Part shown: positions 1-64,000 of the stretch, one piece after another
How the letters are laid out: every line of letters starts with the position of its first letter
How positions within the stretch are numbered: position 1 is the stretch's first letter
Assembly: GCF_000801955.1 (NCBI RefSeq)
Contig: NZ_JSZO01000006.1
Span: forward strand, 1-64,000
Length of the DNA: 64,000 nt
Direction: 5' to 3'
From: Ralstonia sp. A12
Lineage (GTDB): Bacteria > Pseudomonadota > Gammaproteobacteria > Burkholderiales > Burkholderiaceae
Notes under the pieces: model-generated
What the model was told of the DNA's origin: nothing
The model's database searches: none
Seen by the model: only the letters and a program-made list of their open reading frames with translations
Program-made: the position numbers and the translations under genes

Positions 1-84
1 CAAAAAAGCTGACAAGCCCGGAGCGCCGCGACCCCAGGGCCATATCGCGAGTACAGAGCCTTCGTTGGTAAGCTCAAATGCTGC

Positions 85-3000
85 TCACCATGCAGCACGG
101 GCGCGATGCAGAGCCGCTACGCGGTCCAATTGCTCAAGAAGGTCTCGCGGGGCGGCCACACCCGTCGCAATTGCCGCCGCCTGAAGTAACTGGGCTAGCT
201 GCTGCGGAGGGTTTCCGTCGTCATGAATCGCCTCATTCAGTAGGCCAACGGACATGCGAGGTGAGAGTAGTAGCGCGGGCGTTCTAATGTGCTCCCGCCA
301 CATTGTTGAGAACGCCTTCGCCAACGATGCTAGTGCTCCATCGAAACACACTACGCTCGACATCTTCGGCAACCATGCCAGAGCGATAGCTTGACAAGTC
401 GCAGTCACTCTTGGCTTGCGGTGCTTCTCCAAAAGAAGCCGGAAAACTGCACCCAACCGGTCAATTGAAGGCACATTGACATCATTGAAGATCCCTGGAG
501 CGTTACTTGCATTGACGGAAACGACACGCAAGGCAGTCCGCACGTCTTCAATCAAATAGGAGCTATAGGCTCGCACCTCGAAATCTCCAATCCAATCATC
601 TGCAAGTGCATCCATTGAACCGCCAGAGAGCGCGCGGAGGAGTAGTGCCAGGGAAAATGCCGGCGCCATACCCATCGGAGCAGATCGATCAGCGTCTTCA
701 ATTTCGGCGTCGTAGAGCGACGCCGGATCCAAGGAACTCCTCTCTTGAGCCCGCCTTCGCCAAAAATACTCGTTTAGGCGATAGACGCAGCTAGACAAGC
801 CTTCCAATTGGCCACTCGCAACTACTTCGTCACATCGAAGCGACCAGAACTGATAGCCAGCAGCTACCACTCTGGAGTCGCCTAGCAGTGAACGTAGGCG
901 ATCAATGCCGCTGATATTGACATTGAGAAGCGAGGCGATCTCCACCAAGAAGGCGGTCGCCATATCTGAAGGGAGTTTCGGCAGTTCAGCGATTTGCTTG
1001 TCTCGGCCTGGATTGCTGCATTGTCCAAGGATAGGTTCGTGAGCAGGCTCCGCTCCAAATTTTCCACGAAGTTGCTCCAGCATCCAGAGGAGCACATGAC
1101 CACCAAGCTTCTTGGCTGCAAAAAGATCAAACTGCTTACTCGGATCGAAGTCTTGTTCAAAGGCTGACAGTCCTTCGAGTAGAAGCGAGATGACCCACGT
1201 CCTAGCTCCATCTTTGAAAGCACAGTACGCAGCATCAAATAAAGCACCTCCTGCTGTTGCGGGCATTGAGCTCTCGCTCGCGCTTCGAGCCGCGCTTTCA
1301 AACCACTCGGAAGCAGAGCCAAAGTCTCGAAGCGTGCCAGCCGCGATTCCAGCTTTGCGAAGAGTTAAAGGATCACGTACGAGCCGGTCTCCGTTGGAAG
1401 ATATCCGCCATAGAGAGTCTTTCCACAGGTCCAAAGACTGCTTGAATTGTTGTCGACCAAAATAGACTGCTGCCTCCTGAGCAATCAACACGGGAGATTC
1501 CCCGAATTGCCCAGCCGCTTCACGCAGGCACGTGATGGCCTCCACGTTGCGAGACAGGTGGTCCTCGTATAGGATCGAAAGCACTCGGGCCACAGCGCCA
1601 CCCATCGACGCTGCGCCCCACTCCTTCGCGCGGCGCAGCATTCGACGCATGGTTTGCTCAATAAGCTGCCAACGTGGCATCTCCCGATTGATCTCACTCC
1701 TCCAAGGCCCCTCAACGAAGAAATTGCTGTTGCAGAACAAAGGGATAGCAAATGCCTTCAACATGCGCTCGCGGGCCGCTGGCACTGATGATTCGAGCGC
1801 GTCTAGTAGGTCCCGTAGTAGGTCAATACTGTCGCAGCGAACAAAGTTGAAACCGAATAGCACCGCGATCCAATCTGCATCTTTTACCTCGCCGTAGGGA
1901 CAAAGGTCAGCGCACAACTGCTTGTCGAAGGGCGCCTTGGTGAGCACGCCCTCTAAGCGATGCAACTCTTCGAGGGCGTGAATCAAGTTGTGTGCCCCAA
2001 AGGATTGTTCGGTCGAGTCGGCAATCGATATTGCCCACATGAACTGGATCACATCCCGCTGTTCTGTGTCCTCAATCCGACCGATTGCATCCTTCCACTC
2101 CATAGCCAAAGCCGGAAGCAGCGAAGGCTGTTGCTTCTTGGCTATTCGGAATTGCATCAATCTCAGAAGCGCAATGCTGCGCGCACTGAATCGCCCTACC
2201 CCCTTGTCATCATCGCGCCCAACAAACACCATGGGTAAGAGAAGCTCCGCCGCGGCACCTTCCAAGATCCGCCTTTCGGCTGAGAAGGAAACCATAAGCA
2301 TGGCCAAACGCGCGTCGTCGCCACTTTCCCATGCGTGCATAAATAGCGGGAATGCTTTGTCTACTGAGACAGAATGCTCTCCCGTGATTGCGTCAAAGAT
2401 GCAGGCATGTACGCGTGCCACCTTGGTCGAGGTCCACGCTTTCGTTGCCTGCTGAAAGAGCAATGCGGTGATTCTGTACTCCTTCGACCTGTGGCTTTCG
2501 ACCCAGCGACCAACCAAGCGATCAAGAGCGTCCCCTGCTGCAGGTAGCCCCAAAAGAGACTCTCCCATCGATACGATTACTTGTCGGCCCAGAGGACAAA
2601 AAGCCAAGCTAAGGGAATAAAGCAGTTCGAGGTCTTGCTGTTGAAGCGTCCGTGCCGCCGTGTGTCGAGCGAAGGTACGTGCCTCCTCGATACTTGTTGG
2701 TGCATTGTTGAGCATGGTGCTCGGTGAATCTATCCAACCTGTAGCTTGCAGTTCCAACCCGAGAAGGTGGACCAGCTTGGGGTGACCGCCACCGCTTCGC
2801 GCAAGAATCGCTGATGCAAACTGTGGAGCCTTTTCGTCAGGGCAGCCTAGGTCGGACAGAAACTCTACTACCTCTTCGCGCGCAAGGTCAGGGACAGGGC
2901 AGATATGGATGCGATTTGTCCGCAACCTAGGATCGATCGCCTCAGGATTCACACCCTTCGCTGTAAGAATCAGAAAGCGCGACTGTCGAGCACACTCTTC

Positions 3001-4209
3001 GATCAACACGCAGAACCGCGCCCAAATAGCTTGGGCAATGCTGTTGGCGACTGGAAAATCGTCAACAATCACAGCTCCTTTCGAGGGTACCGTACGAATT
3101 GACACAAGTAGTTGATCTAGGGCTGAGGGCAAGGATGCGTCGCTCAAGGCGGATAAATCAACCCAGCACGCGACGCCGCCAAGCTCTTTTCCGATTAGAC
3201 TGGCCACCGTTGTCTTTCCACGTCCCTCAGATCCGACGACCAAGATTGGGCTACCCTGCTTGACACTCGTTTCGACGAGTGAGCGACGCGGCAAATGAAA
3301 TGGAGGTAGTGATGGCTCTACACCAAGCGTTGCCGATCCAAACTCAATGGCGCTGGGATACCCCAGGCCATGGCCACCGCAGGCGGCTAGCGCCTGCGCC
3401 AGAAGGGCACTTAGCCCTCGTCTTGCTGGCAACATGACGCTAGTTTTAGCTTCGAAAACCTTGATGAGGTCAGCCCGCGTCAAGCTGCGGAGTACTGGGT
3501 CTCTTTCTTTGATGATCTTCGTGCAATGATTCAGCAGACCATCGACAGCCTTGCGAGATTCATTTGAATCGATGTCGCGCTCGTCGCCGAACTCTATGGC
3601 CATCCGCTCTACAGCAAGCTGTACGGCCTCGGTAGAGGGTTCATTTGTCGCCCAAACGATGCGTTGAAATAGCTTCGACCGGAGTTGTCCCGCCTCGCCT
3701 AATTCAAGAAATCGCAGCAAACTGGGGGTACGCAATGTCGTGCCCAGATAGCGGGCGAGCCGCAAAGCGGCCTCGTCGTCCCCATCGGCAGCGATTCTCC
3801 AAAGGTCAATACCTCTGAGGCCATTAAAGGGATTGCCTTGCTCTGATCCGATATCGCCACGCGTGACAAACCGCATTTTTAGGGATGGGCGGTCACGGTT
3901 CCGTTCGATGTGCAACCAGAAGTTCTCAATGGCGTCGCGAACATCTTTGGAGCCGAGCGTAATATTTTTCCCGGAGTTCTTAACCTGAAACGTTTCAGCA
4001 TCATCTCCATCCCCCATAAGGTCGAAGTCTTCGGCCCCCTCGAGATAGAGTACTTGGCCCGCCTCGAGACACATCCAGGCCTCGACGGAACGCCAAACTT
4101 GGTAGTCGTATCCCCGAAGCGCATCGATCGCTTGTCTGCGGATATCAGCTGCAAGCGGGGCTGAAGAGGTCTGTCTCTGAGTTGGATTCACGGATAGTTT
4201 TCCGGGCAA
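85..4209 (-). CDS. STAND NTPase with N-terminal Cap4-like nuclease domain; candidate Avs-type anti-phage protein
   Basis: 1374 aa. Residues about 25-170 resemble the Cap4/DUF4297 nuclease fold: GYDYQ (33-37), then LEGAEDFDL (56-64) and FQVK (74-77), which supply the acidic residues and QxK of a PD-(D/E)XK site. A Walker A loop GSEGRGKT lies at 326-333, a Walker B-like VIVDD at 380-384, and a sensor-like RFLILTAKG at 411-419. The rest, to the C-terminus, is helical and partly TPR-like (around FKQSLDLWKDSLW and FGSASEWFESAAR). This order (nuclease, STAND ATPase, helical sensor) is that of Avs-type defence proteins, in which the C-terminus recognises a phage protein and triggers the nuclease; that role is inferred here. 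The start is TTG at 4209, with GGAGG only 4 bases upstream; GTG at codon 7 is an alternative. Third codon positions are much less GC-rich than in purL next door, suggesting transfer. No partner gene is visible. Confidence 0.75.
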   Translation of the reverse strand: MPGKLSVNPTQRQTSSAPLAADIRRQAIDALRGYDYQVWRSVEAWMCLEAGQVLYLEGAEDFDLMGDGDDAETFQVKNSGKNITLGSKDVRDAIENFWLHIERNRDRPSLKMRFVTRGDIGSEQGNPFNGLRGIDLWRIAADGDDEAALRLARYLGTTLRTPSLLRFLELGEAGQLRSKLFQRIVWATNEPSTEAVQLAVERMAIEFGDERDIDSNESRKAVDGLLNHCTKIIKERDPVLRSLTRADLIKVFEAKTSVMLPARRGLSALLAQALAACGGHGLGYPSAIEFGSATLGVEPSLPPFHLPRRSLVETSVKQGSPILVVGSEGRGKTTVASLIGKELGGVACWVDLSALSDASLPSALDQLLVSIRTVPSKGAVIVDDFPVANSIAQAIWARFCVLIEECARQSRFLILTAKGVNPEAIDPRLRTNRIHICPVPDLAREEVVEFLSDLGCPDEKAPQFASAILARSGGGHPKLVHLLGLELQATGWIDSPSTMLNNAPTSIEEARTFARHTAARTLQQQDLELLYSLSLAFCPLGRQVIVSMGESLLGLPAAGDALDRLVGRWVESHRSKEYRITALLFQQATKAWTSTKVARVHACIFDAITGEHSVSVDKAFPLFMHAWESGDDARLAMLMVSFSAERRILEGAAAELLLPMVFVGRDDDKGVGRFSARSIALLRLMQFRIAKKQQPSLLPALAMEWKDAIGRIEDTEQRDVIQFMWAISIADSTEQSFGAHNLIHALEELHRLEGVLTKAPFDKQLCADLCPYGEVKDADWIAVLFGFNFVRCDSIDLLRDLLDALESSVPAARERMLKAFAIPLFCNSNFFVEGPWRSEINREMPRWQLIEQTMRRMLRRAKEWGAASMGGAVARVLSILYEDHLSRNVEAITCLREAAGQFGESPVLIAQEAAVYFGRQQFKQSLDLWKDSLWRISSNGDRLVRDPLTLRKAGIAAGTLRDFGSASEWFESAARSASESSMPATAGGALFDAAYCAFKDGARTWVISLLLEGLSAFEQDFDPSKQFDLFAAKKLGGHVLLWMLEQLRGKFGAEPAHEPILGQCSNPGRDKQIAELPKLPSDMATAFLVEIASLLNVNISGIDRLRSLLGDSRVVAAGYQFWSLRCDEVVASGQLEGLSSCVYRLNEYFWRRRAQERSSLDPASLYDAEIEDADRSAPMGMAPAFSLALLLRALSGGSMDALADDWIGDFEVRAYSSYLIEDVRTALRVVSVNASNAPGIFNDVNVPSIDRLGAVFRLLLEKHRKPRVTATCQAIALAWLPKMSSVVCFDGALASLAKAFSTMWREHIRTPALLLSPRMSVGLLNEAIHDDGNPPQQLAQLLQAAAIATGVAAPRDLLEQLDRVAALHRARAAW

Positions 4210-4652
4210 GGCCCCTCCAAGTCATAGTAAATACCCAAATTACATGGAGGCAAGGCGACATCAAGGGCAAAGGATATCTACAAATCTGATCACTGGATTA
4301 ACTGCATTAGTGAGAATATGCCATGCCCTCTTTTTCTCCGCCTTTGGTTGGCAGGGGTACGCTAGGCATGCATTTGAGAAAAAACTTGAGCGCAGGCGCC
4401 CTTCCATGCGCTCTTGTCGCGAAACCGTTTGGACACGCTTGGCAACTGGCGCTCACTGGATCGAGAGCAATCGATCTTCGTATTGGATACTCGTGACATT
4501 GATCATCCCCACACATTCCAACAGCGATCCCCCGAGAAACCACATGGAGCGGCGCGCTGCCTTGCTTGTGTTGGTCCTCGAACCGCAGAAGCGTTTCTAT
4601 CCGTGACTAGGTCGGCACGGCCTATAGGGGTTGCGAGTTGAAAACCTCAAGG
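4210..4652. other. gene-poor, relatively AT-rich spacer
   Basis: About 440 bases between the nuclease-STAND gene and the terminator of the next gene. The open frames on both strands have no recognisable domain, good ribosome binding site or Ralstonia-like codon use. The only assignable element is the TTGGAGGGG ribosome binding site of the upstream gene at its left edge. No tRNA, integrase remnant or terminal repeat was recognised. It probably holds the promoter of the STAND gene and the scar of the insertion. Confidence 0.4.
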
Positions 4653-4686
4653 AAAAACGCGCCGAGGTCACCCCCGGCGCGTTTTT
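4653..4686 (-). terminator. intrinsic terminator of the Pr6Pr gene
   Basis: Perfect inverted repeat AAAAACGCGCCG / CGGCGCGTTTTT with a 10-base loop. It lies 25 bases beyond the stop of the minus-strand Pr6Pr gene. Both flanks are A/T runs, so it could work in both directions. Confidence 0.85.
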
Positions 4687-4710
4687 CTTTGATCACTACA
4701 GCAAACGGGA

Positions 4711-5400
4711 TCAACCCACGCTGCCGCCAGCCTCCTGCTGGCGGGGCATCAACACCAACGGCGCAGGTACCCAACGGTCCAGCCCCTTGAACAGCAAGAC
4801 CAGAACACTCGACCCAGCAAGCACCGCCGCTGTGTTCGCCAGCGCAGCCGGATAGCCGATCTTCGCCACATTCAAGAACGGATAGGGATACCACCCACTC
4901 AAAGCGCCGTGCACGAAGGTGTACGCAAGCCATGCCGCCGGCCAGATGAGCGACAGCGCGACGGTCGACCACCCGATGCGGGGCCGGGGGCCAAACAGCA
5001 GCCAGCCGACCAGCGCCATCCATGGCGAGACGTAGTGAAAGCCGTTTGACGCCAGAAGCGCCAAGCCCGTTGCCTTCGAGATCGGCGCCAGCACGATGTG
5101 ATACACCAGCCCCGTCGTCGCGATGCCGAGCAAACCATCCAGCCTGAGTACGCGCCACCATTTGCCATCTCGCGCAGGGTCCATCACGAGAGAGATGGCA
5201 GCCGCCGCAACCAGGAGGTTGCTTTGGATGGTGAAGTAGCTGAACAACCGGACAAGCCGCGTGGCAAGCGAGACCTGGCTGCCCACACCGCTGACGGTCA
5301 CGCTGAGCTGCACGATCAGTGCAACGACAATGACGGCGGCCAACACGGCGTGCCATGCCCGTGCCGGCCGCATCGGTGATGCGCTGATCAACTCAGCCAT
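4711..5400 (-). CDS. Pr6Pr family membrane protein
   Basis: 229 aa with about six hydrophobic segments, first at about 18-38 and last near 195-212. Conserved-looking patches are FSYFTIQSNLL, GLVYHIVLAP and FVHGALSGWYPYPFLN, as in the Pr6Pr family of six-helix integral membrane proteins. The function of the family is unknown to me. The gene starts 3 bases after the purL stop on the same strand, so the two are probably cotranscribed, and it ends at a strong hairpin. Confidence 0.75.
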   Translation of the reverse strand: MAELISASPMRPARAWHAVLAAVIVVALIVQLSVTVSGVGSQVSLATRLVRLFSYFTIQSNLLVAAAAISLVMDPARDGKWWRVLRLDGLLGIATTGLVYHIVLAPISKATGLALLASNGFHYVSPWMALVGWLLFGPRPRIGWSTVALSLIWPAAWLAYTFVHGALSGWYPYPFLNVAKIGYPAALANTAAVLAGSSVLVLLFKGLDRWVPAPLVLMPRQQEAGGSVG

Positions 5401-5403
5401 GCA

Positions 5404-8400
5404 TCACGCCATCCACTTGCGTGCATTGCGGAACATGCGCATCCACGGGCTGCTGCCGTCGCCGGCGGTTTCCCAGTCCTTCGGGTGCCAGCTCATCTGC
5501 ACCGCACGGAACACGCGCTCCGGATGCGGCATCAGCGCGGTGAAGCGGCCGTCGTGCGTCGTCACCGAAGCAATGCCCTGCGGCGAGCCGTTCGGGTTCA
5601 GCGGGTACGTCTGCGTGACTTCGCCACGGTTGTCGACGTAGCGCAGGCCGACGGCCACCTTGTCGATGTCGCCTTGCTGCGAGAAATCGGCATAGCCCTC
5701 GCCGTGCGCGACGACGATGGGGATGCGGCTGCCTTCCATGCCCGCGTAGAAGATCGACGGAGACGCTTCCACCTGCACGGTCACCAGGCGGCCTTCGTAC
5801 TGCTCCGACTGGTTGCGCGTGAACTTCGGCCATGCGCCCGCGCCCGGGATGATCGGGGCGAGGTTTGCCATCATCTGGCAGCCGTTGCACACGCCCAGCG
5901 CGATGGAATCGGTGCGGTTGAAGAACGCCGCAAACTGCTCGGCCAGCATGCCGTTGAAGAGGATCGTCTTCGCCCAGCCTTCGCCCGCGCCCAGCACGTC
6001 GCCGTAGCTGAAACCGCCGCAGGCGACGAAGCCCTTGAAGCCGGCCAGCGTGGTGCGGCCGGCCAGCAGGTCGCTCATATGGACGTCGTAGGTGTCGAAG
6101 CCGGCCTTGTCCATCGCGTAGGCCATTTCGATCTGCGAGTTCACGCCCTGCTCGCGCAGGATGGCCATGCGCGGGCGCGCGCCCGTGGCAATGAACGGCG
6201 CGGCCACGTCTTCCGCAATGTCGAACGTGAGCTTGGGCGAGATGCCCGGGTCTGCAGCGTCGAGGATGCGGTCGAATTCGCTCCGCGTGCACTCGGGGTT
6301 GTCGCGCAGACCAGCGATGCGCGAGGAAACGTCCGTCCAGGTGCGTTGCAGTTCGATGCGGGAGGCGCTGAAGACCTTCTTGGCGTCGCGCCAGATTTCG
6401 ATATGGTCGTTGGCGTTCGGCGCGCCGATCACATGGCTGCAGCCGGCCAGGCCGTGCTCGCGCAGCACCGCAAAGACAGCGTCGCGCTGGGCCAGCGGCA
6501 CCTGGATAACGGCGCCGAGTTCTTCGGAGAACAGTGCACGCAAAGTCAGATCAGCGCGACGGCCGGAGACTTGCTGCGCCCAGTTCTTGGCGTCGCCATG
6601 GTCCGCGCCGTGTTCGTCGAGCGTGAGCATGTCAACGTTGATCGACACGCCGCAATGGCCGGCAAAGGCCATTTCGCTGACGGTCGCCCACAGGCCGCCG
6701 TCGGAGCGGTCGTGGTAGGCGAGCAGCGAACCACTGGCGTTCAGTTGCTGGATCGCGGCGAAGAAGCGCTTGAGGTCTTCCGCGTCGTCCACGTCGGGCA
6801 CGCTGTTGCCGATCTGCTGCGTGACCTGCGCCAGGATGCTGCCGCCCATGCGGTTCTTGCCACGGCCCAAGTCAATCAAAATCAGCGTGGTATCAGCTGG
6901 CGCGTTGGTCGATTCGACTTGCTTGAGCTGCGGGGTCAGCGTCTTGCGCACGTCCGTCACCGGCGCGAAGGCCGAGACGATGAGCGACACCGGCGCCACG
7001 ACTTCCTTCGCTGCGCCCTCATCTTCCCACTTGGTGCGCATCGACAAGGAGTCCTTGCCCACCGGAATGCTGATGCCCAGTGCCGGGCACAGGTCCATGC
7101 CGACAGCCTTGACGGTGTCGTACAAACGGGCGTCTTCACCGTTCACGCCGCAGGCGGCCATCCAGTTGGCCGACAGCTTGAGTTGCGTGAGCGATTCGAT
7201 CGGCGCAGCGGCGATGTTGGTGATGGATTCGCCGATCGCCATGCGGCCCGATGCCGGTGCATTGATGACGGCCAGCGGGGTGCGCTCGCCCATCGTCATC
7301 GCTTCGCCGGTGTAGCCCTTGTAGTCGAGCGTGGTGACGGCCACGTCAGCCACCGGTACCTGCCACGGGCCGACCATCTGGTCGCGCGTGTTCAGGCCGC
7401 CGACGGTGCGGTCACCGATGGTGATCAGGAACGACTTGCTGGCCACCGTCGGATGACGCAGCACGTCGCGTGCGACGACTTCCAGGTCCAGGCCGGTGAC
7501 ATCCACTTCCGGCAGTTCCTGCGCCACGCGGCGCACGTCGCGGTGCATGCGCGGCGGCTTACCGAGCAGCACGTCCATCGGCATGTTGACCGGGAAGTGG
7601 TCGGCGCCATCCACCGGAGCATCGCTGTCGACCACCTGCAGTTGCTGCTCGTCGGTAGCAAAACCGACCACCGAGAACGGCGCACGCTCGCGCTCACACA
7701 TGGCCTGGAAGCGCGGGAAATCGCCCGGGGCGATGGCCAGCGTGTAGCGCTCTTGTGACTCGTTGCACCAGATTTCGGCCGGGCTCAGGCCCGACTCTTC
7801 GAGGTGCACCTGACGCAGGTCGAAGCGTGCACCCTTCTCAGCGCCGTCGACGATTTCCGGGAAGGCGTTGGAGATGCCGCCCGCGCCCACGTCGTGGATC
7901 GACAGGATCGGGTTGTCTTCGCCCAGTGCCCAGCAGGCGTTGATGACTTCCTGCGCGCGGCGCTGCATTTCGGGGTTGCCGCGCTGGACGGAATCGAAGT
8001 CCAGGTCAGCGGTGTTGGTGCCGGTTGCCATCGAGCTGGCAGCGCCGCCGCCCATGCCGATGCGCATGCCGGGGCCGCCCAGCTGGATCAGCAGCGTGCC
8101 GGCCGGCAGGCCGTGCTTGTGCGTGTGGCCGGCGTCGATGTTGCCGATGCCGCCGGCAATCATGATCGGCTTGTGATAGCCGCGCACGGTGCCGCCCACG
8201 TTTTGCTCGTAGACGCGGAAGTAGCCGCCCAGGTTGGGCCGGCCGAATTCGTTGTTGAACGCAGCGCCGCCGATCGGGCCTTCGATCATGATCTGCAGCG
8301 GCGAGGCAATGCGCTCGGGCTTGCCGATCGGGCCAGCGGCGGCTTCATCCGGATTGCGGTGTGCCACGGGCTGGGCCGTATCGCGGGCGTTTTCCCACGA

Positions 8401-9510
8401 TTGCACAGCTTCGGGCAACAGCAGGTTCGACACGGTGAAGCCGGTCAGGCCAGCCTTGGGCTTGGCGCCACGGCCAGTCGCGCCTTCGTCGCGGATCTCC
8501 CCGCCCGCGCCGGTCGATGCGCCCGGGAACGGCGAGATGGCCGTCGGGTGGTTGTGTGTTTCCACCTTCATCAGCGTGTGCGTGAGCGCTTCGCGGCGGC
8601 CGTATTGCGGCACGCCCGTCACGGCTTCGGTGCCGGCGTGCGGGAACCAGCGCTCGGCCATGCCGCCTTCCATCACGGCAGCGTTGTCCGAGTACGCGAC
8701 GATCGTGCCCTGCGGCGCGAGTTGATGCGTGTTGCGGATCATCGCGAAGAGCGATTTGTCCTGCGCCTCGCCGTCGATGGTCCAGTCGGCGTTGAAGATC
8801 TTGTGGCGGCAGTGCTCGCTGTTGGCCTGCGCGAACATCATCAGCTCGACGTCGGTCGGGTTGCGTTCGAGCTTGCGGTAGGCGTCGACCAGGTAGTCGA
8901 TTTCGTCGTCGGACAGGGCCAGGCCCATTTCGACGTTGGCGGCTTGCAGGGCACGGTTGCCGGCGGCGGCATCGCCACTGCCCAGATCGACGAAGCGCAG
9001 TGCCTTGGCAGGCAGCACGTCGAACAGGCCGTAACCCGCTTCGCGCGAGTCGATCACGGCTTCGGTCATGCGATCGTGCAGGTGCTCAGCCACGGCGGCG
9101 CGGGTGGCGTCGTCCAGGTGCTTGCTGTTACCTGTCAAGGCGCGGATGAGACCCTTCTTGCACGTGACGGTGAATTCCACGCCGCGCTCGATGCGGTGGA
9201 TCTGCGGCAGCGCGCAGTGGCGAGCGATTTCCGTCGCCTTGCTGGCCCACGGCGAGATCGTGCCGAAGCGCGGAATGACCACGAAGCGATCGCCCTCAAC
9301 CTCAGCCGGCGCGGGCGAACCATAGGTCAGCAGCGCTTGCACACGGGCGGATTCATCGGCCGACAGCGGCGTGTCGGCGGCCACGAAATGCAGGTACTGG
9401 GCACTGACGGCTTCGATATCAGGATCGATGCGCTTGAGGGTGGAAAGCAGGCGTTGCTGGCGGAAGGCGGACAGCGCGAGAGCGCCGGGAAAGCACGAGA
9501 AATGCGCCAT
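5404..9510 (-). CDS. purL: phosphoribosylformylglycinamidine synthase (single-chain PurL)
   Basis: 1368 aa from the ATG at 9510 ([13 protein letters not shown]). The frame stays open 32 codons further upstream, but those codons do not look coding. The enzyme makes FGAM from FGAR, glutamine and ATP in step 4 of purine synthesis. It is the long proteobacterial form: an N-terminal FGAR-AT domain, two AIRS-like synthetase halves ([17 protein letters not shown] in the first; GKDSLSM in the second) and a C-terminal class I glutaminase with Cys near 1208 (GVCNGCQMM) and the His-Glu pair near 1329-1331 (MPHPERVF). Length is normal. No attenuator or PurR-type site was recognised upstream. Confidence 0.98.
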
Positions 9511-9657
9511 GGTGGGCAAGGCAGGCAGTAGCTGAAAGGAGGGTTCCCCGGCGTGCGCGGGAAAACCGCCATTGTACCTTGCCCTGCCCCTATTACCGAC
9601 CCTCAAATCGGCCTGAAATGCCCTTGCCGTGGCCGGAACTGGCCGAAAAGACCAGTT

Positions 9658-10236
9658 TTACAGCGATGTGGCCGAGCGGGCGGCCTGCTCGTACAGGCCT
9701 GTGAGCACACGCAGCAGGCGCGCCAGTTCGCCAATTTCGGCGTTTTCCTCGCCGCTGGGCGAAATATTGCTGGTCAGGCACTGCTCGCGGATCTCGCGGT
9801 AGCGGGCGCAGGCCTTTTCGCCAGCCGCGGTGGTGGTGTAGGTGACTTCCTTGCCGCTACGCGTACCCTCCACCAGCTCCATCCCCTGCAGCTTCTTGAG
9901 GGAATACGTCACGAGGTGGGTGTCTTCCACGTTGAGCACGAAGCAGATGTCGGCCAGCCGCTTGGCACGACCACGATGGTTGACGTGGTGCACCACCAGC
10001 ACATCGAGGAAAGTCAGGTCGCGCACGCCGGCAGCAGCCATGCAGCGCACGCACCAGCGGTTGTAGGCGTTGTAGGCCGTGTTGAGCGCAAATTCGAACT
10101 CCGACAGCTCCGGGCTGCGCGCCGACACCAGATGCGACGAAGAGACGATCGGCCCACCGGCACGTTCCCCTCTCTCGGCTTCGTTGGCGGCAGCTTGCGG
10201 CAGATCAGCTTTCGGGGTGGTCGGCGATTTAGACAT
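9658..10236 (-). CDS. MarR-like winged-helix transcriptional regulator
   Basis: 192 aa from the ATG at 10236 (MSKSPTTP); an in-frame ATG at 10245 would add three residues. The first 45 residues are polar and look disordered. The rest is a winged-helix fold of MarR type: LTFLDVLVVHHVNH, then the helix-turn-helix LADICFVLNVEDTHLVTYSLKKLQ and the wing GKEVTYTTTAAGEKACARYREI. The C-terminal helix ELARLLRVLTGLYEQA would dimerise. It lies alone between purL and the divergent NAD(P)H-hydrate repair gene; nothing indicates its effector or targets. Confidence 0.8.
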   Translation of the reverse strand: MSKSPTTPKADLPQAAANEAERGERAGGPIVSSSHLVSARSPELSEFEFALNTAYNAYNRWCVRCMAAAGVRDLTFLDVLVVHHVNHRGRAKRLADICFVLNVEDTHLVTYSLKKLQGMELVEGTRSGKEVTYTTTAAGEKACARYREIREQCLTSNISPSGEENAEIGELARLLRVLTGLYEQAARSATSL

Positions 10237-10351
10237 GCGGGACATGCGCAACTCGGGTGCGAAAAGGGGCGGAATCGGTCTGAAACGCGGGCTATTGTAA
10301 GAGAATAGATCGTCATGTCTGTTCCGGCGCGTCCACAGTCCCGCAGTCACC

Positions 10352-11947
10352 ATGTCCGCACATCCCACCTGGCGTGAAATCCTCATCAATGGCGCGCTGG
10401 CCGCGCACCACGGCGCCGACCTGCTTTTCGGCACCTCAGGTATTCGCGCGCTGGAAGCCTCCGCTTACCGCTCACTCGATCCGTTCACGCTGATGGCACG
10501 CGCCGGCGAGGCTGCCGCTGACTGGCTCCAGACCCGTGCCCCGCACGGGCATTTGCTGTTTGTTGCCGGCCCAGGCAACAACGGCGGCGATGCGCTCGTC
10601 GCGGCAACGGTGCTGCACCTGGCGGGGCACGCCGTCACCGTGTGGCTGGCCGCCGACCCGGCCAAGCTGCCCGACGATGCCCACCGCGCCTGGACCGAAG
10701 CGCGCGCAGCCAACGTGCCGATCGAACTTTTGCATACCACTGCCTCCGTACCGGCCACGACCACTGCCATCATCGATGGGCTGTTCGGCATTGGGTTGGC
10801 GCGGCCACTGGCCGGGCTGCATGCGGCGCTGGTCGACACGCTCAATACCAGCAGGCTGCCGGTCTATGCACTCGATATTCCCTCCGGGCTGAACGGCGAC
10901 ACGGGCCAGCCGCCCGCGCCGGAATCGCCTGTGGTGCAGGCACGGGCCACGCTCACCTTCCTCGCCGTCAAACCGGGCTTGCTGACCGGCGGCGGTCGCG
11001 ATGCTGCCGGCGATATTGCACTGGCCGATCTGCAGGCCGCGCAGCCGGCGTACGACGGCGTGATCGAAGCGGAAGCGCTCATCAATACGCCCGCACGCTG
11101 GCTCGCTCATCTACCGCGCCGCAAGCACGATGGGCACAAGGGGTCGTATGGCAGCGTAGCGATCGTCGGCGGTGCGCATGGCATGGTGGGGGCGCCGCTG
11201 CTGACCGCGCGCGGTGCGCTGTACCTGGGCGCGGGTAAGGTGCATGTGGTATCGCTGGCGGCGGATGCGCCGCGCGTGGACCCCGCCCAGCCCGAACTGA
11301 TGTTGCATACGTGGGGCACGCTTGACCTGGGTGGCATGCAAGCGCTGGCCGTGGGCCCGGGTATGAGTGCGTCCAAGGATGCCGAAGCCGCGCTCGACCA
11401 CCTGCTGGATCGAATGCTGTCGTCGCGCATCCCCACCGTGTTCGACGCCGATGCGCTGAACCTGTTTGCCAAGGTGCCCGCACTGCTCGCCCATCTGACG
11501 CAACTGGCGCAAAGCGGCGTGCCCGTCGTGCTCACGCCGCATCCGCTTGAAGCAGCGCGCCTGCTGCAGGTGGATGCGCAGACCGTTCAACGTGACCGTC
11601 TGGCCGCAGCCAAGGCACTCGTCAACCGAACCGGGGCTGCTGTCGTACTCAAGGGCTCAGGCACTGTGATTGCTGCACCGGGCATGACGCCCGCTATCAA
11701 CCCAACGGGCAATGGCGGTCTGGCCTCCGGCGGGACGGGCGACGTGCTGACCGGCATGGTGAGCGCGCTGCTTGCGCAAGGCGTGCCCGCCCGCGAGGCG
11801 GCGCTTTCCGCCGTCTGGCTGCACGGCCGTGCTGCGGACGATCTAGTCTCCTCGGGCGAGGGCCCGATCGGCCTGCATGCGAGTGAACTGTGCGCCCCGG
11901 CGCGGCGCGCACTCAACGCACTGCTGGCGTCGGACGCGCGCGGATAG
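10352..11947 (+). CDS. nnr: bifunctional NAD(P)H-hydrate epimerase / ADP-dependent NAD(P)H-hydrate dehydratase
   Basis: 531 aa. It repairs NADHX and NADPHX, hydrated forms of the nicotinamide cofactors. The N-terminal half (to about 240) is the YjeF_N epimerase, with GPGNNGGDALVAATVL near residue 70 and DIPSGLNGDTG near 175. The C-terminal half is the ribokinase-like dehydratase, with KGSYGSVAIVGGAHGMVGAP, DADALNLFA, LTPHPLEAARLL and the phosphate-binding NGGLASGGTGDVLTGM. Fusion of the two activities is usual in bacteria. pgi follows 61 bases downstream on the same strand. Confidence 0.95.
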   Translation: MSAHPTWREILINGALAAHHGADLLFGTSGIRALEASAYRSLDPFTLMARAGEAAADWLQTRAPHGHLLFVAGPGNNGGDALVAATVLHLAGHAVTVWLAADPAKLPDDAHRAWTEARAANVPIELLHTTASVPATTTAIIDGLFGIGLARPLAGLHAALVDTLNTSRLPVYALDIPSGLNGDTGQPPAPESPVVQARATLTFLAVKPGLLTGGGRDAAGDIALADLQAAQPAYDGVIEAEALINTPARWLAHLPRRKHDGHKGSYGSVAIVGGAHGMVGAPLLTARGALYLGAGKVHVVSLAADAPRVDPAQPELMLHTWGTLDLGGMQALAVGPGMSASKDAEAALDHLLDRMLSSRIPTVFDADALNLFAKVPALLAHLTQLAQSGVPVVLTPHPLEAARLLQVDAQTVQRDRLAAAKALVNRTGAAVVLKGSGTVIAAPGMTPAINPTGNGGLASGGTGDVLTGMVSALLAQGVPAREAALSAVWLHGRAADDLVSSGEGPIGLHASELCAPARRALNALLASDARG

Positions 11948-12008
11948 AAAGACGTCATGTTGCGCCGTTATACTGCGCATTCGCTTTTGCTACTCAATGT
12001 CATACCGC

Positions 12009-13628
<1,620 letters not shown>

Positions 13629-13632
13629 CCGA

Positions 13633-14343
13633 TCAGAGTTCGGTGACGGTTTCGTCGCCGACCAGATGGCCAGCCTCGATCGTGAGAATGCGATTGCAGC
13701 GCGCGGCCACCGAGCGGTCATGGGTAACCAGTACCAGTGTGGAACCAGCGCTCTGGTTCAGCTCGAACATCAGCGCAATGACAGCCTCGCCGGTGGCGGT
13801 ATCCAGGCTACCGGTCGGCTCATCTGCAAAGAGGATATCTGGTTCGGTGACGAACGCACGTGCCAACGCTACACGTTGCTGCTCGCCGCCCGACAAAGTC
13901 TTCGGATAGTGCGACAGACGTGCACCCAGACCAACGCGGTCCAGCAGCGTTGTGGCGCGACGGCGCATCTCCGTGGCATTCACATCGCCTTGCAGCTCAA
14001 GTGGCAGCATCACGTTCTCGAGCGCGGTCAGGTGCGGCAGCAACTGGAACGACTGGAATACAAAGCCCACGTGACTACCGCGAACTGCGGCTCGACCATC
14101 CTCATCCAGCCCGAACAAATCGTGGCCCAACAGCTTGACCTTACCGGAGCTCGGCAGGTCCAGGCCCGCCAGCAACCCAAGTAGCGTTGACTTGCCTGAG
14201 CCCGATGCGCCGACGATGGCCAACGTCTCACCCGCTTCCACACGAAAGCCAACATCGCTCAAAATAGGCAACTCACCGGTGGCATCGCGCACGGTCTTGT
14301 GCAGCGAATCGACTTCAATCACCCAGGTAGCGGAAGACGACAT
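13633..14343 (-). CDS. ybbA: YbbA/LolD-type ABC transporter ATP-binding protein
   Basis: 236 aa from the ATG at 14343. Walker A GASGSGKST is at 45-53, the signature LSGGEQQRVALARA near 147, Walker B ILFADEPTG near 168, and the H-loop LVTHDRS near 205. The family powers MacB/FtsX-type permeases. In E. coli the same ATPase gene is also divergent from tesA but is followed by its permease gene ybbP; here the next gene is convergent pgi, so no permease is encoded beside it. Its start codon shares bases with that of tesA. Partner and substrate are unknown. Confidence 0.9.
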   Translation of the reverse strand: MSSSATWVIEVDSLHKTVRDATGELPILSDVGFRVEAGETLAIVGASGSGKSTLLGLLAGLDLPSSGKVKLLGHDLFGLDEDGRAAVRGSHVGFVFQSFQLLPHLTALENVMLPLELQGDVNATEMRRRATTLLDRVGLGARLSHYPKTLSGGEQQRVALARAFVTEPDILFADEPTGSLDTATGEAVIALMFELNQSAGSTLVLVTHDRSVAARCNRILTIEAGHLVGDETVTEL

Positions 14344-15025
14344 GATTGGACAAGTAGGTAGTAGAAGGCGCAGTGCGAAAGCGCTGGTAGTGGCACTCGG
14401 TTGCGCAGTGTTTGGCATGCTTCCGCTCTCACAGATGGCAGCAGCGCAAGGCGCGCCTGCAGCGCATCGCGTGGTCGTGCTAGGCGACAGCCTGTCTGCG
14501 GGATATGGCCTGGCGCAAGGCACCGGCTGGGTTGCGCTGCTCGACAAGCGACTCAAAGAGCGGAAGCCCGATTATAGCGTCGCCAACGCAAGCATCAGCG
14601 GCGACACCACGGCCGGCGGCCGTTCGCGCCTGCCCGCTGTGCTGGCGCGTGAGAAGCCTTCCGTTGTGATCGTTGAGCTTGGTGGCAACGACGCCCTGCG
14701 CGGCTTGTCGCTTGCCTCCAGCGAGGCCAACCTGAAGGCGATGATCGATGCGTCGCAAGCCTCGGGCGCGAAGGTGCTGCTGGTCGGCATGCGTATCCCA
14801 CCCAACTATGGGCCTGATTACAGCGACCGGTTCTTCGCCATGTACGGCAAGCTGGCGCAGCAGTACAAGCTGCCGCTCGTTCCCTTCCTGCTGGAAGGCG
14901 TGGCGCAGCGCCCCGATTGGTTTCAGGAAGACCGCATTCACCCGATCGCGGCAGCCCAACCGACGATGCTCGACAACGTCTGGCCCAAGCTGGAACCACT
15001 GCTGAAGGCGCGGGTCGGAGGGTAA
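14342..15025 (+). CDS. tesA: GDSL-type esterase/lysophospholipase TesA
   Basis: 227 aa. A Sec signal (RRR, then ALVVALGCAVFGML, ending near AAA-Q at about 36) sends it to the periplasm. The SGNH blocks are all present: GDSLSAGYG with nucleophile Ser50, the Gly in SISGDTTAGG, GGNDALRG, and the catalytic Asp/His of QEDRIHP. The family hydrolyses thioesters, aryl esters and lysophospholipids. The ATG sits in the tetranucleotide CATG that also supplies the divergent ybbA start, so its promoter must lie inside ybbA. That position also fits the signal peptide. Confidence 0.92.
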   Translation: MIGQVGSRRRSAKALVVALGCAVFGMLPLSQMAAAQGAPAAHRVVVLGDSLSAGYGLAQGTGWVALLDKRLKERKPDYSVANASISGDTTAGGRSRLPAVLAREKPSVVIVELGGNDALRGLSLASSEANLKAMIDASQASGAKVLLVGMRIPPNYGPDYSDRFFAMYGKLAQQYKLPLVPFLLEGVAQRPDWFQEDRIHPIAAAQPTMLDNVWPKLEPLLKARVGG

Positions 15026-15092
15026 CGGCCCGCCACGTCAGCTCGCAGAATAGTTAAGCGCACCGGGCCGCATCTCGCACGGGGGAAACACC

Positions 15093-15785
15093 ATGAAGCT
15101 TCTGAGAAGCGCATTGCGCACAGCTCGGGACAACAAGCGGTTCCTGGTCGGCATGTCGTTGCTATTCGCATTCCGCGCCTGTATTGCCGACTGGGCTGTC
15201 GTGCCCAGCGGATCGATGAATCCGACACTCATCGAAGGTGACTACATCCTCATGAACCGGCTGGCCTACGGCGTGCGCGTACCGGCCACCACCGTCTGGC
15301 TCAAGCGCGGCGACGAACCCAAGCGCGGCGATGTCGTTGTGTTCTCCTCACCGGAAGATGGCACGAAACTGGTCAAGCGCCTGATCGGCCTGCCTGGTGA
15401 TGTCATCGAGATGCGCGGCGAAGCGCTGTTCATCAACCACCAGCGCATCGCCTATACACCGTTGCCAGACATCGCACCCGGCGCTTTGCCGCAATCCACC
15501 GCAGCACTGCCGCACGAGCTTTGGTCCGAGACCCTTCCTGGGCGCGAGCACGCTGTGATGGTTCTGCCCGGTGTGGCAGCGTTGCGCAGCTTCGGCCCCA
15601 TCACAGTGCCGGCGGATCACTACCTGATGCTCGGCGACAACCGCGACAACAGCCATGACTCGCGTTACTTTGGCCTGGTCTCACGCAAGAACCTCATCGC
15701 TCGTGCCTCGCATGTCGCGCTGTCGTTCGATCCCGAGCGCTGGTATATGCCGCGCCTGGCGCGCATCGGCAAGCCGCTCGACTGA
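15093..15785 (+). CDS. lepB: signal peptidase I
   Basis: 230 aa. It cleaves Sec and Tat signal peptides at the outer face of the inner membrane. The catalytic Ser is in PSGSMNPTL (Ser41) and the catalytic Lys in KLVKRLIGLPGD (Lys95); GDNRDNSHDSRYFG, the box E signature, is near residue 185. There is only one short hydrophobic segment before the Ser (about 18-35), against two in E. coli LepB. No elongation-factor or RNase III genes accompany it, so it may be a second copy; that cannot be checked here. A strong terminator follows. Confidence 0.9.
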   Translation: MKLLRSALRTARDNKRFLVGMSLLFAFRACIADWAVVPSGSMNPTLIEGDYILMNRLAYGVRVPATTVWLKRGDEPKRGDVVVFSSPEDGTKLVKRLIGLPGDVIEMRGEALFINHQRIAYTPLPDIAPGALPQSTAALPHELWSETLPGREHAVMVLPGVAALRSFGPITVPADHYLMLGDNRDNSHDSRYFGLVSRKNLIARASHVALSFDPERWYMPRLARIGKPLD

Positions 15786-15803
15786 GTTGCCTGGCCGGCA
15801 AAG

Positions 15804-15832
15804 AAAAAGCCCCTCATTGAGGGGCTTTTTTT
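15804..15832 (+). terminator. intrinsic terminator after lepB
   Basis: AAAAAGCCCCTCATTGAGGGGCTTTTTTT: an 8-9 bp stem with a short loop and a T run, 18 bases after the lepB stop. The A run on the other flank lets it serve the convergent ppiD gene too. Confidence 0.92.
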
Positions 15833-15858
15833 GTCAGGCTTGCGATGATGCGCCGAGC

Positions 15859-17796
15859 TTATTCATCTGAGCTGGATGGCTTGGCAGCGTCGACCACACC
15901 GCTGTTGATCTTCACCTTCGCACGGGCCTTCAATGCCTCGTAGTAGGCGTTGAAGTCAGCCTGACCAGCAGCTTGCGCCAGTTGCTGCGCATCAGCGGCA
16001 CGGCGAGCTTCATCCACATTGGCCGGCGGCAGCACCTTGTTGATGCGATACAGCGCATAGCCCTGCGCACCCAGATCGACACCAATGGTGGTCGGCAGCG
16101 TAGTGGCATCAGCACGCAGGATGGCCGTGAGTGCTGTCGGCGGCGTGCCCTGAGCCTGCTGACGCGACACAGTCTGCGCGGCGCTGAAACCGTCGGCGCT
16201 GTTGCTCTGTTTGACAGCAGCCAGCTTCTCTTCACCAGCCTTCTTGGCCAGCGCAGCCGCTTGTTCAGCAATTACCTTGGCCTTGACCTGCTCACGCACA
16301 TCAGCCAGCTTCTTGACCGTCGCCGGACGATACTCAGCCGCACGCGCTGCCACGAGCGTGGTCGGGCCAACCTGGATGGCTGCCGTGTTGCGATGGTTCT
16401 TGATGACGTCGTCGGCAAACAGTGCCTTGAGCACCTTTTCATTGCCGATCGGGCTGCTCGCCAGCGCCGGGGTCGGTGTGCGGGTCACGTTGTCGGCCGT
16501 TTGCACTTGCAGCTTGAGCTTGTCGGCCACCGGCTTCAGGCTGTCGGACTGGTCTTCGACTGCATTGGAAAACGCGTCGGCCAACTCGGTGTACTTCTTG
16601 TTGGCCAGTTGCGTACGCACTTCGCGCTCCAGCTCCGGCTTGACGGCTTCCAGCGGCTGCACACCGCCACCCTTCACTTCCTCAAGCTTGATGATGTGGA
16701 AACCGAAATCGCTCTGCACCACGTCGCTGATGTCACCCGGCTGCTTGAGCGCAAACAGCGCGTTCTCGAACGGCGGGACGGTCGCGCCTTTACCCAGGAA
16801 GCCCAACTCACCGCCTTGTGCGGCCGAGCCCGGATCGCCCGAGTACTTCTTGGCCAGTTCAGCGAAGCTCGCGGGGTTCTTGCGCACTTCGGCCAGGACT
16901 TCCTCTGCCTTCTTCTTGGCAGCATCCTTATCAGCAGCCTTAGCGTTGTCCGGCAGCTTGATCAGGATGTGCGCAGCGCGGCGTTCTTCCTGCGTCTTGA
17001 AGCGCGCGGCGTTCTGATCGTAGTACTCCTTGATCTGCTCAGGCGTAACCGGAATCTGCTTCATCATGTCTTCGCCCGAGAACACCACGTACTCGGCCTT
17101 GACTTGCTCCGGCACCGAAAACTCTTGCTGATGCGCGTCGTAATAAGCCTGGATGGCCTTGTCGTCGACGTTGACCTTGGCAGCGTAGTCGGCCGGCTTG
17201 AACAACAGGGCCTGCACTTCGCGCTGTTGGTCACGCACCTGGATCAGGTGGTCCACCAGCGACTTCGGCACAAAGGCCGTCGACACGATCGACTGCGGAA
17301 GCTGCTGCTGCGCAAGCTCAAAGCGCAGGTTGCCTTCCAACTGCTCAGGCGTCATGTTCTGCGCAGCCAGCAGTTGCACGTAGGCTTGCTCGTCGAACGA
17401 GCCATCCGGCTTGCGCAGTGCGGCTACGGCCGGGATCTGCAAAATGGTGTCGCGGATCTTCTCGTTCGAGACGTTCAGGTTGGCATGCGCGACTTCATTG
17501 GAAAGCACGCGCTGCTGAATGATGCCGTCCAGCACATCGCGACGCATCTGTGGGCCTTCGAACTGACGTGGGTCGTACTGCGCGCCCAGCATCTGGCGCA
17601 AACGGTCGGTCTGCTCGCGCACGCGGTTGTCGACCTCTGCAGTCGTAATGACCTTGCCGTCTACCTTGGCTGCATCGTGCGAGCTGTCCATGAAGCTCGA
17701 ATAGCTTTGCACGCCAAAAAACACGAACGATGGGAACACCAGAATCAGCAGCACCAGAAACATCAAGCGCCGATGCGTACGTACGAATTCAAGCAT
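15859..17796 (-). CDS. ppiD: PpiD/SurA-type periplasmic folding factor (parvulin peptidyl-prolyl isomerase)
   Basis: 645 aa from the ATG at 17796 (MLEFVRTHRR). One N-terminal membrane anchor (about 11-30, MFLVLLILVFPSFVFFG) holds the rest in the periplasm. A SurA-N-like chaperone region is followed by a parvulin domain at about 270-365, starting at RRAAHILIKL, with the usual GGELGFLGKG and DFGFHIIKLEEV. The protein acts on outer-membrane proteins leaving SecYEG. Its position beside tRNA genes, hupB and lon is shared with many proteobacteria. 26 codons of open frame upstream of the chosen ATG look non-coding. Confidence 0.93.
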   Translation of the reverse strand: MLEFVRTHRRLMFLVLLILVFPSFVFFGVQSYSSFMDSSHDAAKVDGKVITTAEVDNRVREQTDRLRQMLGAQYDPRQFEGPQMRRDVLDGIIQQRVLSNEVAHANLNVSNEKIRDTILQIPAVAALRKPDGSFDEQAYVQLLAAQNMTPEQLEGNLRFELAQQQLPQSIVSTAFVPKSLVDHLIQVRDQQREVQALLFKPADYAAKVNVDDKAIQAYYDAHQQEFSVPEQVKAEYVVFSGEDMMKQIPVTPEQIKEYYDQNAARFKTQEERRAAHILIKLPDNAKAADKDAAKKKAEEVLAEVRKNPASFAELAKKYSGDPGSAAQGGELGFLGKGATVPPFENALFALKQPGDISDVVQSDFGFHIIKLEEVKGGGVQPLEAVKPELEREVRTQLANKKYTELADAFSNAVEDQSDSLKPVADKLKLQVQTADNVTRTPTPALASSPIGNEKVLKALFADDVIKNHRNTAAIQVGPTTLVAARAAEYRPATVKKLADVREQVKAKVIAEQAAALAKKAGEEKLAAVKQSNSADGFSAAQTVSRQQAQGTPPTALTAILRADATTLPTTIGVDLGAQGYALYRINKVLPPANVDEARRAADAQQLAQAAGQADFNAYYEALKARAKVKINSGVVDAAKPSSSDE

Positions 17797-17918
17797 GCTG
17801 GACCGGGGTGAATAGAAGATGGGAAATCCGGCGATTCTATCAGGTGCCGCCAACATTCCGGACATTCGCAGCACAGTGTTCAGACATGCGCCTGCAACAC
17901 TGCCGCCGCAGAAAAGAC

Positions 17919-17943
17919 AAAGGCCCGAACAAGTCGGGCCTTT
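17919..17943 (-). terminator. intrinsic terminator of the tRNA-Val/tRNA-Asp unit
   Basis: AAAGGCCCGA / TCGGGCCTTT hairpin just past the encoded CCA end of tRNA-Asp. On the minus strand it runs into TTTGTCTTTTC. Confidence 0.8.
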
Positions 17944-17952
17944 GCTGTGTTC

Positions 17953-18029
17953 TGGCGGAGCGGACGGGACTCGAACCCGCGACCCCCGGCGTGACAGGCC
18001 GGTATTCTAACCGACTGAACTACCGCTCC
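17953..18029 (-). tRNA. tRNA-Asp (anticodon GUC)
   Basis: Reads GGAGCGGTAGTTCAGTCGG at the 5' end on the minus strand. Anticodon loop CTGTCAC gives GUC. The T arm is GCGGGTTCGAGTCCCGT, the acceptor stem pairs GGAGCGG with CCGCTCC, and discriminator G is followed by an encoded CCA. 77 nt including CCA. It lies 45 bases downstream of tRNA-Val, in one transcript. Confidence 0.97.
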
Positions 18030-18074
18030 AGATTGGGTCGGACTGCACGATGCGCGAAGCGGCACTGCGAACGA

Positions 18075-18150
18075 TGGTGGGTGCTGAGAGGCTCGAACTC
18101 CCGACCCGCGCCTTGTAAGGGCGCTGCTCTACCAACTGAGCTAAGCACCC
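18075..18150 (-). tRNA. tRNA-Val (anticodon UAC)
   Basis: Reads GGGTGCTTAGCTCAGTTGG at the 5' end on the minus strand. Anticodon loop CTTACAA gives UAC. The acceptor stem pairs GGGTGCT with AGCACCC, followed by A and an encoded CCA. 76 nt. It lies between hupB and tRNA-Asp. Confidence 0.97.
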
Positions 18151-18228
18151 GTCCGCAATACCGGCACAAGCCGGACTGTCCGGCACTCACATTCGTTGTC
18201 ACCCGAATGTTGTGAGCACCAAAGCCCG

Positions 18229-18501
18229 CTAGTTTAGCGCATCTTTCAGCGCTTTGCCAGGTTTGAATTTCGCAACCTTGCCACCCTCGATTGTGATGGT
18301 GGCTCCGGTGCGTGGATTGCGCCCGTTGCGCGAAGATCGCTTGCCGACCAGGAACGTGCCGAAGCCGACCAGCGTAACCGATCCGCCGTCGCACAGCGCA
18401 TCTTTGATGCCGCCGATCAGCGCGTCGATGGCGCGCCCGGCTGCAGCTTTTGACATGTCGGTCTGTGCCGCCACATGGTCGATGAGATCCGTCTTGTTCA
18501 T
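18229..18501 (-). CDS. hupB: DNA-binding protein HU
   Basis: 90 aa, the exact size of the family. It bends and compacts DNA as a dimer. MNKTDLIDHVA opens the helical dimer part; GFGTFLVGKRSSRNGRNPRTG forms the beta arm with the conserved RNPRTG that clamps the minor groove; FKPGKALKDALN ends the protein. A GGGGAGG ribosome binding site precedes the ATG, and a near-consensus sigma70 promoter lies 40-65 bases upstream. The hupB-lon order is usual in proteobacteria. Confidence 0.97.
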   Translation of the reverse strand: MNKTDLIDHVAAQTDMSKAAAGRAIDALIGGIKDALCDGGSVTLVGFGTFLVGKRSSRNGRNPRTGATITIEGGKVAKFKPGKALKDALN

Positions 18502-18538
18502 CGCGCCACCTCCCCGAACACCCGCTTAGTGTGGATTT

Positions 18539-18567
18539 ATTAAAGTGGCCGCCAATCGACGTGTCAA
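18539..18567 (-). promoter_or_regulatory. sigma70 promoter of hupB
   Basis: On the minus strand TTGACA (18567-18562), a 17-base spacer and TTTAAT (18544-18539): perfect -35, optimal spacing and a 4/6 -10. This predicts transcription start about 30 bases before the hupB ATG and hence strong expression. Confidence 0.8.
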
Positions 18568-18615
18568 GGCGAAGAGCCCAACGCCAAACACGCCGACTGC
18601 ATCGCACGCAATCCA

Positions 18616-18643
18616 AAGAAAAAGAGCCCGAACAATGTCGGGC
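18616..18643 (-). terminator. intrinsic terminator of lon
   Basis: On the minus strand GCCCGA-CATTGT-TCGGGC followed by TCTTTTTCTTT. It lies about 30 bases past the lon stop. Confidence 0.8.
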
Positions 18644-18671
18644 CCTTCTTCAACTCAGGCAAGCTGAGGCA

Positions 18672-21092
18672 TCAGTGATGCACCATCTCCTGCGCCTTGC
18701 CGTCGTCAGTCTTGGTGGCTTCGGGCGCCGGCTTGGCTTCCTCTTCCGGCAGCGGTTCGGGCTTGCGCACCAGCGCGAGTTCCAACACCTTGTCGATCCA
18801 GCGCACCGGCTGGATCTCGATGCTGTTCTTCACGTTGTCCGGAATGTCCGTCAGATCCTTGACGTTCTCTTCCGGGATCAGCACCAGCTTGATGCCACCA
18901 CGGTGCGCGGCCAGCAACTTTTCCTTCAGCCCACCAATCGGCAGCACTTCACCGCGCAGCGTGATCTCACCGGTCATCGCCACATCAGCACGCACCGGAA
19001 TACCGGTCAGCACCGACACCAGCGCCGTCGTCATCGCAATACCCGCCGACGGACCGTCCTTGGGCGTTGCGCCTTCAGGCACGTGGATGTGAATGTCACG
19101 CTTCTCGAACATCTCATCCTTGATACCCAGACGTGCGGAGCGCGAACGCACCACCGAACGTGCAGCCTCGACCGATTCCTTCATCACGTCGCCCAGCGAA
19201 CCGGTGCGGGTGATATTGCCCTTGCCCGGCATCAGCGCGGCTTCGATGGTCAGCAGATCGCCGCCCACTTCCGTCCACGCCAGACCTGTGACTTGACCAA
19301 CCTGGTCTTCCTTGCCGGCGAGACCAAAGTCGAATCGACGCACGCCGAGGAATTTGTCCAGGTTGTCCGAATCCACCTTCACGGACGTGCTGGCTTCCTT
19401 CTTCAGCAGCAGTTGCTTGACGACCTTACGGCAGATCTTCGAGACCTCGCGCTCCAGCGAACGCACACCGGCTTCCCGCGTGTAGTAGCGGATGATGTCG
19501 CGCAGCGCGCCTTCAGCCACCTCGATCTCGCCTTCCTTCAGACCATTGTTCTTGACCTGCTTGGGCAGCAGGTAGCGGCGGGCGATGTTGACCTTTTCAT
19601 CTTCCGTGTAGCCCGACAGGCGGATCACTTCCATCCGGTCCAGCAGCGGCGCCGGGATGTTCAGCGAGTTCGACGTCGCCACGAACATCACGTCCGACAG
19701 GTCAAAGTCCACTTCGATGTAGTGGTCCTGGAACGTGTGGTTCTGTTCCGGGTCCAGCACTTCGAGCAGCGCCGACGACGGGTCACCGCGGAAATCCGCG
19801 CCCATCTTGTCGATCTCGTCGAGCAAGAACAGCGGGTTGCGCACGCCAACCTTGGTCAGGCTCTGCAGGATCTTGCCCGGCATCGACCCGATATAGGTAC
19901 GGCGGTGACCACGGATCTCGGCCTCGTCACGCACACCACCCAGTGCCATGCGCACGAACTTGCGGTTCGTTGCACGCGCCACCGACTGCCCAAGCGAAGT
20001 CTTACCCACACCCGGCGGCCCGACGAGGCACAGGATCGGCGCCTTCAGCTTGTCGACACGCTGCTGTACCGCGAGGTACTCGAGAATGCGCTCCTTGACC
20101 TTTTCCAGACCATAGTGGTCGGTGTCCAGCACCTGTTCAGCGTTCGACAAGTCATTGTTGACCTTGCTCTTCTTGCGCCACGGCAGGCCTACGAGCGTGT
20201 CAATGTAGTTGCGCACGACCGTTGCCTCGGCCGACATCGGCGACATCAGCTTGAGCTTCTTGAACTCGGAGTCAGCCTTCTTCTTGGCTTCCTTGGGCAT
20301 GCGAGCGGCTTTGATCTTCTTGTCCAACTCTTCAAGATCAGCACCTTCTTCACCTTCGCCCAATTCCTTCTGGATGGCCTTGACCTGCTCGTTCAGGTAA
20401 TACTCGCGCTGGCTCTTCTCCATCTGGCGCTTAACGCGGCCGCGGATGCGCTTTTCCACCTGCAGGATGTCGATCTCACCTTCCAGCTGCGACAGCAGGC
20501 TCTCCAGACGTTCAGTCACATTGAACATCTCGAGAATCTTCTGCTTCTGCTCGAGCTTGATCGGCAGATGCGCGGCGATGGTGTCAGCCAGACGACCCGG
20601 CTCATCGATGCCCGACAGCGAGGTCAGGATCTCCGGCGGGATCTTCTTGTTCAGCTTCACGTACTGGTCGAACTGCGACACGATGGCGCGACGCAGCGCC
20701 TCGGTCTCAGCCGATTCAGTCGGCTCCGGGCCGACGGGCACCGCCTCGCAGAAGAAGTGCGATTCGTCGTCGGTCACGGTCAGAATATTCGCGCGTTGCG
20801 TGCCCTCGACCAGCACCTTCACGGTGCCGTCCGGCAGCTTCAGCATTTGCAGGATGTTGGCGATACAACCGACCTCGTAGAGGTCCTTGTCGGTCGGCTC
20901 ATCCTTGGCGGCGGTTTTTTGCGCCACGAGCATGATGCTCTTGCCCGCTTCCATCGCGGCTTCCAGCGCCTTGATGGACTTGGGGCGCCCCACGAACAGC
21001 GGAATCACCATGTGCGGAAACACCACCACGTCGCGCAACGGCAACAGCGGCAGGCGAATCTGCTCAGCGGGTAAAAGTTGGGTTCCGGACAT
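18672..21092 (-). CDS. lon: ATP-dependent protease Lon
   Basis: 806 aa. This cytosolic AAA+ protease degrades misfolded and regulatory proteins. The N-terminal LON substrate domain ([20 protein letters not shown]) and a coiled helical region are followed by the AAA+ module, with Walker [10 protein letters not shown] near 360 and Walker [13 protein letters not shown]. The C-terminal serine-lysine protease has [11 protein letters not shown] with the nucleophile Ser, and [14 protein letters not shown] with the catalytic Lys. Length is normal. The start is preceded by GGGGA. A heat-shock-type promoter lies just upstream, in keeping with the usual sigma32 control of lon. Confidence 0.98.
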
Positions 21093-21120
21093 TATTTTCC
21101 CCAGAAAGTCATGTAAGGGC

Positions 21121-21149
21121 TAAATTGGGCGCAGTGGCGGTTTTACAAG
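21121..21149 (-). promoter_or_regulatory. sigma32-like (heat-shock) promoter of lon
   Basis: On the minus strand CTTGTAAA (21149-21142), a 12-base spacer and CCCAATTTA (21129-21121), compared with the sigma32 consensus CTTGAAA and CCCCATnTA. The -35 matches 6 of 7 and the -10 matches 7 of 8 defined bases. The predicted start is about 20 bases before the lon ATG. Confidence 0.65.
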
Positions 21150-21190
21150 GCCGCCGCTGCAAGTCGCGTGCCGACCCGGTTTCCCGAAGC

Positions 21191-21218
21191 AAAAAAGCCG
21201 CTCGCATGCGAACGGCTT
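21191..21218 (-). terminator. intrinsic terminator of clpX
   Basis: AAGCCG and CGGCTT arms around TTCGCATGCGAG on the minus strand, followed by a run of six T. It lies between the clpX stop and the lon promoter. Confidence 0.8.
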
Positions 21219-21261
21219 CCTGCGTGGGACGCATACGGCGCATCCCGGCCGGGCATTCGCG

Positions 21262-22536
21262 TCAGTTGGAACCTGCAACCTTGGGTTGCTCTTCGTAAAT
21301 CAGCAAGGGCTTGCCGTCACCGGAGATCGTACTTTCATCGATCACCACCTTCTGCACACCCTTGTGGTTAGGGAGGTCATACATCACATCCATCAAAGCG
21401 TGCTCGACGATGGAACGCAGACCGCGCGCCCCCGTCTTGCGCTTGATCGCCTTGCGGGCGATTGCCGTCAGCGCGCTCGGACGGATTTCCAGCTCCACCC
21501 CTTCCATAGCCAGCAGTTTTTGGTACTGCTTGACGATTGCATTCTTAGGCTCGACCAAGATCTCCATCAAGGCGGCCTCATCGAGCTTGGCCAGCGTTGC
21601 CACCACGGGCAGACGGCCAATCAGCTCGGGAATTAGACCGAACTTGATCAGATCCTCCGGCTCTACCTGCGGCAGCACTTCGTTGACATCGCGCTCTTCC
21701 TTACTCTGCACTTCCGCGCCGAAACCGATCCCGGTCTTATCGGAGCGCTGCCGGATGATCTTTTCCAGACCATCAAATGCGCCACCGCAAATGAACAGGA
21801 TGTTGGTGGTATCGACCTGCAGGAAATCCTGATTCGGATGTTTACGGCCACCTTGCGGCGGCACCGAAGCCATGGTCCCTTCGACCAACTTGAGCAGTGC
21901 CTGCTGCACACCTTCCCCAGAAACGTCTCGGGTGATGGACGGGTTGTCTGACTTGCGCGAAATCTTGTCGATTTCGTCGATGTAGACGATGCCGCGCTGC
22001 GCCTTGTCCACTTCGTAATTGCAATTCTGCAGCAGCTTTTGGATGATGTTTTCGACATCCTCGCCTACGTAACCGGCTTCGGTCAGCGTGGTGGCATCGG
22101 CGATGACGAACGGCACGTTCAGCAAACGTGCCAGCGTTTGTGCAAGCAGGGTCTTGCCCGAGCCAGTCGGCCCGATGAGCAGAATGTTGCTCTTGGACAG
22201 CTCGACATCATCTTTCTTGCCGAGGTGCTTCAAACGCTTGTAATGGTTGTAGACCGCGACCGCCAGAATCTTCTTGGCCTGCTCCTGACCAATCACATAT
22301 TGGTCGAGGCTTTGACGAATTTCATGTGGCGTGGGCAGATCGGACTTGACCGCAAGACCACCTTCCTTCTCGGAGATGGCGGCTTCGTCCCGGATGATTT
22401 CATTGCACAGGTCGATACATTCATCGCAGATGAAGACCGAGGGGCCGGCAATCAGTTTCTTGACCTCATGCTGACTCTTGCCGCAGAACGAGCAGTACAG
22501 CAGCTTTTCGCCAGTCGAGCCTTTCTTGTCCGCCAT
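21262..22536 (-). CDS. clpX: ATP-dependent Clp protease ATPase subunit ClpX
   Basis: 424 aa. A hexameric unfoldase that feeds ClpP. The N-terminal zinc domain has two CxxC pairs (CSFCGKSQ and CDECIDLC, residues about 15-43). The AAA+ core has Walker A GPTGSGKT near 122, the pore loop [10 protein letters not shown], Walker [10 protein letters not shown], and the IGF loop for ClpP docking (TGIGFGAEV). Length is typical. clpP lies about 175 bases upstream on the same strand, with a terminator between, so clpX is transcribed partly or wholly on its own. Confidence 0.98.
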
Positions 22537-22610
22537 AACGATAACCAGTAGTTCCTGGCAGCATCATACGCCAAATTATCTGGCGACGACCCGCAGGTGT
22601 TGCACAAAGC

Positions 22611-22637
22611 AAAAACGAGGCGCGAAGCCTCGTTTTT
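22611..22637 (-). terminator. intrinsic terminator of clpP
   Basis: AAAAACGAGGCGCGAAGCCTCGTTTTT: a perfect 11-12 bp stem with a T run, about 75 bases after the clpP stop and before clpX. It would uncouple clpX from clpP unless it is leaky. Confidence 0.9.
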
Positions 22638-22712
22638 GACACCGCTTGATACAGCCGGCGCGGCTTATCTGGTGTGCCGCAAGACGCACCGAGAGCCGCG
22701 TTTGTCCACGAC

Positions 22713-23360
22713 TCAACGCTTGCTGATGACCTGGTCGATCAGACCATATTCCTTGGCCTGCTCGCTGCTCATGAAGTTGTCGCGATCCGTGTCGCGGGCG
22801 ATCTTGTCGACCGGCTGACCGGTCGCCTCCGAAAGCACCGTATTCAGGCGCTCACGCAGGTACAGGATTTCGCGAGCCTGGATCTCGATATCCGAGGCCT
22901 GGCCGCGCGCGCCGCCCAGCGGTTGGTGGATCATGATGCGCGAATTCGGCAGCGCCAAGCGCTTACCCTTCGCACCAGCTGCCAGCAGGAACGCGCCCAT
23001 GCTGGCTGCCATGCCCATGCACAGCGTCGACACATCCGGCTTGATGAACTGCATCGTGTCGTACATCGCCAGACCGGACGAGACAGAGCCCCCCGGCGAG
23101 TTGATGTACAGCGAGATGTCCTTGTCCGGATTCTCACTTTCCAAGAACAACAGTTGTGCCACCACGAGGTTGGCAGTCTGGTCGTTGACCTCGCCCACCA
23201 TGAAGATCACTCGCTCTTTAAGCAGGCGCGAGTAGATGTCGTAGGCGCGTTCGCCGCGGCCCGACTGCTCGACCACCATCGGCACCAGACCGAGCCCCTG
23301 CGTTTCGAGCGCGGAAGCCTGGGTGCGGGCAAGTTGGTCGATCAGTTCATTGCGGATCAT
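22713..23360 (-). CDS. clpP: ATP-dependent Clp protease proteolytic subunit ClpP
   Basis: 215 aa. This serine protease forms a 14-subunit chamber. The nucleophile Ser lies in [15 protein letters not shown] near 110 and the catalytic His in [10 protein letters not shown] near 135. [14 protein letters not shown] is the handle helix, and [21 protein letters not shown] is the C-terminal signature. The gene sits 29 bases after tig on the same strand, so tig-clpP is a likely transcript. Confidence 0.98.
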
Positions 23361-23389
23361 GCGGTTCTCCGGTGCGTGGATCGATCGAA

Positions 23390-24733
23390 TCAGCCTTGCG
23401 CCGGGGTGGCGGTCAGCTCTTCGAACGACACAGCCTTGTCAGTAACCTTGGCCTTGTCGCACACAAAATTTACCACGTTGTTTTCGAGCACGTAGGCTTC
23501 CATTTCGGCCAGGCGCTGTTGGTCACCGTAGTACCAGCGGATGACTTCCTTCGGATCTTCGTAGCTCTTGGCGAACTCTTCGATCTCAGCCTTGATCTGC
23601 TCCGGCTTGGCTTCCAGGCTGTGCGCCTTCACGACTTCCGCCAGCACCAGACCCAGCTTCACGCGGCGCTCAGCTTGTTGCGTGAACATCTCTGCCGGGA
23701 TCGGCATGTTCTTGGCGTTTGGCATGCCGCGCTGTTCCAGATCGCGACGGGCCATTTCAACCAGGCGTTCTTGATCTTGTTCGACCAGCGACTTCGGCAC
23801 GTCCAGCTCTGCCACCTTCAGCAGCGCTTCCATGACTTGATCCTTGAGCAACGCGTGCGTGCGGCGCTTGACTTCACGCTCGAGGTTTTCGCGGATGTCG
23901 GCGCGCATCTTGTCGAGGTTGCCGTCGGCGATGCCCAGCGATTGCGCGAAGGCTTCGTTGACTTCCGGCAGGTGTGCCCACTCGACTTGCTTGAGCGTAA
24001 CGGTGAATTCAGCCGTCTTACCGGCCACGTCCTTACCGTGGTAGTCCTCAGGGAAGGCCAGCGGGAACACCTTCGATTCGCCTTGCTTCAGGCCCAGCGT
24101 GGCTTGCTCGAACTCGGGCAGCATGCGGCCCTCACCCAGCACGAAGCTGAAACCTTCAGCCTTGCCACCAGCGAATTCCACGCCGTCGATCGTGCCGACG
24201 AAGTCGACCGTCACGCGGTCGCCATTTTGTGCAACAGCTGCGCCGCCGTCACCGTGCTCGCCGGCTTCGCCGCGCGTGTGGTAGTGCACGCGTTGCTTGC
24301 GCAGGATGTCCAGCGTCTTGTCGATTTCAGCGTCGGTGATCTCGGTCTTGGTGCGGGTCAGTTCCGCGCTGGCCAGATCGCCCAGCTTGACTTCCGGATA
24401 CACCTCGAAGGTGGCGTCAAATGCGACTTGGTCGTCTGCCACGCCTTCGGTCTTCAGCTCGAAGCGCGGTTGGCCGGCAACCTTCACGCCTTGCTCGTTG
24501 GTGATGTCGAAGAACTGGCGTGCAGCCTTGTCGTAGCGCACTTCGAATTCGACTTGTTGGCCGTATTGCTTCTCGACCATCTTCATCGGGACCTTGCCCG
24601 GGCGGAAGCCAGACATCTTGACGGTCTTGGACAGACGCGCCAGACGGCTTTGCTTCTCTTGCTCCACTTCGGCCTTCGGGACAGCCAGGGTCACTTTGCG
24701 ATCAAGCTTGCCGAGGTTTTCGATAGTCGACAT
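23390..24733 (-). CDS. tig: trigger factor (ribosome-bound chaperone)
   Basis: 447 aa. The N-terminal ribosome-binding domain carries the signature GFRPGKVPM (about residues 42-50). The FKBP-type isomerase domain starts near 160 ([21 protein letters not shown]) and the helical C-terminal domain forms the substrate cradle. It meets nascent chains at the exit tunnel. Length is near the family norm of 430-450. The 250 bases upstream (24734-24982) hold no gene; a CATAAT hexamer is there without a good -35. Confidence 0.97.
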
Positions 24734-24982
24734 GGTCGTAATTCCAGATTCAGATGAAAGTTGCGTCGAACGGCGCAGCGCCAGCAGCAGCCGTGGTTCA
24801 GAGTTCTTGGTCTTGCCGGGCTTGGCTCAAATGCGGCGCGAGGGCCGCTCAGATAAATAACACTTCTGCGGCACAACGGGCGCGTTCGGGCTGGCAAACG
24901 CAAAACGCATATTATGGCATGGAACGCTCGCCAGCCCTGATTTTTTGGGTCGAAACGCGCCCAAAACCCTTCAAGCGGCGCG

Positions 24983-27001
24983 TCAGTCCTGCGTATCGAC
25001 AGCCTCGGTTTTAGGGAGTCCGGCACCCTGCTCTCGCTTGCCTCCATGCCGCAATGCGCGCAAGACGAAGCGCCCCGGGTCAAGCGCCGCTGCCAGATCG
25101 ACCTCCAGCGGCAACGGACCACCATCGATCTGCGCGGCGAGCAGCTCCGCGCCCAAGACCGACCATGTGAGGCCGCGCGAGCCATATGCAAGTGCGGCAT
25201 ACAGCCCGGGCAAACGAGGAAGTTCCGCATGCGGCCCACGTAGACGGAAGCCCGGCGCCATGGCTGCCGCCTCATCGACCACCGCGCCGATCAGCGGCAA
25301 GCGATTGGCCGACACGCACCGCACCCCGACATACCCATGCAGTTGCGATGGACTCAACTGCGACAGCGCCCGTGATTGCTGCGGCTGCATGCCCGTCAGC
25401 CGCGCCAGGTTGGCGGCGTGATCGTCGATGCGCTCGGCCAGATCGGATTCGCCTGGCTGGAACGATGAGCCGATGCGCACAGACTGTGCGTCCGGTGCGG
25501 CTGGGAGCAGGTAGCCATCACCGCACACCACAGTCTTGGGCCAGGCGACATCCTGCTCAAGGCTGGCGACGGGCACATCTGTCAGTTGGCCGCGAACTGG
25601 TTTGAGCAACGCAGACGCTAGTGGCGCCAGCCGGGCTGCATCCAAGCTGTTGGCAAGGATGACGACCGGCGCGCCAGCAATCACGCCCCCCTGAGCGTCA
25701 AGCGCTTGCCATTGGCCGTCCGCTTTACGCAACGATTCGACACGGGTGTTCCAACGCGCCTCGATCGCGCTGGCGGCTGCGGCGAGGGTGGCCCGGCAAA
25801 CATCGGGCGGCGCCACCCAGCCGGCCTGCTCGAACCACCACCCGCCTTGCGGCACGCACGCACCGACGCGTTGGGTGGCTTGGTCGGCACTCAACCAATC
25901 GATGTAGCTGGCGGGGTACCCGAGCGCCTGCACGACGCGTTGCTGCTCGGCGGCATCGTCCTCGTTTTCAGCGAGTTGAAGCACGCCGGTTGGCTGGAAG
26001 CCAGTCACAAAACCGGCGCGGTCGAGCGCATCCCAATGCCGGCGCGCGAGCAGATTGCCGGCACGCGACAGGCGCGACAGCACGCTGTCATCAATGGACA
26101 CATGCGGATGCATGGCCGCCGCACGATGCGCGGATGTGCCGCGCGCGGGGCCATCATTCGCATCAATAAGGGTGATACGCCAGCCCCGCGCGGCAAGCCG
26201 TTCCGCAACGGAACAGCCCGCCAGCCCAGCGCCAAGGACGATGGCATGGCGCTCAGACCAGACCGGCGCCTCAGCCGGGCCGCGCCGCGTACGCCAGTGC
26301 GTTGGAAACTGCGCGACCGTCATGTCGCGCTTGGTACCGAAGCCCGGTGCCTTGCGTGCGTCGAAACCAGCCTCCTGCAAACCGCGTCGCACAAAGCCTG
26401 CTGCCGTGTACGTCGCCAACGTGGCGCCGGCGCGGGCGACGCGTGCGAGTTGCTTGAACACGCGTGGCTGCCAGAGGTCTGGGTTCTTGGCGGGCGAGAA
26501 ACCATCCAGATAGAACGCGTCCGCCGCGCAGGACAGTTGCGGCAGTACCTCCATCGCATCGCCAAAGAGCAGCGTGAGCGTGACGCAGCCTTCATCCAAC
26601 ACGAGGCGATGCACGCCGGGCACCGGCACCGGCCACGACTGGCGCAGCGTTTCGGCCAATGGTGCCAGCGCACCGTCTTTCGGATGCACGACGGACAAGC
26701 CTGCGCGATCGAACGGATGCTTTTCGAGGGAAACGAAATCGAGCCGCGCGCAACGTTGCGGATCATCACGCCAGGCTGCCCACGTCGCCAGAAAATTCAG
26801 GCCCTGACCGAAGCCGGTCTCGACGATGGTGAAGGTGTCTTTGCCTTGCCACGCACTGGGCAACCCGTTGCCACCCAAGAAGACGTGTTGCGCCTGTGCG
26901 AGACCGCCTTCCGTGCTGTGATAGACGTCGTCGTATTGCGCGGAGAACGGCGTACCGTCCGGCGTGAGCTGAGGCGTGGCGAGAACGAGGCCGCGTGGCA
27001 T
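24983..27001 (-). CDS. mnmC: bifunctional tRNA mnm5s2U34 methyltransferase / FAD-dependent cmnm5s2U34 oxidoreductase
   Basis: 672 aa from the ATG at 27001 ([16 protein letters not shown]). It completes mnm5s2U at tRNA position 34. The N-terminal methyltransferase part (1-240) has [18 protein letters not shown] for SAM binding and [17 protein letters not shown]. The C-terminal oxidoreductase begins with the FAD motif [21 protein letters not shown] near 255 and ends with [25 protein letters not shown]. The fusion is normal for beta- and gammaproteobacteria. It lies 76 bases downstream of alcE and may be read through from it. Confidence 0.95.
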
Positions 27002-27077
27002 GAAACACCCTGGGAAGAAGCAGCGGATTGTACCGCCGCCCTCCCCGCGCACCTTGATCTGGCGCAGGCGCCGGCAG

Positions 27078-28238
27078 CTACACGTCGGCGACGGGCAATG
27101 TGCCCATCACGCGGCGGTACCACGCGTGGAAATGCCGCATGCCGTCTTCGAGTGGCGATTGGTACGGGCCGGTTTCCGACACGCCGCGCTCCATCAGCGC
27201 ACGGCGCCCGGCGTCCATGCGCTCGCCGATCTCGTCGTCTTCGATGCAGGTTTCCATGTAGGCGGCGCGCTGTGCCTCGACGAACTCGCGCTCGAACGCG
27301 GCGATCTCTTCCGGATAGTAGAACTCGACCACGTTGACGGTGTCCTGCGGCCCCTTCGGATACAGCGTGGAGAGCACCAGCACGTGCGGATACAGCTCGA
27401 TCATGTGGGTCGGGAAGTACGTGACCCAGATGGCGCCGAAATCAGGCGATGTGCCGGAGCGGTAGTCGAGCAGCCGATCGTGCCATGCGCCATACACATC
27501 CGAGCCCGGCTGGCTGAGCGCTTGATTGATGCCGACACGCTGCATGCTGTACCAGTCGGCAAACTCCCATTCGAGGTTGTCGCACGTGACGAAGTGGCCA
27601 AGGCCAGGGTGGAATGGTGCGACGTGATAGTCCTCCAGGTAGACCTCGATGAAGGTCTTCCAGTTGTAGTTGCACTGGTGGACCTCCACGTGGTCGAGCA
27701 CGTAGCCGCCGAAGTCGAACTCGGGGCGCGCGAACAGCGGCGCCATGTCGCGCGCGGGATCACGTGGGCCTTCGAACAGTAAGCCGTGGCAGTTGCGCAG
27801 CGTGAAGCGCTGCAGGTTCTTGCATGGGGTGCTCGTGAACTGCGGTGCGCCGATCAGCTCGCCGCGGTCGGTGTATGTCCAGCGATGCAGCGGGCAAACG
27901 ATGTTGCCACCCGCTGCGCGCAGGTTGCCGGTGGCGTTGGCGGGGCCGGTCACGTTGCCCGTTTCGCCGCCAAGAATGAGTGCCTGCCGATGGCGGCAGA
28001 CGTTGGACATCAACTCGACGCCTCCGGCGTTGCGCATCAACACGCGACCGCCACCCTCCTGGGCAAGGCGGCGCCAGTCGCCCTGTTCCGGCACGGCTTT
28101 CTCGTTGCCGACATAGCGGGCAGATTGCTTGAAGATGGTTTCCAGTTCGCACGCGAACAGGGCGTCGTCAAAGTACGCGGCGACGGGCAATTGGGTGTGC
28201 GCCGGCATCACGTGAGCCAGGCGTCCGACATCAGTCAT
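27078..28238 (-). CDS. alcE: Rieske [2Fe-2S] oxygenase, AlcE-like
   Basis: 386 aa from the ATG at 28238, which has TTGGAGAC upstream; an in-frame GTG at 28253 is less likely. The Rieske ligands are CRH (in SNVCRHRQ) and CPLH (in [10 protein letters not shown]), but 31 residues separate the pairs instead of the usual 15-17. The non-haem iron site is [15 protein letters not shown]. AlcE-type enzymes hydroxylate putrescine to 2-hydroxyputrescine, the diamine specific to alcaligin; that substrate is inferred here from the neighbours. The gene is last in the siderophore operon, 85 bases after the reductase. Confidence 0.85.
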
Positions 28239-28323
28239 CGGGGTCTCCAACACGGTGTGGCGGGTGATTCAGCATTCGCGCTGAAACGGCGTCCGCCCCA
28301 TCAGGCATCGGGGGAGAAGCGCG

Positions 28324-29142
28324 CTACGACGCCTCAGCCAGCAAGCAGGCGATGCGCGCATCGAGCGAGAGCTTCGGGCAGGTGCTGCATTTCTCACCGT
28401 CGCGACGACGGAAGTAGTGGCAGCAGACCTTGCGGTCAAGCGCAAGTGCGGGCGTGCCGTCGCGTGCGCGGTAAGCGAAGAAGCCGCAACCGCCAGCAAT
28501 ACCGAGACTGGCCAGCCAGGCCTCTCCCATGGCAATCACGTCTGCGTCGGATAACGACGTGTGGGCGCGCACGGCCATCAATGCGCCGAGCACACACTCG
28601 GCCTGCAGACGATCTGCGGCGCGATCGTGCAGCACAACCAGCGGCTTGAGCGCCCGGCGAACCGCGTTGCAGAAAGCTTGCATCTCGGCAGCCGCGGCTT
28701 CCGTCCGCTCGACAAACGAGCCGTCAACGGGCGCATGCACTGGCAAATGGAAACCACTGGGAAAACCGGTCTTCACTGGCTGTGCGAGACCTGCCAGTTG
28801 GGGCACTGCGCCCTCCAGATGCACGGCAATCACGCACAGATAGATCGGTTGCCAGATCGCCAGGCCCCAACAGCGCAGCGCAAGGTAAAGCGCGCCCGCC
28901 TCGGGGTAGGCCTGCGCCCAGTGATCACGCAGTGCGTGCAGCGCAGCGTCGCTTCCGAGGCACAGCGCATCGGCCGGTGGCACGCCACCTTGCTCGCCGC
29001 GCAGGCTGGGGATGACGCTTTGCGCCAGCCGTAGCGTGCGGGCAAGCCCCGGATTCAGGGCCGACGATGGACGCCAGGCTTGCACCAAGGCGAAGCCCGG
29101 CTCCACAGCGTCTTTACTGAGGGCGCACGTGCTGTCTGTCAT
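28324..29142 (-). CDS. alcD: FhuF-like siderophore ferric-iron reductase (AlcD-like)
   Basis: 272 aa. The C-terminal KVCCHYFRRRDGEKCSTCP gives the CC-x10-CxxC cluster motif of FhuF-type [2Fe-2S] reductases, which release iron from ferric hydroxamates in the cytoplasm. The N-terminal two thirds are helical, with a central CWGLAIWQPIYLCVIAVHLEG. The ATG overlaps the stop of the synthetase gene (ATGA), so translation is coupled. Equivalent in place and type to Bordetella alcD. Confidence 0.85.
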   Translation of the reverse strand: MTDSTCALSKDAVEPGFALVQAWRPSSALNPGLARTLRLAQSVIPSLRGEQGGVPPADALCLGSDAALHALRDHWAQAYPEAGALYLALRCWGLAIWQPIYLCVIAVHLEGAVPQLAGLAQPVKTGFPSGFHLPVHAPVDGSFVERTEAAAAEMQAFCNAVRRALKPLVVLHDRAADRLQAECVLGALMAVRAHTSLSDADVIAMGEAWLASLGIAGGCGFFAYRARDGTPALALDRKVCCHYFRRRDGEKCSTCPKLSLDARIACLLAEAS

Positions 29143-31016
29143 GCAGCCGCTTCTGCCGCCTCGGTCTGCACAACTTGTTCCGCACGACGGAACTTGGCGA
29201 TGGGGTTCACCAGATTGCCGGCGATCTTCAGGCTCGATGCCGGGTCCGCCAGGTTCACCATCTGCACGTTGTTGCCGAGCTGCAGACGGTTCAAGCAAGA
29301 GTGCTGGAACTCCGGTACGAACATGTCGTAATGCGCGTACTTGGCGGCATGTTCTGGGTGCGTGTCCTGATAGTCGATCACGCAGTCAGCAACGGCGCCC
29401 CAGAACTGGTCTTCGGTGCAGCAGCCGTTTTCCACCAGCACGTGGTTGATGTGGCGCAGCACACCGTCGAACACGTCGATAAAGATGCCAAGCAGCTTGA
29501 AGTTGTCCGGCACCTCCACCGCCAGGCGCTGTACGCGCTCGGGCAGCCATTCGCGCGCCTTGATGTCGAGGATGGCGCATTCCTCGGCAATGTCTTTCAT
29601 GATGGCGCGCACGGGCACGTAGTTGTCCATCACGAGGATGAGGTTCTCGCCGTGCGGCATGAAACTCAGCTCGTAGGCGTAGAAACAATGCAGCAGCGGC
29701 GTCAGGTAGGCCTGCAGGTATTGGCGAATCCAGGTAAGTGCCGGCAGACCCGAGCGGCGGATCAGCTCGGGCATCAGCGCGTGGCCGTCGCGGTCGACGT
29801 GCAGCAGTGCCGCCATCGTCATCAAACGCTCGCCCGGCTGGAGCAGCGGCAGCGGATTCTCGCGCCACAGTGCGGAGAACTGCTTCTTGTACGGCGTATC
29901 CACCGGGATGGCCGCCTCATAGTAGAAGTTGCGGAAGCCGATGGCCGCCACTTCCTGCAGGATGGTGAAACCGTTCTCGCGCAGGAAAGCGTCGTCGGAT
30001 ACCAGCCCCTTGATGAACTCGTTGATGGCCGGCGTGCCCGACATGTAGTACGGCGACAACCCGCGCATGAAACCCATGTTCAGGATCGACAGTGATGTCT
30101 TGACGTAGCGCTTGGTGCGATCACTCGTGTTGAAGAACGTGCGGATGGATTGCTGGGCGATGTAGTGGTCGGCGCTGTAGTCAAGGCAGATGATCTTGCG
30201 TTGGGCCACGTAGCCCGCAAACGCGATGGAAAGCTTGTTGAACCACTGCCACGGGTGCGCGGGCATGAAGTGGTAGTCGGCCGGATCGACGCCCTTGGCG
30301 GCCACCTGGCGCGTGAAGTCATCCAGAGTGTTTTGCCCGAGCTCCTCGGCAAGCATTTGCGCGTAGTCGAGCGTGGACAGCGTCGACGGCGTGGCGTGGT
30401 CTTTGTGCACGGCCAGCCAGATCACGCGGATGTCGGAGCCGGCTTCAGGCGCATAGGCTTGGTAGTCGACAGAGGTAAAGCCCAGCCGCCCATTGTTGGC
30501 GACGAAGCCAGGGTGCCCTTCAATCATCGCGACTTCGATGGTCTGAAAGTCAGTGGCCTCGGCCAGTTGCGCGCTGCTGGGTGCGCCGGCCTTCATGCGC
30601 TTGAAGGCGCTGCCGAACAGCGTGCTGCTGATCTCGTCAAGGTAGATGGGGAGCAGCTCGTCGCGGATGCCAAGGCGCTGGCGACATTCGATGATGAATT
30701 GCAATGCGTCGAGCGGTTGCTCAGCGCCATCGACCAGACGGCGCATCGATTCCGGCTTGATAAACCAATGACGCAGCGCGAGTTGTTGCGCTTCAAACTG
30801 GTAGAAAACCTTGCCGTCATCGGAGAACACCTGGTACAGCGCGAAACCGTCGGCCGCGGCATGCAAGTGCTCAGGCTCCAGGATGAGCTCGTGCGCGTAT
30901 TCGGCAATCGCCTTGCGCAGCAGCAGGCGGTTGGCCTGCGCCCAAACTTCGGGCGTGAGATGCGCAGCGGCCTGGGCCGGGTGCTGGGAGAGCTGGTTGT
31001 GAATGGTGACGTTCAT
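29139..31016 (-). CDS. alcC: IucA/IucC-family NRPS-independent siderophore synthetase (AlcC-like)
   Basis: 625 aa, normal for the family. It uses ATP to adenylate a carboxylate and join it to an amine. Seen: IEGHPGFVANNGRLGF in the N-terminal nucleotide region, the HPWQW motif near 256, KTSLSILNMGFMRGLSP, and PHGENLILVMDNYVPVR near the C-terminal third. With an N-hydroxylase and acyltransferase beside it, the type C (AlcC/DesD/PubC) role is expected: dimerising and closing N-hydroxy-N-succinyl diamine units. AAGGA lies upstream of the ATG, and its stop overlaps the alcD start. Confidence 0.92.
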   Translation of the reverse strand: MNVTIHNQLSQHPAQAAAHLTPEVWAQANRLLLRKAIAEYAHELILEPEHLHAAADGFALYQVFSDDGKVFYQFEAQQLALRHWFIKPESMRRLVDGAEQPLDALQFIIECRQRLGIRDELLPIYLDEISSTLFGSAFKRMKAGAPSSAQLAEATDFQTIEVAMIEGHPGFVANNGRLGFTSVDYQAYAPEAGSDIRVIWLAVHKDHATPSTLSTLDYAQMLAEELGQNTLDDFTRQVAAKGVDPADYHFMPAHPWQWFNKLSIAFAGYVAQRKIICLDYSADHYIAQQSIRTFFNTSDRTKRYVKTSLSILNMGFMRGLSPYYMSGTPAINEFIKGLVSDDAFLRENGFTILQEVAAIGFRNFYYEAAIPVDTPYKKQFSALWRENPLPLLQPGERLMTMAALLHVDRDGHALMPELIRRSGLPALTWIRQYLQAYLTPLLHCFYAYELSFMPHGENLILVMDNYVPVRAIMKDIAEECAILDIKAREWLPERVQRLAVEVPDNFKLLGIFIDVFDGVLRHINHVLVENGCCTEDQFWGAVADCVIDYQDTHPEHAAKYAHYDMFVPEFQHSCLNRLQLGNNVQMVNLADPASSLKIAGNLVNPIAKFRRAEQVVQTEAAEAAA

Positions 31017-31031
31017 GAGAAATCCTTGGTC

Positions 31032-31628
31032 TTAGGCAATGGTGGTGGTGGCCTGTTCAAAATCCTGCCGGGTGCAGAAAGCGAGGCTGGCGATCTTTTC
31101 GGTAAAGGCGACGTTGCGGTCGTAGATGAAACCGGCGGCGCGGTTGATGGCGTGGATGCGTGTGTTGTTGGCGTCAGGCTCGACCACGATGCGTGCCGCA
31201 CCCAGGTGCTCGAACATGAAGCGCATCAGGGCGAAGAACACGGTGCGCGTGTAGCCGGCAATACGCACATCCGCTGGCCCGATGAAGATATGCATACCGA
31301 GGTCACCGGGCTGCACGTCGTAGAACGTGCGGATGCGGTCGTGCGCGGGGTCGTAGCACTCGGCAAGGAAAGCCGGGCGGCCGTCTTTCCACACGAGATA
31401 CGCGGTGGCATAGCCAGAGCCCATCAAGTCCTGGTAGACCTGACCGACCTCGACTTCCGTCTTGTCGCGCATGAGCCAAAACGATGCGCGCTCCGGTTGG
31501 AACCAGCGGTGCAGTGTCGGGATCTCTTCCGGAATGCGCAGCAGGTGGAAGGTGAAGCCCTCGGCATCGGTGTACGGCGCGCTTGCCGCGTCAGCACGGC
31601 GGTGGATGGTGTGGGCATCAATTGGCAT
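31032..31628 (-). CDS. alcB: hydroxamate siderophore N-acyltransferase (GNAT, AlcB/RhbD family)
   Basis: 198 aa. A GNAT-fold acyltransferase of the siderophore type: IPTLHRWFQPERASFW in the N-terminal part, then GDLGMHIFIGPADVRIAGYT and ARIVVEPDANNTRIHAINRA, with the family's CoA-binding region and conserved GF near the end. It would transfer succinyl (or another acyl) from CoA to the hydroxylamine made by the AlcA-like enzyme. It overlaps the exporter gene by 11 bases and stands 15 bases before alcC. Confidence 0.88.
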   Translation of the reverse strand: MPIDAHTIHRRADAASAPYTDAEGFTFHLLRIPEEIPTLHRWFQPERASFWLMRDKTEVEVGQVYQDLMGSGYATAYLVWKDGRPAFLAECYDPAHDRIRTFYDVQPGDLGMHIFIGPADVRIAGYTRTVFFALMRFMFEHLGAARIVVEPDANNTRIHAINRAAGFIYDRNVAFTEKIASLAFCTRQDFEQATTTIA

Positions 31629-32874
31629 GGGCTGACGCCTCCAGATTGGCGCGTGCGTCTGCCCTGCCCCCTTCGTCCACGTTGTCCGCGTGGCTGGCGC
31701 TGGGCACGTTCAGGATCAGCCGGTCGAGCAACGCCGTCAGCACAAAGCCACCAGCCGCCAGCAGGAACGGCAGATGCAGCCCGTAACGATTGACAATCGC
31801 CCCCGCTGCAAACGAAGACAGCAGCACCCCCATGTTCTGGAAGAAATTGGTGATGCTGTAATCGTGCGCGTAGCGCTGCGGTGTCGACAGCCGGAACAGG
31901 TTCACCTCCAGCTTCACAATGATCTGGAACAGCGCCCAGCCGTACAGCACGCGCCCGAGCACGATCAACATTGGGTTGGGCGCCGCATGCAGCAGCAGGC
32001 CCACCATGCCAAGCAGCAGATTGCCCACCGTGTGATCCGGCAACTGACCGCCGCGCGCACGAATGCGCGCATGCAGGCGCAACGCCGCGATGGCGACCAC
32101 ACCCGGAATGGCAAACGCCATGCCAGAAACGAACTCGCTGTCGAGCCCCGACACCTGCTGCCAGTACACCGAGAAAAACGGGCGGATCAGATACGCGCTG
32201 AAGTCGAACACCAGCATCACCAGCGCTAGGCGCAGGATCGGCAGGCGGTCGCGCCAGCCGGTGCGTGGCACCTTGGCCGCTTCCGCGGCGGCGGCCTCGG
32301 CATGCTCGCCCGAGTTGACGCGCACGATCTTGCCGCTGCGGATCAGGTAGAAGCACACGCCCATCTGGAAGAAATCGCCCGCAGCCATGGCGACGATACT
32401 GGCGCGCGGCCCCCACGTCTGCAGCACGAGGCCGCCCACCACCGCACCAAAGATGGCGCCAAAGTGCACCACCACCGAGAGGATGCCCACCGTAGCGGCG
32501 TGCTGCTCCTTGGGCGTGAGCCGCATCATGTACGGATACATCAGCAGGTAGCTGCTCTTGCACATGAACATCAGCATCGACAGCACCCAGTACGTCACCA
32601 CATCAGGGGCCCAGTCGCTCAGCAGGCTGAAGGTGCCCGCTGCAAACTGCGTGTAGACCAGCAAATACAGCGGCTCGATGCGTTTGGCCACGCGCGCCCA
32701 GATTGGCAGCGTGCACATCACGGCAATCGAGATGGCCGCCACATAGGCGCCCACATGCACGGGGCTGTCCAGTCCATAGCGCGACGCAAAGAACTGCGGA
32801 TAGAACGGAATCAGGATCGCATCGCTGATGACGGCAAACACCGTCATCAGGATGATGGTGTTGCGCAGCGTCAT
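31618..32874 (-). CDS. MFS transporter, probable siderophore exporter
   Basis: 418 aa with about 12 hydrophobic segments and no drug-pump signature. Its start overlaps the alcA stop (ATGA) and its end overlaps alcB by 11 bases, so it is built into the siderophore operon; export of the product is the natural job. Bordetella has an MFS alcaligin exporter, AlcS, at the far end of its alc locus, whereas here the transporter is between the first two enzymes. I therefore give no symbol. Direction of transport cannot be read from the sequence. Confidence 0.82.
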   Translation of the reverse strand: MTLRNTIILMTVFAVISDAILIPFYPQFFASRYGLDSPVHVGAYVAAISIAVMCTLPIWARVAKRIEPLYLLVYTQFAAGTFSLLSDWAPDVVTYWVLSMLMFMCKSSYLLMYPYMMRLTPKEQHAATVGILSVVVHFGAIFGAVVGGLVLQTWGPRASIVAMAAGDFFQMGVCFYLIRSGKIVRVNSGEHAEAAAAEAAKVPRTGWRDRLPILRLALVMLVFDFSAYLIRPFFSVYWQQVSGLDSEFVSGMAFAIPGVVAIAALRLHARIRARGGQLPDHTVGNLLLGMVGLLLHAAPNPMLIVLGRVLYGWALFQIIVKLEVNLFRLSTPQRYAHDYSITNFFQNMGVLLSSFAAGAIVNRYGLHLPFLLAAGGFVLTALLDRLILNVPSASHADNVDEGGRADARANLEASAHAN

Positions 32875-34250
32875 GTGGTCACCTCGACGGCCTCTTCCGC
32901 AGCGTCTTCGACGCTCTCGTTGACGGCCCTTTCGGCAACCAGCGGAATGAACTCCGGCGTCGCCGGAATCGCGAAATCCTGGATGGCGACGCGTGGTTCG
33001 ATCTTGTAGTGCTCGACGCCGGTCAGCTCGCGGATGATGTACGAGTTGCGATAGCAGCTCATGCCGATGTCCTGATTGGTCACGCCGTGCGTGTGCAGGC
33101 CCGCGTTCTGCACATAGATCTCGTTGCCGTTGACGTCTGCCGCGTAGTTGCGGGCGAGCTGGTAACGGCCCTTTGCATCCCAGCGCAGCCGGTGGCGGAT
33201 GCCGTCGAGAAACGCCGGGACGTTCTGCTCATAGCCGGTGGCGAACACGAGCCCCTCTGTGCGGTGGGCATAACGCGCACCGCTGTCGACCTGCTGAAAC
33301 TCGATCTCGTAGGTGCCCGTAGCGGCGTCGTGGCGGCAGGCTTGCAGCTCGCAATTGGTGATCAGGTGCGTGCGCAGTTCACCCACCTTGCGCTTGTCGT
33401 CGAGCAGGTCGTAGATCTGGTTGATCAGGCTGGCGTTCACGCCCTTGTACAGGCTGTCCTGCGTGCGGACGATGTCGTCCTTGCGGCCGTCGGGCAGGCT
33501 GTAGAAGTGGTCGATGTAGTCCGGCGAGAACATCTCCAATGTCAGCTTGGTGGTCTCCATCTGGAAGAAGCGCGGCGAACGCGTGATCCAGACCAGGCGG
33601 TAGTCATGCTTGTCACTTTCCTTGAGCAGGTCGTAATAGACCTCCGCCGCGCTCTGCCCGCTGCCGACGATGGTGATGGAGCGTTTCTCGCGCAACGACT
33701 CGCGCACGTCGATGTAGTCAGCGGTATGCAGGTAGCGATGACCATCGCGCCGCACGCACGCTGGGAACGACGGCGATGACCCCACCCCAAGCACCAGCTT
33801 GCGCGCACGCACCTCAAACGGCTCGCACGCTGCGCCACGGAAGCCGGTGACGACGTAGCAGCCACGCTGCGCGTCGTACGCCAGCGCCTGCACGTCGTGG
33901 TGGAAGCGCGCACTGGTGAGCTGCGCGACGACCCACTTGCAGTAGCGGTTGTATTCCGCCCGGCTCAGATAGAAGTTCTCGCGGAAGTAATACGAATAGA
34001 TCTTGCCTTCCTGCTTGCAGTAATTCAGATAGCTGAAACGGCTTTTCGGGTCCGCCAAACTGACGAGATCCGCCAGGAATGGATTCTGCAATGTGGTGTT
34101 ATCAATCAGCATGCCAGGATGCCAGTTGAATTCCGGTGAACGTTCCAGAAATACGCCATCCAGATCATCAATCGGCTCAGCCAGACACGCCAGGCTTAAA
34201 TTAAATGGACCTAACCCAATGGCAATAAAGTCATGAATATCTGATTCCAT
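32871..34250 (-). CDS. alcA: FAD/NADPH-dependent diamine or amino-acid N-monooxygenase (AlcA/IucD/SidA family)
   Basis: 459 aa from the ATG at 34250, 10 bases after AGGAGG. It puts the hydroxyl on the terminal amine, the first step to a hydroxamate. FAD motif IGLGPFNLSLA starts near 11, NADPH motif IVGSGQSAAEVYYDLL near 208, and the C-terminal ATGYEQNVPAFL near 355 is the family's substrate/flavin motif. The substrate is probably putrescine, by analogy with AlcA and PubA; ornithine or lysine hydroxylases look similar. It heads the siderophore operon. The first codons and leader are noticeably AT-rich. Confidence 0.9.
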   Translation of the reverse strand: MESDIHDFIAIGLGPFNLSLACLAEPIDDLDGVFLERSPEFNWHPGMLIDNTTLQNPFLADLVSLADPKSRFSYLNYCKQEGKIYSYYFRENFYLSRAEYNRYCKWVVAQLTSARFHHDVQALAYDAQRGCYVVTGFRGAACEPFEVRARKLVLGVGSSPSFPACVRRDGHRYLHTADYIDVRESLREKRSITIVGSGQSAAEVYYDLLKESDKHDYRLVWITRSPRFFQMETTKLTLEMFSPDYIDHFYSLPDGRKDDIVRTQDSLYKGVNASLINQIYDLLDDKRKVGELRTHLITNCELQACRHDAATGTYEIEFQQVDSGARYAHRTEGLVFATGYEQNVPAFLDGIRHRLRWDAKGRYQLARNYAADVNGNEIYVQNAGLHTHGVTNQDIGMSCYRNSYIIRELTGVEHYKIEPRVAIQDFAIPATPEFIPLVAERAVNESVEDAAEEAVEVTT

Positions 34251-34426
34251 CACGTTTGAACCTCCTGATTTACAAAAGCGATGACAAAAAGACTCCAGCC
34301 GGCGAACACGCGATCGCGCGCGCACGCCTCCCGTCGGCTGGCGACATCAGGCCGCGCCTAGGCTGGGTGAATTCAGGTGGGGTTTTGATCACGGCCGATG
34401 CGTGCCGGCCGCTGAGGGATCATGGA

Positions 34427-34444
34427 ATATCGCAAATGCGATAT
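34427..34444. promoter_or_regulatory. 8-2-8 palindrome upstream of alcA; candidate operator
   Basis: ATATCGCA-AA-TGCGATAT, perfect arms, about 180 bases before the alcA ATG in the 300-base gap between alcA and the receptor gene. It does not fit Fur (GATAATGATAATC). No -35/-10 pair was convincing in the gap. The gap also holds a GCCCAGCG/CGCTGGGC hairpin (34463-34493) with its T run in the loop rather than after the stem. Confidence 0.4.
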
Positions 34445-34551
34445 CGAGACAGATTTTGAACCGCCCAGCGACTGCAAAAAAGAGCCGCTGGGCAACAAGC
34501 TAAGTCACAATACTACACGGAGATTATGATGCTTGCGTTAAGAAATATAAA

Positions 34552-36756
34552 TTACCACTGATACGAAATGGTTGCCATCACATTGCGCGCATCACCCCAA
34601 TAACAGTAGTTACTGTTCATGCAAGATGCCACATACGTTTTGTTAAAGATATTCTTAGCCGACAATTGCAGCTTTGCGCCTTTGAGCGATGGGTCCCAGC
34701 GTGCGAGGTCGATGCGCAGCATCAGGTCGACCAGCGTGTACGGCGGCACCTTGAAGCTGTTGGCGTTGTCGCCGTAGCTCGTGCCAACGTAGCGCACACC
34801 CACACCCCCCGTGTAGCCGGGCATGAAGGTCCAATCTCCCCACACCGACGCCATATGACGCGGCGCCTGGTACGGCGTGTTGCCCGTGAACCCCTCGGCC
34901 GATTCGACGAACTTCATGTCCGTGAAGGTGTAGTTGGCTAGCACCGAGACGGTGTCCGTCACCTGTGAGCGCGCCTCCAGCTCCAGCCCGCGCGTACGAA
35001 TCTTGCCGGTGGGCACGTAATAGATCTGGCTGACCGGCTTACTGGCGACGTTGTCCTGCTCCAGGTTGAACACGGCAGCCGACAACATCGTGCTCGAACC
35101 CTTCGGCTGATAGCGCACACCCGCCTCGAACTGTTTGGCCGTTGCGGGCTGCAGCAGGTTGCCACGTTGATCTGCGCGCAGGCTTGGGTTGAAGCCATCG
35201 GCATAACTGAAATACGGCGCGATACCGTTGTCGAACAGGTAGACCACGCCCGCGCGCTTGGTGAACTTCGAGCCGCTCCACTCCGAAGGCGTGCCCGTGC
35301 CATACAGGTTGGATGCCTTGGCGTGGTCTTCACGCACACCCAGCGTAAAGCGCCAGCGGTCAATAGCGATCTGGTCCTGCAGGTACACACCGGTCTGCTC
35401 AAGCCAGCGGTCGATCGGCGCCGCAGAAACGCCCGTCAGGCCCGGATTGCCATAGACCGGATTAAACGCATTGATCGGGTCGGCACTGCCGGATTCCCAG
35501 AAGCCATCGACGTGGCGCTTCTGGTAGTCCAGGCCGACCAGCATCGTGTGCTTGACGGAGCCGGTCGTGAACTTGCCTTCGAGCTGGTTATCGACCGTAT
35601 AGGCGTGCGTGGCCTCCTTGGCACCGGCGTAGTAGCGCGTCAGGTTGTTCGCGTCGGCCCAGCCGAAGCCGTAGATCTGGCGCATACGTACGTCGCCGAA
35701 TATGTAGCGGAAGTTCTGGCGCACCGTCCATTGGTCATTGAACGCGTGCTCGAACTGGTAGCCCACCATGCGCTCGGTACGGCGGAATTTTTCGACCGTC
35801 GGGTCGCCATCGAAGAAGTAGCGCGAGATCGTGCGGCCGTTGCGTGGGAAGAGGCTGCCCTCCGCCGGCACGCCACTGTTGAAACTACCTTCCGGATCGT
35901 GCTGCAGATAGGCCTGCAGCAACAGGTGCGTGTTGGGCGTGAAGTTGATGGCCAGCGACGGTGCGATGGCAAAGCGCTGCTCACGCACGTGCTGGAACTG
36001 CGAGTCCATGCCACGCGCCAGACCGGTCACACGAAAGGCCATCACGCCGTTCTGGTCCACCGGCCCGGAGATATCGAACGCCCCCTCAACACGATTGCGG
36101 TTGCCCACCGTGAACTCGACTTCGTGATACGGCTGGAACAGCGGCTTTTTGCTGACGAGTGAGACGACCCCACCCGGCGAAGCACGCCCAAACAGAACCG
36201 AGCCAGGCCCCTTGAGTACATCAATACGTTGCAGGAAGTACGGATCGATCTGGAACGAGCTATAGCTGCCTTGATCCCCCTGCAGGCTCAGGCCGTCGAG
36301 CAGCGCGTTGTTGACGCTGGCGTCGTTGAAGCCGCGCAGCGCGACGTAGTCATACCGGTTGGCTGCCCCGACCAGCCCCGTAAACGCACCCGACGTATAG
36401 TTGAGCGCCTCCGACAAGCCGCGTGGCCGCTGGTCTTCAAGCTGCTGCTGCGTGATCACGGAGATCGATTGCGGCGTCTCGATGATCGGCGTATCAGTCT
36501 TGGTGCCTGCCGAGCTTTGCTTGGCAACGAAGCCCTTGCCGGGGCTCTGAGCGGTCTCGCCTCGGCCGACCACCGTGGCGGTGGGCAGCGTGGCGCTGAC
36601 CTCGCTGGTAGTACTCTGCGCTATCACATGCGTTGGCAGTGCGGCCCCCAGCAGCACTGCGCAAGTCAGCCGTGCAGCGAGCGCCATGGGGCGCAGCGTC
36701 GTACGGCAAGTCGTTTCAGATGGAAAAACCGTTGTTGTGTTGGTGTGCTTTGGCAT
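34552..36756 (-). CDS. TonB-dependent ferric-siderophore receptor
   Basis: 734 aa from the ATG at 36756; ATG at 36792 and TTG at 36810 are in frame, and none has a clear ribosome binding site. A signal peptide ends near THVIAQ. The plug domain begins soon after (TPIIETPQSISVITQQQLED, GFNDASVNNALLDGLSLQG, VLKGPGSVLFGRASPGGVV), so there is no N-terminal STN signalling domain. The 22-strand barrel ends in Trp (TISYQW), as outer-membrane proteins should. FauA/FhuE-like by general pattern. It lies just downstream of the ECF sigma gene and upstream of the siderophore operon, whose product it most likely imports. Confidence 0.9.
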   Translation of the reverse strand: MPKHTNTTTVFPSETTCRTTLRPMALAARLTCAVLLGAALPTHVIAQSTTSEVSATLPTATVVGRGETAQSPGKGFVAKQSSAGTKTDTPIIETPQSISVITQQQLEDQRPRGLSEALNYTSGAFTGLVGAANRYDYVALRGFNDASVNNALLDGLSLQGDQGSYSSFQIDPYFLQRIDVLKGPGSVLFGRASPGGVVSLVSKKPLFQPYHEVEFTVGNRNRVEGAFDISGPVDQNGVMAFRVTGLARGMDSQFQHVREQRFAIAPSLAINFTPNTHLLLQAYLQHDPEGSFNSGVPAEGSLFPRNGRTISRYFFDGDPTVEKFRRTERMVGYQFEHAFNDQWTVRQNFRYIFGDVRMRQIYGFGWADANNLTRYYAGAKEATHAYTVDNQLEGKFTTGSVKHTMLVGLDYQKRHVDGFWESGSADPINAFNPVYGNPGLTGVSAAPIDRWLEQTGVYLQDQIAIDRWRFTLGVREDHAKASNLYGTGTPSEWSGSKFTKRAGVVYLFDNGIAPYFSYADGFNPSLRADQRGNLLQPATAKQFEAGVRYQPKGSSTMLSAAVFNLEQDNVASKPVSQIYYVPTGKIRTRGLELEARSQVTDTVSVLANYTFTDMKFVESAEGFTGNTPYQAPRHMASVWGDWTFMPGYTGGVGVRYVGTSYGDNANSFKVPPYTLVDLMLRIDLARWDPSLKGAKLQLSAKNIFNKTYVASCMNSNYCYWGDARNVMATISYQW

Positions 36757-36840
36757 GGTGTGTTGGAAGATGCGTGTGGTTTCCACACCCATCGACGATC
36801 CACACTGCAAAAGCGGAACCGGCTTCGGAACTTTTTTCGA

Positions 36841-37371
36841 TCAGGGCATCGCGCACGTCGCGCAACGCTCAACCGCCTGCACGAGGTACTTGCGCACCAT
36901 GCGTGTCGACTTGCCAAGCTGCTCGGCAATGCACGCATGCGATTGCCCTTCGACATAGCGCAGGCGAACCGCCTCGCGCGCGCTGGGTGACTGCGTCTCC
37001 AGCATCGCACTGGTGTGCTGCAGCGTCTGGGCCTGGGCCATGTGCTGCTCGGGCGATGGCGCATGACCAAACTGTTCGCATCGCAGCGTCAGCTCATCCA
37101 GGCAGGCACATTCGACACGCCGCCGGCGCGCACGATCGATCATCAGGTGCTTGGCGGTAGTCGTCAGATAAGCACGCGGCTCGCGTACCTCACGCAACGC
37201 ATCGGGCAAAGCCAGTACGCGCATGAAGGTGTCGTGCAGCACATCCGCCGCCTCTTCCGGACACGCAAGCTTCTTGCGCAGCCACGCGAACAGCCAATCG
37301 CTGTGGCAAACGTAAAGCGAATCAATACGCGTCTCGATGTCGTGCAGCGGATTGGGCTGAACGGCCGGCAT
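36841..37371 (-). CDS. ECF sigma factor, FecI/PvdS-like
   Basis: 176 aa. Region 2 is YVCHSDWLFAWLRKKLACPEEAADVLHDTFMRV with REPRAYLTTTAKHLMIDRARRRR; region 4 is LETQSPSAREAVRLRYVEGQSHACIAEQLGKSTRMVRKYL with the helix-turn-helix. This is the iron-starvation group. No FecR anti-sigma gene follows: the next gene is the receptor, which lacks a signalling domain, so control is probably by transcription through the Fur box 59-79 bases upstream. GGGAG stands 5 bases before the ATG. Likely targets are the receptor and siderophore operons. Confidence 0.92.
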   Translation of the reverse strand: MPAVQPNPLHDIETRIDSLYVCHSDWLFAWLRKKLACPEEAADVLHDTFMRVLALPDALREVREPRAYLTTTAKHLMIDRARRRRVECACLDELTLRCEQFGHAPSPEQHMAQAQTLQHTSAMLETQSPSAREAVRLRYVEGQSHACIAEQLGKSTRMVRKYLVQAVERCATCAMP

Positions 37372-37429
37372 GCGGGCTCCCGGAAATGGACCGGACGCGC
37401 ACGCCTACATGGTCAGATAGCGCCCATAC

Positions 37430-37450
37430 AAATGAGAATCATTCTCATTT
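37430..37450. promoter_or_regulatory. Fur box upstream of the ECF sigma gene
   Basis: Perfect palindrome AAATGAGAATCATTCTCATTT centred on C37440. It matches the Fur 9-1-9 and hexamer-repeat models (GAGAAT-CATTCTC). It overlaps the predicted -10 of the sigma gene promoter, so iron-loaded Fur would block it. Confidence 0.9.
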
Positions 37451-37476
37451 TATGAGTCGAGCAACCCTGTTTGCAA
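37449..37476 (-). promoter_or_regulatory. putative promoter of the ECF sigma gene
   Basis: On the minus strand TTGCAA (37476-37471), a 16-base spacer and CATAAA (37454-37449). Each hexamer matches sigma70 at 4 of 6. The Fur palindrome begins at the -10, which supports the assignment. Confidence 0.45.
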
Positions 37477-37528
37477 ACGGGGATTCAAAAGGGAGTGCTA
37501 AGAATGGGCGCCCTGCGGCAAGACGCCC

Positions 37529-37723
37529 TTAAGCCGCATCGTCGGTAGAGCGATGCCGCCACGCCATCAGGGCAATGGCCAGCGCAGCCACCGAAAGACC
37601 GATCGCCAGCCCGGTCAGCCGGCCGGCGCGCCGTGCTTCATCGGCCTGCTCGCGCGCCTCGATGGCCTGGCGCACGGTTTCCCAGAAGGCCTCGCGGTGC
37701 TCGTTCTCGTCAAAGATGGACAT
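37529..37723 (-). CDS. small single-pass membrane protein, unknown function
   Basis: 64 aa from the ATG at 37723 (MSIFDENEHREAFW), with AGGGAAG upstream. The N-terminal half is a charged amphipathic helix (AIEAREQADEARRAG), followed by one hydrophobic segment (about 38-57, LTGLAIGLSVAALAIALMAW) and a short charged tail. Unrecognised. It lies between the Fur-controlled sigma gene and an MHS transporter, on their strand, without an obvious link to either. Confidence 0.6.
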   Translation of the reverse strand: MSIFDENEHREAFWETVRQAIEAREQADEARRAGRLTGLAIGLSVAALAIALMAWRHRSTDDAA

Positions 37724-37818
37724 GGCACGCTTCCCTGTTGTCTGCGTATGGCTTGCCTTGTCATCGTAGGGAACGTGCGGCAGGCGCGCCACCGCACGTT
37801 TCGCGTAGGAAGCCGCGC

Positions 37819-39216
37819 TCAGACTGCTGCGACAGGCTTGCCGACGGGTGCGGCAGGTGCGCGAGGGGCATCGGCGTCACCCTGCCCCAAGTCCATTGCG
37901 TCGGCGCGCTCAGCAGTGGAGAGTTCATCGGCGCGATACCCCGTGCGGTTGAGCAGCACCAGCGTGCACGCCAATGACACCAGCGCATACAGCGCTGACG
38001 ACACCGCCACGCCTACGATGTTGCCCGTGCTGTTGAGCATCCACTGCGCGAACACCGGCGTGCCACCGCCCACCACTAGCGAACACAACTGATACGCCAG
38101 CGAGAGCCCCGTATAGCGGATGCGCGTCGGGAACACGCGCGCCAGGATGCCGCCGATGGCGCCGTAGAACATGGAATGCGGAATCGTCGCCAGGCACATG
38201 CCGAGCAGCGCAATCCAGTACACCTTGGTCTCGATGGCATAGAACATCACCGGCATGAGCAGGAACTCGGGCAGCACCATCAGGCAGATCGCGCGGCGCA
38301 TGTCCATGCGCGAGACCAGCCACGCGCCCAGAGGCTGCGTGATGAACTGCACTACCAGCGCAATCGCAATGATGCCGAGGAAGGTGTCCTGCGCGTAGCC
38401 GAGTTCCTTCGTAGCCCACGCCAACGCGAAGTTGCTCTTCAGGTAGGTCACGTGAATGAGCGGCAGCGTGCCGGCACCCAGCAGCACCAGGCCCCAGTGG
38501 TCACGCACCACATCCTTGAGCGGCAGCTTGACGGTCTTCTTCTGCGCCAGCACGCGCTTCATGTCATCGGATTCTTCCAGCTTCAGGCGGATGACCATGC
38601 CCACGATCACCAGCAGCGCCGACAGCAGGAACGGCACGCGCCAGCCCCACAGCATGAACTGCGGTGTCGGCAACGCGCTCAACACGAAGAACACCACCGT
38701 CGCCAGCAGGTTGCCCGTGGGCGAGCCCTGCTGCGCAAACGCGGAGTACAGGATGCTCTTGCGCTTGGGTGCGCTCTCGCTGGCGATCAGCACCGCACCG
38801 CCCCACTCGCCGCCCACGGCCACGCCCTGAATCACACGCAGCACCACGAGCCCCACCGGTGCCCACATGCCGATCTGCGCATAGGTGGGCAACAGGCCAA
38901 TGCCCATCGTAGCCAACCCCATCAGGATGAGCGTGATGATCAGCGTGGTCTTGCGGCCGATCTTGTCGCCCAGGTGGCCGAAGATGATCCCACCGATGGG
39001 CCGCGCAGCAAAACCGGCCCACAGCGTCACGAACGACAGCAAGGTGGCAACGCCTGGGTCCAGCGTCTTCGAGAAAAACACCTTGCCGAAGACGAGCGCG
39101 GCGGCAAGCCCGTAGATGTAGAAGTCGTACCACTCGATGGTGGTGCCGATGAACGCGGCAACCGCAGCGCGACGCGGCTGCAGGTTCGCGGTCTGGGGCG
39201 CGGGCTGGTGAGGCAT
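37819..39216 (-). CDS. MFS transporter, metabolite:H+ symporter (MHS) family
   Basis: 465 aa, about 12 transmembrane segments. MHS hallmarks are IGTTIEWYDFYIYGLAAAL near 25, RPIGGIIFGHLGDKIGRK near 73 and VIQGVAVGGEWGGAVLIASE near 130. The family imports carboxylates such as shikimate, citrate, 2-oxoglutarate or betaine with protons. It is the last gene after the acyl-CoA dehydrogenase and CoA-transferase genes (85-base gap), so it probably imports the acid they degrade. The extra C-terminal tail is hydrophilic and Ala/Pro-rich. Confidence 0.88.
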   Translation of the reverse strand: MPHQPAPQTANLQPRRAAVAAFIGTTIEWYDFYIYGLAAALVFGKVFFSKTLDPGVATLLSFVTLWAGFAARPIGGIIFGHLGDKIGRKTTLIITLILMGLATMGIGLLPTYAQIGMWAPVGLVVLRVIQGVAVGGEWGGAVLIASESAPKRKSILYSAFAQQGSPTGNLLATVVFFVLSALPTPQFMLWGWRVPFLLSALLVIVGMVIRLKLEESDDMKRVLAQKKTVKLPLKDVVRDHWGLVLLGAGTLPLIHVTYLKSNFALAWATKELGYAQDTFLGIIAIALVVQFITQPLGAWLVSRMDMRRAICLMVLPEFLLMPVMFYAIETKVYWIALLGMCLATIPHSMFYGAIGGILARVFPTRIRYTGLSLAYQLCSLVVGGGTPVFAQWMLNSTGNIVGVAVSSALYALVSLACTLVLLNRTGYRADELSTAERADAMDLGQGDADAPRAPAAPVGKPVAAV

Positions 39217-39301
39217 GTTGGTCTCCTTGGTGGTACTGCCGGTTTGGCGCGGCCTCTGTCGGGCCGTCTGCCTTGTTGCGGTGAATCCGCTTCAGTTCAT
39301 T

Positions 39302-40489
39302 TCATTTCAGAACGCCGGCCTCGAACAAGCGCTGCCGGGTGTCTGCGTCAATGCCGAGCGAGGCCAGCACGGCATCGGTATCGGCACCCAGCGCAGGCGG
39401 CGCATTGCGATACGTGGCCGGCGTGCGCGACAGCTTGATCGGCGATCCCGTACCGCGGTACTCGCCCAGCTCGACCACCATCTGCCGATGCAGCGTATGC
39501 GGGTGGCGCGCCACCACGTCGACGCTCTGCACGGGCCCGCACGGCACGCCGCCGCGGATCAGGTCTTGCGCAAGCGTCTCGCAATCAAAGCGCGCCAGTT
39601 GCGCCTCCAGCGCCTGCTTGAGCTCCGGGCGATGCGCGCAACGGCTGCGGTTGTCGGCAAAGCGCGCGTCTTCAGCCAACGCTGGCACGCCGATATGCGC
39701 ACACAGCTTGGCGAACTGGCGGTCATTGCCCACGGCCAGGAAGATCGGCGCGGTGCCAGTCTGGTAGCTGTCGTACGGCGTGATGTTCGGGTGCGCATTG
39801 CCACTGCGCTGCGGCACCTTGCCCGAGCCGAAGTAATTGGGCAGATGCGGATGCAGCAGTGACACGCCGCAGTCGTACAGTGCAATGTCGATCGATTGCC
39901 CGCGCCCGCTCTTCTCGCGCTCGGCCAGTGCCAACAGAATGCCGGCCAGTGCGTTGAGCCCCGTCACCATATCGACGATCGGCAGACCAACGCGCATCGG
40001 GCCGCCATCGCGTTCGCCATTGACGCTCATCAGGCCGGCCATGGCCTGGATCGCAGCGTCATAGCCGGGTAACCCGCCCAACGGGCCGTCCGGGCCGAAG
40101 CCTGAGACTGCGCAGTGGATCAAGCGCGGAAAACGCGGTTGCAGATCGCGTTCGAAATCCATGCCCCAGCGCGCCAACGTGCCAGGCTTGAAGTTCTCGA
40201 CCAGCACATCGGCGTCTTCCAGCAATTGCCAGAGCACGGCGCGGCCCTCGTCGCACGACAGGTCGACGGAGATGCCGAGCTTGTTGCGGTTGACGCCGTT
40301 GAAGTACCACGCGGTGTCGCTCTCATCGAACGGCGGGCCCCAGGTGCGGGTCTCGTCGCCGACAGGTGGCTCCAGTTTGATGACCTGTGCGCCGTGATCG
40401 GCCAGGGCCTGTGTGCAGTACGGCCCGCCGAGCACGCGGCTCAGGTCGATGACCTTCAGACCGTGCAATGCCCCGTCCACCGCACTCAT
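39302..40489 (-). CDS. CaiB/BaiF-type (class III) CoA transferase
   Basis: 395 aa from the ATG at 40489, which overlaps the stop of the dehydrogenase gene (ATGA). MSAVDGALHGLKVIDLSRVLGGPYC is the typical start. The catalytic Asp should be in NKLGISVDLSCDEGR or in the following ENFKPG region; GFGPDGPLGGLPGYDAAIQAMAGLMSVNGE and GQSIDIALYDC are family signatures. It moves CoA between an acyl-CoA and a free acid such as a dicarboxylate. Substrate unknown; the neighbours point to a carboxylate catabolic unit. Confidence 0.9.
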   Translation of the reverse strand: MSAVDGALHGLKVIDLSRVLGGPYCTQALADHGAQVIKLEPPVGDETRTWGPPFDESDTAWYFNGVNRNKLGISVDLSCDEGRAVLWQLLEDADVLVENFKPGTLARWGMDFERDLQPRFPRLIHCAVSGFGPDGPLGGLPGYDAAIQAMAGLMSVNGERDGGPMRVGLPIVDMVTGLNALAGILLALAEREKSGRGQSIDIALYDCGVSLLHPHLPNYFGSGKVPQRSGNAHPNITPYDSYQTGTAPIFLAVGNDRQFAKLCAHIGVPALAEDARFADNRSRCAHRPELKQALEAQLARFDCETLAQDLIRGGVPCGPVQSVDVVARHPHTLHRQMVVELGEYRGTGSPIKLSRTPATYRNAPPALGADTDAVLASLGIDADTRQRLFEAGVLK

Positions 40490-42237
40490 TGCACGCCTCC
40501 GTCCGGCAGCGCCTGCATGGCGAGCGCGAACGACACCTCGCGCTGTTTGACGAGCGCATCGAACAGCAATGCATCGTCGCTCTCGGGCAAGGCCAGCGGA
40601 TCGGCGGGCAGCAACTTGTGACGCAGCACCAGATACGCCAGCGCCAAGCGGCGATGATCCGGCGCAAGACGCACGCCCTCCACTGCCATGAAGATCGCCG
40701 TGGTGATGTGATACAGCGCGGAGCCCGCCTGACGCACGAGCTGGTCGCTGCCCTCTTCCGCCACCTTGGCGATCGTGTGGCACACGCGGTCGAGCGTGGC
40801 GCGCAGCAGCGCATCGCTTTGCGTCGGCAGCGTGACGCCATCGAGCAGACCCGACAGATACGCACGCAGCGGTTCCAGCGCGCCTTCACGCTTCACGGCA
40901 CGGGCGATGTCGAGCGCGACGATGTTGCTCGTGCCTTCCCAGATCGAACCGAGATGGGAATCGCGCACGAGGCGCGCGTCGCTCCACTCTTCGATGTAGC
41001 CGGTGCCGCCGCGCACTTCCATCGCATCGCCGGTCACGCGGCGCGCATCGCGGCAGGCGCGGAACTTGATGAGTGGCGTCAAGATGCGCACGCACTTCGC
41101 GGCCTGCGCATCACCCGCATCGGCCAGCGGCAGCAGCTGCGCAATCTGCATGAACATTGAACGCGCCTGCTCGGTGGGCAGCAGCATCTTCAGGAGCTGG
41201 CGCTGCATGAGCGGCATGTCGATCAGCTTGCGGCCGAAGGCTTCGCGGTTGCGCGCGATGTGCAGCGCTTCGGTGGTTGCGCGACGCATCAGCCCAGCGG
41301 CGCGCACACCGTTCGACAGGCGCGACATGTTGATCATGTCGGCCATCTGATGGAAGCCACGGCCGATCTCGCCAATCAGGTAGGCGGTGGCGCCTTCGAG
41401 AACAATCTCGCCGCTGGCCATCGAGCGCGTGCCGAGCTTGTCCTTCAGGCGGACGATGCGGTAGTGGTTGCGCGAGCCATCTCGCAACGTCTTGGGCAGA
41501 AGGAACAGCGCCAGACCGTTGATACCCGGCGGCGCGCCATCCGGGCGGGCCAGCACCATGGCAAGGTCGGCATCGGCGTTGGAGCAGAACCATTTGTCGC
41601 CGTACAGACGCCACGTTTGGGTGCCGTCGGGTGCGGTTTCCCGCGCGGCACGCGTGGCGATGCGGGCAACGTCCGAGCCGGCGGCCTGTTCGGTCATGAA
41701 CATCGCGCCCTGGTACAGCACGTCAAAGTCACGCGACGCCAGCATCGGCAGATAGCGCGCCACCAACCCCGGATCGCCAAACTTGCGCAGTGTGCGCGTA
41801 AGCGAATCCGTCATGCTGACCGGGCAGCACAGGCCAAACTCGGCCTGCACAAAGAGATACGTGAGCGCATATTTGACCAGCGGCGGCGGCGCGTTGCCCA
41901 CATGGCTCATTGATGCAAGACCAAGTTCGGCATAGGCCACACGCTCGAGCGCTACATAGTCGGGATGCTTGTCGATGCTCTGCAGCGCCTCGCCGCGGCG
42001 GGTACGGTGGCGCAGTTGCGGCGGGTTGTGGTCAGCGTTGATGGCCCAGGCGTCGAGTTCGTCCGAAGCCCGCAGGCCGAGCGACTTGAGCTGCGGTTCC
42101 AGCGCGCGGTACTGCGCATCACCCAGATACAGCCGCAGCAGCCGCGCGAGATCCGGATCGACGTGGAAGAAATTGATACCCCGGCTGTCGGGGATGTTCT
42201 GGTGGCCAATCAATGGCTCGCGGGCGATGTCGTTCAT
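40486..42237 (-). CDS. acyl-CoA dehydrogenase family protein, AidB-like
   Basis: 583 aa from the ATG at 42237. Longer than ordinary acyl-CoA dehydrogenases (about 380-400) and built like AidB: an extra N-terminal region, then TEQAAGSDVARIATRA (flavin/substrate loop), WFCSNADADLAMVLARP, RLKDKLGTRSMASGE, GGTGYIEEWSDARLVRD and SIWEGTSNIVALDIARAV. AidB binds DNA and protects against alkylation in E. coli, but relatives in operons with CoA transferases may be true dehydrogenases. Context here favours metabolism. It is the first gene of the operon, divergent from lysR. Confidence 0.85.
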   Translation of the reverse strand: MNDIAREPLIGHQNIPDSRGINFFHVDPDLARLLRLYLGDAQYRALEPQLKSLGLRASDELDAWAINADHNPPQLRHRTRRGEALQSIDKHPDYVALERVAYAELGLASMSHVGNAPPPLVKYALTYLFVQAEFGLCCPVSMTDSLTRTLRKFGDPGLVARYLPMLASRDFDVLYQGAMFMTEQAAGSDVARIATRAARETAPDGTQTWRLYGDKWFCSNADADLAMVLARPDGAPPGINGLALFLLPKTLRDGSRNHYRIVRLKDKLGTRSMASGEIVLEGATAYLIGEIGRGFHQMADMINMSRLSNGVRAAGLMRRATTEALHIARNREAFGRKLIDMPLMQRQLLKMLLPTEQARSMFMQIAQLLPLADAGDAQAAKCVRILTPLIKFRACRDARRVTGDAMEVRGGTGYIEEWSDARLVRDSHLGSIWEGTSNIVALDIARAVKREGALEPLRAYLSGLLDGVTLPTQSDALLRATLDRVCHTIAKVAEEGSDQLVRQAGSALYHITTAIFMAVEGVRLAPDHRRLALAYLVLRHKLLPADPLALPESDDALLFDALVKQREVSFALAMQALPDGGVQ

Positions 42238-42289
42238 GCGGATGGCCTCGCTGTCTCCTGTGTTGTCCGGCCAGCATAGGAACGCCATC

Positions 42290-42339
42290 GATAATCGTCC
42301 AATACAGCTTTTATCCTGTACGATAAACAACTCTTATCG
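42290..42339. promoter_or_regulatory. GATAA-repeat operator region between the dehydrogenase operon and lysR
   Basis: Four copies of GATAA or its complement within 50 bases: GATAAT (42290-42295), TTATC (42311-42315), GATAA (42322-42326) and TTATCG (42334-42339). The middle pair forms TTATC-N6-GATAA and the last pair CGATAA-N7-TTATCG. The cluster lies just before the lysR start, where a LysR regulator usually binds. Confidence 0.45.
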
Positions 42340-42354
42340 TTGAGCGAGACCGCC

Positions 42355-43251
42355 ATGGACCTGAAACAGCTGCGCTATTTCGTTGCCGTGGCGGAAGAAC
42401 TGCACTTTGGGCGCGCGGCACAGCGGTTGTTCATCTCGCAGCCGGCGCTCAGCTTCGACATCCGCAAGTTCGAGGAGCAGCTAGGCGTGCAACTGCTCGC
42501 ACGCACCAACAAAAGCGTGGCGCTCACCAACGCCGGGCAAGTGCTGCTGGACGAGGCCCGCAAGCTGCTGCAGCAAGCCGCGGAGGTTGAACGCATCACA
42601 CAGCGCTCCGCACACGGGTTGGCCGGGCGGCTGCGTGTGGGCTTCGTCAATTCGATGCTGTATCGCGGCCTGCCCCGTGCGGTGGAACGCTTTGAGGCCG
42701 ATCACCCGGCGGTGGAGATCATCCTGCGCGAGATGAACACCGGCGAGCAGGTCCAGGCCATCCAGCGCCAGCAGATCGACCTGGGCTGCGCCTACTGGGG
42801 CACCTTCCCTGCAGACGTCGTTTCCACGCCGATCTTCTCCGAGCCCTTCGTCGCCTGCCTGCCCGCCGGCCACGCGCTGGCCCGCCGCAAGAGCCTGGAA
42901 CTGGATGCGCTGGCACAGGAGCCGTTCATCCTCTTTCCGCGCACCGTATCGCCGCACTATCACGACCTGATCATCGCGCTGTGCGTGGATGCCGGCTTCA
43001 GCCCCGTCATCCGCCACGAGACGCGGCTGTGGCAAACCGTGGTGACGATGGTGGGGTTCGGCATGGGTGTGGCACTCGTGCCCAAGACGCTGCAACACGC
43101 TGGTGATGCGCGCGTCAGCTTCGTGCCGCTGGCCGGCAGAAAAAAAGAATCGCCCGTGCTGTCACTGCGGCGCACGGGCGATGCGGAGCCGGTAGCGAGC
43201 CGCTTTCTCGAATACCTCGAAGCAGCCGCGCGAGAGAACGTAAAGCCCTGA
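42355..43251 (+). CDS. LysR-family transcriptional regulator
   Basis: 298 aa from the ATG at 42355. The N-terminal helix-turn-helix (MDLKQLRYFVAVAEELHFGRAAQRLFISQPALSFDIRKFEEQLG) and linker are followed by the periplasmic-binding-protein-like effector domain from about 90 (GRLRVGFVNSMLYRGLPRAV). It is divergent from the dehydrogenase-CoA transferase-transporter operon and is the obvious candidate for its regulator. A minus-strand terminator is embedded in its last 35 codons. Its stop is 4 bases from the convergent small secreted gene. Confidence 0.93.
   Translation: MDLKQLRYFVAVAEELHFGRAAQRLFISQPALSFDIRKFEEQLGVQLLARTNKSVALTNAGQVLLDEARKLLQQAAEVERITQRSAHGLAGRLRVGFVNSMLYRGLPRAVERFEADHPAVEIILREMNTGEQVQAIQRQQIDLGCAYWGTFPADVVSTPIFSEPFVACLPAGHALARRKSLELDALAQEPFILFPRTVSPHYHDLIIALCVDAGFSPVIRHETRLWQTVVTMVGFGMGVALVPKTLQHAGDARVSFVPLAGRKKESPVLSLRRTGDAEPVASRFLEYLEAAARENVKP
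43140..43182 (-). terminator. intrinsic terminator embedded in the lysR coding sequence
   Basis: On the minus strand ATCGCCCGTG, a 14-base loop, CACGGGCGAT, then TCTTTTTTT. The 10-bp stem is perfect and the T run has seven T. It lies about 75 bases past the stop of the minus-strand secreted-protein gene and inside lysR codons about 262-276. Confidence 0.85.
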
Positions 43252-43255
43252 ACGC

Positions 43256-43591
43256 TCAGGGTTGGCCGGTCAGCTTGAACTTCGTCAGGCACACGTGCTT
43301 GGCCAGCTTCTCCTTGCCGATCACCACGGCGTCGGTCTTGCCGTACGGATCGCCGGTCTCGACGTCGAGCTCATCCTTGTAGCTGCCCTTCACGTACTTT
43401 GTGTCGCACTGGTCATACTTGTTGCAGACCTGAAGCTTGGTGCAGATGGTCTGCCCATCGCGCTCGTAGATGTAATACGTGGCGCCGGAGTATGGCGGGC
43501 GCGGGTAGTTTTCAGTGCGAACGGTGACGTCTGCGGCGTGGATGGCGCCAGATGCGAGCGCAAGCATGAGCGCTGCGAATGCCTTGTGCAT
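43256..43591 (-). CDS. small secreted cysteine-containing protein, unknown function
   Basis: 111 aa from the ATG at 43591. A clear signal peptide (MHKAFAALMLALASGAIHAA, cut near residue 20) precedes a polar mature part of about 91 residues with four Cys (TICTKLQVCNKYDQCD and KHVCLTKF), suited to two disulfides. Unrecognised family. Transcription ends at a terminator inside lysR. The next genes upstream are the GNAT gene and cyoABCD on the same strand, 91 bases away. Confidence 0.75.
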   Translation of the reverse strand: MHKAFAALMLALASGAIHAADVTVRTENYPRPPYSGATYYIYERDGQTICTKLQVCNKYDQCDTKYVKGSYKDELDVETGDPYGKTDAVVIGKEKLAKHVCLTKFKLTGQP

Positions 43592-43682
43592 GGATGGGTC
43601 CCCTTGCTGGTTGGGCGATGCGTGCGAAGCGCATTGTGCTGGAGTTTCTCGCCCAGGCAAATGCCCAACAAGCGCTACGACA

Positions 43683-44108
43683 TCACAGCGCTTTACTCAG
43701 GAACACCCGGCTGGTACCGGGTGGGTCGCATGGCACATCGCCAAACCGCACCCATCCATTGCGCTCGTAGAACGCCGGCGCCTGGAAGCTGATCGTGTAG
43801 AGCACTGCAGAGCGGCAACCACGGCGCCGCCCCTCTTCCTCGAACCTGCGTAGCACCTCCGTACCAATACCCTTGCCGCGCAATGTCTCCGGCAAATGGA
43901 ACAGGTCGAGAAATAGCAGACCCAGTGACGTCCGCCCACTCGCACCACCAACGATCTCGCCGCTCTGTGGATCACGCACCAGCACGGCCAGCGGTTGCCG
44001 GTCGCCATAGCCAACATGGGCATCGTTGAAGTGGTTCAGGCCGTCGCCGATGATCTTGATCGCCTGGTCGTCAGCCTTGTCTGTGACGATGATGTCTGGA
44101 GCTTGCAT
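43683..44108 (-). CDS. GNAT-family N-acetyltransferase
   Basis: 141 aa. The acetyl-CoA-binding motif A is LFHLPETLRGKGIGTEVLRRFEEEGRRRGC (about 70-98), with the RGKGIG pyrophosphate loop, and motif B is APAFYERNGWVRFGD. Acceptor unknown. It starts 8 bases after the cyoD stop and so may be a fifth gene of the cyo transcript, though no functional link is known. Confidence 0.88.
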   Translation of the reverse strand: MQAPDIIVTDKADDQAIKIIGDGLNHFNDAHVGYGDRQPLAVLVRDPQSGEIVGGASGRTSLGLLFLDLFHLPETLRGKGIGTEVLRRFEEEGRRRGCRSAVLYTISFQAPAFYERNGWVRFGDVPCDPPGTSRVFLSKAL

Positions 44109-44116
44109 ACGCGGTT

Positions 44117-44548
44117 CTACTGGGTCCGTGGTGGCAGGATCGCGCTGCCCGACTCCGTCATCGGCCGCATGTGCGGCATCATGTTGGTGTTCAGGTGGTA
44201 CATCACCCAGAGCGAGCCGCTGAGTGTAATGACCACCAGCACGAGCGTAAACATCAGCGACAGCATGTTCCAGCCGCCCTCGGACTTCGCGTTCATGTGC
44301 AGGAAGTAGATCATGTGCACCACGATCTGCACCGCACCGATCAGCAGGATCGCCACAGCCGTGGTCGATGATTTATCGAACACGTTGCCCATCACCAGCC
44401 AGAACGGAATCGCCGTCAGGAAGACAGACAGCACGAACCCTGTCAGGTAGCCACCCAGCGTGGCGTGCGGCCCGGCCTCGTCCTCGTGATGGTGGCCGTG
44501 GTCGTGGCCATCGCCGTGGCCATGCATCGTTTGGTCGTGCGTGCTCAT
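44117..44548 (-). CDS. cyoD: cytochrome bo3 ubiquinol oxidase subunit IV
   Basis: 143 aa from the ATG at 44548, overlapping the cyoC stop. Three transmembrane helices ([65 protein letters not shown]), as in CyoD, which helps assemble the copper site. The cytoplasmic N-terminus is longer than in E. coli and rich in His ([15 protein letters not shown]). Confidence 0.93.
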
Positions 44549-45201
44549 CGCAGCGTTCCCATCAGGTAGACGAAGGTGAAGACGCCGATCCAGACGACGT
44601 CCAGAAAGTGCCAAAACATCGACAGGCACATCAGCCGGCGCTTGTTGGCGGCAATCAGTCCGTGCTGCGACACCTGCAGCATCAGCACGATCAGCCAGAT
44701 CAGGCCGAACGTCACGTGCAGCCCGTGCGTGCCGACCAGCGAAAAGAACGAGGTCAGGAACGCGCTACGCTGCGGCCCCGCCCCCTCGTGAATCAGGTGC
44801 GCGAACTCATAAAGCTCCACCGCCAGGAACGCCGCGCCGAACAGCCATGTGATGACCAGCCAGATCTGCATGGGCGCGACCTTGCTCTGCTGCATCTGCA
44901 GCATCGCAAAGCCATACGTGATGGAAGACAGCAGCAGGAATGACGTGTTCAGCGCCACCAGCGGCAGTTCGAACAGCTCCGCCCCGGTCGGCCCGCCCGC
45001 GTATTCGCGGCCCAGCACGCCATAGGCGGCGAACAGGCACGCGAAGATCAGGCAGTCGCTCATCAGGTAGATCCAAAACCCGAGCAGCGTGCCGTTGGGC
45101 ACGTGATGTTCTTCAGTCAGGTGGAACTGGTAGCCACCCGGCGGGATGCCATCCGCGTTGATGGTGCCGCTCGCATGCAGGGGTGCGGTCGTATCAGCCA
45201 T
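44545..45201 (-). CDS. cyoC: cytochrome bo3 ubiquinol oxidase subunit III
   Basis: 218 aa with five transmembrane segments, the quinol-oxidase form of subunit [26 protein letters not shown] and [24 protein letters not shown] are diagnostic. It overlaps cyoB by 8 bases and cyoD by 4, so the three are translationally coupled. Confidence 0.96.
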
Positions 45202-47206
45202 GGCCTGCCATCAGTTGAGTGCGCGATGCTTCGGTGCGGATCACATCTTCCGCCGGGATGTAGTAGTCGCGCTTGTAGTTGAAGGTGTGGATGATTGCCG
45301 AGAGGATCGTGGCCGCGAACGACGCCGCGGCCAACCACCAGATGTGCCAGATCAGCGCAAAGCCGCACAGCGTGGACAGGCCCGCCAGCAGGATGCCCGC
45401 AGCTGTGCCCTTCGGCATGTGGATCGGAATGAAGCCTTCCTGCGGGCGCTGGTAGCCGTATTGCTTCATCTGCCACCAGGCATCGGAATCGTGCACGAGC
45501 GGCGTGAACGCGAAGTTGTACTGCGGCGGCGGTGACGAGGTCGACCACTCCAGCGTACGGCCATTCCACGGGTCGCCGGTCGTGTCGCGCAATTCCTCAC
45601 GGCGCATGAAGCTGACCACGAGCTGGATCAGGAAGCACGCAATGCCGATGGCGATCAGCAACGCGCCAAATGCAGCGAGCTGGAACCAGATCTGCAACGA
45701 CGGATCGTCGAAATGGCTCATGCGGCGGGTCACACCGCGCATGCCCAGCCAGTACAGCGGCATGAACGCGAAGTAGAAGCCGATGAACCAGAACCAGAAC
45801 GAGGCCTTGCCCCACGACGACACCAGCCGGTAACCGAACGCCTTGGGGAACCAGTACGAAATACCCGCCATGAGCCCAAACAGCACGCCACCGATGATCA
45901 CGTTGTGGAAGTGGGCAATCAGGAACAGGCTGTTGTGCAACGAGAAATCTGCCGGCGGCACCGCCAGCAGCACACCGGTCATGCCGCCAATGGCAAACGT
46001 GACCATGAACCCAACCGTCCACAGCATCGGCGGCTCGAAGCGGATCTTGCCGTGGTACATCGTGAACAGCCAGTTGAAGATCTTCGCCCCAGTCGGGATC
46101 GAGATGATCATCGTCGTGATCCCGAAGAACGAATTGACGCTGGCACCCGACCCCATCGTGAAGAAGTGGTGCAACCAGACCAGATACGACAGCACCGTGA
46201 TCACGACCGTCGCATAGACCATCGACGCATACCCGAACAACCGCTTGCGCGAGAACGTGGCCACCACTTCCGAGAACACACCAAACACCGGCAGCACCAG
46301 GATGTAGACCTCGGGGTGGCCCCAGATCCAGATCAGGTTCACGTACATCATCGCGCTGCCGCCCTGATCGATCGTGAAGAAATTGGTGCCGGCATAGCGG
46401 TCCAGGGCCAGCAGCGTGAGCGCCGCCGTCAACACCGGAAAGGCGGCAACGATCAGTGCGTTGGTGCACAGCGCCGTCCACGTGAAGATCGGCATGCGCA
46501 TCAGCGTCATGCCCGGCGCGCGCATCTTGACGATGGTCACGAGCAGGTTGATGCCCGATAACACCGTACCGACCCCTGCCACCTGTAGTGCCCAGATGTA
46601 GTAATCCACCCCGACATCGGGGCTCGCCAGGATGCCCGACAACGGCGGATACGCCAGCCAGCCGGTGCGCGCGAACTCGCCCACAAACAACGACATCATC
46701 ACCAGGATGGCACCGCCCGTGGTCATCCAAAAACTGAAGTTGTTGAGGAACGGAAACGCCACGTCGCGCGCGCCGATCTGCAGCGGCATGACAAAGTTCA
46801 TCAGGCCGGTGACCAGCGGCATGGCCACGAAGAAGATCATGATCACACCGTGCGCGGTGAAGATCTGGTCGTAGTGATGCGGCGGCAGGAAGCCAGCATT
46901 GTCGCCAAACGCCACCGCCTGCTGCATCCGCATCATCACGGCATCTGCAAAGCCGCGCAGCAGCATCACGATGCCCAGCACGATGTACATGATGCCGATC
47001 TTCTTATGGTCGATGCTGGTGAACCACTCACGCCACAGGTAGCCCCAGACGCGGAAGTACGTCAGTGCGCCCACCACCACCAGGCCGCCAATGGCAACGA
47101 CCGCGAAGGTGGCGAGCAGGATCGGCTCGTGATACGGAATGGCCTCCCACGATAGACGGCCAAAGATCATGTTGGCGAGTTCGGAGCGCTCGGGCATGGT
47201 TGTCAC
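45194..47206 (-). CDS. cyoB: cytochrome bo3 ubiquinol oxidase subunit I
   Basis: 670 aa, about 15 transmembrane helices. The catalytic haem-copper subunit: CuB ligands in [16 protein letters not shown] (His and its cross-linked Tyr) and [12 protein letters not shown] (His pair), and haem ligand His in [12 protein letters not shown]. It reduces oxygen with ubiquinol and pumps protons. No haem O synthase (cyoE) gene is in the window. Confidence 0.97.
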
Positions 47207-47277
47207 CTGGGCCTGTGTTGATCAATGGTGGCCGATCAAGATTGGCGAAAAACGTCAAAGGGGCGCAGGGTCGTGCG

Positions 47278-48336
47278 CTACTGCAACAGCCGTCGGTTGT
47301 CGTTCAAGGCGACATCCGGTGCAAAGATTGGCATGGCATCTGCCGTGTTACTCGCAGTGCAGATTTCCGCTGTCGGATCAAACCGGCCCGCGTTGCCACT
47401 GCGGTTACGCGCCATGGTGTCCCCCCGGCACCCCTGGCCATCCACGCAGCGATTCAGGATCAGGTCGTAAAGGTTCGGCGCCACGCTGGCATAGCGTTGT
47501 ACCGGCTCGCTTTCGCTGGGCTTGGCCAGCGTCCGGTAGGCGTCCTTCGACAGCGGCGTGCCCGAGGACTTGACCTGCTGGACCCAGTGATCGAAATCCT
47601 CATTGGACAGGCCGTGGAACTTGAACCGCATGTGCGAGAAGCCCGCGCCGCTGTAGTTCGATGAAAACCCGTCATACACGCCAAGCTGGTTGATGACTGC
47701 GTGCAGCTTGGTTTCCATGCCCGGCATCGCGTAGACCATGCCCGCCAGAGACGGCACGAAGAACGCATTCATGACCGAGGTTGCCGTGATCCGGAACGCG
47801 ATCGGACGATCCACCGGTGCCGCCAGTTCGTTGACAGTAGCAATGCCCTGCTCGGGATAGAGGAACAGCCACTTCCAGTCCAGCGCTACCACTTCCACGA
47901 TGAGCGGCTTGGTGTCCGCAGCAACCGGGCGGCCTTCATCCAGCCGTGTCAGCGGCCGGTACGGATCGAGTTGATGGGTGCTGACCCAGGTGACTGCACC
48001 CAGCGTGATGATGATCAACAGCGGCGCGGCCCAGATTGCCAGTTCCAGCACCGTGGAATGGTCCCACTCCGGGTTGTAGGGGGCGTTCTTGGCGCTTTCC
48101 CGATATCGCCAAGCAAACAGCAGCGTGAGAAAGATCACGGGCACGATGATCAGCAACATGAGGCATGTGGCGATGATGATCAGGTCCCGCTGTCGCACTG
48201 CCATATCGCCAGCCGGCGACAACAGCACGGCGTTGCTGCATCCCGCAAGACTCACCAAGGCGGTGATTGCGGCACTTCTCAAAAGCGACTTTCCCGTTAC
48301 CTGAAGGGACGTCACCGCTGTATCGAAGCGTGGCAT
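47278..48336 (-). CDS. cyoA: cytochrome bo3 ubiquinol oxidase subunit II
   Basis: 352 aa. Lipoprotein signal with lipobox SLAGC (Cys33). Two transmembrane helices (about 48-75 and 95-115) lead to a cupredoxin-like periplasmic domain without the CuA cysteines, as expected for a quinol oxidase (VVALDWKWLFLYPEQGIATVNEL). It heads the cyo operon, 71 bases before cyoB. The divergent neighbour is an MHS transporter; the 147-base gap must hold both promoters, but I see no clear hexamers or Fnr/ArcA-type sites. Confidence 0.95.
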   Translation of the reverse strand: MPRFDTAVTSLQVTGKSLLRSAAITALVSLAGCSNAVLLSPAGDMAVRQRDLIIIATCLMLLIIVPVIFLTLLFAWRYRESAKNAPYNPEWDHSTVLELAIWAAPLLIIITLGAVTWVSTHQLDPYRPLTRLDEGRPVAADTKPLIVEVVALDWKWLFLYPEQGIATVNELAAPVDRPIAFRITATSVMNAFFVPSLAGMVYAMPGMETKLHAVINQLGVYDGFSSNYSGAGFSHMRFKFHGLSNEDFDHWVQQVKSSGTPLSKDAYRTLAKPSESEPVQRYASVAPNLYDLILNRCVDGQGCRGDTMARNRSGNAGRFDPTAEICTASNTADAMPIFAPDVALNDNRRLLQ

Positions 48337-48483
48337 GGTCTCGGAAGTGGCGTCTGGTTAACGTCGCGCTGGGACGGCCCAGCGAACTTTCGATTTGCCG
48401 TTGCAGTTTAGGCGCCTATTCTGGTCATTGCCGGACTTTAAGTGCTGTACGACATCCCTCCTGCTCTCGACGGAGACTCCACG

Positions 48484-49803
48484 ATGGCCAGCCTGACCCA
48501 TCAACATCGCGCGTCGCCAACTGCACCGCCCGCGCCAGGGCATCATGAAGTGGCACCCGCGGAGATCGCCACAGGCGTGGTGATCGGGCGCGCGTCGGAG
48601 TACTTCGACTTCTTCGTGTACGGCATCGCCTCGGTGCTCGTTTTCCCTACCGTCTACTTTCCGTTTGCCGGTGAACTGGCCGGGCTGCTGTTCAGCTTTA
48701 CCGTCTTTTCTTTCGCCTTCATCGGGCGCCCATTCGGCACCGCACTGTTCATGCGCATCCAGCGCCGATGGGGGCGCAGCACCAAGCTGACCGCGTCATT
48801 GTTTCTGCTGGGCACGGCCACGGTGGGCATCGCATTCCTGCCGCCGTACGCGTCGATTGGTCATTCGGCGATTTATCTGCTGGCGCTCTTCCGCTTCATG
48901 CAGGGCATCGCGTTTGGCGGTTCGTGGGATGGCCTGCCATCGCTGCTGGCGTTGAATGCACCCGAGAACAAGCGCGGCTGGTACGCGATGCTGGGGCAAC
49001 TGGGCGCGCCCACCGGTTTCATCATTGCGGGCGCGCTGTTCCTGTTCCTCTACTCCAGCCTGACCTTCCAGGAATTCATCGACTGGGGCTGGCGCTATCC
49101 GTTCTACGTCGCCTTTGCCATCAACGTGGTGGCGCTGTTTGCGCGGCTGCGGCTGGTCGTCACGCACGAATACACGCAACTGCTGGAGGAAGGCGAGCTG
49201 GAACCAATTAGCACCCTGCAGATGGTCAACGCCCAGGGTTTCAACATCTTCCTGGGGGCCTTTGCGGCGCTGGCCAGCTACGCGTTGTTCCACCTGGTTA
49301 CGGTGTTCCCGCTGTCATGGGTGTCGTTGCGCAAGACACAGAGTGTGTCTGCGGTGCTGACCGTTCAGATCATCGGCGCCGTGATCGCGTTCGTGAGCAC
49401 GCTGGTTTCGGGCTTGATCGCAGACCGCATCGGCCGGCGTACCACCCTGGCGGTCATGGCCGTGCTGATTGGCATCTTCAGTCTGGCCGCACCGTGGCTG
49501 CTCGACGGCGGTGCCGTGGGGCAGGACATCTTTATCCTGGTGGGCTTCGGTCTGCTGGGGCTGTCGTATGGCCAGGCGGCTGGCGTGGTGACATCGAATT
49601 TCGAGACCCGGTTCCGCTATACCGGCGCCGCCCTGACCACCGACTTCGGCTGGCTGTTTGGCGCAGCATTCGCGCCGCTGGTGGCGCTGGGGCTATCGTC
49701 GCTGTTCGGGCTCGGAGCCGTCAGCGTGTATCTGTTGTCAGGTGTGGTGGGTACGCTGGTGGCGCTGCGGGTCAACCAAGCGCTGGGGACGCCCGACGCG
49801 TAA
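48484..49803 (+). CDS. MFS transporter, metabolite:H+ symporter (MHS) family
   Basis: 439 aa from the ATG at 48484, with GGAG upstream. About 12 transmembrane segments. MHS features: VVIGRASEYFDFFVYGIASVLVFP near 28, FSFAFIGRPFGTALF near 75 and FMQGIAFGGSWDGLPSLLALN near 140. Substrate unknown. Divergent from cyoA. tRNA-Leu follows on the opposite strand, 30 bases after the stop. Confidence 0.88.
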   Translation: MASLTHQHRASPTAPPAPGHHEVAPAEIATGVVIGRASEYFDFFVYGIASVLVFPTVYFPFAGELAGLLFSFTVFSFAFIGRPFGTALFMRIQRRWGRSTKLTASLFLLGTATVGIAFLPPYASIGHSAIYLLALFRFMQGIAFGGSWDGLPSLLALNAPENKRGWYAMLGQLGAPTGFIIAGALFLFLYSSLTFQEFIDWGWRYPFYVAFAINVVALFARLRLVVTHEYTQLLEEGELEPISTLQMVNAQGFNIFLGAFAALASYALFHLVTVFPLSWVSLRKTQSVSAVLTVQIIGAVIAFVSTLVSGLIADRIGRRTTLAVMAVLIGIFSLAAPWLLDGGAVGQDIFILVGFGLLGLSYGQAAGVVTSNFETRFRYTGAALTTDFGWLFGAAFAPLVALGLSSLFGLGAVSVYLLSGVVGTLVALRVNQALGTPDA

Positions 49804-49833
49804 GCGCTGAAGAGAACCTCGGGACGAGGTAAG

Positions 49834-49920
49834 TGGTGCGAGGGAGGGGACTCGAACCCCTACACCATTGCTGGCGTCAGGACCTAAACCTGGTGCGTCT
49901 ACCAATTTCGCCACCCTCGC
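49834..49920 (-). tRNA. tRNA-Leu (anticodon UAG)
   Basis: Reads GCGAGGGTGGCGAAATTGG at the 5' end on the minus strand. Anticodon loop GTTTAGG gives UAG. There is a long variable arm of class II type, T arm AGGGGTTCGAGTCCCCT, acceptor stem GCGAGGG/CCCTCGC and an encoded ACCA end. 87 nt. Its 3' quarter is repeated in inverted orientation at 50023-50046. Confidence 0.97.
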
Positions 49921-50022
49921 TGGATGGATCGCGGCGCCCGTTGAGGGGCGCCGGAAAGGAAGCCCGCGATTATATCGCAGTCGTTCGGGGGTTTCCATCC
50001 CCCGCCCTAATCGGCATGGAGG

Positions 50023-50046
50023 AGGGGTTCGAGTCCCCTCCCTCGC
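50023..50046 (+). repeat. inverted copy of the tRNA-Leu(UAG) 3' end
   Basis: AGGGGTTCGAGTCCCCTCCC then TCGC: 24 bases identical to the T arm and 3' acceptor strand of the neighbouring tRNA, but on the plus strand, facing it across about 160 bases. The rest of a tRNA is absent. It ends 5 bases before the end of the RND gene. Typical of a truncated tRNA or an old attachment-site remnant. Confidence 0.75.
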
Positions 50047-50051
50047 CCCCG

Positions 50052-53000
50052 TCAGGCAGTCGGTGCAGTCGCCTCAGCTTCGGGCCGCTTGACGCGGAAC
50101 CACGCCGCATACAGCGCCGGTAGGAACAGCAGCGTCAGCACCGTCGCGATAATCAGGCCGCCCATGATGGCTGCAGCCATCGGGCCCCAGAACACGCTGC
50201 GCGACAGCGGAATCATCGCCAGCACCGCCGCAGCCGCCGTCAGGATGATGGGGCGGAAGCGCCGCACGGCCGCCTCGACAATGGCCGTCCAGGTGGGCAC
50301 ACCAGCCGCCACGTCCTGCTCGATCTGGTCCACCAGAATGACCGAGTTACGGATGATCATCCCGATCAGCGCGGTGATGCCGAGCTGCGCCACGAAGCCC
50401 ATCGGCGCGCGCAGCAGCAACAGCGTGGCCGCCGCACCGATCAACCCCAGCGGGCCGGTCAGGAACACCATCACCGAGCGCGAGAAGCTGTGCAGCTGGA
50501 GCATCAGCAACAGGAAGATGATGAAGATACACAGCGGCATCTGCGCGGCGATGGATGCACCCGCGTTGGCGCTCTCCTCTTCCGCGCCGGCAATCTTGAT
50601 CTGGTAGTCCGGCGGCAGGTCCGCGCGAATCTTGTCGAGCAGCGGATTGATCTGCGCCGTCACGGTCGGGCCCTGCACGCCGTCCACCACATCCGACTGC
50701 ACGGTGATTCCGTAGTCGCGGTTCTCGCGCCAGATCACACCGGGCTCCCACGCAAAGCCCACACGGGCCACCTGCGTAAGCGGCACCACGCGACCGCTGG
50801 CCGTCGGCACCTGCACCTTCTGCAACGCGTCGAGCGTGTTGCGCTCGTCTTCCTGCGGACGCATGACGATGTCGAGCAGCTTGTCGCCGTCACGGTACTG
50901 GGCGATGGGCGCGCCGGACATCACCGTCTGCGTCACCTGCGAGATCGAGCCCGTCGACACGCCCAGCGCGCGCGCCTTGTCCTGGTCGATGTCCAGGCGC
51001 AGCACCTTGACGTTCTCGTTCCAGTTGTCGTTCACGCCCACCGTGTTCGGGTTGGCGGTCATGATGGCCTTGACCTGGTCAGCAATCTTGCGCACGCCAC
51101 CGATGTCCGGACCCATCACACGGAACTGCACCGGATACGGCACCGGCGGCCCGTTCGGCAGCAGCTTCACGCGGCCGCGCAGATGCGGGAATTGCGATTT
51201 CAGCAACCCGATGACGCGCTGCCGAACGCCTTCTCGCGTCTCCAGCGAAGTCGGCATCACGATGGCCTGGGCAACATTGGTCTGCGGCAGGATCTGGTCC
51301 AGCGGAAGATAGAAGCGCGGCGCGCCGGAGCCGATGAACAGCGTCACGCTGTCGACGTTCTGTTCCTTGCGCATCAGCGCCTCGAAGCGCTTGGCCTCGG
51401 CTTCGGTCTGGTTGAAGCTGCTGCCTTCGGGCAGCCACAACTCCACCATCAGCTCGGGCCGGCTGGAATCGGGGAAGAACTGCTTCTCGATGTATTTGAA
51501 CCCGAACACGCCCAGGCCGAACGTCACCAGCGTGATAACGATCACCGTCTTGCGGTACTCCACGCACCAGTTCACCCAGCCGCGGAAGCGGGTGTAGAAC
51601 GGCGTGTCGAACAGCTCGTGATGGCCGCCGTCGCCCACGTGCGATTTGGTGCGCAACAGCAGGAAACCGAGATACGGCACAAACACCACCGCCGCAAACC
51701 ACGACAACACCAGCGCCAGCGCCGTCACCGCAAAAATGCCGAAGGTGTACTCACCCACTGTCGAGCGCGCCAGCCCCACCGGCAAGAAGCCTGTAGCGGT
51801 GATGAGCGTGCCAGTCAGCATCGGCATGGCGGTGGAGCTGTACGCAAAGGTGGCGGCTTCCATCTTGGAGAAGCCCTCTTCCAGCTTGCGCACCATCATC
51901 TCGACCGCGATGATCGCGTCGTCCACCAGCAGGCCCAGCGCGATGATCAGCGCGCCCAATGAAATCTTGTGCAGGCCGATGTCGAAGATGTTCATGAACA
52001 GGAACGTCACCGCCAGCACCAGCGGGATCGTCAGGCCCACTACCAGACCGGGCCACACGTCGATGCGCAGCTTCGGCTTGGTATGCAGACCGAGCGACAG
52101 GAAGCTCACCGCCAGCACGATCACCACGGCCTCGATCAGCACGTGCACGAACTCCCCCACCGAGTTCTGCACCGACTTTGGCTGGTTCTGCACCTGCTCC
52201 ATCTCGATGCCCATCGGCAGCTTGGCGTGGATCTTGTCGACCGTCGCGCGCAGGTCCTTGCCGAGCTGGATGATGTCGCCGCCCTTGGTCATCGAGATGC
52301 CCAGGCCGATGACTTCCTTGCCGTTGTAGCGCATCTTGGCGTGCGGCGGATCAATGTAGCCGTGCTTGACGGAAGCGATGTCGCCAAGGCGAATGTTGGT
52401 CGTGCCGCCAGGGCCACGCAGCGTCAGGTTCTCCAGATCACGGATGTCCGAGAACTGGCCCGACAGGCGAATCTGCACGTTGTCACTAGGCGTTACCAGC
52501 ACGCCGCTGGGGCCGATGTTGTTCTGCTGGCCGATCTGCGTGGCGATGCTGTTGATGTCCAGCCCCATCTGCGCCAGCTTGGCCTGCTGAAACTCGATGT
52601 AGATCTTCTCGTCCTGATCGCCCAGCAGCTCAACCTTGGCGACATTGGGCACGCGCAGCAGTTGCTGCCGGATGGAATCAGCGTAGTCGTTGAGCTGGCG
52701 GTAGGTGAAGCCATCGGCGGACAGCGCGTAGATCGAGCCATACACATCGCCGAAGTCATCATTGAAGAACGGCCCGCGCACACCCTGCGGCAACGTTGGC
52801 GCGATGTCTCCCACCTTCTTGCGCACTGTGTACCAGAGCTGTTGAGTGTCCTTGGCGGGCGACGTGTCGGCCAACTGGAACGTGACCAGCGTCTCGCCCG
52901 GCTTGGAGTAGCTGCGGATCTTCCAGGCGTACGGCACTTCCTGCAGCGCCTTTTCGATCTTGTCGGTCACCTGACGCGACATCTGCTCGGCCGTGGCGCC

Positions 53001-53171
53001 GGGCCAGAAGGCCTGCACCACCATCGCGCGGAAGGTGAAGGGCGGGTCTTCATCCTGCCCCAGCTTGGAATACGCAAAGATGCCGCCAAGCAGCAAAGCC
53101 ACCAGCAGGAAGCGGGTCAGTGGCTGGTGTTCGAGCGCCCAGCGTGACAGATTGAAACGGGAATGTTCCAT
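50052..53171 (-). CDS. RND efflux transporter permease subunit
   Basis: 1039 aa. An inner-membrane proton-driven pump of the AcrB/HAE1 superfamily: one N-terminal helix (FLLVALLLGGIFAYSKL), a large periplasmic porter loop (NIGPSGVLVTPSDNVQIRLSG), a central helix block with GALIIALGLLVDDAIIAVEMM carrying the proton-relay Asp pair, a second porter loop, and C-terminal helices with FVAQLGITALIGMIIRNSVILVDQI. It starts 42 bases after its adaptor gene. No outer-membrane factor gene is nearby. Drug or solvent substrates cannot be assigned. Confidence 0.93.
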   Translation of the reverse strand: MEHSRFNLSRWALEHQPLTRFLLVALLLGGIFAYSKLGQDEDPPFTFRAMVVQAFWPGATAEQMSRQVTDKIEKALQEVPYAWKIRSYSKPGETLVTFQLADTSPAKDTQQLWYTVRKKVGDIAPTLPQGVRGPFFNDDFGDVYGSIYALSADGFTYRQLNDYADSIRQQLLRVPNVAKVELLGDQDEKIYIEFQQAKLAQMGLDINSIATQIGQQNNIGPSGVLVTPSDNVQIRLSGQFSDIRDLENLTLRGPGGTTNIRLGDIASVKHGYIDPPHAKMRYNGKEVIGLGISMTKGGDIIQLGKDLRATVDKIHAKLPMGIEMEQVQNQPKSVQNSVGEFVHVLIEAVVIVLAVSFLSLGLHTKPKLRIDVWPGLVVGLTIPLVLAVTFLFMNIFDIGLHKISLGALIIALGLLVDDAIIAVEMMVRKLEEGFSKMEAATFAYSSTAMPMLTGTLITATGFLPVGLARSTVGEYTFGIFAVTALALVLSWFAAVVFVPYLGFLLLRTKSHVGDGGHHELFDTPFYTRFRGWVNWCVEYRKTVIVITLVTFGLGVFGFKYIEKQFFPDSSRPELMVELWLPEGSSFNQTEAEAKRFEALMRKEQNVDSVTLFIGSGAPRFYLPLDQILPQTNVAQAIVMPTSLETREGVRQRVIGLLKSQFPHLRGRVKLLPNGPPVPYPVQFRVMGPDIGGVRKIADQVKAIMTANPNTVGVNDNWNENVKVLRLDIDQDKARALGVSTGSISQVTQTVMSGAPIAQYRDGDKLLDIVMRPQEDERNTLDALQKVQVPTASGRVVPLTQVARVGFAWEPGVIWRENRDYGITVQSDVVDGVQGPTVTAQINPLLDKIRADLPPDYQIKIAGAEEESANAGASIAAQMPLCIFIIFLLLMLQLHSFSRSVMVFLTGPLGLIGAAATLLLLRAPMGFVAQLGITALIGMIIRNSVILVDQIEQDVAAGVPTWTAIVEAAVRRFRPIILTAAAAVLAMIPLSRSVFWGPMAAAIMGGLIIATVLTLLFLPALYAAWFRVKRPEAEATAPTA

Positions 53172-53213
53172 GCGCGCAAAGGTTGGCGTGTTTGGGCAGA
53201 AGCCGGCTGTGGT

Positions 53214-54431
53214 TTACCGGCGCGGAGTGATGGCGGACTGGGCCGACGGCTGATCCGCCGGGGCCATCGGCATCACTTTCTGACCGGCCTTGAGCAGATG
53301 CACGCCAGCGGTCACGATAGTCTGGCCGGGCGCAAGGCCGCTGGTAACCAGCAGCACGTTGTCGCGCGGCTCGCCCACCGTCACCGGCACAGGCTTGACC
53401 GTTTGCGATGCGGCGTCATACAGCCACACCACGTTCTTGCCCTGCTCCTGCAGCAGCGCACTGATCGGCACGCGCACGCCCATGCCGCCGCTGTCTGCAC
53501 CCCCGCCGGGGCGCACGAACCGAGCCACGGCCGTCATGCCCAACTTCAGCTCAGGCGGCGGGTTCGGTACCGAAATCTTCACGGTGTACGTGCGTGTGAG
53601 CGGGTCGGCAGCCGGCGCAATCTCGCGCACCTTGCCAGGAATGCTGCGTGACTGATCCGCCCACAACTTGACGCTCACGTCGGGCGATTTGCGCAGCGTG
53701 TCCACTTGGTCTTCGGGAATGCCGACCACGACTTCCTTCTCGGCCGTCTGCGCCACGCGCACAACGGGCTGGCCGGCGGATACCACCTGCCCGACTTCGG
53801 CATCGACGCCCGTCACTACGCCATCGGCATCCGCTTCGAGCGTGGCATAGGCGGCCTGGTTGGCTTGATTGCGATAGCCTGCCGTGGCTTGCTCGTAGCG
53901 GGCCTGAGCGCCGTCATAGTTGGCTTGATGGCGTTGCTGCTCGGCGGCGCTGATGAAGCCTTTGGCGAACAGTTCGGAATAACGTTTGAGGTCGGCGGCG
54001 GCCAGATCGCGGTCGGTCTTTGCGCCAGACAACTGGGCCTGAGCCGATTGCTGCGCCAGCGCCAGATCCGTCGGGTCGAGGCGCGCCAGGACTTGGCCCT
54101 TCTTTACCGTGGCGCCTACGTCGACCAGCCGCGCGGTGATCTTGCCCGGCACACGAAAGCCGAGGCGCGACTCAATGCGCGGGCGCACGTCGCCGGAGAA
54201 CTCTGCTGTGCCTGCGCCCTGCTCGGTTGTCACTGTCATCGTGCGCACGGGGCGAACCTCGGGCGCTTTGGGCTGCTCTTTGCTACAGCCAGCCAGCAGC
54301 GCCGCGCCGGTCAGCAAGACCGTCGATACGGCCAGAGACCAAGAGCGCCCTCGCAACAGCGTAAGCGTGTCGGAGGAACTGGTGGAGTCGGAATGCGGGT
54401 ACGACGGATACATCGCAGGCACGGCGGGCAT
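53214..54431 (-). CDS. RND efflux periplasmic adaptor (membrane fusion protein)
   Basis: 405 aa. Lipoprotein signal ending LLAGC (Cys near 49), so anchored to the inner membrane. The lipoyl half-motifs (GFRVPGKITARLVDVGATVKKGQVLARLDP and ADGVVTGVDAEVGQVVSAGQPV) flank an alpha-helical hairpin (about 120-180), followed by beta-barrel and membrane-proximal domains. It joins the RND permease to an outer-membrane channel. First gene of a two-gene operon, behind an ACTGACCGGTCAGT palindrome. Confidence 0.93.
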   Translation of the reverse strand: MPAVPAMYPSYPHSDSTSSSDTLTLLRGRSWSLAVSTVLLTGAALLAGCSKEQPKAPEVRPVRTMTVTTEQGAGTAEFSGDVRPRIESRLGFRVPGKITARLVDVGATVKKGQVLARLDPTDLALAQQSAQAQLSGAKTDRDLAAADLKRYSELFAKGFISAAEQQRHQANYDGAQARYEQATAGYRNQANQAAYATLEADADGVVTGVDAEVGQVVSAGQPVVRVAQTAEKEVVVGIPEDQVDTLRKSPDVSVKLWADQSRSIPGKVREIAPAADPLTRTYTVKISVPNPPPELKLGMTAVARFVRPGGGADSGGMGVRVPISALLQEQGKNVVWLYDAASQTVKPVPVTVGEPRDNVLLVTSGLAPGQTIVTAGVHLLKAGQKVMPMAPADQPSAQSAITPRR

Positions 54432-54440
54432 GACACGCTC

Positions 54441-54464
54441 TCAGTAAATAACTGACCGGTCAGT
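54441..54464. promoter_or_regulatory. TetR-style operator of the RND operon
   Basis: Perfect 14-base palindrome ACTGACCGGTCAGT (54451-54464) with a third half-site TCAGT at 54441-54445, itself palindromic with ACTGA (54451-54455). It lies 10-33 bases before the adaptor ATG. This kind of site is bound by TetR-family repressors of RND pumps. No such repressor gene is adjacent. Confidence 0.65.
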
Positions 54465-54639
54465 AATATACCCACGGCAATGCGCAGGGTCAACGACACG
54501 GCGTGGTCTGATTGACTTTTGTTGCTGGGCGTCCTGCGGCGGCCTTCGATATGCTGCACTGCAACGCCATGTAGAATGGCCGCCCTGCTTGAATTGTCCA
54601 CTGCGTCCCCACAGCGCACCCACCGCGACGACCCCTTCC

Positions 54640-55473
54640 GTGACCCCCGACGATTACTGCGCCGACAAGGCCGCCCCGCCCGGCAGCGATCTGTACTACA
54701 GCGTATTGTTTCTGACGCCCGAGCGCCGTCGCGCGACCATCGCACTGGAAGCCGTACGCCGTGAACTGGAAGACGCCGTGCGCGATGCCACCGACCCGAC
54801 CGTTGTGCAGTCGAAGCTGCAATGGTGGCGCCAAGAGCTCGCGAGGCTATTTGACGGCCGCCCCGATCACCCCGCCACCAAGGCACTGCAACCGCATCTA
54901 TCCGCCTATGACATTGGCGCGGTGCACTTGGGCGAACTGCTGGCCGGCGTAGAAGCCGATGCCATGCAAAACCGTTATCTGGACTGGCCCAACCTGCGCC
55001 GGCACGGCGATCAGGTGGCGGGCGTGGCGGGCCGATTGGCTGCACGCATTGCCGGCCACACGCATGCGCGCACACTGGAGTTCGCGCGGCTGTTGTCACT
55101 GGCCGAACAACTGGTCCACTTCATCCGCAACCTGGGTGAGGACGTACGCCACAACCGCGTCTACGTCCCCGTGGATGAACTGCAGCGCTTCAATGTGCCC
55201 GCAGCCGATCTGTTCAACCGCCGTTATGCAGACGGCTTCAAGCCGCTGATGACGTTCCAGGCCGAACGTGCCCGCACGACCTACAAAGAGGCGCTGGCCG
55301 CCTTGCCGGCCGAAGACCGCCGCGCCCAGCGCTCAGCGCTGATCCGCGGCGTGCTGGCCATGCGGCTGCTCGACGAAGTGGAGGCCGACGGCTTCCAGGT
55401 GCTCACGCAGCGCACCGACCTCACACCGCTGCGCAAGCTTTGGCTGGCGTGGAAGACACAGATTCGCAGTTGA
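54640..55473 (+). CDS. squalene/phytoene synthase family protein (HpnD-like)
   Basis: 277 aa from GTG at 54640 (TPDDYCADKAAPPGSDLYYS follows). The frame is open back to a TTG at 54589, and neither start has a good ribosome binding site. Family features: RRRATIALEAVRREL, an Asp-rich first site ELEDAVRDATDP near 45-55 that is weaker than the usual DxxxD, LQWWRQELARLF, and the second site NLGEDVRHNRVYVP near 165-178. HpnD makes presqualene diphosphate for hopanoids, but no other hpn gene is in the window, so a different head-to-head condensation is possible. Its stop abuts that of the convergent DUF1501 gene. Confidence 0.75.
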   Translation: MTPDDYCADKAAPPGSDLYYSVLFLTPERRRATIALEAVRRELEDAVRDATDPTVVQSKLQWWRQELARLFDGRPDHPATKALQPHLSAYDIGAVHLGELLAGVEADAMQNRYLDWPNLRRHGDQVAGVAGRLAARIAGHTHARTLEFARLLSLAEQLVHFIRNLGEDVRHNRVYVPVDELQRFNVPAADLFNRRYADGFKPLMTFQAERARTTYKEALAALPAEDRRAQRSALIRGVLAMRLLDEVEADGFQVLTQRTDLTPLRKLWLAWKTQIRS

Positions 55474-56667
55474 TCAGGTCTTGATGAGATCCAGCGGTGC
55501 AAACCGGCCGGCAAGCACCTGCTGCGAATCCATGCCCCACCAACGCTCCAGCACCGTCGCGTAGAGCGAGCGGAAATCGACCGACGGGTCGAGATTGCCG
55601 CCGCCGTCCAAGCGTTCCAGCACCGGCCCCTGCCCGGCCAGCCCCCCCTTCACACGACCACCCGCCACGAAATGCGCGGCTGCCGTGCCATGGTCCGTGC
55701 CGTTGTTCAGGTTCTCGCGCGGGCGGCGGCCGAACTCGGAATACGTGACGATCAACGTGTCATTCCAGCGGCCCAGTTCCGTGAGCGCGCTCTTGAGCGA
55801 GGCAATGCCCTCACCCAACTGCTTCAACAGGTTCGCCTGCGTGCCTTGCTGGTTGGTATGCGTATCGAAGCTGCCCAGTGACAGGCACACCACGGCCACA
55901 TCGGCGCCGCCATGCCCGGGCGCAGCCACCACCTGCATCGCAGCCTTGATCGAATTGCCGAAGCCGCCGTCCGGAAAGTGCGTCTGGAACGCAAACTTGC
56001 CCGCCTTCGGACGCAACCCGTCGGCAGCCTTGACGATGTCTGCCTCGACCTTCAGCACGTGCTCAAGCGTGGCATTGCCCATGGCATGAGACGGCATCGC
56101 CAGCTTGGCCTCGTTGAGGAAGGCGTCGGGATTGGCAAGCGCCACCGCGCGAGAGCCGCCGTCGAGCGGGCCGAGATCCGCCGTACCGATGATCACGCCA
56201 TCCGCACCGAACGATGCCGGCACCGGCCGCGCAGCAAACGCACGCGTCAGCCAGCCCTCGCGCAGGTATTGATCCGAGCGCGAAGCCGTGTCCCAGATCT
56301 CGATCGAACGGAAGTGCGAGAGATTCGGCTGCGGATACGACAGCCCCTGCACCACCGACAGCTCACCCGCCTGCCACAGCGGCATCATCGCCTGCAGAGA
56401 CGGATGCAGGCCATAACGGTCATCCAGTTGCAGCACCTGCTCACGCTTGATGGCAATGCGCGGGCGCAGCGCGTAATACTGCGCGCTGGTGTACGGCACG
56501 ACGGTGTTCAGGCCATCGTTGCCGCCCTTGAGCTCAATGAGGATCAGCAGATTGCCGTAGCCCTTACGTTTGTCCTGCCCCTGCGCAAAGACAACGCCTG
56601 GGATGCCAGATGCGGCCCCACCAATGCCAAGCATGGCGCCAGCCTTCAGAAAGTCGCGACGTTCCAT
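55474..56667 (-). CDS. DUF1501 domain-containing exported protein
   Basis: 397 aa. Tat signal MERRDFLKAGAML with the twin Arg, cleaved near VVFAQG. The mature protein has the alkaline-phosphatase-superfamily look of DUF1501: LILIELKGGNDGLNTVVPY near 42, SYPQPNLSHFRSIEIWDTAS and VTYSEFGRRPRENLNNGTDHGTAA near 308-330, with potential metal-binding Asp/His. It lies 25 bases after the DUF1800 gene; the two families usually occur as a pair. Function unknown. Confidence 0.9.
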   Translation of the reverse strand: MERRDFLKAGAMLGIGGAASGIPGVVFAQGQDKRKGYGNLLILIELKGGNDGLNTVVPYTSAQYYALRPRIAIKREQVLQLDDRYGLHPSLQAMMPLWQAGELSVVQGLSYPQPNLSHFRSIEIWDTASRSDQYLREGWLTRAFAARPVPASFGADGVIIGTADLGPLDGGSRAVALANPDAFLNEAKLAMPSHAMGNATLEHVLKVEADIVKAADGLRPKAGKFAFQTHFPDGGFGNSIKAAMQVVAAPGHGGADVAVVCLSLGSFDTHTNQQGTQANLLKQLGEGIASLKSALTELGRWNDTLIVTYSEFGRRPRENLNNGTDHGTAAAHFVAGGRVKGGLAGQGPVLERLDGGGNLDPSVDFRSLYATVLERWWGMDSQQVLAGRFAPLDLIKT

Positions 56668-56692
56668 GATGTGTGCTCCTGCAGAGATGGCG

Positions 56693-58321
56693 TTACTTCA
56701 ATTGGTAGGCGGGGTCCATCATCAGCGTGCGCAGGTAAGCGGTACCAGCCAGCTTGACGGGAATGGGCGCGGTGGGCTCGATCGGTAGCACAGCGCGCTG
56801 GATCGAAATGCGAGGCCCAAGCTGCGGCGGGTCATCCCCATCCGCCCCGAACTGCGCCAGCCATTTGGCGGAGTTGAATGACACCATGGTCTGCGACTGC
56901 GCCAGTTTGAAGCGGCCTTCCTGGCCCATGCCCTTGAGCGCCTGTCCCAGACCCTGCACTGTGCCGCCTTCCTTCAGATCCGCACGCATGGCGGCCACCA
57001 TCATGCCGGGCTTCTGCTCGGGCTTTTGTTGTCCGGCCTGCTGCGACGGCGCCTTCATCTCGGTCGAACGGAACAGCTGATCGAGAAACTGCTTGCGCCC
57101 CAGCAGCGTGGTCGAGTTGATCCACGCATCGCCGCCGGGCCAACCCTTCACGTTGGGCGGGGCCAGCAGGTTCTGCCCAAGCTGCGCAGACTTGATCGCG
57201 AACGGCGTCGGGTCGGAGTACTGCACGTTAAATTGCTTGAGCGTGCCGACAATCATTTCCACCGGCGATTTCACCAGCGTCGCGCGCGTCTGCGGCGCCC
57301 AGAACGCCTGCGTCATGAACAACTCCCGCAGGGCAACTTTGATGTCGTAACCACTTGAGCGGAATGCGTCGGCTACGCGCTGCACCTGCGCCGCATCCGG
57401 GTCAGGCGAAACAAACTCGCGCCACAGCTTGGTGACGATGAACGTGGCCGTCTCGGGGCGAGACAGCAGGATGTCGAGCATCTGGTCGCCGTCGTAGTCG
57501 CCGCTCTGGCCAAACACCGTCTTCACACCGGTGTCGTGAATCTGCGGACGCCAGATATACGAAAAATCGTGCTCGCGGTCGATGCTCCAACCCGTGTAGG
57601 CGCGCGCGGCTTCCTTGATGTCCTGCTCGGTGTAATGGCCTTCGCCCAGCGTGAAGAGCTCCATCACCTCGCGTGCGAAATTCTCGTTGGGCTTGCCCTT
57701 ACGGCTCTCCGCGCCATCCAGGTAGATCAGCATCGCCGGGTCCTTGCCGATGGCGTGCAACATCGCGCCGAAGTTGCCGACCGCGTCTTGGCGCAGCAGC
57801 ACGTTCTGCCGATACATCAACTGCGCAAACGGCACCTTCTGCGAGCTGGATACGAAGTGGTTGTGCCAGAACAGCGTCATGCGCTCCGTCAGCGGCGACG
57901 GCGTCTTGATCATCTCGCCCATCCACCAGGCTCGCAGTTCCAGCTCGTGGGCAGCGTTCTTCTGACGCGCAGCCTTGCGGGCGTCTTCGTCCGGCAGCTT
58001 GTTGTAGGGGATGATCGGCTCATTGACCCACGCCGGCGGCGGCTGCGTGGCGACGTTGCCGGTCTGCGCCAGTACGCGGTCGATGGCTTCGCGGTGGGTC
58101 AGCCCGGCATAGGCGTCGAGTTCGCTCTCAGAGGGTGAGAAGCCGATGCGGGTGAGGAAATAGCGCGCGTCTTCGCGATCCAGACGCTGCTCGTCGGCAG
58201 CGGGTGCCTTGGCATGCGCGCTGTGGTGATGCGGCTTGTCCTGCGTCGCCGCCTGCGCGGGTTGAAGTGAAAGGACGCCAGCGGCTGCCAGCGCCAAGAA
58301 AATCGTGCCACGAACTTGCAT
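56693..58321 (-). CDS. DUF1800 domain-containing exported protein
   Basis: 542 aa. A Sec signal peptide (to about AAG-VLSLQPAQA, residue 24) and a His-rich linker (DKPHHHSAHAK) precede DUF1800. Family patches: REDARYFLTRIGFSPSESELDAY, AWWMGEMIKTPSPLTERMTLFWHNHFVSS, NENFAREVMELFTLGEGHYTEQDIKEAARAYTGW and NVKGWPGGDAWINSTTLLGRKQFLDQL. Role unknown. Probably one transcript with the DUF1501 gene and the small exported gene upstream. Confidence 0.9.
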   Translation of the reverse strand: MQVRGTIFLALAAAGVLSLQPAQAATQDKPHHHSAHAKAPAADEQRLDREDARYFLTRIGFSPSESELDAYAGLTHREAIDRVLAQTGNVATQPPPAWVNEPIIPYNKLPDEDARKAARQKNAAHELELRAWWMGEMIKTPSPLTERMTLFWHNHFVSSSQKVPFAQLMYRQNVLLRQDAVGNFGAMLHAIGKDPAMLIYLDGAESRKGKPNENFAREVMELFTLGEGHYTEQDIKEAARAYTGWSIDREHDFSYIWRPQIHDTGVKTVFGQSGDYDGDQMLDILLSRPETATFIVTKLWREFVSPDPDAAQVQRVADAFRSSGYDIKVALRELFMTQAFWAPQTRATLVKSPVEMIVGTLKQFNVQYSDPTPFAIKSAQLGQNLLAPPNVKGWPGGDAWINSTTLLGRKQFLDQLFRSTEMKAPSQQAGQQKPEQKPGMMVAAMRADLKEGGTVQGLGQALKGMGQEGRFKLAQSQTMVSFNSAKWLAQFGADGDDPPQLGPRISIQRAVLPIEPTAPIPVKLAGTAYLRTLMMDPAYQLK

Positions 58322-58391
58322 GTCGGTCCCCCGAGTCGACCCTGATGCCTTCTGCCGGGGCAGCGACTGTGCGCCGTTCCTCGGCCCCTAC

Positions 58392-58802
58392 CTAGCCGCC
58401 ACGGTGGTAGATGTCCCGCGTGACGTCATAGATGTTCTGACGCAACTGCTTGCGTTCCTCGGGTGACAGCTTGCGCTGCGGGGGTGGCCCTGACCTGCCT
58501 TCGTTCTCGGCCCGGCGGTTTTCCATGGCGGCGGCGCGGCGACGGCGTTCATCCGCCTCGTTGCCGCGTGCTGCGCCAGAATTCCCGCCCTTGTGCGGCG
58601 CGGCGGCCTCGAAGAAGCCACCGCCATTGAATCGGCCGAACCCGTTTCCGCCACCAAAACCGCTGGGGGGCGCATTGTGCGGCCCACGCGCCTGTGCAGG
58701 CAGATACGCCAGGCACAGGGCGGCAGCACACACCGTCAGCGCCAAGCGCCGCCGGAAACTTGCTGATCGATCCGTCAAAAGAGAGAGAGAAGCCACGTCC
58801 AT
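58392..58802 (-). CDS. small exported basic protein, unknown function
   Basis: 136 aa if begun at the ATG at 58802; in-frame ATGs at 58829, 58832 and 58862 would add 9, 10 or 20 residues. I chose 58802 because it leaves a normal signal peptide (RRRLALTVCAAALCLAYLPAQA, cut near residue 38). The mature part has a Gly/Phe-rich stretch (GGGNGFGRFNGGGFF), then a highly charged Arg/Glu helix (ADERRRRAAAMENRRAEN) and PEERKQLRQNIYDVTRDIYHRG. No known domain. It lies 70 bases before the DUF1800 gene on the same strand. Confidence 0.6.
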   Translation of the reverse strand: MDVASLSLLTDRSASFRRRLALTVCAAALCLAYLPAQARGPHNAPPSGFGGGNGFGRFNGGGFFEAAAPHKGGNSGAARGNEADERRRRAAAMENRRAENEGRSGPPPQRKLSPEERKQLRQNIYDVTRDIYHRGG

Positions 58803-59042
58803 GTTGCTGGAAACCGATGCGCCATGCATCATTGCGCGACAATCGATATCAGGCAACCGCATTGCACGCCAGCCCCCTTTGCGGGGGTCAACACGTTTTG
58901 ACCCCAACTGAGGAACCGCCAAGGCAGTGTAGCCGTGCGTCCTACAGACTGTTCGCGCGACCCGGTAAATAATGTAACTGTCTGTTTCAATTGGGGTTCT
59001 ACCGCGCCTCGAGCCGCTGTTTTTGTCGTTACCATTAGCGCC

Positions 59043-59765
59043 ATGGAAAATTCTGGTCAAAAGATTCTCGTCGTCGACGACGATCCCCGCCTGCGCGACT
59101 TGCTGCGCCGTTACCTCGGGGAACAGGGCTTCACCGTGCTGGTGGCAGAAAACGCCACGGCCATGAACAAACTCTGGCTGCGCGAGCGTTTCGACCTGCT
59201 CGTACTCGACCTCATGATGCCGGGCGAAGATGGTCTGTCGATCTGCCGGCGCCTGCGTGGCGCAAACGATCAGACGCCTATTATCATGCTCACCGCCAAG
59301 GGCGAGGACGTCGATCGCATCGTCGGCCTCGAAATGGGCGCCGATGACTATCTGCCCAAGCCCTTCAACCCGCGCGAGCTGATCGCACGCATTCACGCCG
59401 TGCTGCGCCGCCGTGGCCCGGCCGAGATTCCCGGTGCGCCGTCGGAAACGCCCGAAACCTTCGCCTTTGGCGATTTCGTGCTGAACCTTGCCACACGCAC
59501 GCTCAAGAAGAACGACGAAGAGATCACGCTCACAACGGGCGAATTCTCCGTGCTCAAGGTGTTTGCGCGCCATCCGCGCCAACCCCTATCGCGCGAAAAG
59601 CTGATGGAAATGGCGCGCGGCCGCGAATACGAAGTCTTCGACCGCAGCCTGGACGTGCAGATCTCCCGCCTGCGCAAGCTGATCGAGCCCGACGCCAGTA
59701 ACCCGCGCTTCATCCAGACGGTCTGGGGCCTGGGCTACGTGTTCATTCCCGACGGCGCCAAGTAA
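59043..59765 (+). CDS. ompR: OmpR-family response regulator (RisA-like)
   Basis: 240 aa from the ATG at 59043. The receiver domain (1-120) has the acidic pair in VVDDDPRLRDLL, the phospho-acceptor Asp in LLVLDLMMPGEDG near 57, and Lys in ADDYLPKPFNPREL near 107. The C-terminal winged helix (from about 140) ends in the typical VWGLGYVFIPDG. It overlaps nothing and is followed 21 bases later by its kinase. In Burkholderiales this pair corresponds to OmpR/EnvZ (RisA/RisS in Bordetella). Divergent from the small exported gene. Confidence 0.94.
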   Translation: MENSGQKILVVDDDPRLRDLLRRYLGEQGFTVLVAENATAMNKLWLRERFDLLVLDLMMPGEDGLSICRRLRGANDQTPIIMLTAKGEDVDRIVGLEMGADDYLPKPFNPRELIARIHAVLRRRGPAEIPGAPSETPETFAFGDFVLNLATRTLKKNDEEITLTTGEFSVLKVFARHPRQPLSREKLMEMARGREYEVFDRSLDVQISRLRKLIEPDASNPRFIQTVWGLGYVFIPDGAK

Positions 59766-59786
59766 CCCTTCCTACCCGCATCCGAC

Positions 59787-61148
59787 TTGCGCATTCCGCG
59801 TCCGGCCGCGTTGCGGCGTCTATTGATCAGTGTGTTTGGTTCGCTGTTCTGGCGAACCTTCATGCTGATCGCCCTGCTGATTGCGATCTCGCTGGGTGTC
59901 TGGTTCCAGAGCTTCCGCATTTTCGAGCGCGAACCGCGCGCGCAGCAGATCGCCATGCAGGTGGTCAGCGTGGTCAAGCTCACGCGGGCGGCGCTGCTGT
60001 ATTCCGACCCGGCACGGCGGCGCTTCCTGCTGCTGGACCTCGTGCAGAACGAAGGCATCAAGGTCTACCCGCGCGAGAAGGAAGATGAGTACCGCGAGCC
60101 GCACACCAACCCCTACCTGACGCAGCTCGTCCAGCAGGAGATCCGCAACCGGCTGGGTGCCGAAACGGTGATCGCCACTGCGGTCAACGACATCCCGGGC
60201 GTGTGGGTCAGCTTCCAGATCGAAGGCGACGACTACTGGGTCGCCATCAGCCCGGATCGTTTCGAGCACGTGCCGGGGCTGCAGTGGCTGTGGTGGTCAA
60301 TGGCGGCACTGGTGCTTTCGGTGCTGGGCGCGGCTTTCATCACCTCGCGGGTGAACCAGCCGCTCAAGCGCCTGGCCGACACGGCACGGGCCATCAGCGC
60401 GGGGGACGACCCAAAGTCGCTGCCCGAGGGCGGCGGCACGGAAGTGGCGCAGGCAAATCACAGCTTCAATCAGATGGTGCGCGACCTCAAGCAACTCGAG
60501 GCCGACCGCGCCGTCATGCTGGCTGGCATCTCGCACGACCTGCGCACCCCGCTCACGCGTCTGCGCCTGGAAACCGAGATGAGCCCGGTCGACGAGCAAA
60601 CGCGCGAACTGATGGTGGCCGACATCGAGCAAATGGACGCCATCATTGGCCAGTTCCTCGATTACGCGCGCCCTTCCAGCGAGATGCAGGAAGACGTGGA
60701 TCTGACCGAGCTGGTGCGCGATACGGCACCGGTGTATTCAGCGCACGACGACATCGACCTCACGCTCAAGCTCGCGCCGGAAGCCATTGCCCGCTGCAAT
60801 CGCATGGAGACGCAGCGCATTCTCGACAACCTGATCGAAAACGCGCGCCGCTACGGCAAAACGCCCAGCACTGGCCGCGCCGACATCACGGTCAGCACCC
60901 TGCTGCAAAACAACGAGGTCGTACTGTGCGTAGCCGATCGCGGCGCCGGCGTGCCGACCGATCAATTGGCGCTACTCACGCGCCCGTTCTATCGGCTTGA
61001 ATCGGCACGCAGCGAAGCCAAGGGCGCTGGGCTCGGCATGTCGATCGTCAATCGCATCCTGCAGCGCAGCGGTGGCCGGCTGGTGCTTGAGAACCGCACG
61101 CCACCGGAAACCGGGCTGGTCGTCAGCGCCTGCTACACGCGCACCTGA
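59787..61148 (+). CDS. envZ: sensor histidine kinase (EnvZ/RisS-like)
   Basis: 453 aa from TTG at 59787, reading MRIPRPAALRRLL; the next ATG, codon 26, would cut into the first membrane helix, so TTG is preferred. Two transmembrane segments (about 22-40 and 168-190) flank a periplasmic domain, followed by HAMP (ITSRVNQPLKRLADTARAI), the phospho-acceptor His in LAGISHDLRTPLTRLRLETEM near 250, the N box RILDNLIENARRYG and the G boxes VADRGAGVP and GAGLGMSIV. It phosphorylates the regulator encoded just upstream. Confidence 0.93.
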   Translation: MRIPRPAALRRLLISVFGSLFWRTFMLIALLIAISLGVWFQSFRIFEREPRAQQIAMQVVSVVKLTRAALLYSDPARRRFLLLDLVQNEGIKVYPREKEDEYREPHTNPYLTQLVQQEIRNRLGAETVIATAVNDIPGVWVSFQIEGDDYWVAISPDRFEHVPGLQWLWWSMAALVLSVLGAAFITSRVNQPLKRLADTARAISAGDDPKSLPEGGGTEVAQANHSFNQMVRDLKQLEADRAVMLAGISHDLRTPLTRLRLETEMSPVDEQTRELMVADIEQMDAIIGQFLDYARPSSEMQEDVDLTELVRDTAPVYSAHDDIDLTLKLAPEAIARCNRMETQRILDNLIENARRYGKTPSTGRADITVSTLLQNNEVVLCVADRGAGVPTDQLALLTRPFYRLESARSEAKGAGLGMSIVNRILQRSGGRLVLENRTPPETGLVVSACYTRT

Positions 61149-61417
61149 TCTGTGCCGCTCAGGCACATCCTCTGCTCCTCACGGCTGTCATTTGCGGCGA
61201 CTACGTTCGAACTAGCGCGCCCATCGGCTATGGCCGACGTTGAGACAATCAATTAGCCGGTTTCAACATCGTCGACCATACTGCAGCCGCCAGGCTGCGC
61301 ATCCGCCGCAATTGCGTTCTTCGCCGCTCCGCTCCTCCTCCCTCCTTGCTGGACGGGCGGCGAGTCTGTGCTTGTGCAAGCGCTGTTCCCACCGCCTCAC
61401 AACTTCGGGAGAAGCTC

Positions 61418-61966
61418 ATGAAGACCATTGGTGACAAGCTCGAGCCATTCAAGGTCGTCGGCGTCAAGCCGGGGTTCAATCATCACGAGGAAAACGGCCA
61501 GTCGGCGTTCGAAGACATCACCGAGACCTCGTTCCCGGGCAAGTGGAAAGTCATCTACTTCTATCCGAAGGATTTCACCTTCGTCTGCCCGACTGAGATC
61601 GTCGCCTTTGCCAAACTCAATGACGATTTTGAAGACCGCGACACCATCGTGCTCGGCGGCTCGACCGACAACGAATTCGTCAAGCTCGCATGGCGCCGCG
61701 AGCACAAAGACCTCGACAAACTCAACCAGTGGTCCTTTGCCGACACAACGGGCGCGCTGGTCGACCAGCTCGGCGTGCGTGAACATGAGGCCGGGGTTGC
61801 ATTGCGCGCAACGTTTATCGTCGACCCGGACAACGTGATCCAGCACGTGTCGGTGAATAACCTGAACGTAGGCCGCAACCCGGATGAAGTCCTGCGCATT
61901 CTCGACGGCCTGCAGACCGACGAACTATGCCCGTGCAACCGCGCAATCGGCGGCGCCACGCTGTAA
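61418..61966 (+). CDS. ahpC: alkyl hydroperoxide reductase subunit C (2-Cys peroxiredoxin)
   Basis: 182 aa from the ATG at 61418, with CGGGAG upstream. The peroxidatic Cys is in FTFVCPTEI near 62 and the resolving Cys in ELCPCNRAIGG near 170. The close match to the actinobacterial AhpC type and the ahpD gene 82 bases downstream indicate reduction by AhpD rather than AhpF. It removes organic peroxides. The 269-base region upstream (61149-61417) holds no gene, and I could not find an acceptable OxyR site in it. Confidence 0.94.
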   Translation: MKTIGDKLEPFKVVGVKPGFNHHEENGQSAFEDITETSFPGKWKVIYFYPKDFTFVCPTEIVAFAKLNDDFEDRDTIVLGGSTDNEFVKLAWRREHKDLDKLNQWSFADTTGALVDQLGVREHEAGVALRATFIVDPDNVIQHVSVNNLNVGRNPDEVLRILDGLQTDELCPCNRAIGGATL

Positions 61967-62048
61967 CCGCCTCCTGCTTCGGTGGACTCACACCGCGCGC
62001 CAAGCCCGCCCGCTGCGAGCTTTTCAGCGCTGGGCGATAGGAGAGTCG

Positions 62049-62567
62049 ATGGAATTCCTGCAGACGATTAAGGGGCGTATCCCCGACTACGCCAAAGACA
62101 TCCGCCTGAACATGGACGGCACGATCGCGCGGTCTTCGCTTGAAGTCACCGATGCGGTGGGCGTGGCGCTGGCGGCAGCCTTTGCTGCCAAGAGCAAGGT
62201 ACTGGTCGAGATCATCCGCGGTGCCGGCGTGCTGTCGCCCGAAGAGACCGCCGGCGTGCTCACGGCCGCAGCGCTGATGGGCATGAACAACACGTGGTAT
62301 CCGTTTGTTGAGATGGCCGACGATGATGACCTGAAAACGCAACGCGCCGAATTGCGCATGAACGCCTATGCCGGCCATGGCGGCATCGACAAGCGCCGCT
62401 TCGAGATGTATGCACTGGCCGCATCCATTGTCGGCAAATGCCACTTTTGCGTCAGCTCGCACTACAAGCTGCTCAGGGAGTTCGGCATGACCACGCAGCA
62501 GTTGCGTGACGTGGGGCGCATCGCAGCGGTCATCAACGCAGCGGCCATCGTGATTGCCGTCGAATAG
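62049..62567 (+). CDS. ahpD: alkylhydroperoxidase AhpD
   Basis: 172 aa from the ATG at 62049, with TAGGAGAG upstream. An all-helical protein whose active site is the GKCHFCVSSHYK motif (CxxC with the downstream His, near 127-137). It passes electrons from dihydrolipoamide carriers to AhpC. The ahpC-ahpD order and spacing indicate one operon, ending in a hairpin. Confidence 0.95.
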   Translation: MEFLQTIKGRIPDYAKDIRLNMDGTIARSSLEVTDAVGVALAAAFAAKSKVLVEIIRGAGVLSPEETAGVLTAAALMGMNNTWYPFVEMADDDDLKTQRAELRMNAYAGHGGIDKRRFEMYALAASIVGKCHFCVSSHYKLLREFGMTTQQLRDVGRIAAVINAAAIVIAVE

Positions 62568-62589
62568 GTGATCACGCGCCGCCAACGAA

Positions 62590-62621
62590 AACGGCAGCGC
62601 GGAACCATCCGGGCTGCCGTT
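62590..62621. terminator. hairpin between convergent ahpD and ispF
   Basis: AACGGCAGC and GCTGCCGTT arms around a 14-base loop, with short T-rich flanks on both strands. It is the only terminator candidate for either operon. Confidence 0.65.
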
Positions 62622-62641
62622 GCTTTCTGTGGGGCCGTGCT

Positions 62642-63148
62642 TCAGTCTTGATCAGCGGCTTCCGCGCGATAGATCAGCACCACAGCCTGCGCGACGATAC
62701 CCTCTTCCTTGCCTTCGAAGCCGAGCTTCTCATTTGTCTTGGCCTTGACGTTGCAGCGCTCCGGCGCGATGCCAAGGTCTTCTGCCAGGTTGGCGACCAT
62801 GCCCGGCACATGAGGGGCAAGCTTTGGCTTTTGCGCGATGACCGTGGCATCAACGTTGCCCACTGCATAGCCCGCCTTGCGCACACGTTGCACCGCTTCG
62901 CGCAGCAGCACGCGGCTGTCGGCACCGGCAAAGGCCGGATCGGTATCGGGAAAATGCCGGCCGATGTCGCCCAGGCCCGCGGCGCCGAACAGCGCGTCGG
63001 TAATCGCATGCAGCAGCGCATCGGCGTCGGAATGGCCGAGCAGCCCACGCGTGTGCGGAATGTCCACGCCGCCGAGGATCAGCTTGCGGCCCTCCACCAG
63101 CGCGTGTACGTCGTAGCCCTGGCCGATGCGAATGTCCATCCAGTTCAT
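62642..63148 (-). CDS. ispF: 2-C-methyl-D-erythritol 2,4-cyclodiphosphate synthase
   Basis: 168 aa from the ATG at 63148, which overlaps the ispD stop; a second ATG at 63139 ([12 protein letters not shown]) may be the real start. The MEP-pathway enzyme that cyclises CDP-ME 2-phosphate. Zinc ligands are the Asp and His of GYDVHAL and the His of [20 protein letters not shown]; the CDP pocket is [13 protein letters not shown] near the end. Confidence 0.97.
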
Positions 63149-63912
63149 GCTTGCGATGCCTCGTGAGGTTGGTCTTGTCCGCCCTGCGCGAGGATGGCCT
63201 CGGCGAGTGCGAAATCGTCGGGATACGTCACCTTGAAGTTGCGCAGCGCACCGGGCACCAGCAACGGTTTGTGGCCGGTGGCCTCGATAGCGCTGGCCTC
63301 GTCGGTGACGATGCGATGCCGCGCCAGCGCGTCACGCAACGCACGTTCCAGAAGCCCTAGCGGGAACATCTGCGGCGTTTGCGCTTGCCATAGGCCATCA
63401 CGCTGGACGGTGGCGTCAATGTGCTGCGCGGCGTTTGCGCGCTTGAGGGTATCGGCTACCGGCAACGCAAGAATGCCGCCGACCGCTTGCGAACCCTCGG
63501 CTTCCACGGCAGCAACCAGACGAGCGATCAGCGCAGGCGTCAGGCCCGGACGCGCGGCGTCGTGCACAAGCACCCAGTCGTCATCGTGCGCACCCAGCCC
63601 GCGCAACGCAGCCAGCCCATGCGTGACCGACGCGTGCCGCGAATCACCACCGCAATCGACCTCCACCAGCCTGGGGGCTTCGAAACCGCCATCGGGAAAG
63701 CGCTGCACGAGCGGCTGCGCGCCCGGCGTCGTCACGATCAAGACGGAATCGATCTCGGGGCTGGCCAGAAAGGCTTGGGCCGTATGCCACAGCATCGGCC
63801 GTCCGGCGATCGCCTGATATTGCTTGGGCAAATCGCCGCCGGCGCGCGAGCCGGTGCCGGCTGAGGGAATCAGCGCAAAACGGCGTCGGCCTGGGCGGGA
63901 GTTTGCGGACAT
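63145..63912 (-). CDS. ispD: 2-C-methyl-D-erythritol 4-phosphate cytidylyltransferase
   Basis: 255 aa from the ATG at 63912. The CTP-binding loop is [20 protein letters not shown] near 13-32, where most homologues have [17 protein letters not shown] near 125 holds the metal-binding Asp, and [16 protein letters not shown] is the C-terminal signature. It makes CDP-ME, two steps before IspF. ispD-ispF overlap by four bases. Confidence 0.95.
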
Positions 63913-63989
63913 GGAATGCGGAAGATGGGCTTTGGTTCGGCGTTTGCTCACGTTTTGAGCCGTCACCAACACGTAATTCGCGCGGATTT

Positions 63990-63995
63990 TATAAT
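63990..63995 (+). promoter_or_regulatory. -10-like hexamer pointing out of the window
   Basis: TATAAT, perfect -10, five bases from the end of the window on the plus strand. No good -35 hexamer is seen 16-18 bases upstream. It would serve a gene beyond the window, divergent from ispD. Confidence 0.35.
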
Positions 63996-64000
63996 AGCGG

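Follow-up and report, generated by a model that had tools for sequence, protein, structure and literature searches.

Bacterial STAND sensors are relatives of the NLR receptors of plants and animals. Every class that differs in its sensor may point to a further conserved feature of phages that immunity is able to recognize. The closest described systems are the Avs proteins, of which Avs1 to Avs4 carry an N-terminal PD-(D/E)xK nuclease, a central STAND NTPase and a C-terminal sensor. The triggers reported for Avs1-5 are terminase, portal, Ksap1 and JADA proteins. Related nucleases act in systems of other design. LmuA, the nuclease of Lamassu, works with the SMC-like LmuB. In Cap4 the nuclease is joined to a SAVED domain for reading cyclic nucleotides (title of PDB entry 6vm6), and in HerA-DUF4297 the nuclease DUF4297 is a protein of its own that forms a complex with a HerA hexamer (PMC11291478).

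We analyzed a gene located at the start of the window (the whole stretch of Ralstonia sp. A12 DNA under study, 64,000 nucleotides). We propose, with a probability of roughly 0.83, that it encodes an antiviral STAND (NLR-like) abortive-infection nuclease contained in one gene, which would work like Avs3.

Domain Organization of the Protein

The open reading frame is uninterrupted and is the single match in its own genome. The stop codon lies 84 bases from the contig edge, as the window starts at base 1 of contig C56, so the sequence covers only the upstream neighbours of a gene that the first-pass annotation described as standing alone. The starts of contigs C56 and C1 are nearly complementary (14 of 17 bases pair, a score reached in 8 of 1000 shuffles), which is suggestive only. 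Family evidence, the AlphaFold models (mean pLDDT 88.7 and 87.5) and fold searches divide the protein into four parts: a nuclease, a STAND module with winged helix, a TPR superhelix and a helical C-terminus (Table 1). Conservation was counted in an alignment of 73 full-length sequences, made up of 72 relatives and the window protein, and all conserved catalytic and Walker residues are present in the window protein. That this copy is decaying or inactive is very improbable. Relatives do decay, being in two ORF pieces at 8 of 80 loci, with a fragment at locus L089 (sequencing errors possible) and a P-loop fragment in genome G051, but the window ORF is intact, keeps these residues and is matched over its full length, at 58-62% identity, by relatives in other Burkholderiaceae.

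Table 1: Features of the locus (window positions; motif and domain residues are those of the protein).
Feature	Position	Strand	Basis or remark
Complete gene, 1374 aa	85..4209	-	TTG start, stop codon 85-87
C-terminal helical region, residues 1082-1374	88..966	-	Lowest conservation among the four domain regions
TPR superhelix, residues 641-1081, proposed sensor arm	967..2289	-	Profile, TPR structures, model pLDDT
Conserved loop GQCSNP, residues 1062-1067, after the TPR array	1009..1026	-	Alignment, model
STAND NTPase and winged-helix region, residues 296-640	2290..3324	-	Relatives' Pfam matches, fold match
Walker A GSEGRGKT 326-333; Walker B VIVDD 380-384; GGHPKL 474-479	within STAND region		
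DUF4297/LmuA/Cap4-type PD-(D/E)xK nuclease, residues 22-262	3424..4146	-	Profiles, fold match, conservation
Upstream stretch, likely part of the insert	4210..4641	.	Without counterpart in same-genus genomes G005 and G013
GGAGG, likely ribosome-binding site	4214..4218	-	4 bases 5' of TTG
Flanking native gene	4711..5400	-	In 4 of 16 same-genus genomes, the window's own included
Next gene after the flanking gene, which we take to be purL	5404-9606		Found in 16 of 16 same-genus genomes

The best PADLOC match of the window protein is LmuA (E 6.7e-9), the model that is also matched by 51 of 63 family members. DUF4297 structures were matched by profile (best E 2.6e-8). The Pfam Cap4_nuclease model is matched by 20 of 63 members at E <= 0.01, and the window protein misses its gathering score (12.2 bits versus 26.2). 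The first-pass annotation had quoted the motifs LEGAEDFDL and FQVK and had made its reading hinge on a nuclease fold; the motifs are located at residues 56-64 and 74-77, and by fold the domain matched DUF4297, LmuA and Cap4. The conserved residues are E57, E60, D61, Q75-x-K77 and E123, with E57, D61 and E123 invariant (73/73) and Q75 found in 72 of the sequences. Position 77 is K in 65 sequences, including the window protein, and R in the other 8, so that some relatives may differ in nuclease chemistry or have lost it. The domain thus has the nuclease fold and the catalytic E/D and QxK residues of the Cap4/DUF4297/LmuA nucleases.

The P-loop, Walker B, G-H-P sensor motif and winged helix follow in STAND order, and G331 and K332 are invariant in all 73 sequences. 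By fold this region matched CED-4, NRC4 and RPP1, and 8 of 63 family members have a NACHT match. By sequence profile alone, the top solved structures for the P-loop were general AAA+ proteins (Midasin, Cdc48), and a single-sequence PDB search returned no relative of the window protein (one chain, E 0.44). The Pfam AAA cut-off is also missed (16.2 bits versus 21.2); since the window protein falls below the Pfam cut-offs, the domain names reach it only via its relatives. The Avs-type order of a Cap4-like nuclease, STAND core and helical repeats, as first annotated, thus agrees with the models, the folds and the conservation of the quoted motifs.

Most of the sensor half is a TPR superhelix, a general type that other STAND sensors also have. 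Consensus TPR proteins were matched by profile on about residues 885-970 (best E 2.7e-5). The GQCSNP loop sits in a non-helical stretch of the AlphaFold model, and G1062, S1065, N1066 and P1067 are kept in 70, 72, 59 and 57 of the 73 sequences, respectively. In the C-terminal region no Pfam match was found in the window protein, and 1 of 36 members had a single weak match. The repeats had been put at about 900 residues, which shortens to about 730 after the winged-helix region, and the C-terminal half had been called an unfamiliar sensor, a description that holds for the last ~290 residues, where nothing could be named, and not for the TPR superhelix. The trigger may be new, as first suggested. 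The idea of a distinct class, whose TPR arm with its G-x-x-S-N-P loop and cap would read a phage or plasmid protein outside the Avs1-5 triggers, is a tentative one that we hold to be rather doubtful.

Among four Burkholderiaceae sequences, identity averages 0.74 in the nuclease, 0.69 in the TPR and 0.61 in the C-terminus. A hypervariable sensor was considered and rejected, as divergence in these sequences is slow and even with no hypervariable stretch. Such slow and even divergence would suit a guard that watches a host process disturbed by phages (e.g., RecBCD, translation, or a chaperone) with no direct binding of a phage protein, and sensing by a bacterial NACHT protein is mediated by a host chaperone, according to the title of PMC12169576. 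Against such a guard, the family spans unrelated hosts, which is explained more simply by a conserved phage fold as target, and the Avs precedents that PMC12931631 names recognize phage proteins. We consider the guard unlikely, and favor an Avs3-like sensor of the invader itself.

Origin and Distribution of the Gene

The gene looks foreign and inserted beside purL. Its GC is 0.548 and its GC3 is 0.56 versus 0.85 for the nearby purL; this is a lower G+C rather than the AT-rich codon use reported by the first-pass annotation. That annotation had also taken fixation throughout the genus as evidence against its reading, and a search of 15 other same-genus genomes gave no match to the gene. Similarity to the same-genus genomes G005 and G013, which both share the flanking gene (presumably encoding a multi-pass membrane protein), ends at about window positions 4642-4653.

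The spread is patchy. Relatives of ~25% identity occur in several phyla and on plasmids, and named Burkholderiaceae and rhizobia strains are among the carriers, with intact copies in Trinickia dinghuensis (L017:9989-14098) and Paraburkholderia ferrariae (L018:9986-14128). A draw of 398 genomes from the phylum returned the window's own match only. A scan of genome contigs with the single protein gave 23 pattern matches, none confirmed as a relative, but the alignment-based scan of genome contigs gave 104 relatives, of which 80 were kept, so absence in such scans is weak evidence. Phage origin was rejected, with no match in 50,697 phage records; in viral contigs, one pattern gave 41 matches, none encoding a relative.

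Plasmid records hold a relative in 14 of 72,556 cases. On three plasmids of Agrobacterium, an integrase and a RHE_PE00001-family gene are found close to it, with different cargo each time. These records would fit a weapon that mobile elements, namely plasmids and integrative cassettes, direct at other mobile elements. It would be the same machine with another trigger, responding to a plasmid or conjugation product on entry by killing or clearing the cell. The 104 relatives in genome contigs are far more numerous, although chromosome and plasmid are unsorted there. Plasmids commonly carry phage-defence genes, so carriage on a plasmid does not reveal the target. We judge a plasmid-directed trigger to be a minority prospect beside an antiviral one.

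Gene Neighbourhood of the Relatives

Several relatives have defence genes as neighbours (Zorya, Qat, CBASS and SIR2), as found in the survey of homologues that had been suggested along with the first annotation. The neighbour comparison counts families, not proteins, and one ZorD protein alone matches 35 families. The control neighbours are not empty of defence matches (HerA, RT_UG29), and 5 of the ten neighbours scanned of the three closest relatives had no match. A recurrent partner gene was sought and rejected, as no cluster occurs in more than 8 of 93 loci. Two clusters reach this number: one, PIN-type, abuts the gene in 8 Poribacteria loci, and the other is a methyltransferase-like family, which we take to be of restriction-modification type, with 7 of its 8 loci in Poribacteria. 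No HerA was recognized upstream in the window or among the 25 recurrent clusters listed over the 93 related loci, and the HerA model is matched by 1 of 112 neighbours and 1 of 112 controls. No SMC was recognized among the same listed clusters; SMC_N was found in 2 of 112 neighbours of 19 loci.

A STAND regulator with no role in immunity, acting for instance in DNA-damage or developmental signalling, was also considered: TPR-STAND proteins outside defence exist, and one of them with a TPR sensor arm, the STAND protein 6mfv, is among the fold matches of the window protein. Such a regulator misfits the fused conserved nuclease, the patchy spread, the foreign composition, the defence neighbours and the lack of a match in the 15 other same-genus genomes, and we give it very little credence. 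Antiviral defence is the more probable role.

Proposed Mechanism

In the proposed resting state the protein would be nucleotide-bound and inactive, with its nuclease domains held apart. The trigger would be a molecule of the invader, in all likelihood a phage protein, that binds the TPR superhelix, the C-terminal helical cap or both (residues 641-1374); such direct binding as the trigger is the weakest part of the explanation. The STAND module may then open and exchange its nucleotide, and the protein would oligomerize, pairing the N-terminal nuclease domains as dimers. These dimers would cut double-stranded DNA of host and phage without sequence specificity, and the infected cell would stop before phage release. 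The oligomer, the activation of the nuclease and DNA as its target are predicted by analogy with Avs3 and DUF4297.

Comparison with Known Systems

With residues 1-740 as query, Foldseek ranks Avs3 (SeAvs3, PDB 8dgc, E 3.8e-12) first, and this is the only Avs structure among the best 50 matches listed per fold search. Aligned over the full span, the two proteins agree domain by domain but not as one rigid arrangement (rmsd 19 to 26), and the window protein has 1374 residues versus 2028 in the Avs3 chain of 8dgc. No Avs model of PADLOC or NCBIfam was matched by the window protein at E <= 10, where the HMMER filters drop most matches above ~0.1; these libraries presumably hold models of Avs types other than Avs4. 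The NCBIfam Avs4 model is weakly matched by 3 of 63 family members (best 3.2e-5), the window protein not among them. As a compact single-gene family found in named strains, with a window protein that matches no Avs model in these scans, the relatives are ready for trigger mapping.

A nuclease superfamily is common to the window protein, LmuA of Lamassu and Cap4 of CBASS, but neither the LmuB-like SMC nor the SAVED module of those systems was seen in the window protein. In contrast to the separate nuclease of HerA-DUF4297, the window nuclease is fused to STAND-TPR, and no HerA recurs among the neighbours listed. The window protein has the effector-STAND-repeat sensor order of Avs types 1-5. For Avs5, an nSTAND3 is predicted and the sensor is made of repeats, with TPR in some Avs5 (PMC12931631, in its treatment of that type). 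The family shares with it nSTAND3 (matched in 19 of 63 members) and the repeat sensor, whereas the effector is a SIR2 NADase in Avs5 and a predicted nuclease here.

The family is named in no title or abstract opening found by a literature search, most subscription papers lying outside its reach; the 13 newly validated systems with PD-(D/E)XK domains that DefensePredictor reports (PMC13092281) may or may not include it. The surprise is limited, because the architecture is that of Avs3. We regard the family as a so far unnamed relative of the Avs phage sensors and not as a novel type of system.

Identification and Insertion Site of the STAND Nuclease Gene

The window carries a STAND nuclease encoded by a single gene that is real, intact and patchily distributed. 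Its ORF is uninterrupted across 1374 codons from a TTG start, with GGAGG four bases 5' of it, and ends 84 bases from the contig edge, the window beginning at base 1 of contig C56. The gene has a GC content of 0.548 and a GC3 of 0.56; the GC3 of purL is 0.85. The genome it belongs to (G000; 6.1 Mb, 60 contigs) contains no second match. Among the 149 genomes searched, its own included, two others match, one full-length at 62% (G088) and one, of the same family, in a P-loop fragment with 61% identity across 114 residues (G051). This fragment overlaps an ORF whose N-terminus, by eye, resembles a serine resolvase. No match was found in the 15 other same-genus genomes, two of which are 88 and 90% complete.

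A nearby gene, which we take to be purL, is present in 16/16 same-genus genomes (own included) and the presumed membrane-protein gene next to it in 4. After the latter, the next large ORF in the same-genus genomes G005 and G013 is what we assume to be an FAD-oxidoreductase-like gene, and different genes follow in a third, G012. The window stops resembling G005 and G013 before the membrane-protein gene, and in G000 the oxidoreductase gene lies on contig C1, behind a presumably serine-hydrolase-like gene. The STAND nuclease gene therefore lies within foreign sequence, at a variable site bounded by native genes; here the contigs C56 and C1 probably lie opposite one another. The starts of C56 (window 1-60) and C1 (1-40) are near-complementary (14/17 bases, an alignment score reached in 8/1000 shuffles), which fits a hairpin between the two having broken the assembly.

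Elsewhere in the window, three ORFs resemble an MFS exporter, an ornithine/lysine N-monooxygenase and a TonB receptor, which we take together to be a siderophore locus; a local GC dip lies inside it.

Coordinates of the features discussed (window positions unless a contig or locus is named)
Feature	Position	Strand
STAND nuclease gene	85..4209	-
End of likeness to G005 and G013	about 4642-4653	
Membrane-protein gene (presumed)	4711-5400	
purL (presumed)	5404-9606	
Siderophore-like locus	31618-36810	-
GC dip	34001-35000	
Oxidoreductase gene	C1:1548-3170	
G051 fragment	L003:1393-1920	
Nuclease-domain proteins	L006:9980-11824; L091:9941-16363; L094:9974-11125; L095:9926-13711	
Two overlapping ORFs	L012:9836-12304; 12301-14031	

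Family Assignment and Conserved Residues

The window protein gave weak matches to LmuA (E 6.7e-9, residues 23-233), DUF4297 (E 1.1e-3) and mad8 (E 0.044, at the P-loop) in PADLOC and to DUF4297_antiphage (E 1.2e-3) in NCBIfam. Its Pfam AAA and Cap4_nuclease scores were under the models' own cut-offs, and a PDB sequence search returned no meaningful match (a single chain, E 0.44). The family identity of the nuclease and STAND parts is settled by the relatives, which match where the window protein alone gives weak hits. Among the 63 rows of alignment A3 (window and 62 relatives, residues 1-740; E <= 0.01), the PADLOC models matched 51 (LmuA), 43 (DUF4297) and 20 (mad8) members, the candidate models PDC-S01 at most 9. 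DUF4297_antiphage matched 41, Cap4_nuclease 20, nSTAND3 and AAA 19 each, NACHT 8 and Avs4 3. Since the A3 profile ranks general AAA+ proteins (Midasin, Cdc48) first in the PDB, on the P-loop, it is the nSTAND3 and NACHT matches, together with the fold, that carry the STAND name. None of the models tested places the window protein in an Avs family.

Relatives were drawn from the genome search, a plasmid-record search (13 of the 14 matching records were examined) and an alignment-based genome-contig scan. The window and 72 of them (62/80 genome-contig and 10/13 plasmid loci) form a 73-row alignment; L002 (judged by position and score to be the L017 locus again), L003, L006, L012, L091, L094, L095, ORFs <1300 aa and BLASTP matches starting after residue 39 or ending by residue 600 were left out. 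E57, D61, E123, G331 and K332 are invariant (73/73), E60 and Q75 are each conserved in 72/73 rows and H476 and P477 in 71/73, and position 77 holds K in 65 rows and R in the other 8.

Distribution and Variants

By record titles, the relatives come from Burkholderiaceae, alphaproteobacteria, gammaproteobacteria, Poribacteria, Verrucomicrobia, Nitrospinae, Gemmatimonadaceae and others, and 14 of 72,556 plasmid records carry one. On a quick tree (63 rows, nuclease and STAND columns), class labels change 7 times for Alpha- and 3 times each for Beta- and Gammaproteobacteria, with 18 rows unlabeled and long branches leaving details unsure; alpha and beta labels are more clustered than in nearly all shuffles. 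The tree is consistent with transfer between classes, without proving it.

The same nuclease domain recurs at four loci (L006, L091, L094, L095), matching at 31-40% identity inside residues 2-263 and fused to different C-termini that lack Pfam hits. The proteins are 383 to 2140 residues long, and the domain is thus a module swapped between proteins. On a Rhizobium leguminosarum plasmid (L012), the nuclease-STAND and repeat parts occupy two overlapping ORFs, either a natural split or a frameshift.

Eight Poribacteria loci (L021-L023, L025, L027, L029, L030, L084) have a small ORF at the 3' edge of the gene (-43 to +7 bases), matching Pfam PIN in L025 (E 1.4e-12); were it translationally coupled, these would be two-gene systems. 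Five Poribacteria ORFs (L023, L026, L028, L029, L030) carry 87-95 extra residues N-terminal to the nuclease, and we take these to be the 5/63 members matching DUF4926 (best E 3.3e-23). A 116-aa gene lies just 5' in L026, L028 and L029, the L026 copy matching DUF6883.

Defense Genes near the Relatives

At 19 loci chosen for long contigs, where a simple rule called the longest ORFs as genes, 199 PADLOC families are matched by the 112 nearest genes and 27 by 112 genes from distant parts of those contigs (E <= 1e-10). These are counts of families rather than proteins and overstate the signal, one ZorD protein alone matching 35. The Paraburkholderia ferrariae relative (58%) has ZorD, ZorC and ZorB immediately downstream, the Caballeronia relative an MkoC-like gene nearby, and the Trinickia relative only candidate-system matches, on one gene; 5 of the 10 neighbors scanned around these three gave no match. 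Plasmid loci have QatB, C and D at one, a CBASS cyclase at another and SIR2 at another, and the most distant relative (Deinococcus, plasmid) has TIR and HEPN genes alongside.

Three Agrobacterium plasmid loci (L011, L013, L014) share a site-specific integrase and an RHE_PE00001-family gene near the STAND nuclease gene and differ in further cargo (SIR2; HEPN and Qat; AAA ATPase and helicase), and are likely a defense-gene integration site.

Comparison with Avs Systems

According to PMC11291478, SeAvs3 tetramerises on binding a phage protein, so that its nuclease domains pair, and the DUF4297 nuclease needs dimerisation, host and phage DNA being degraded in infected cells. PMC12931631 gives terminase, portal or Ksap1 as triggers of the Avs1-4 nucleases and SIR2 as the Avs5 effector. 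The window protein, with the domain order, conserved residues and fold documented here, has the same parts as SeAvs3 in the same order, and because of this match we propose an Avs3-type sequence of events. In this best-supported reading, the arm would bind a trigger as sensor, the STAND module would then switch, an oligomer would form, and the nuclease domains would pair within it and bring about DNA loss. By this analogy, the window protein may best be described as Avs3-like in its working.
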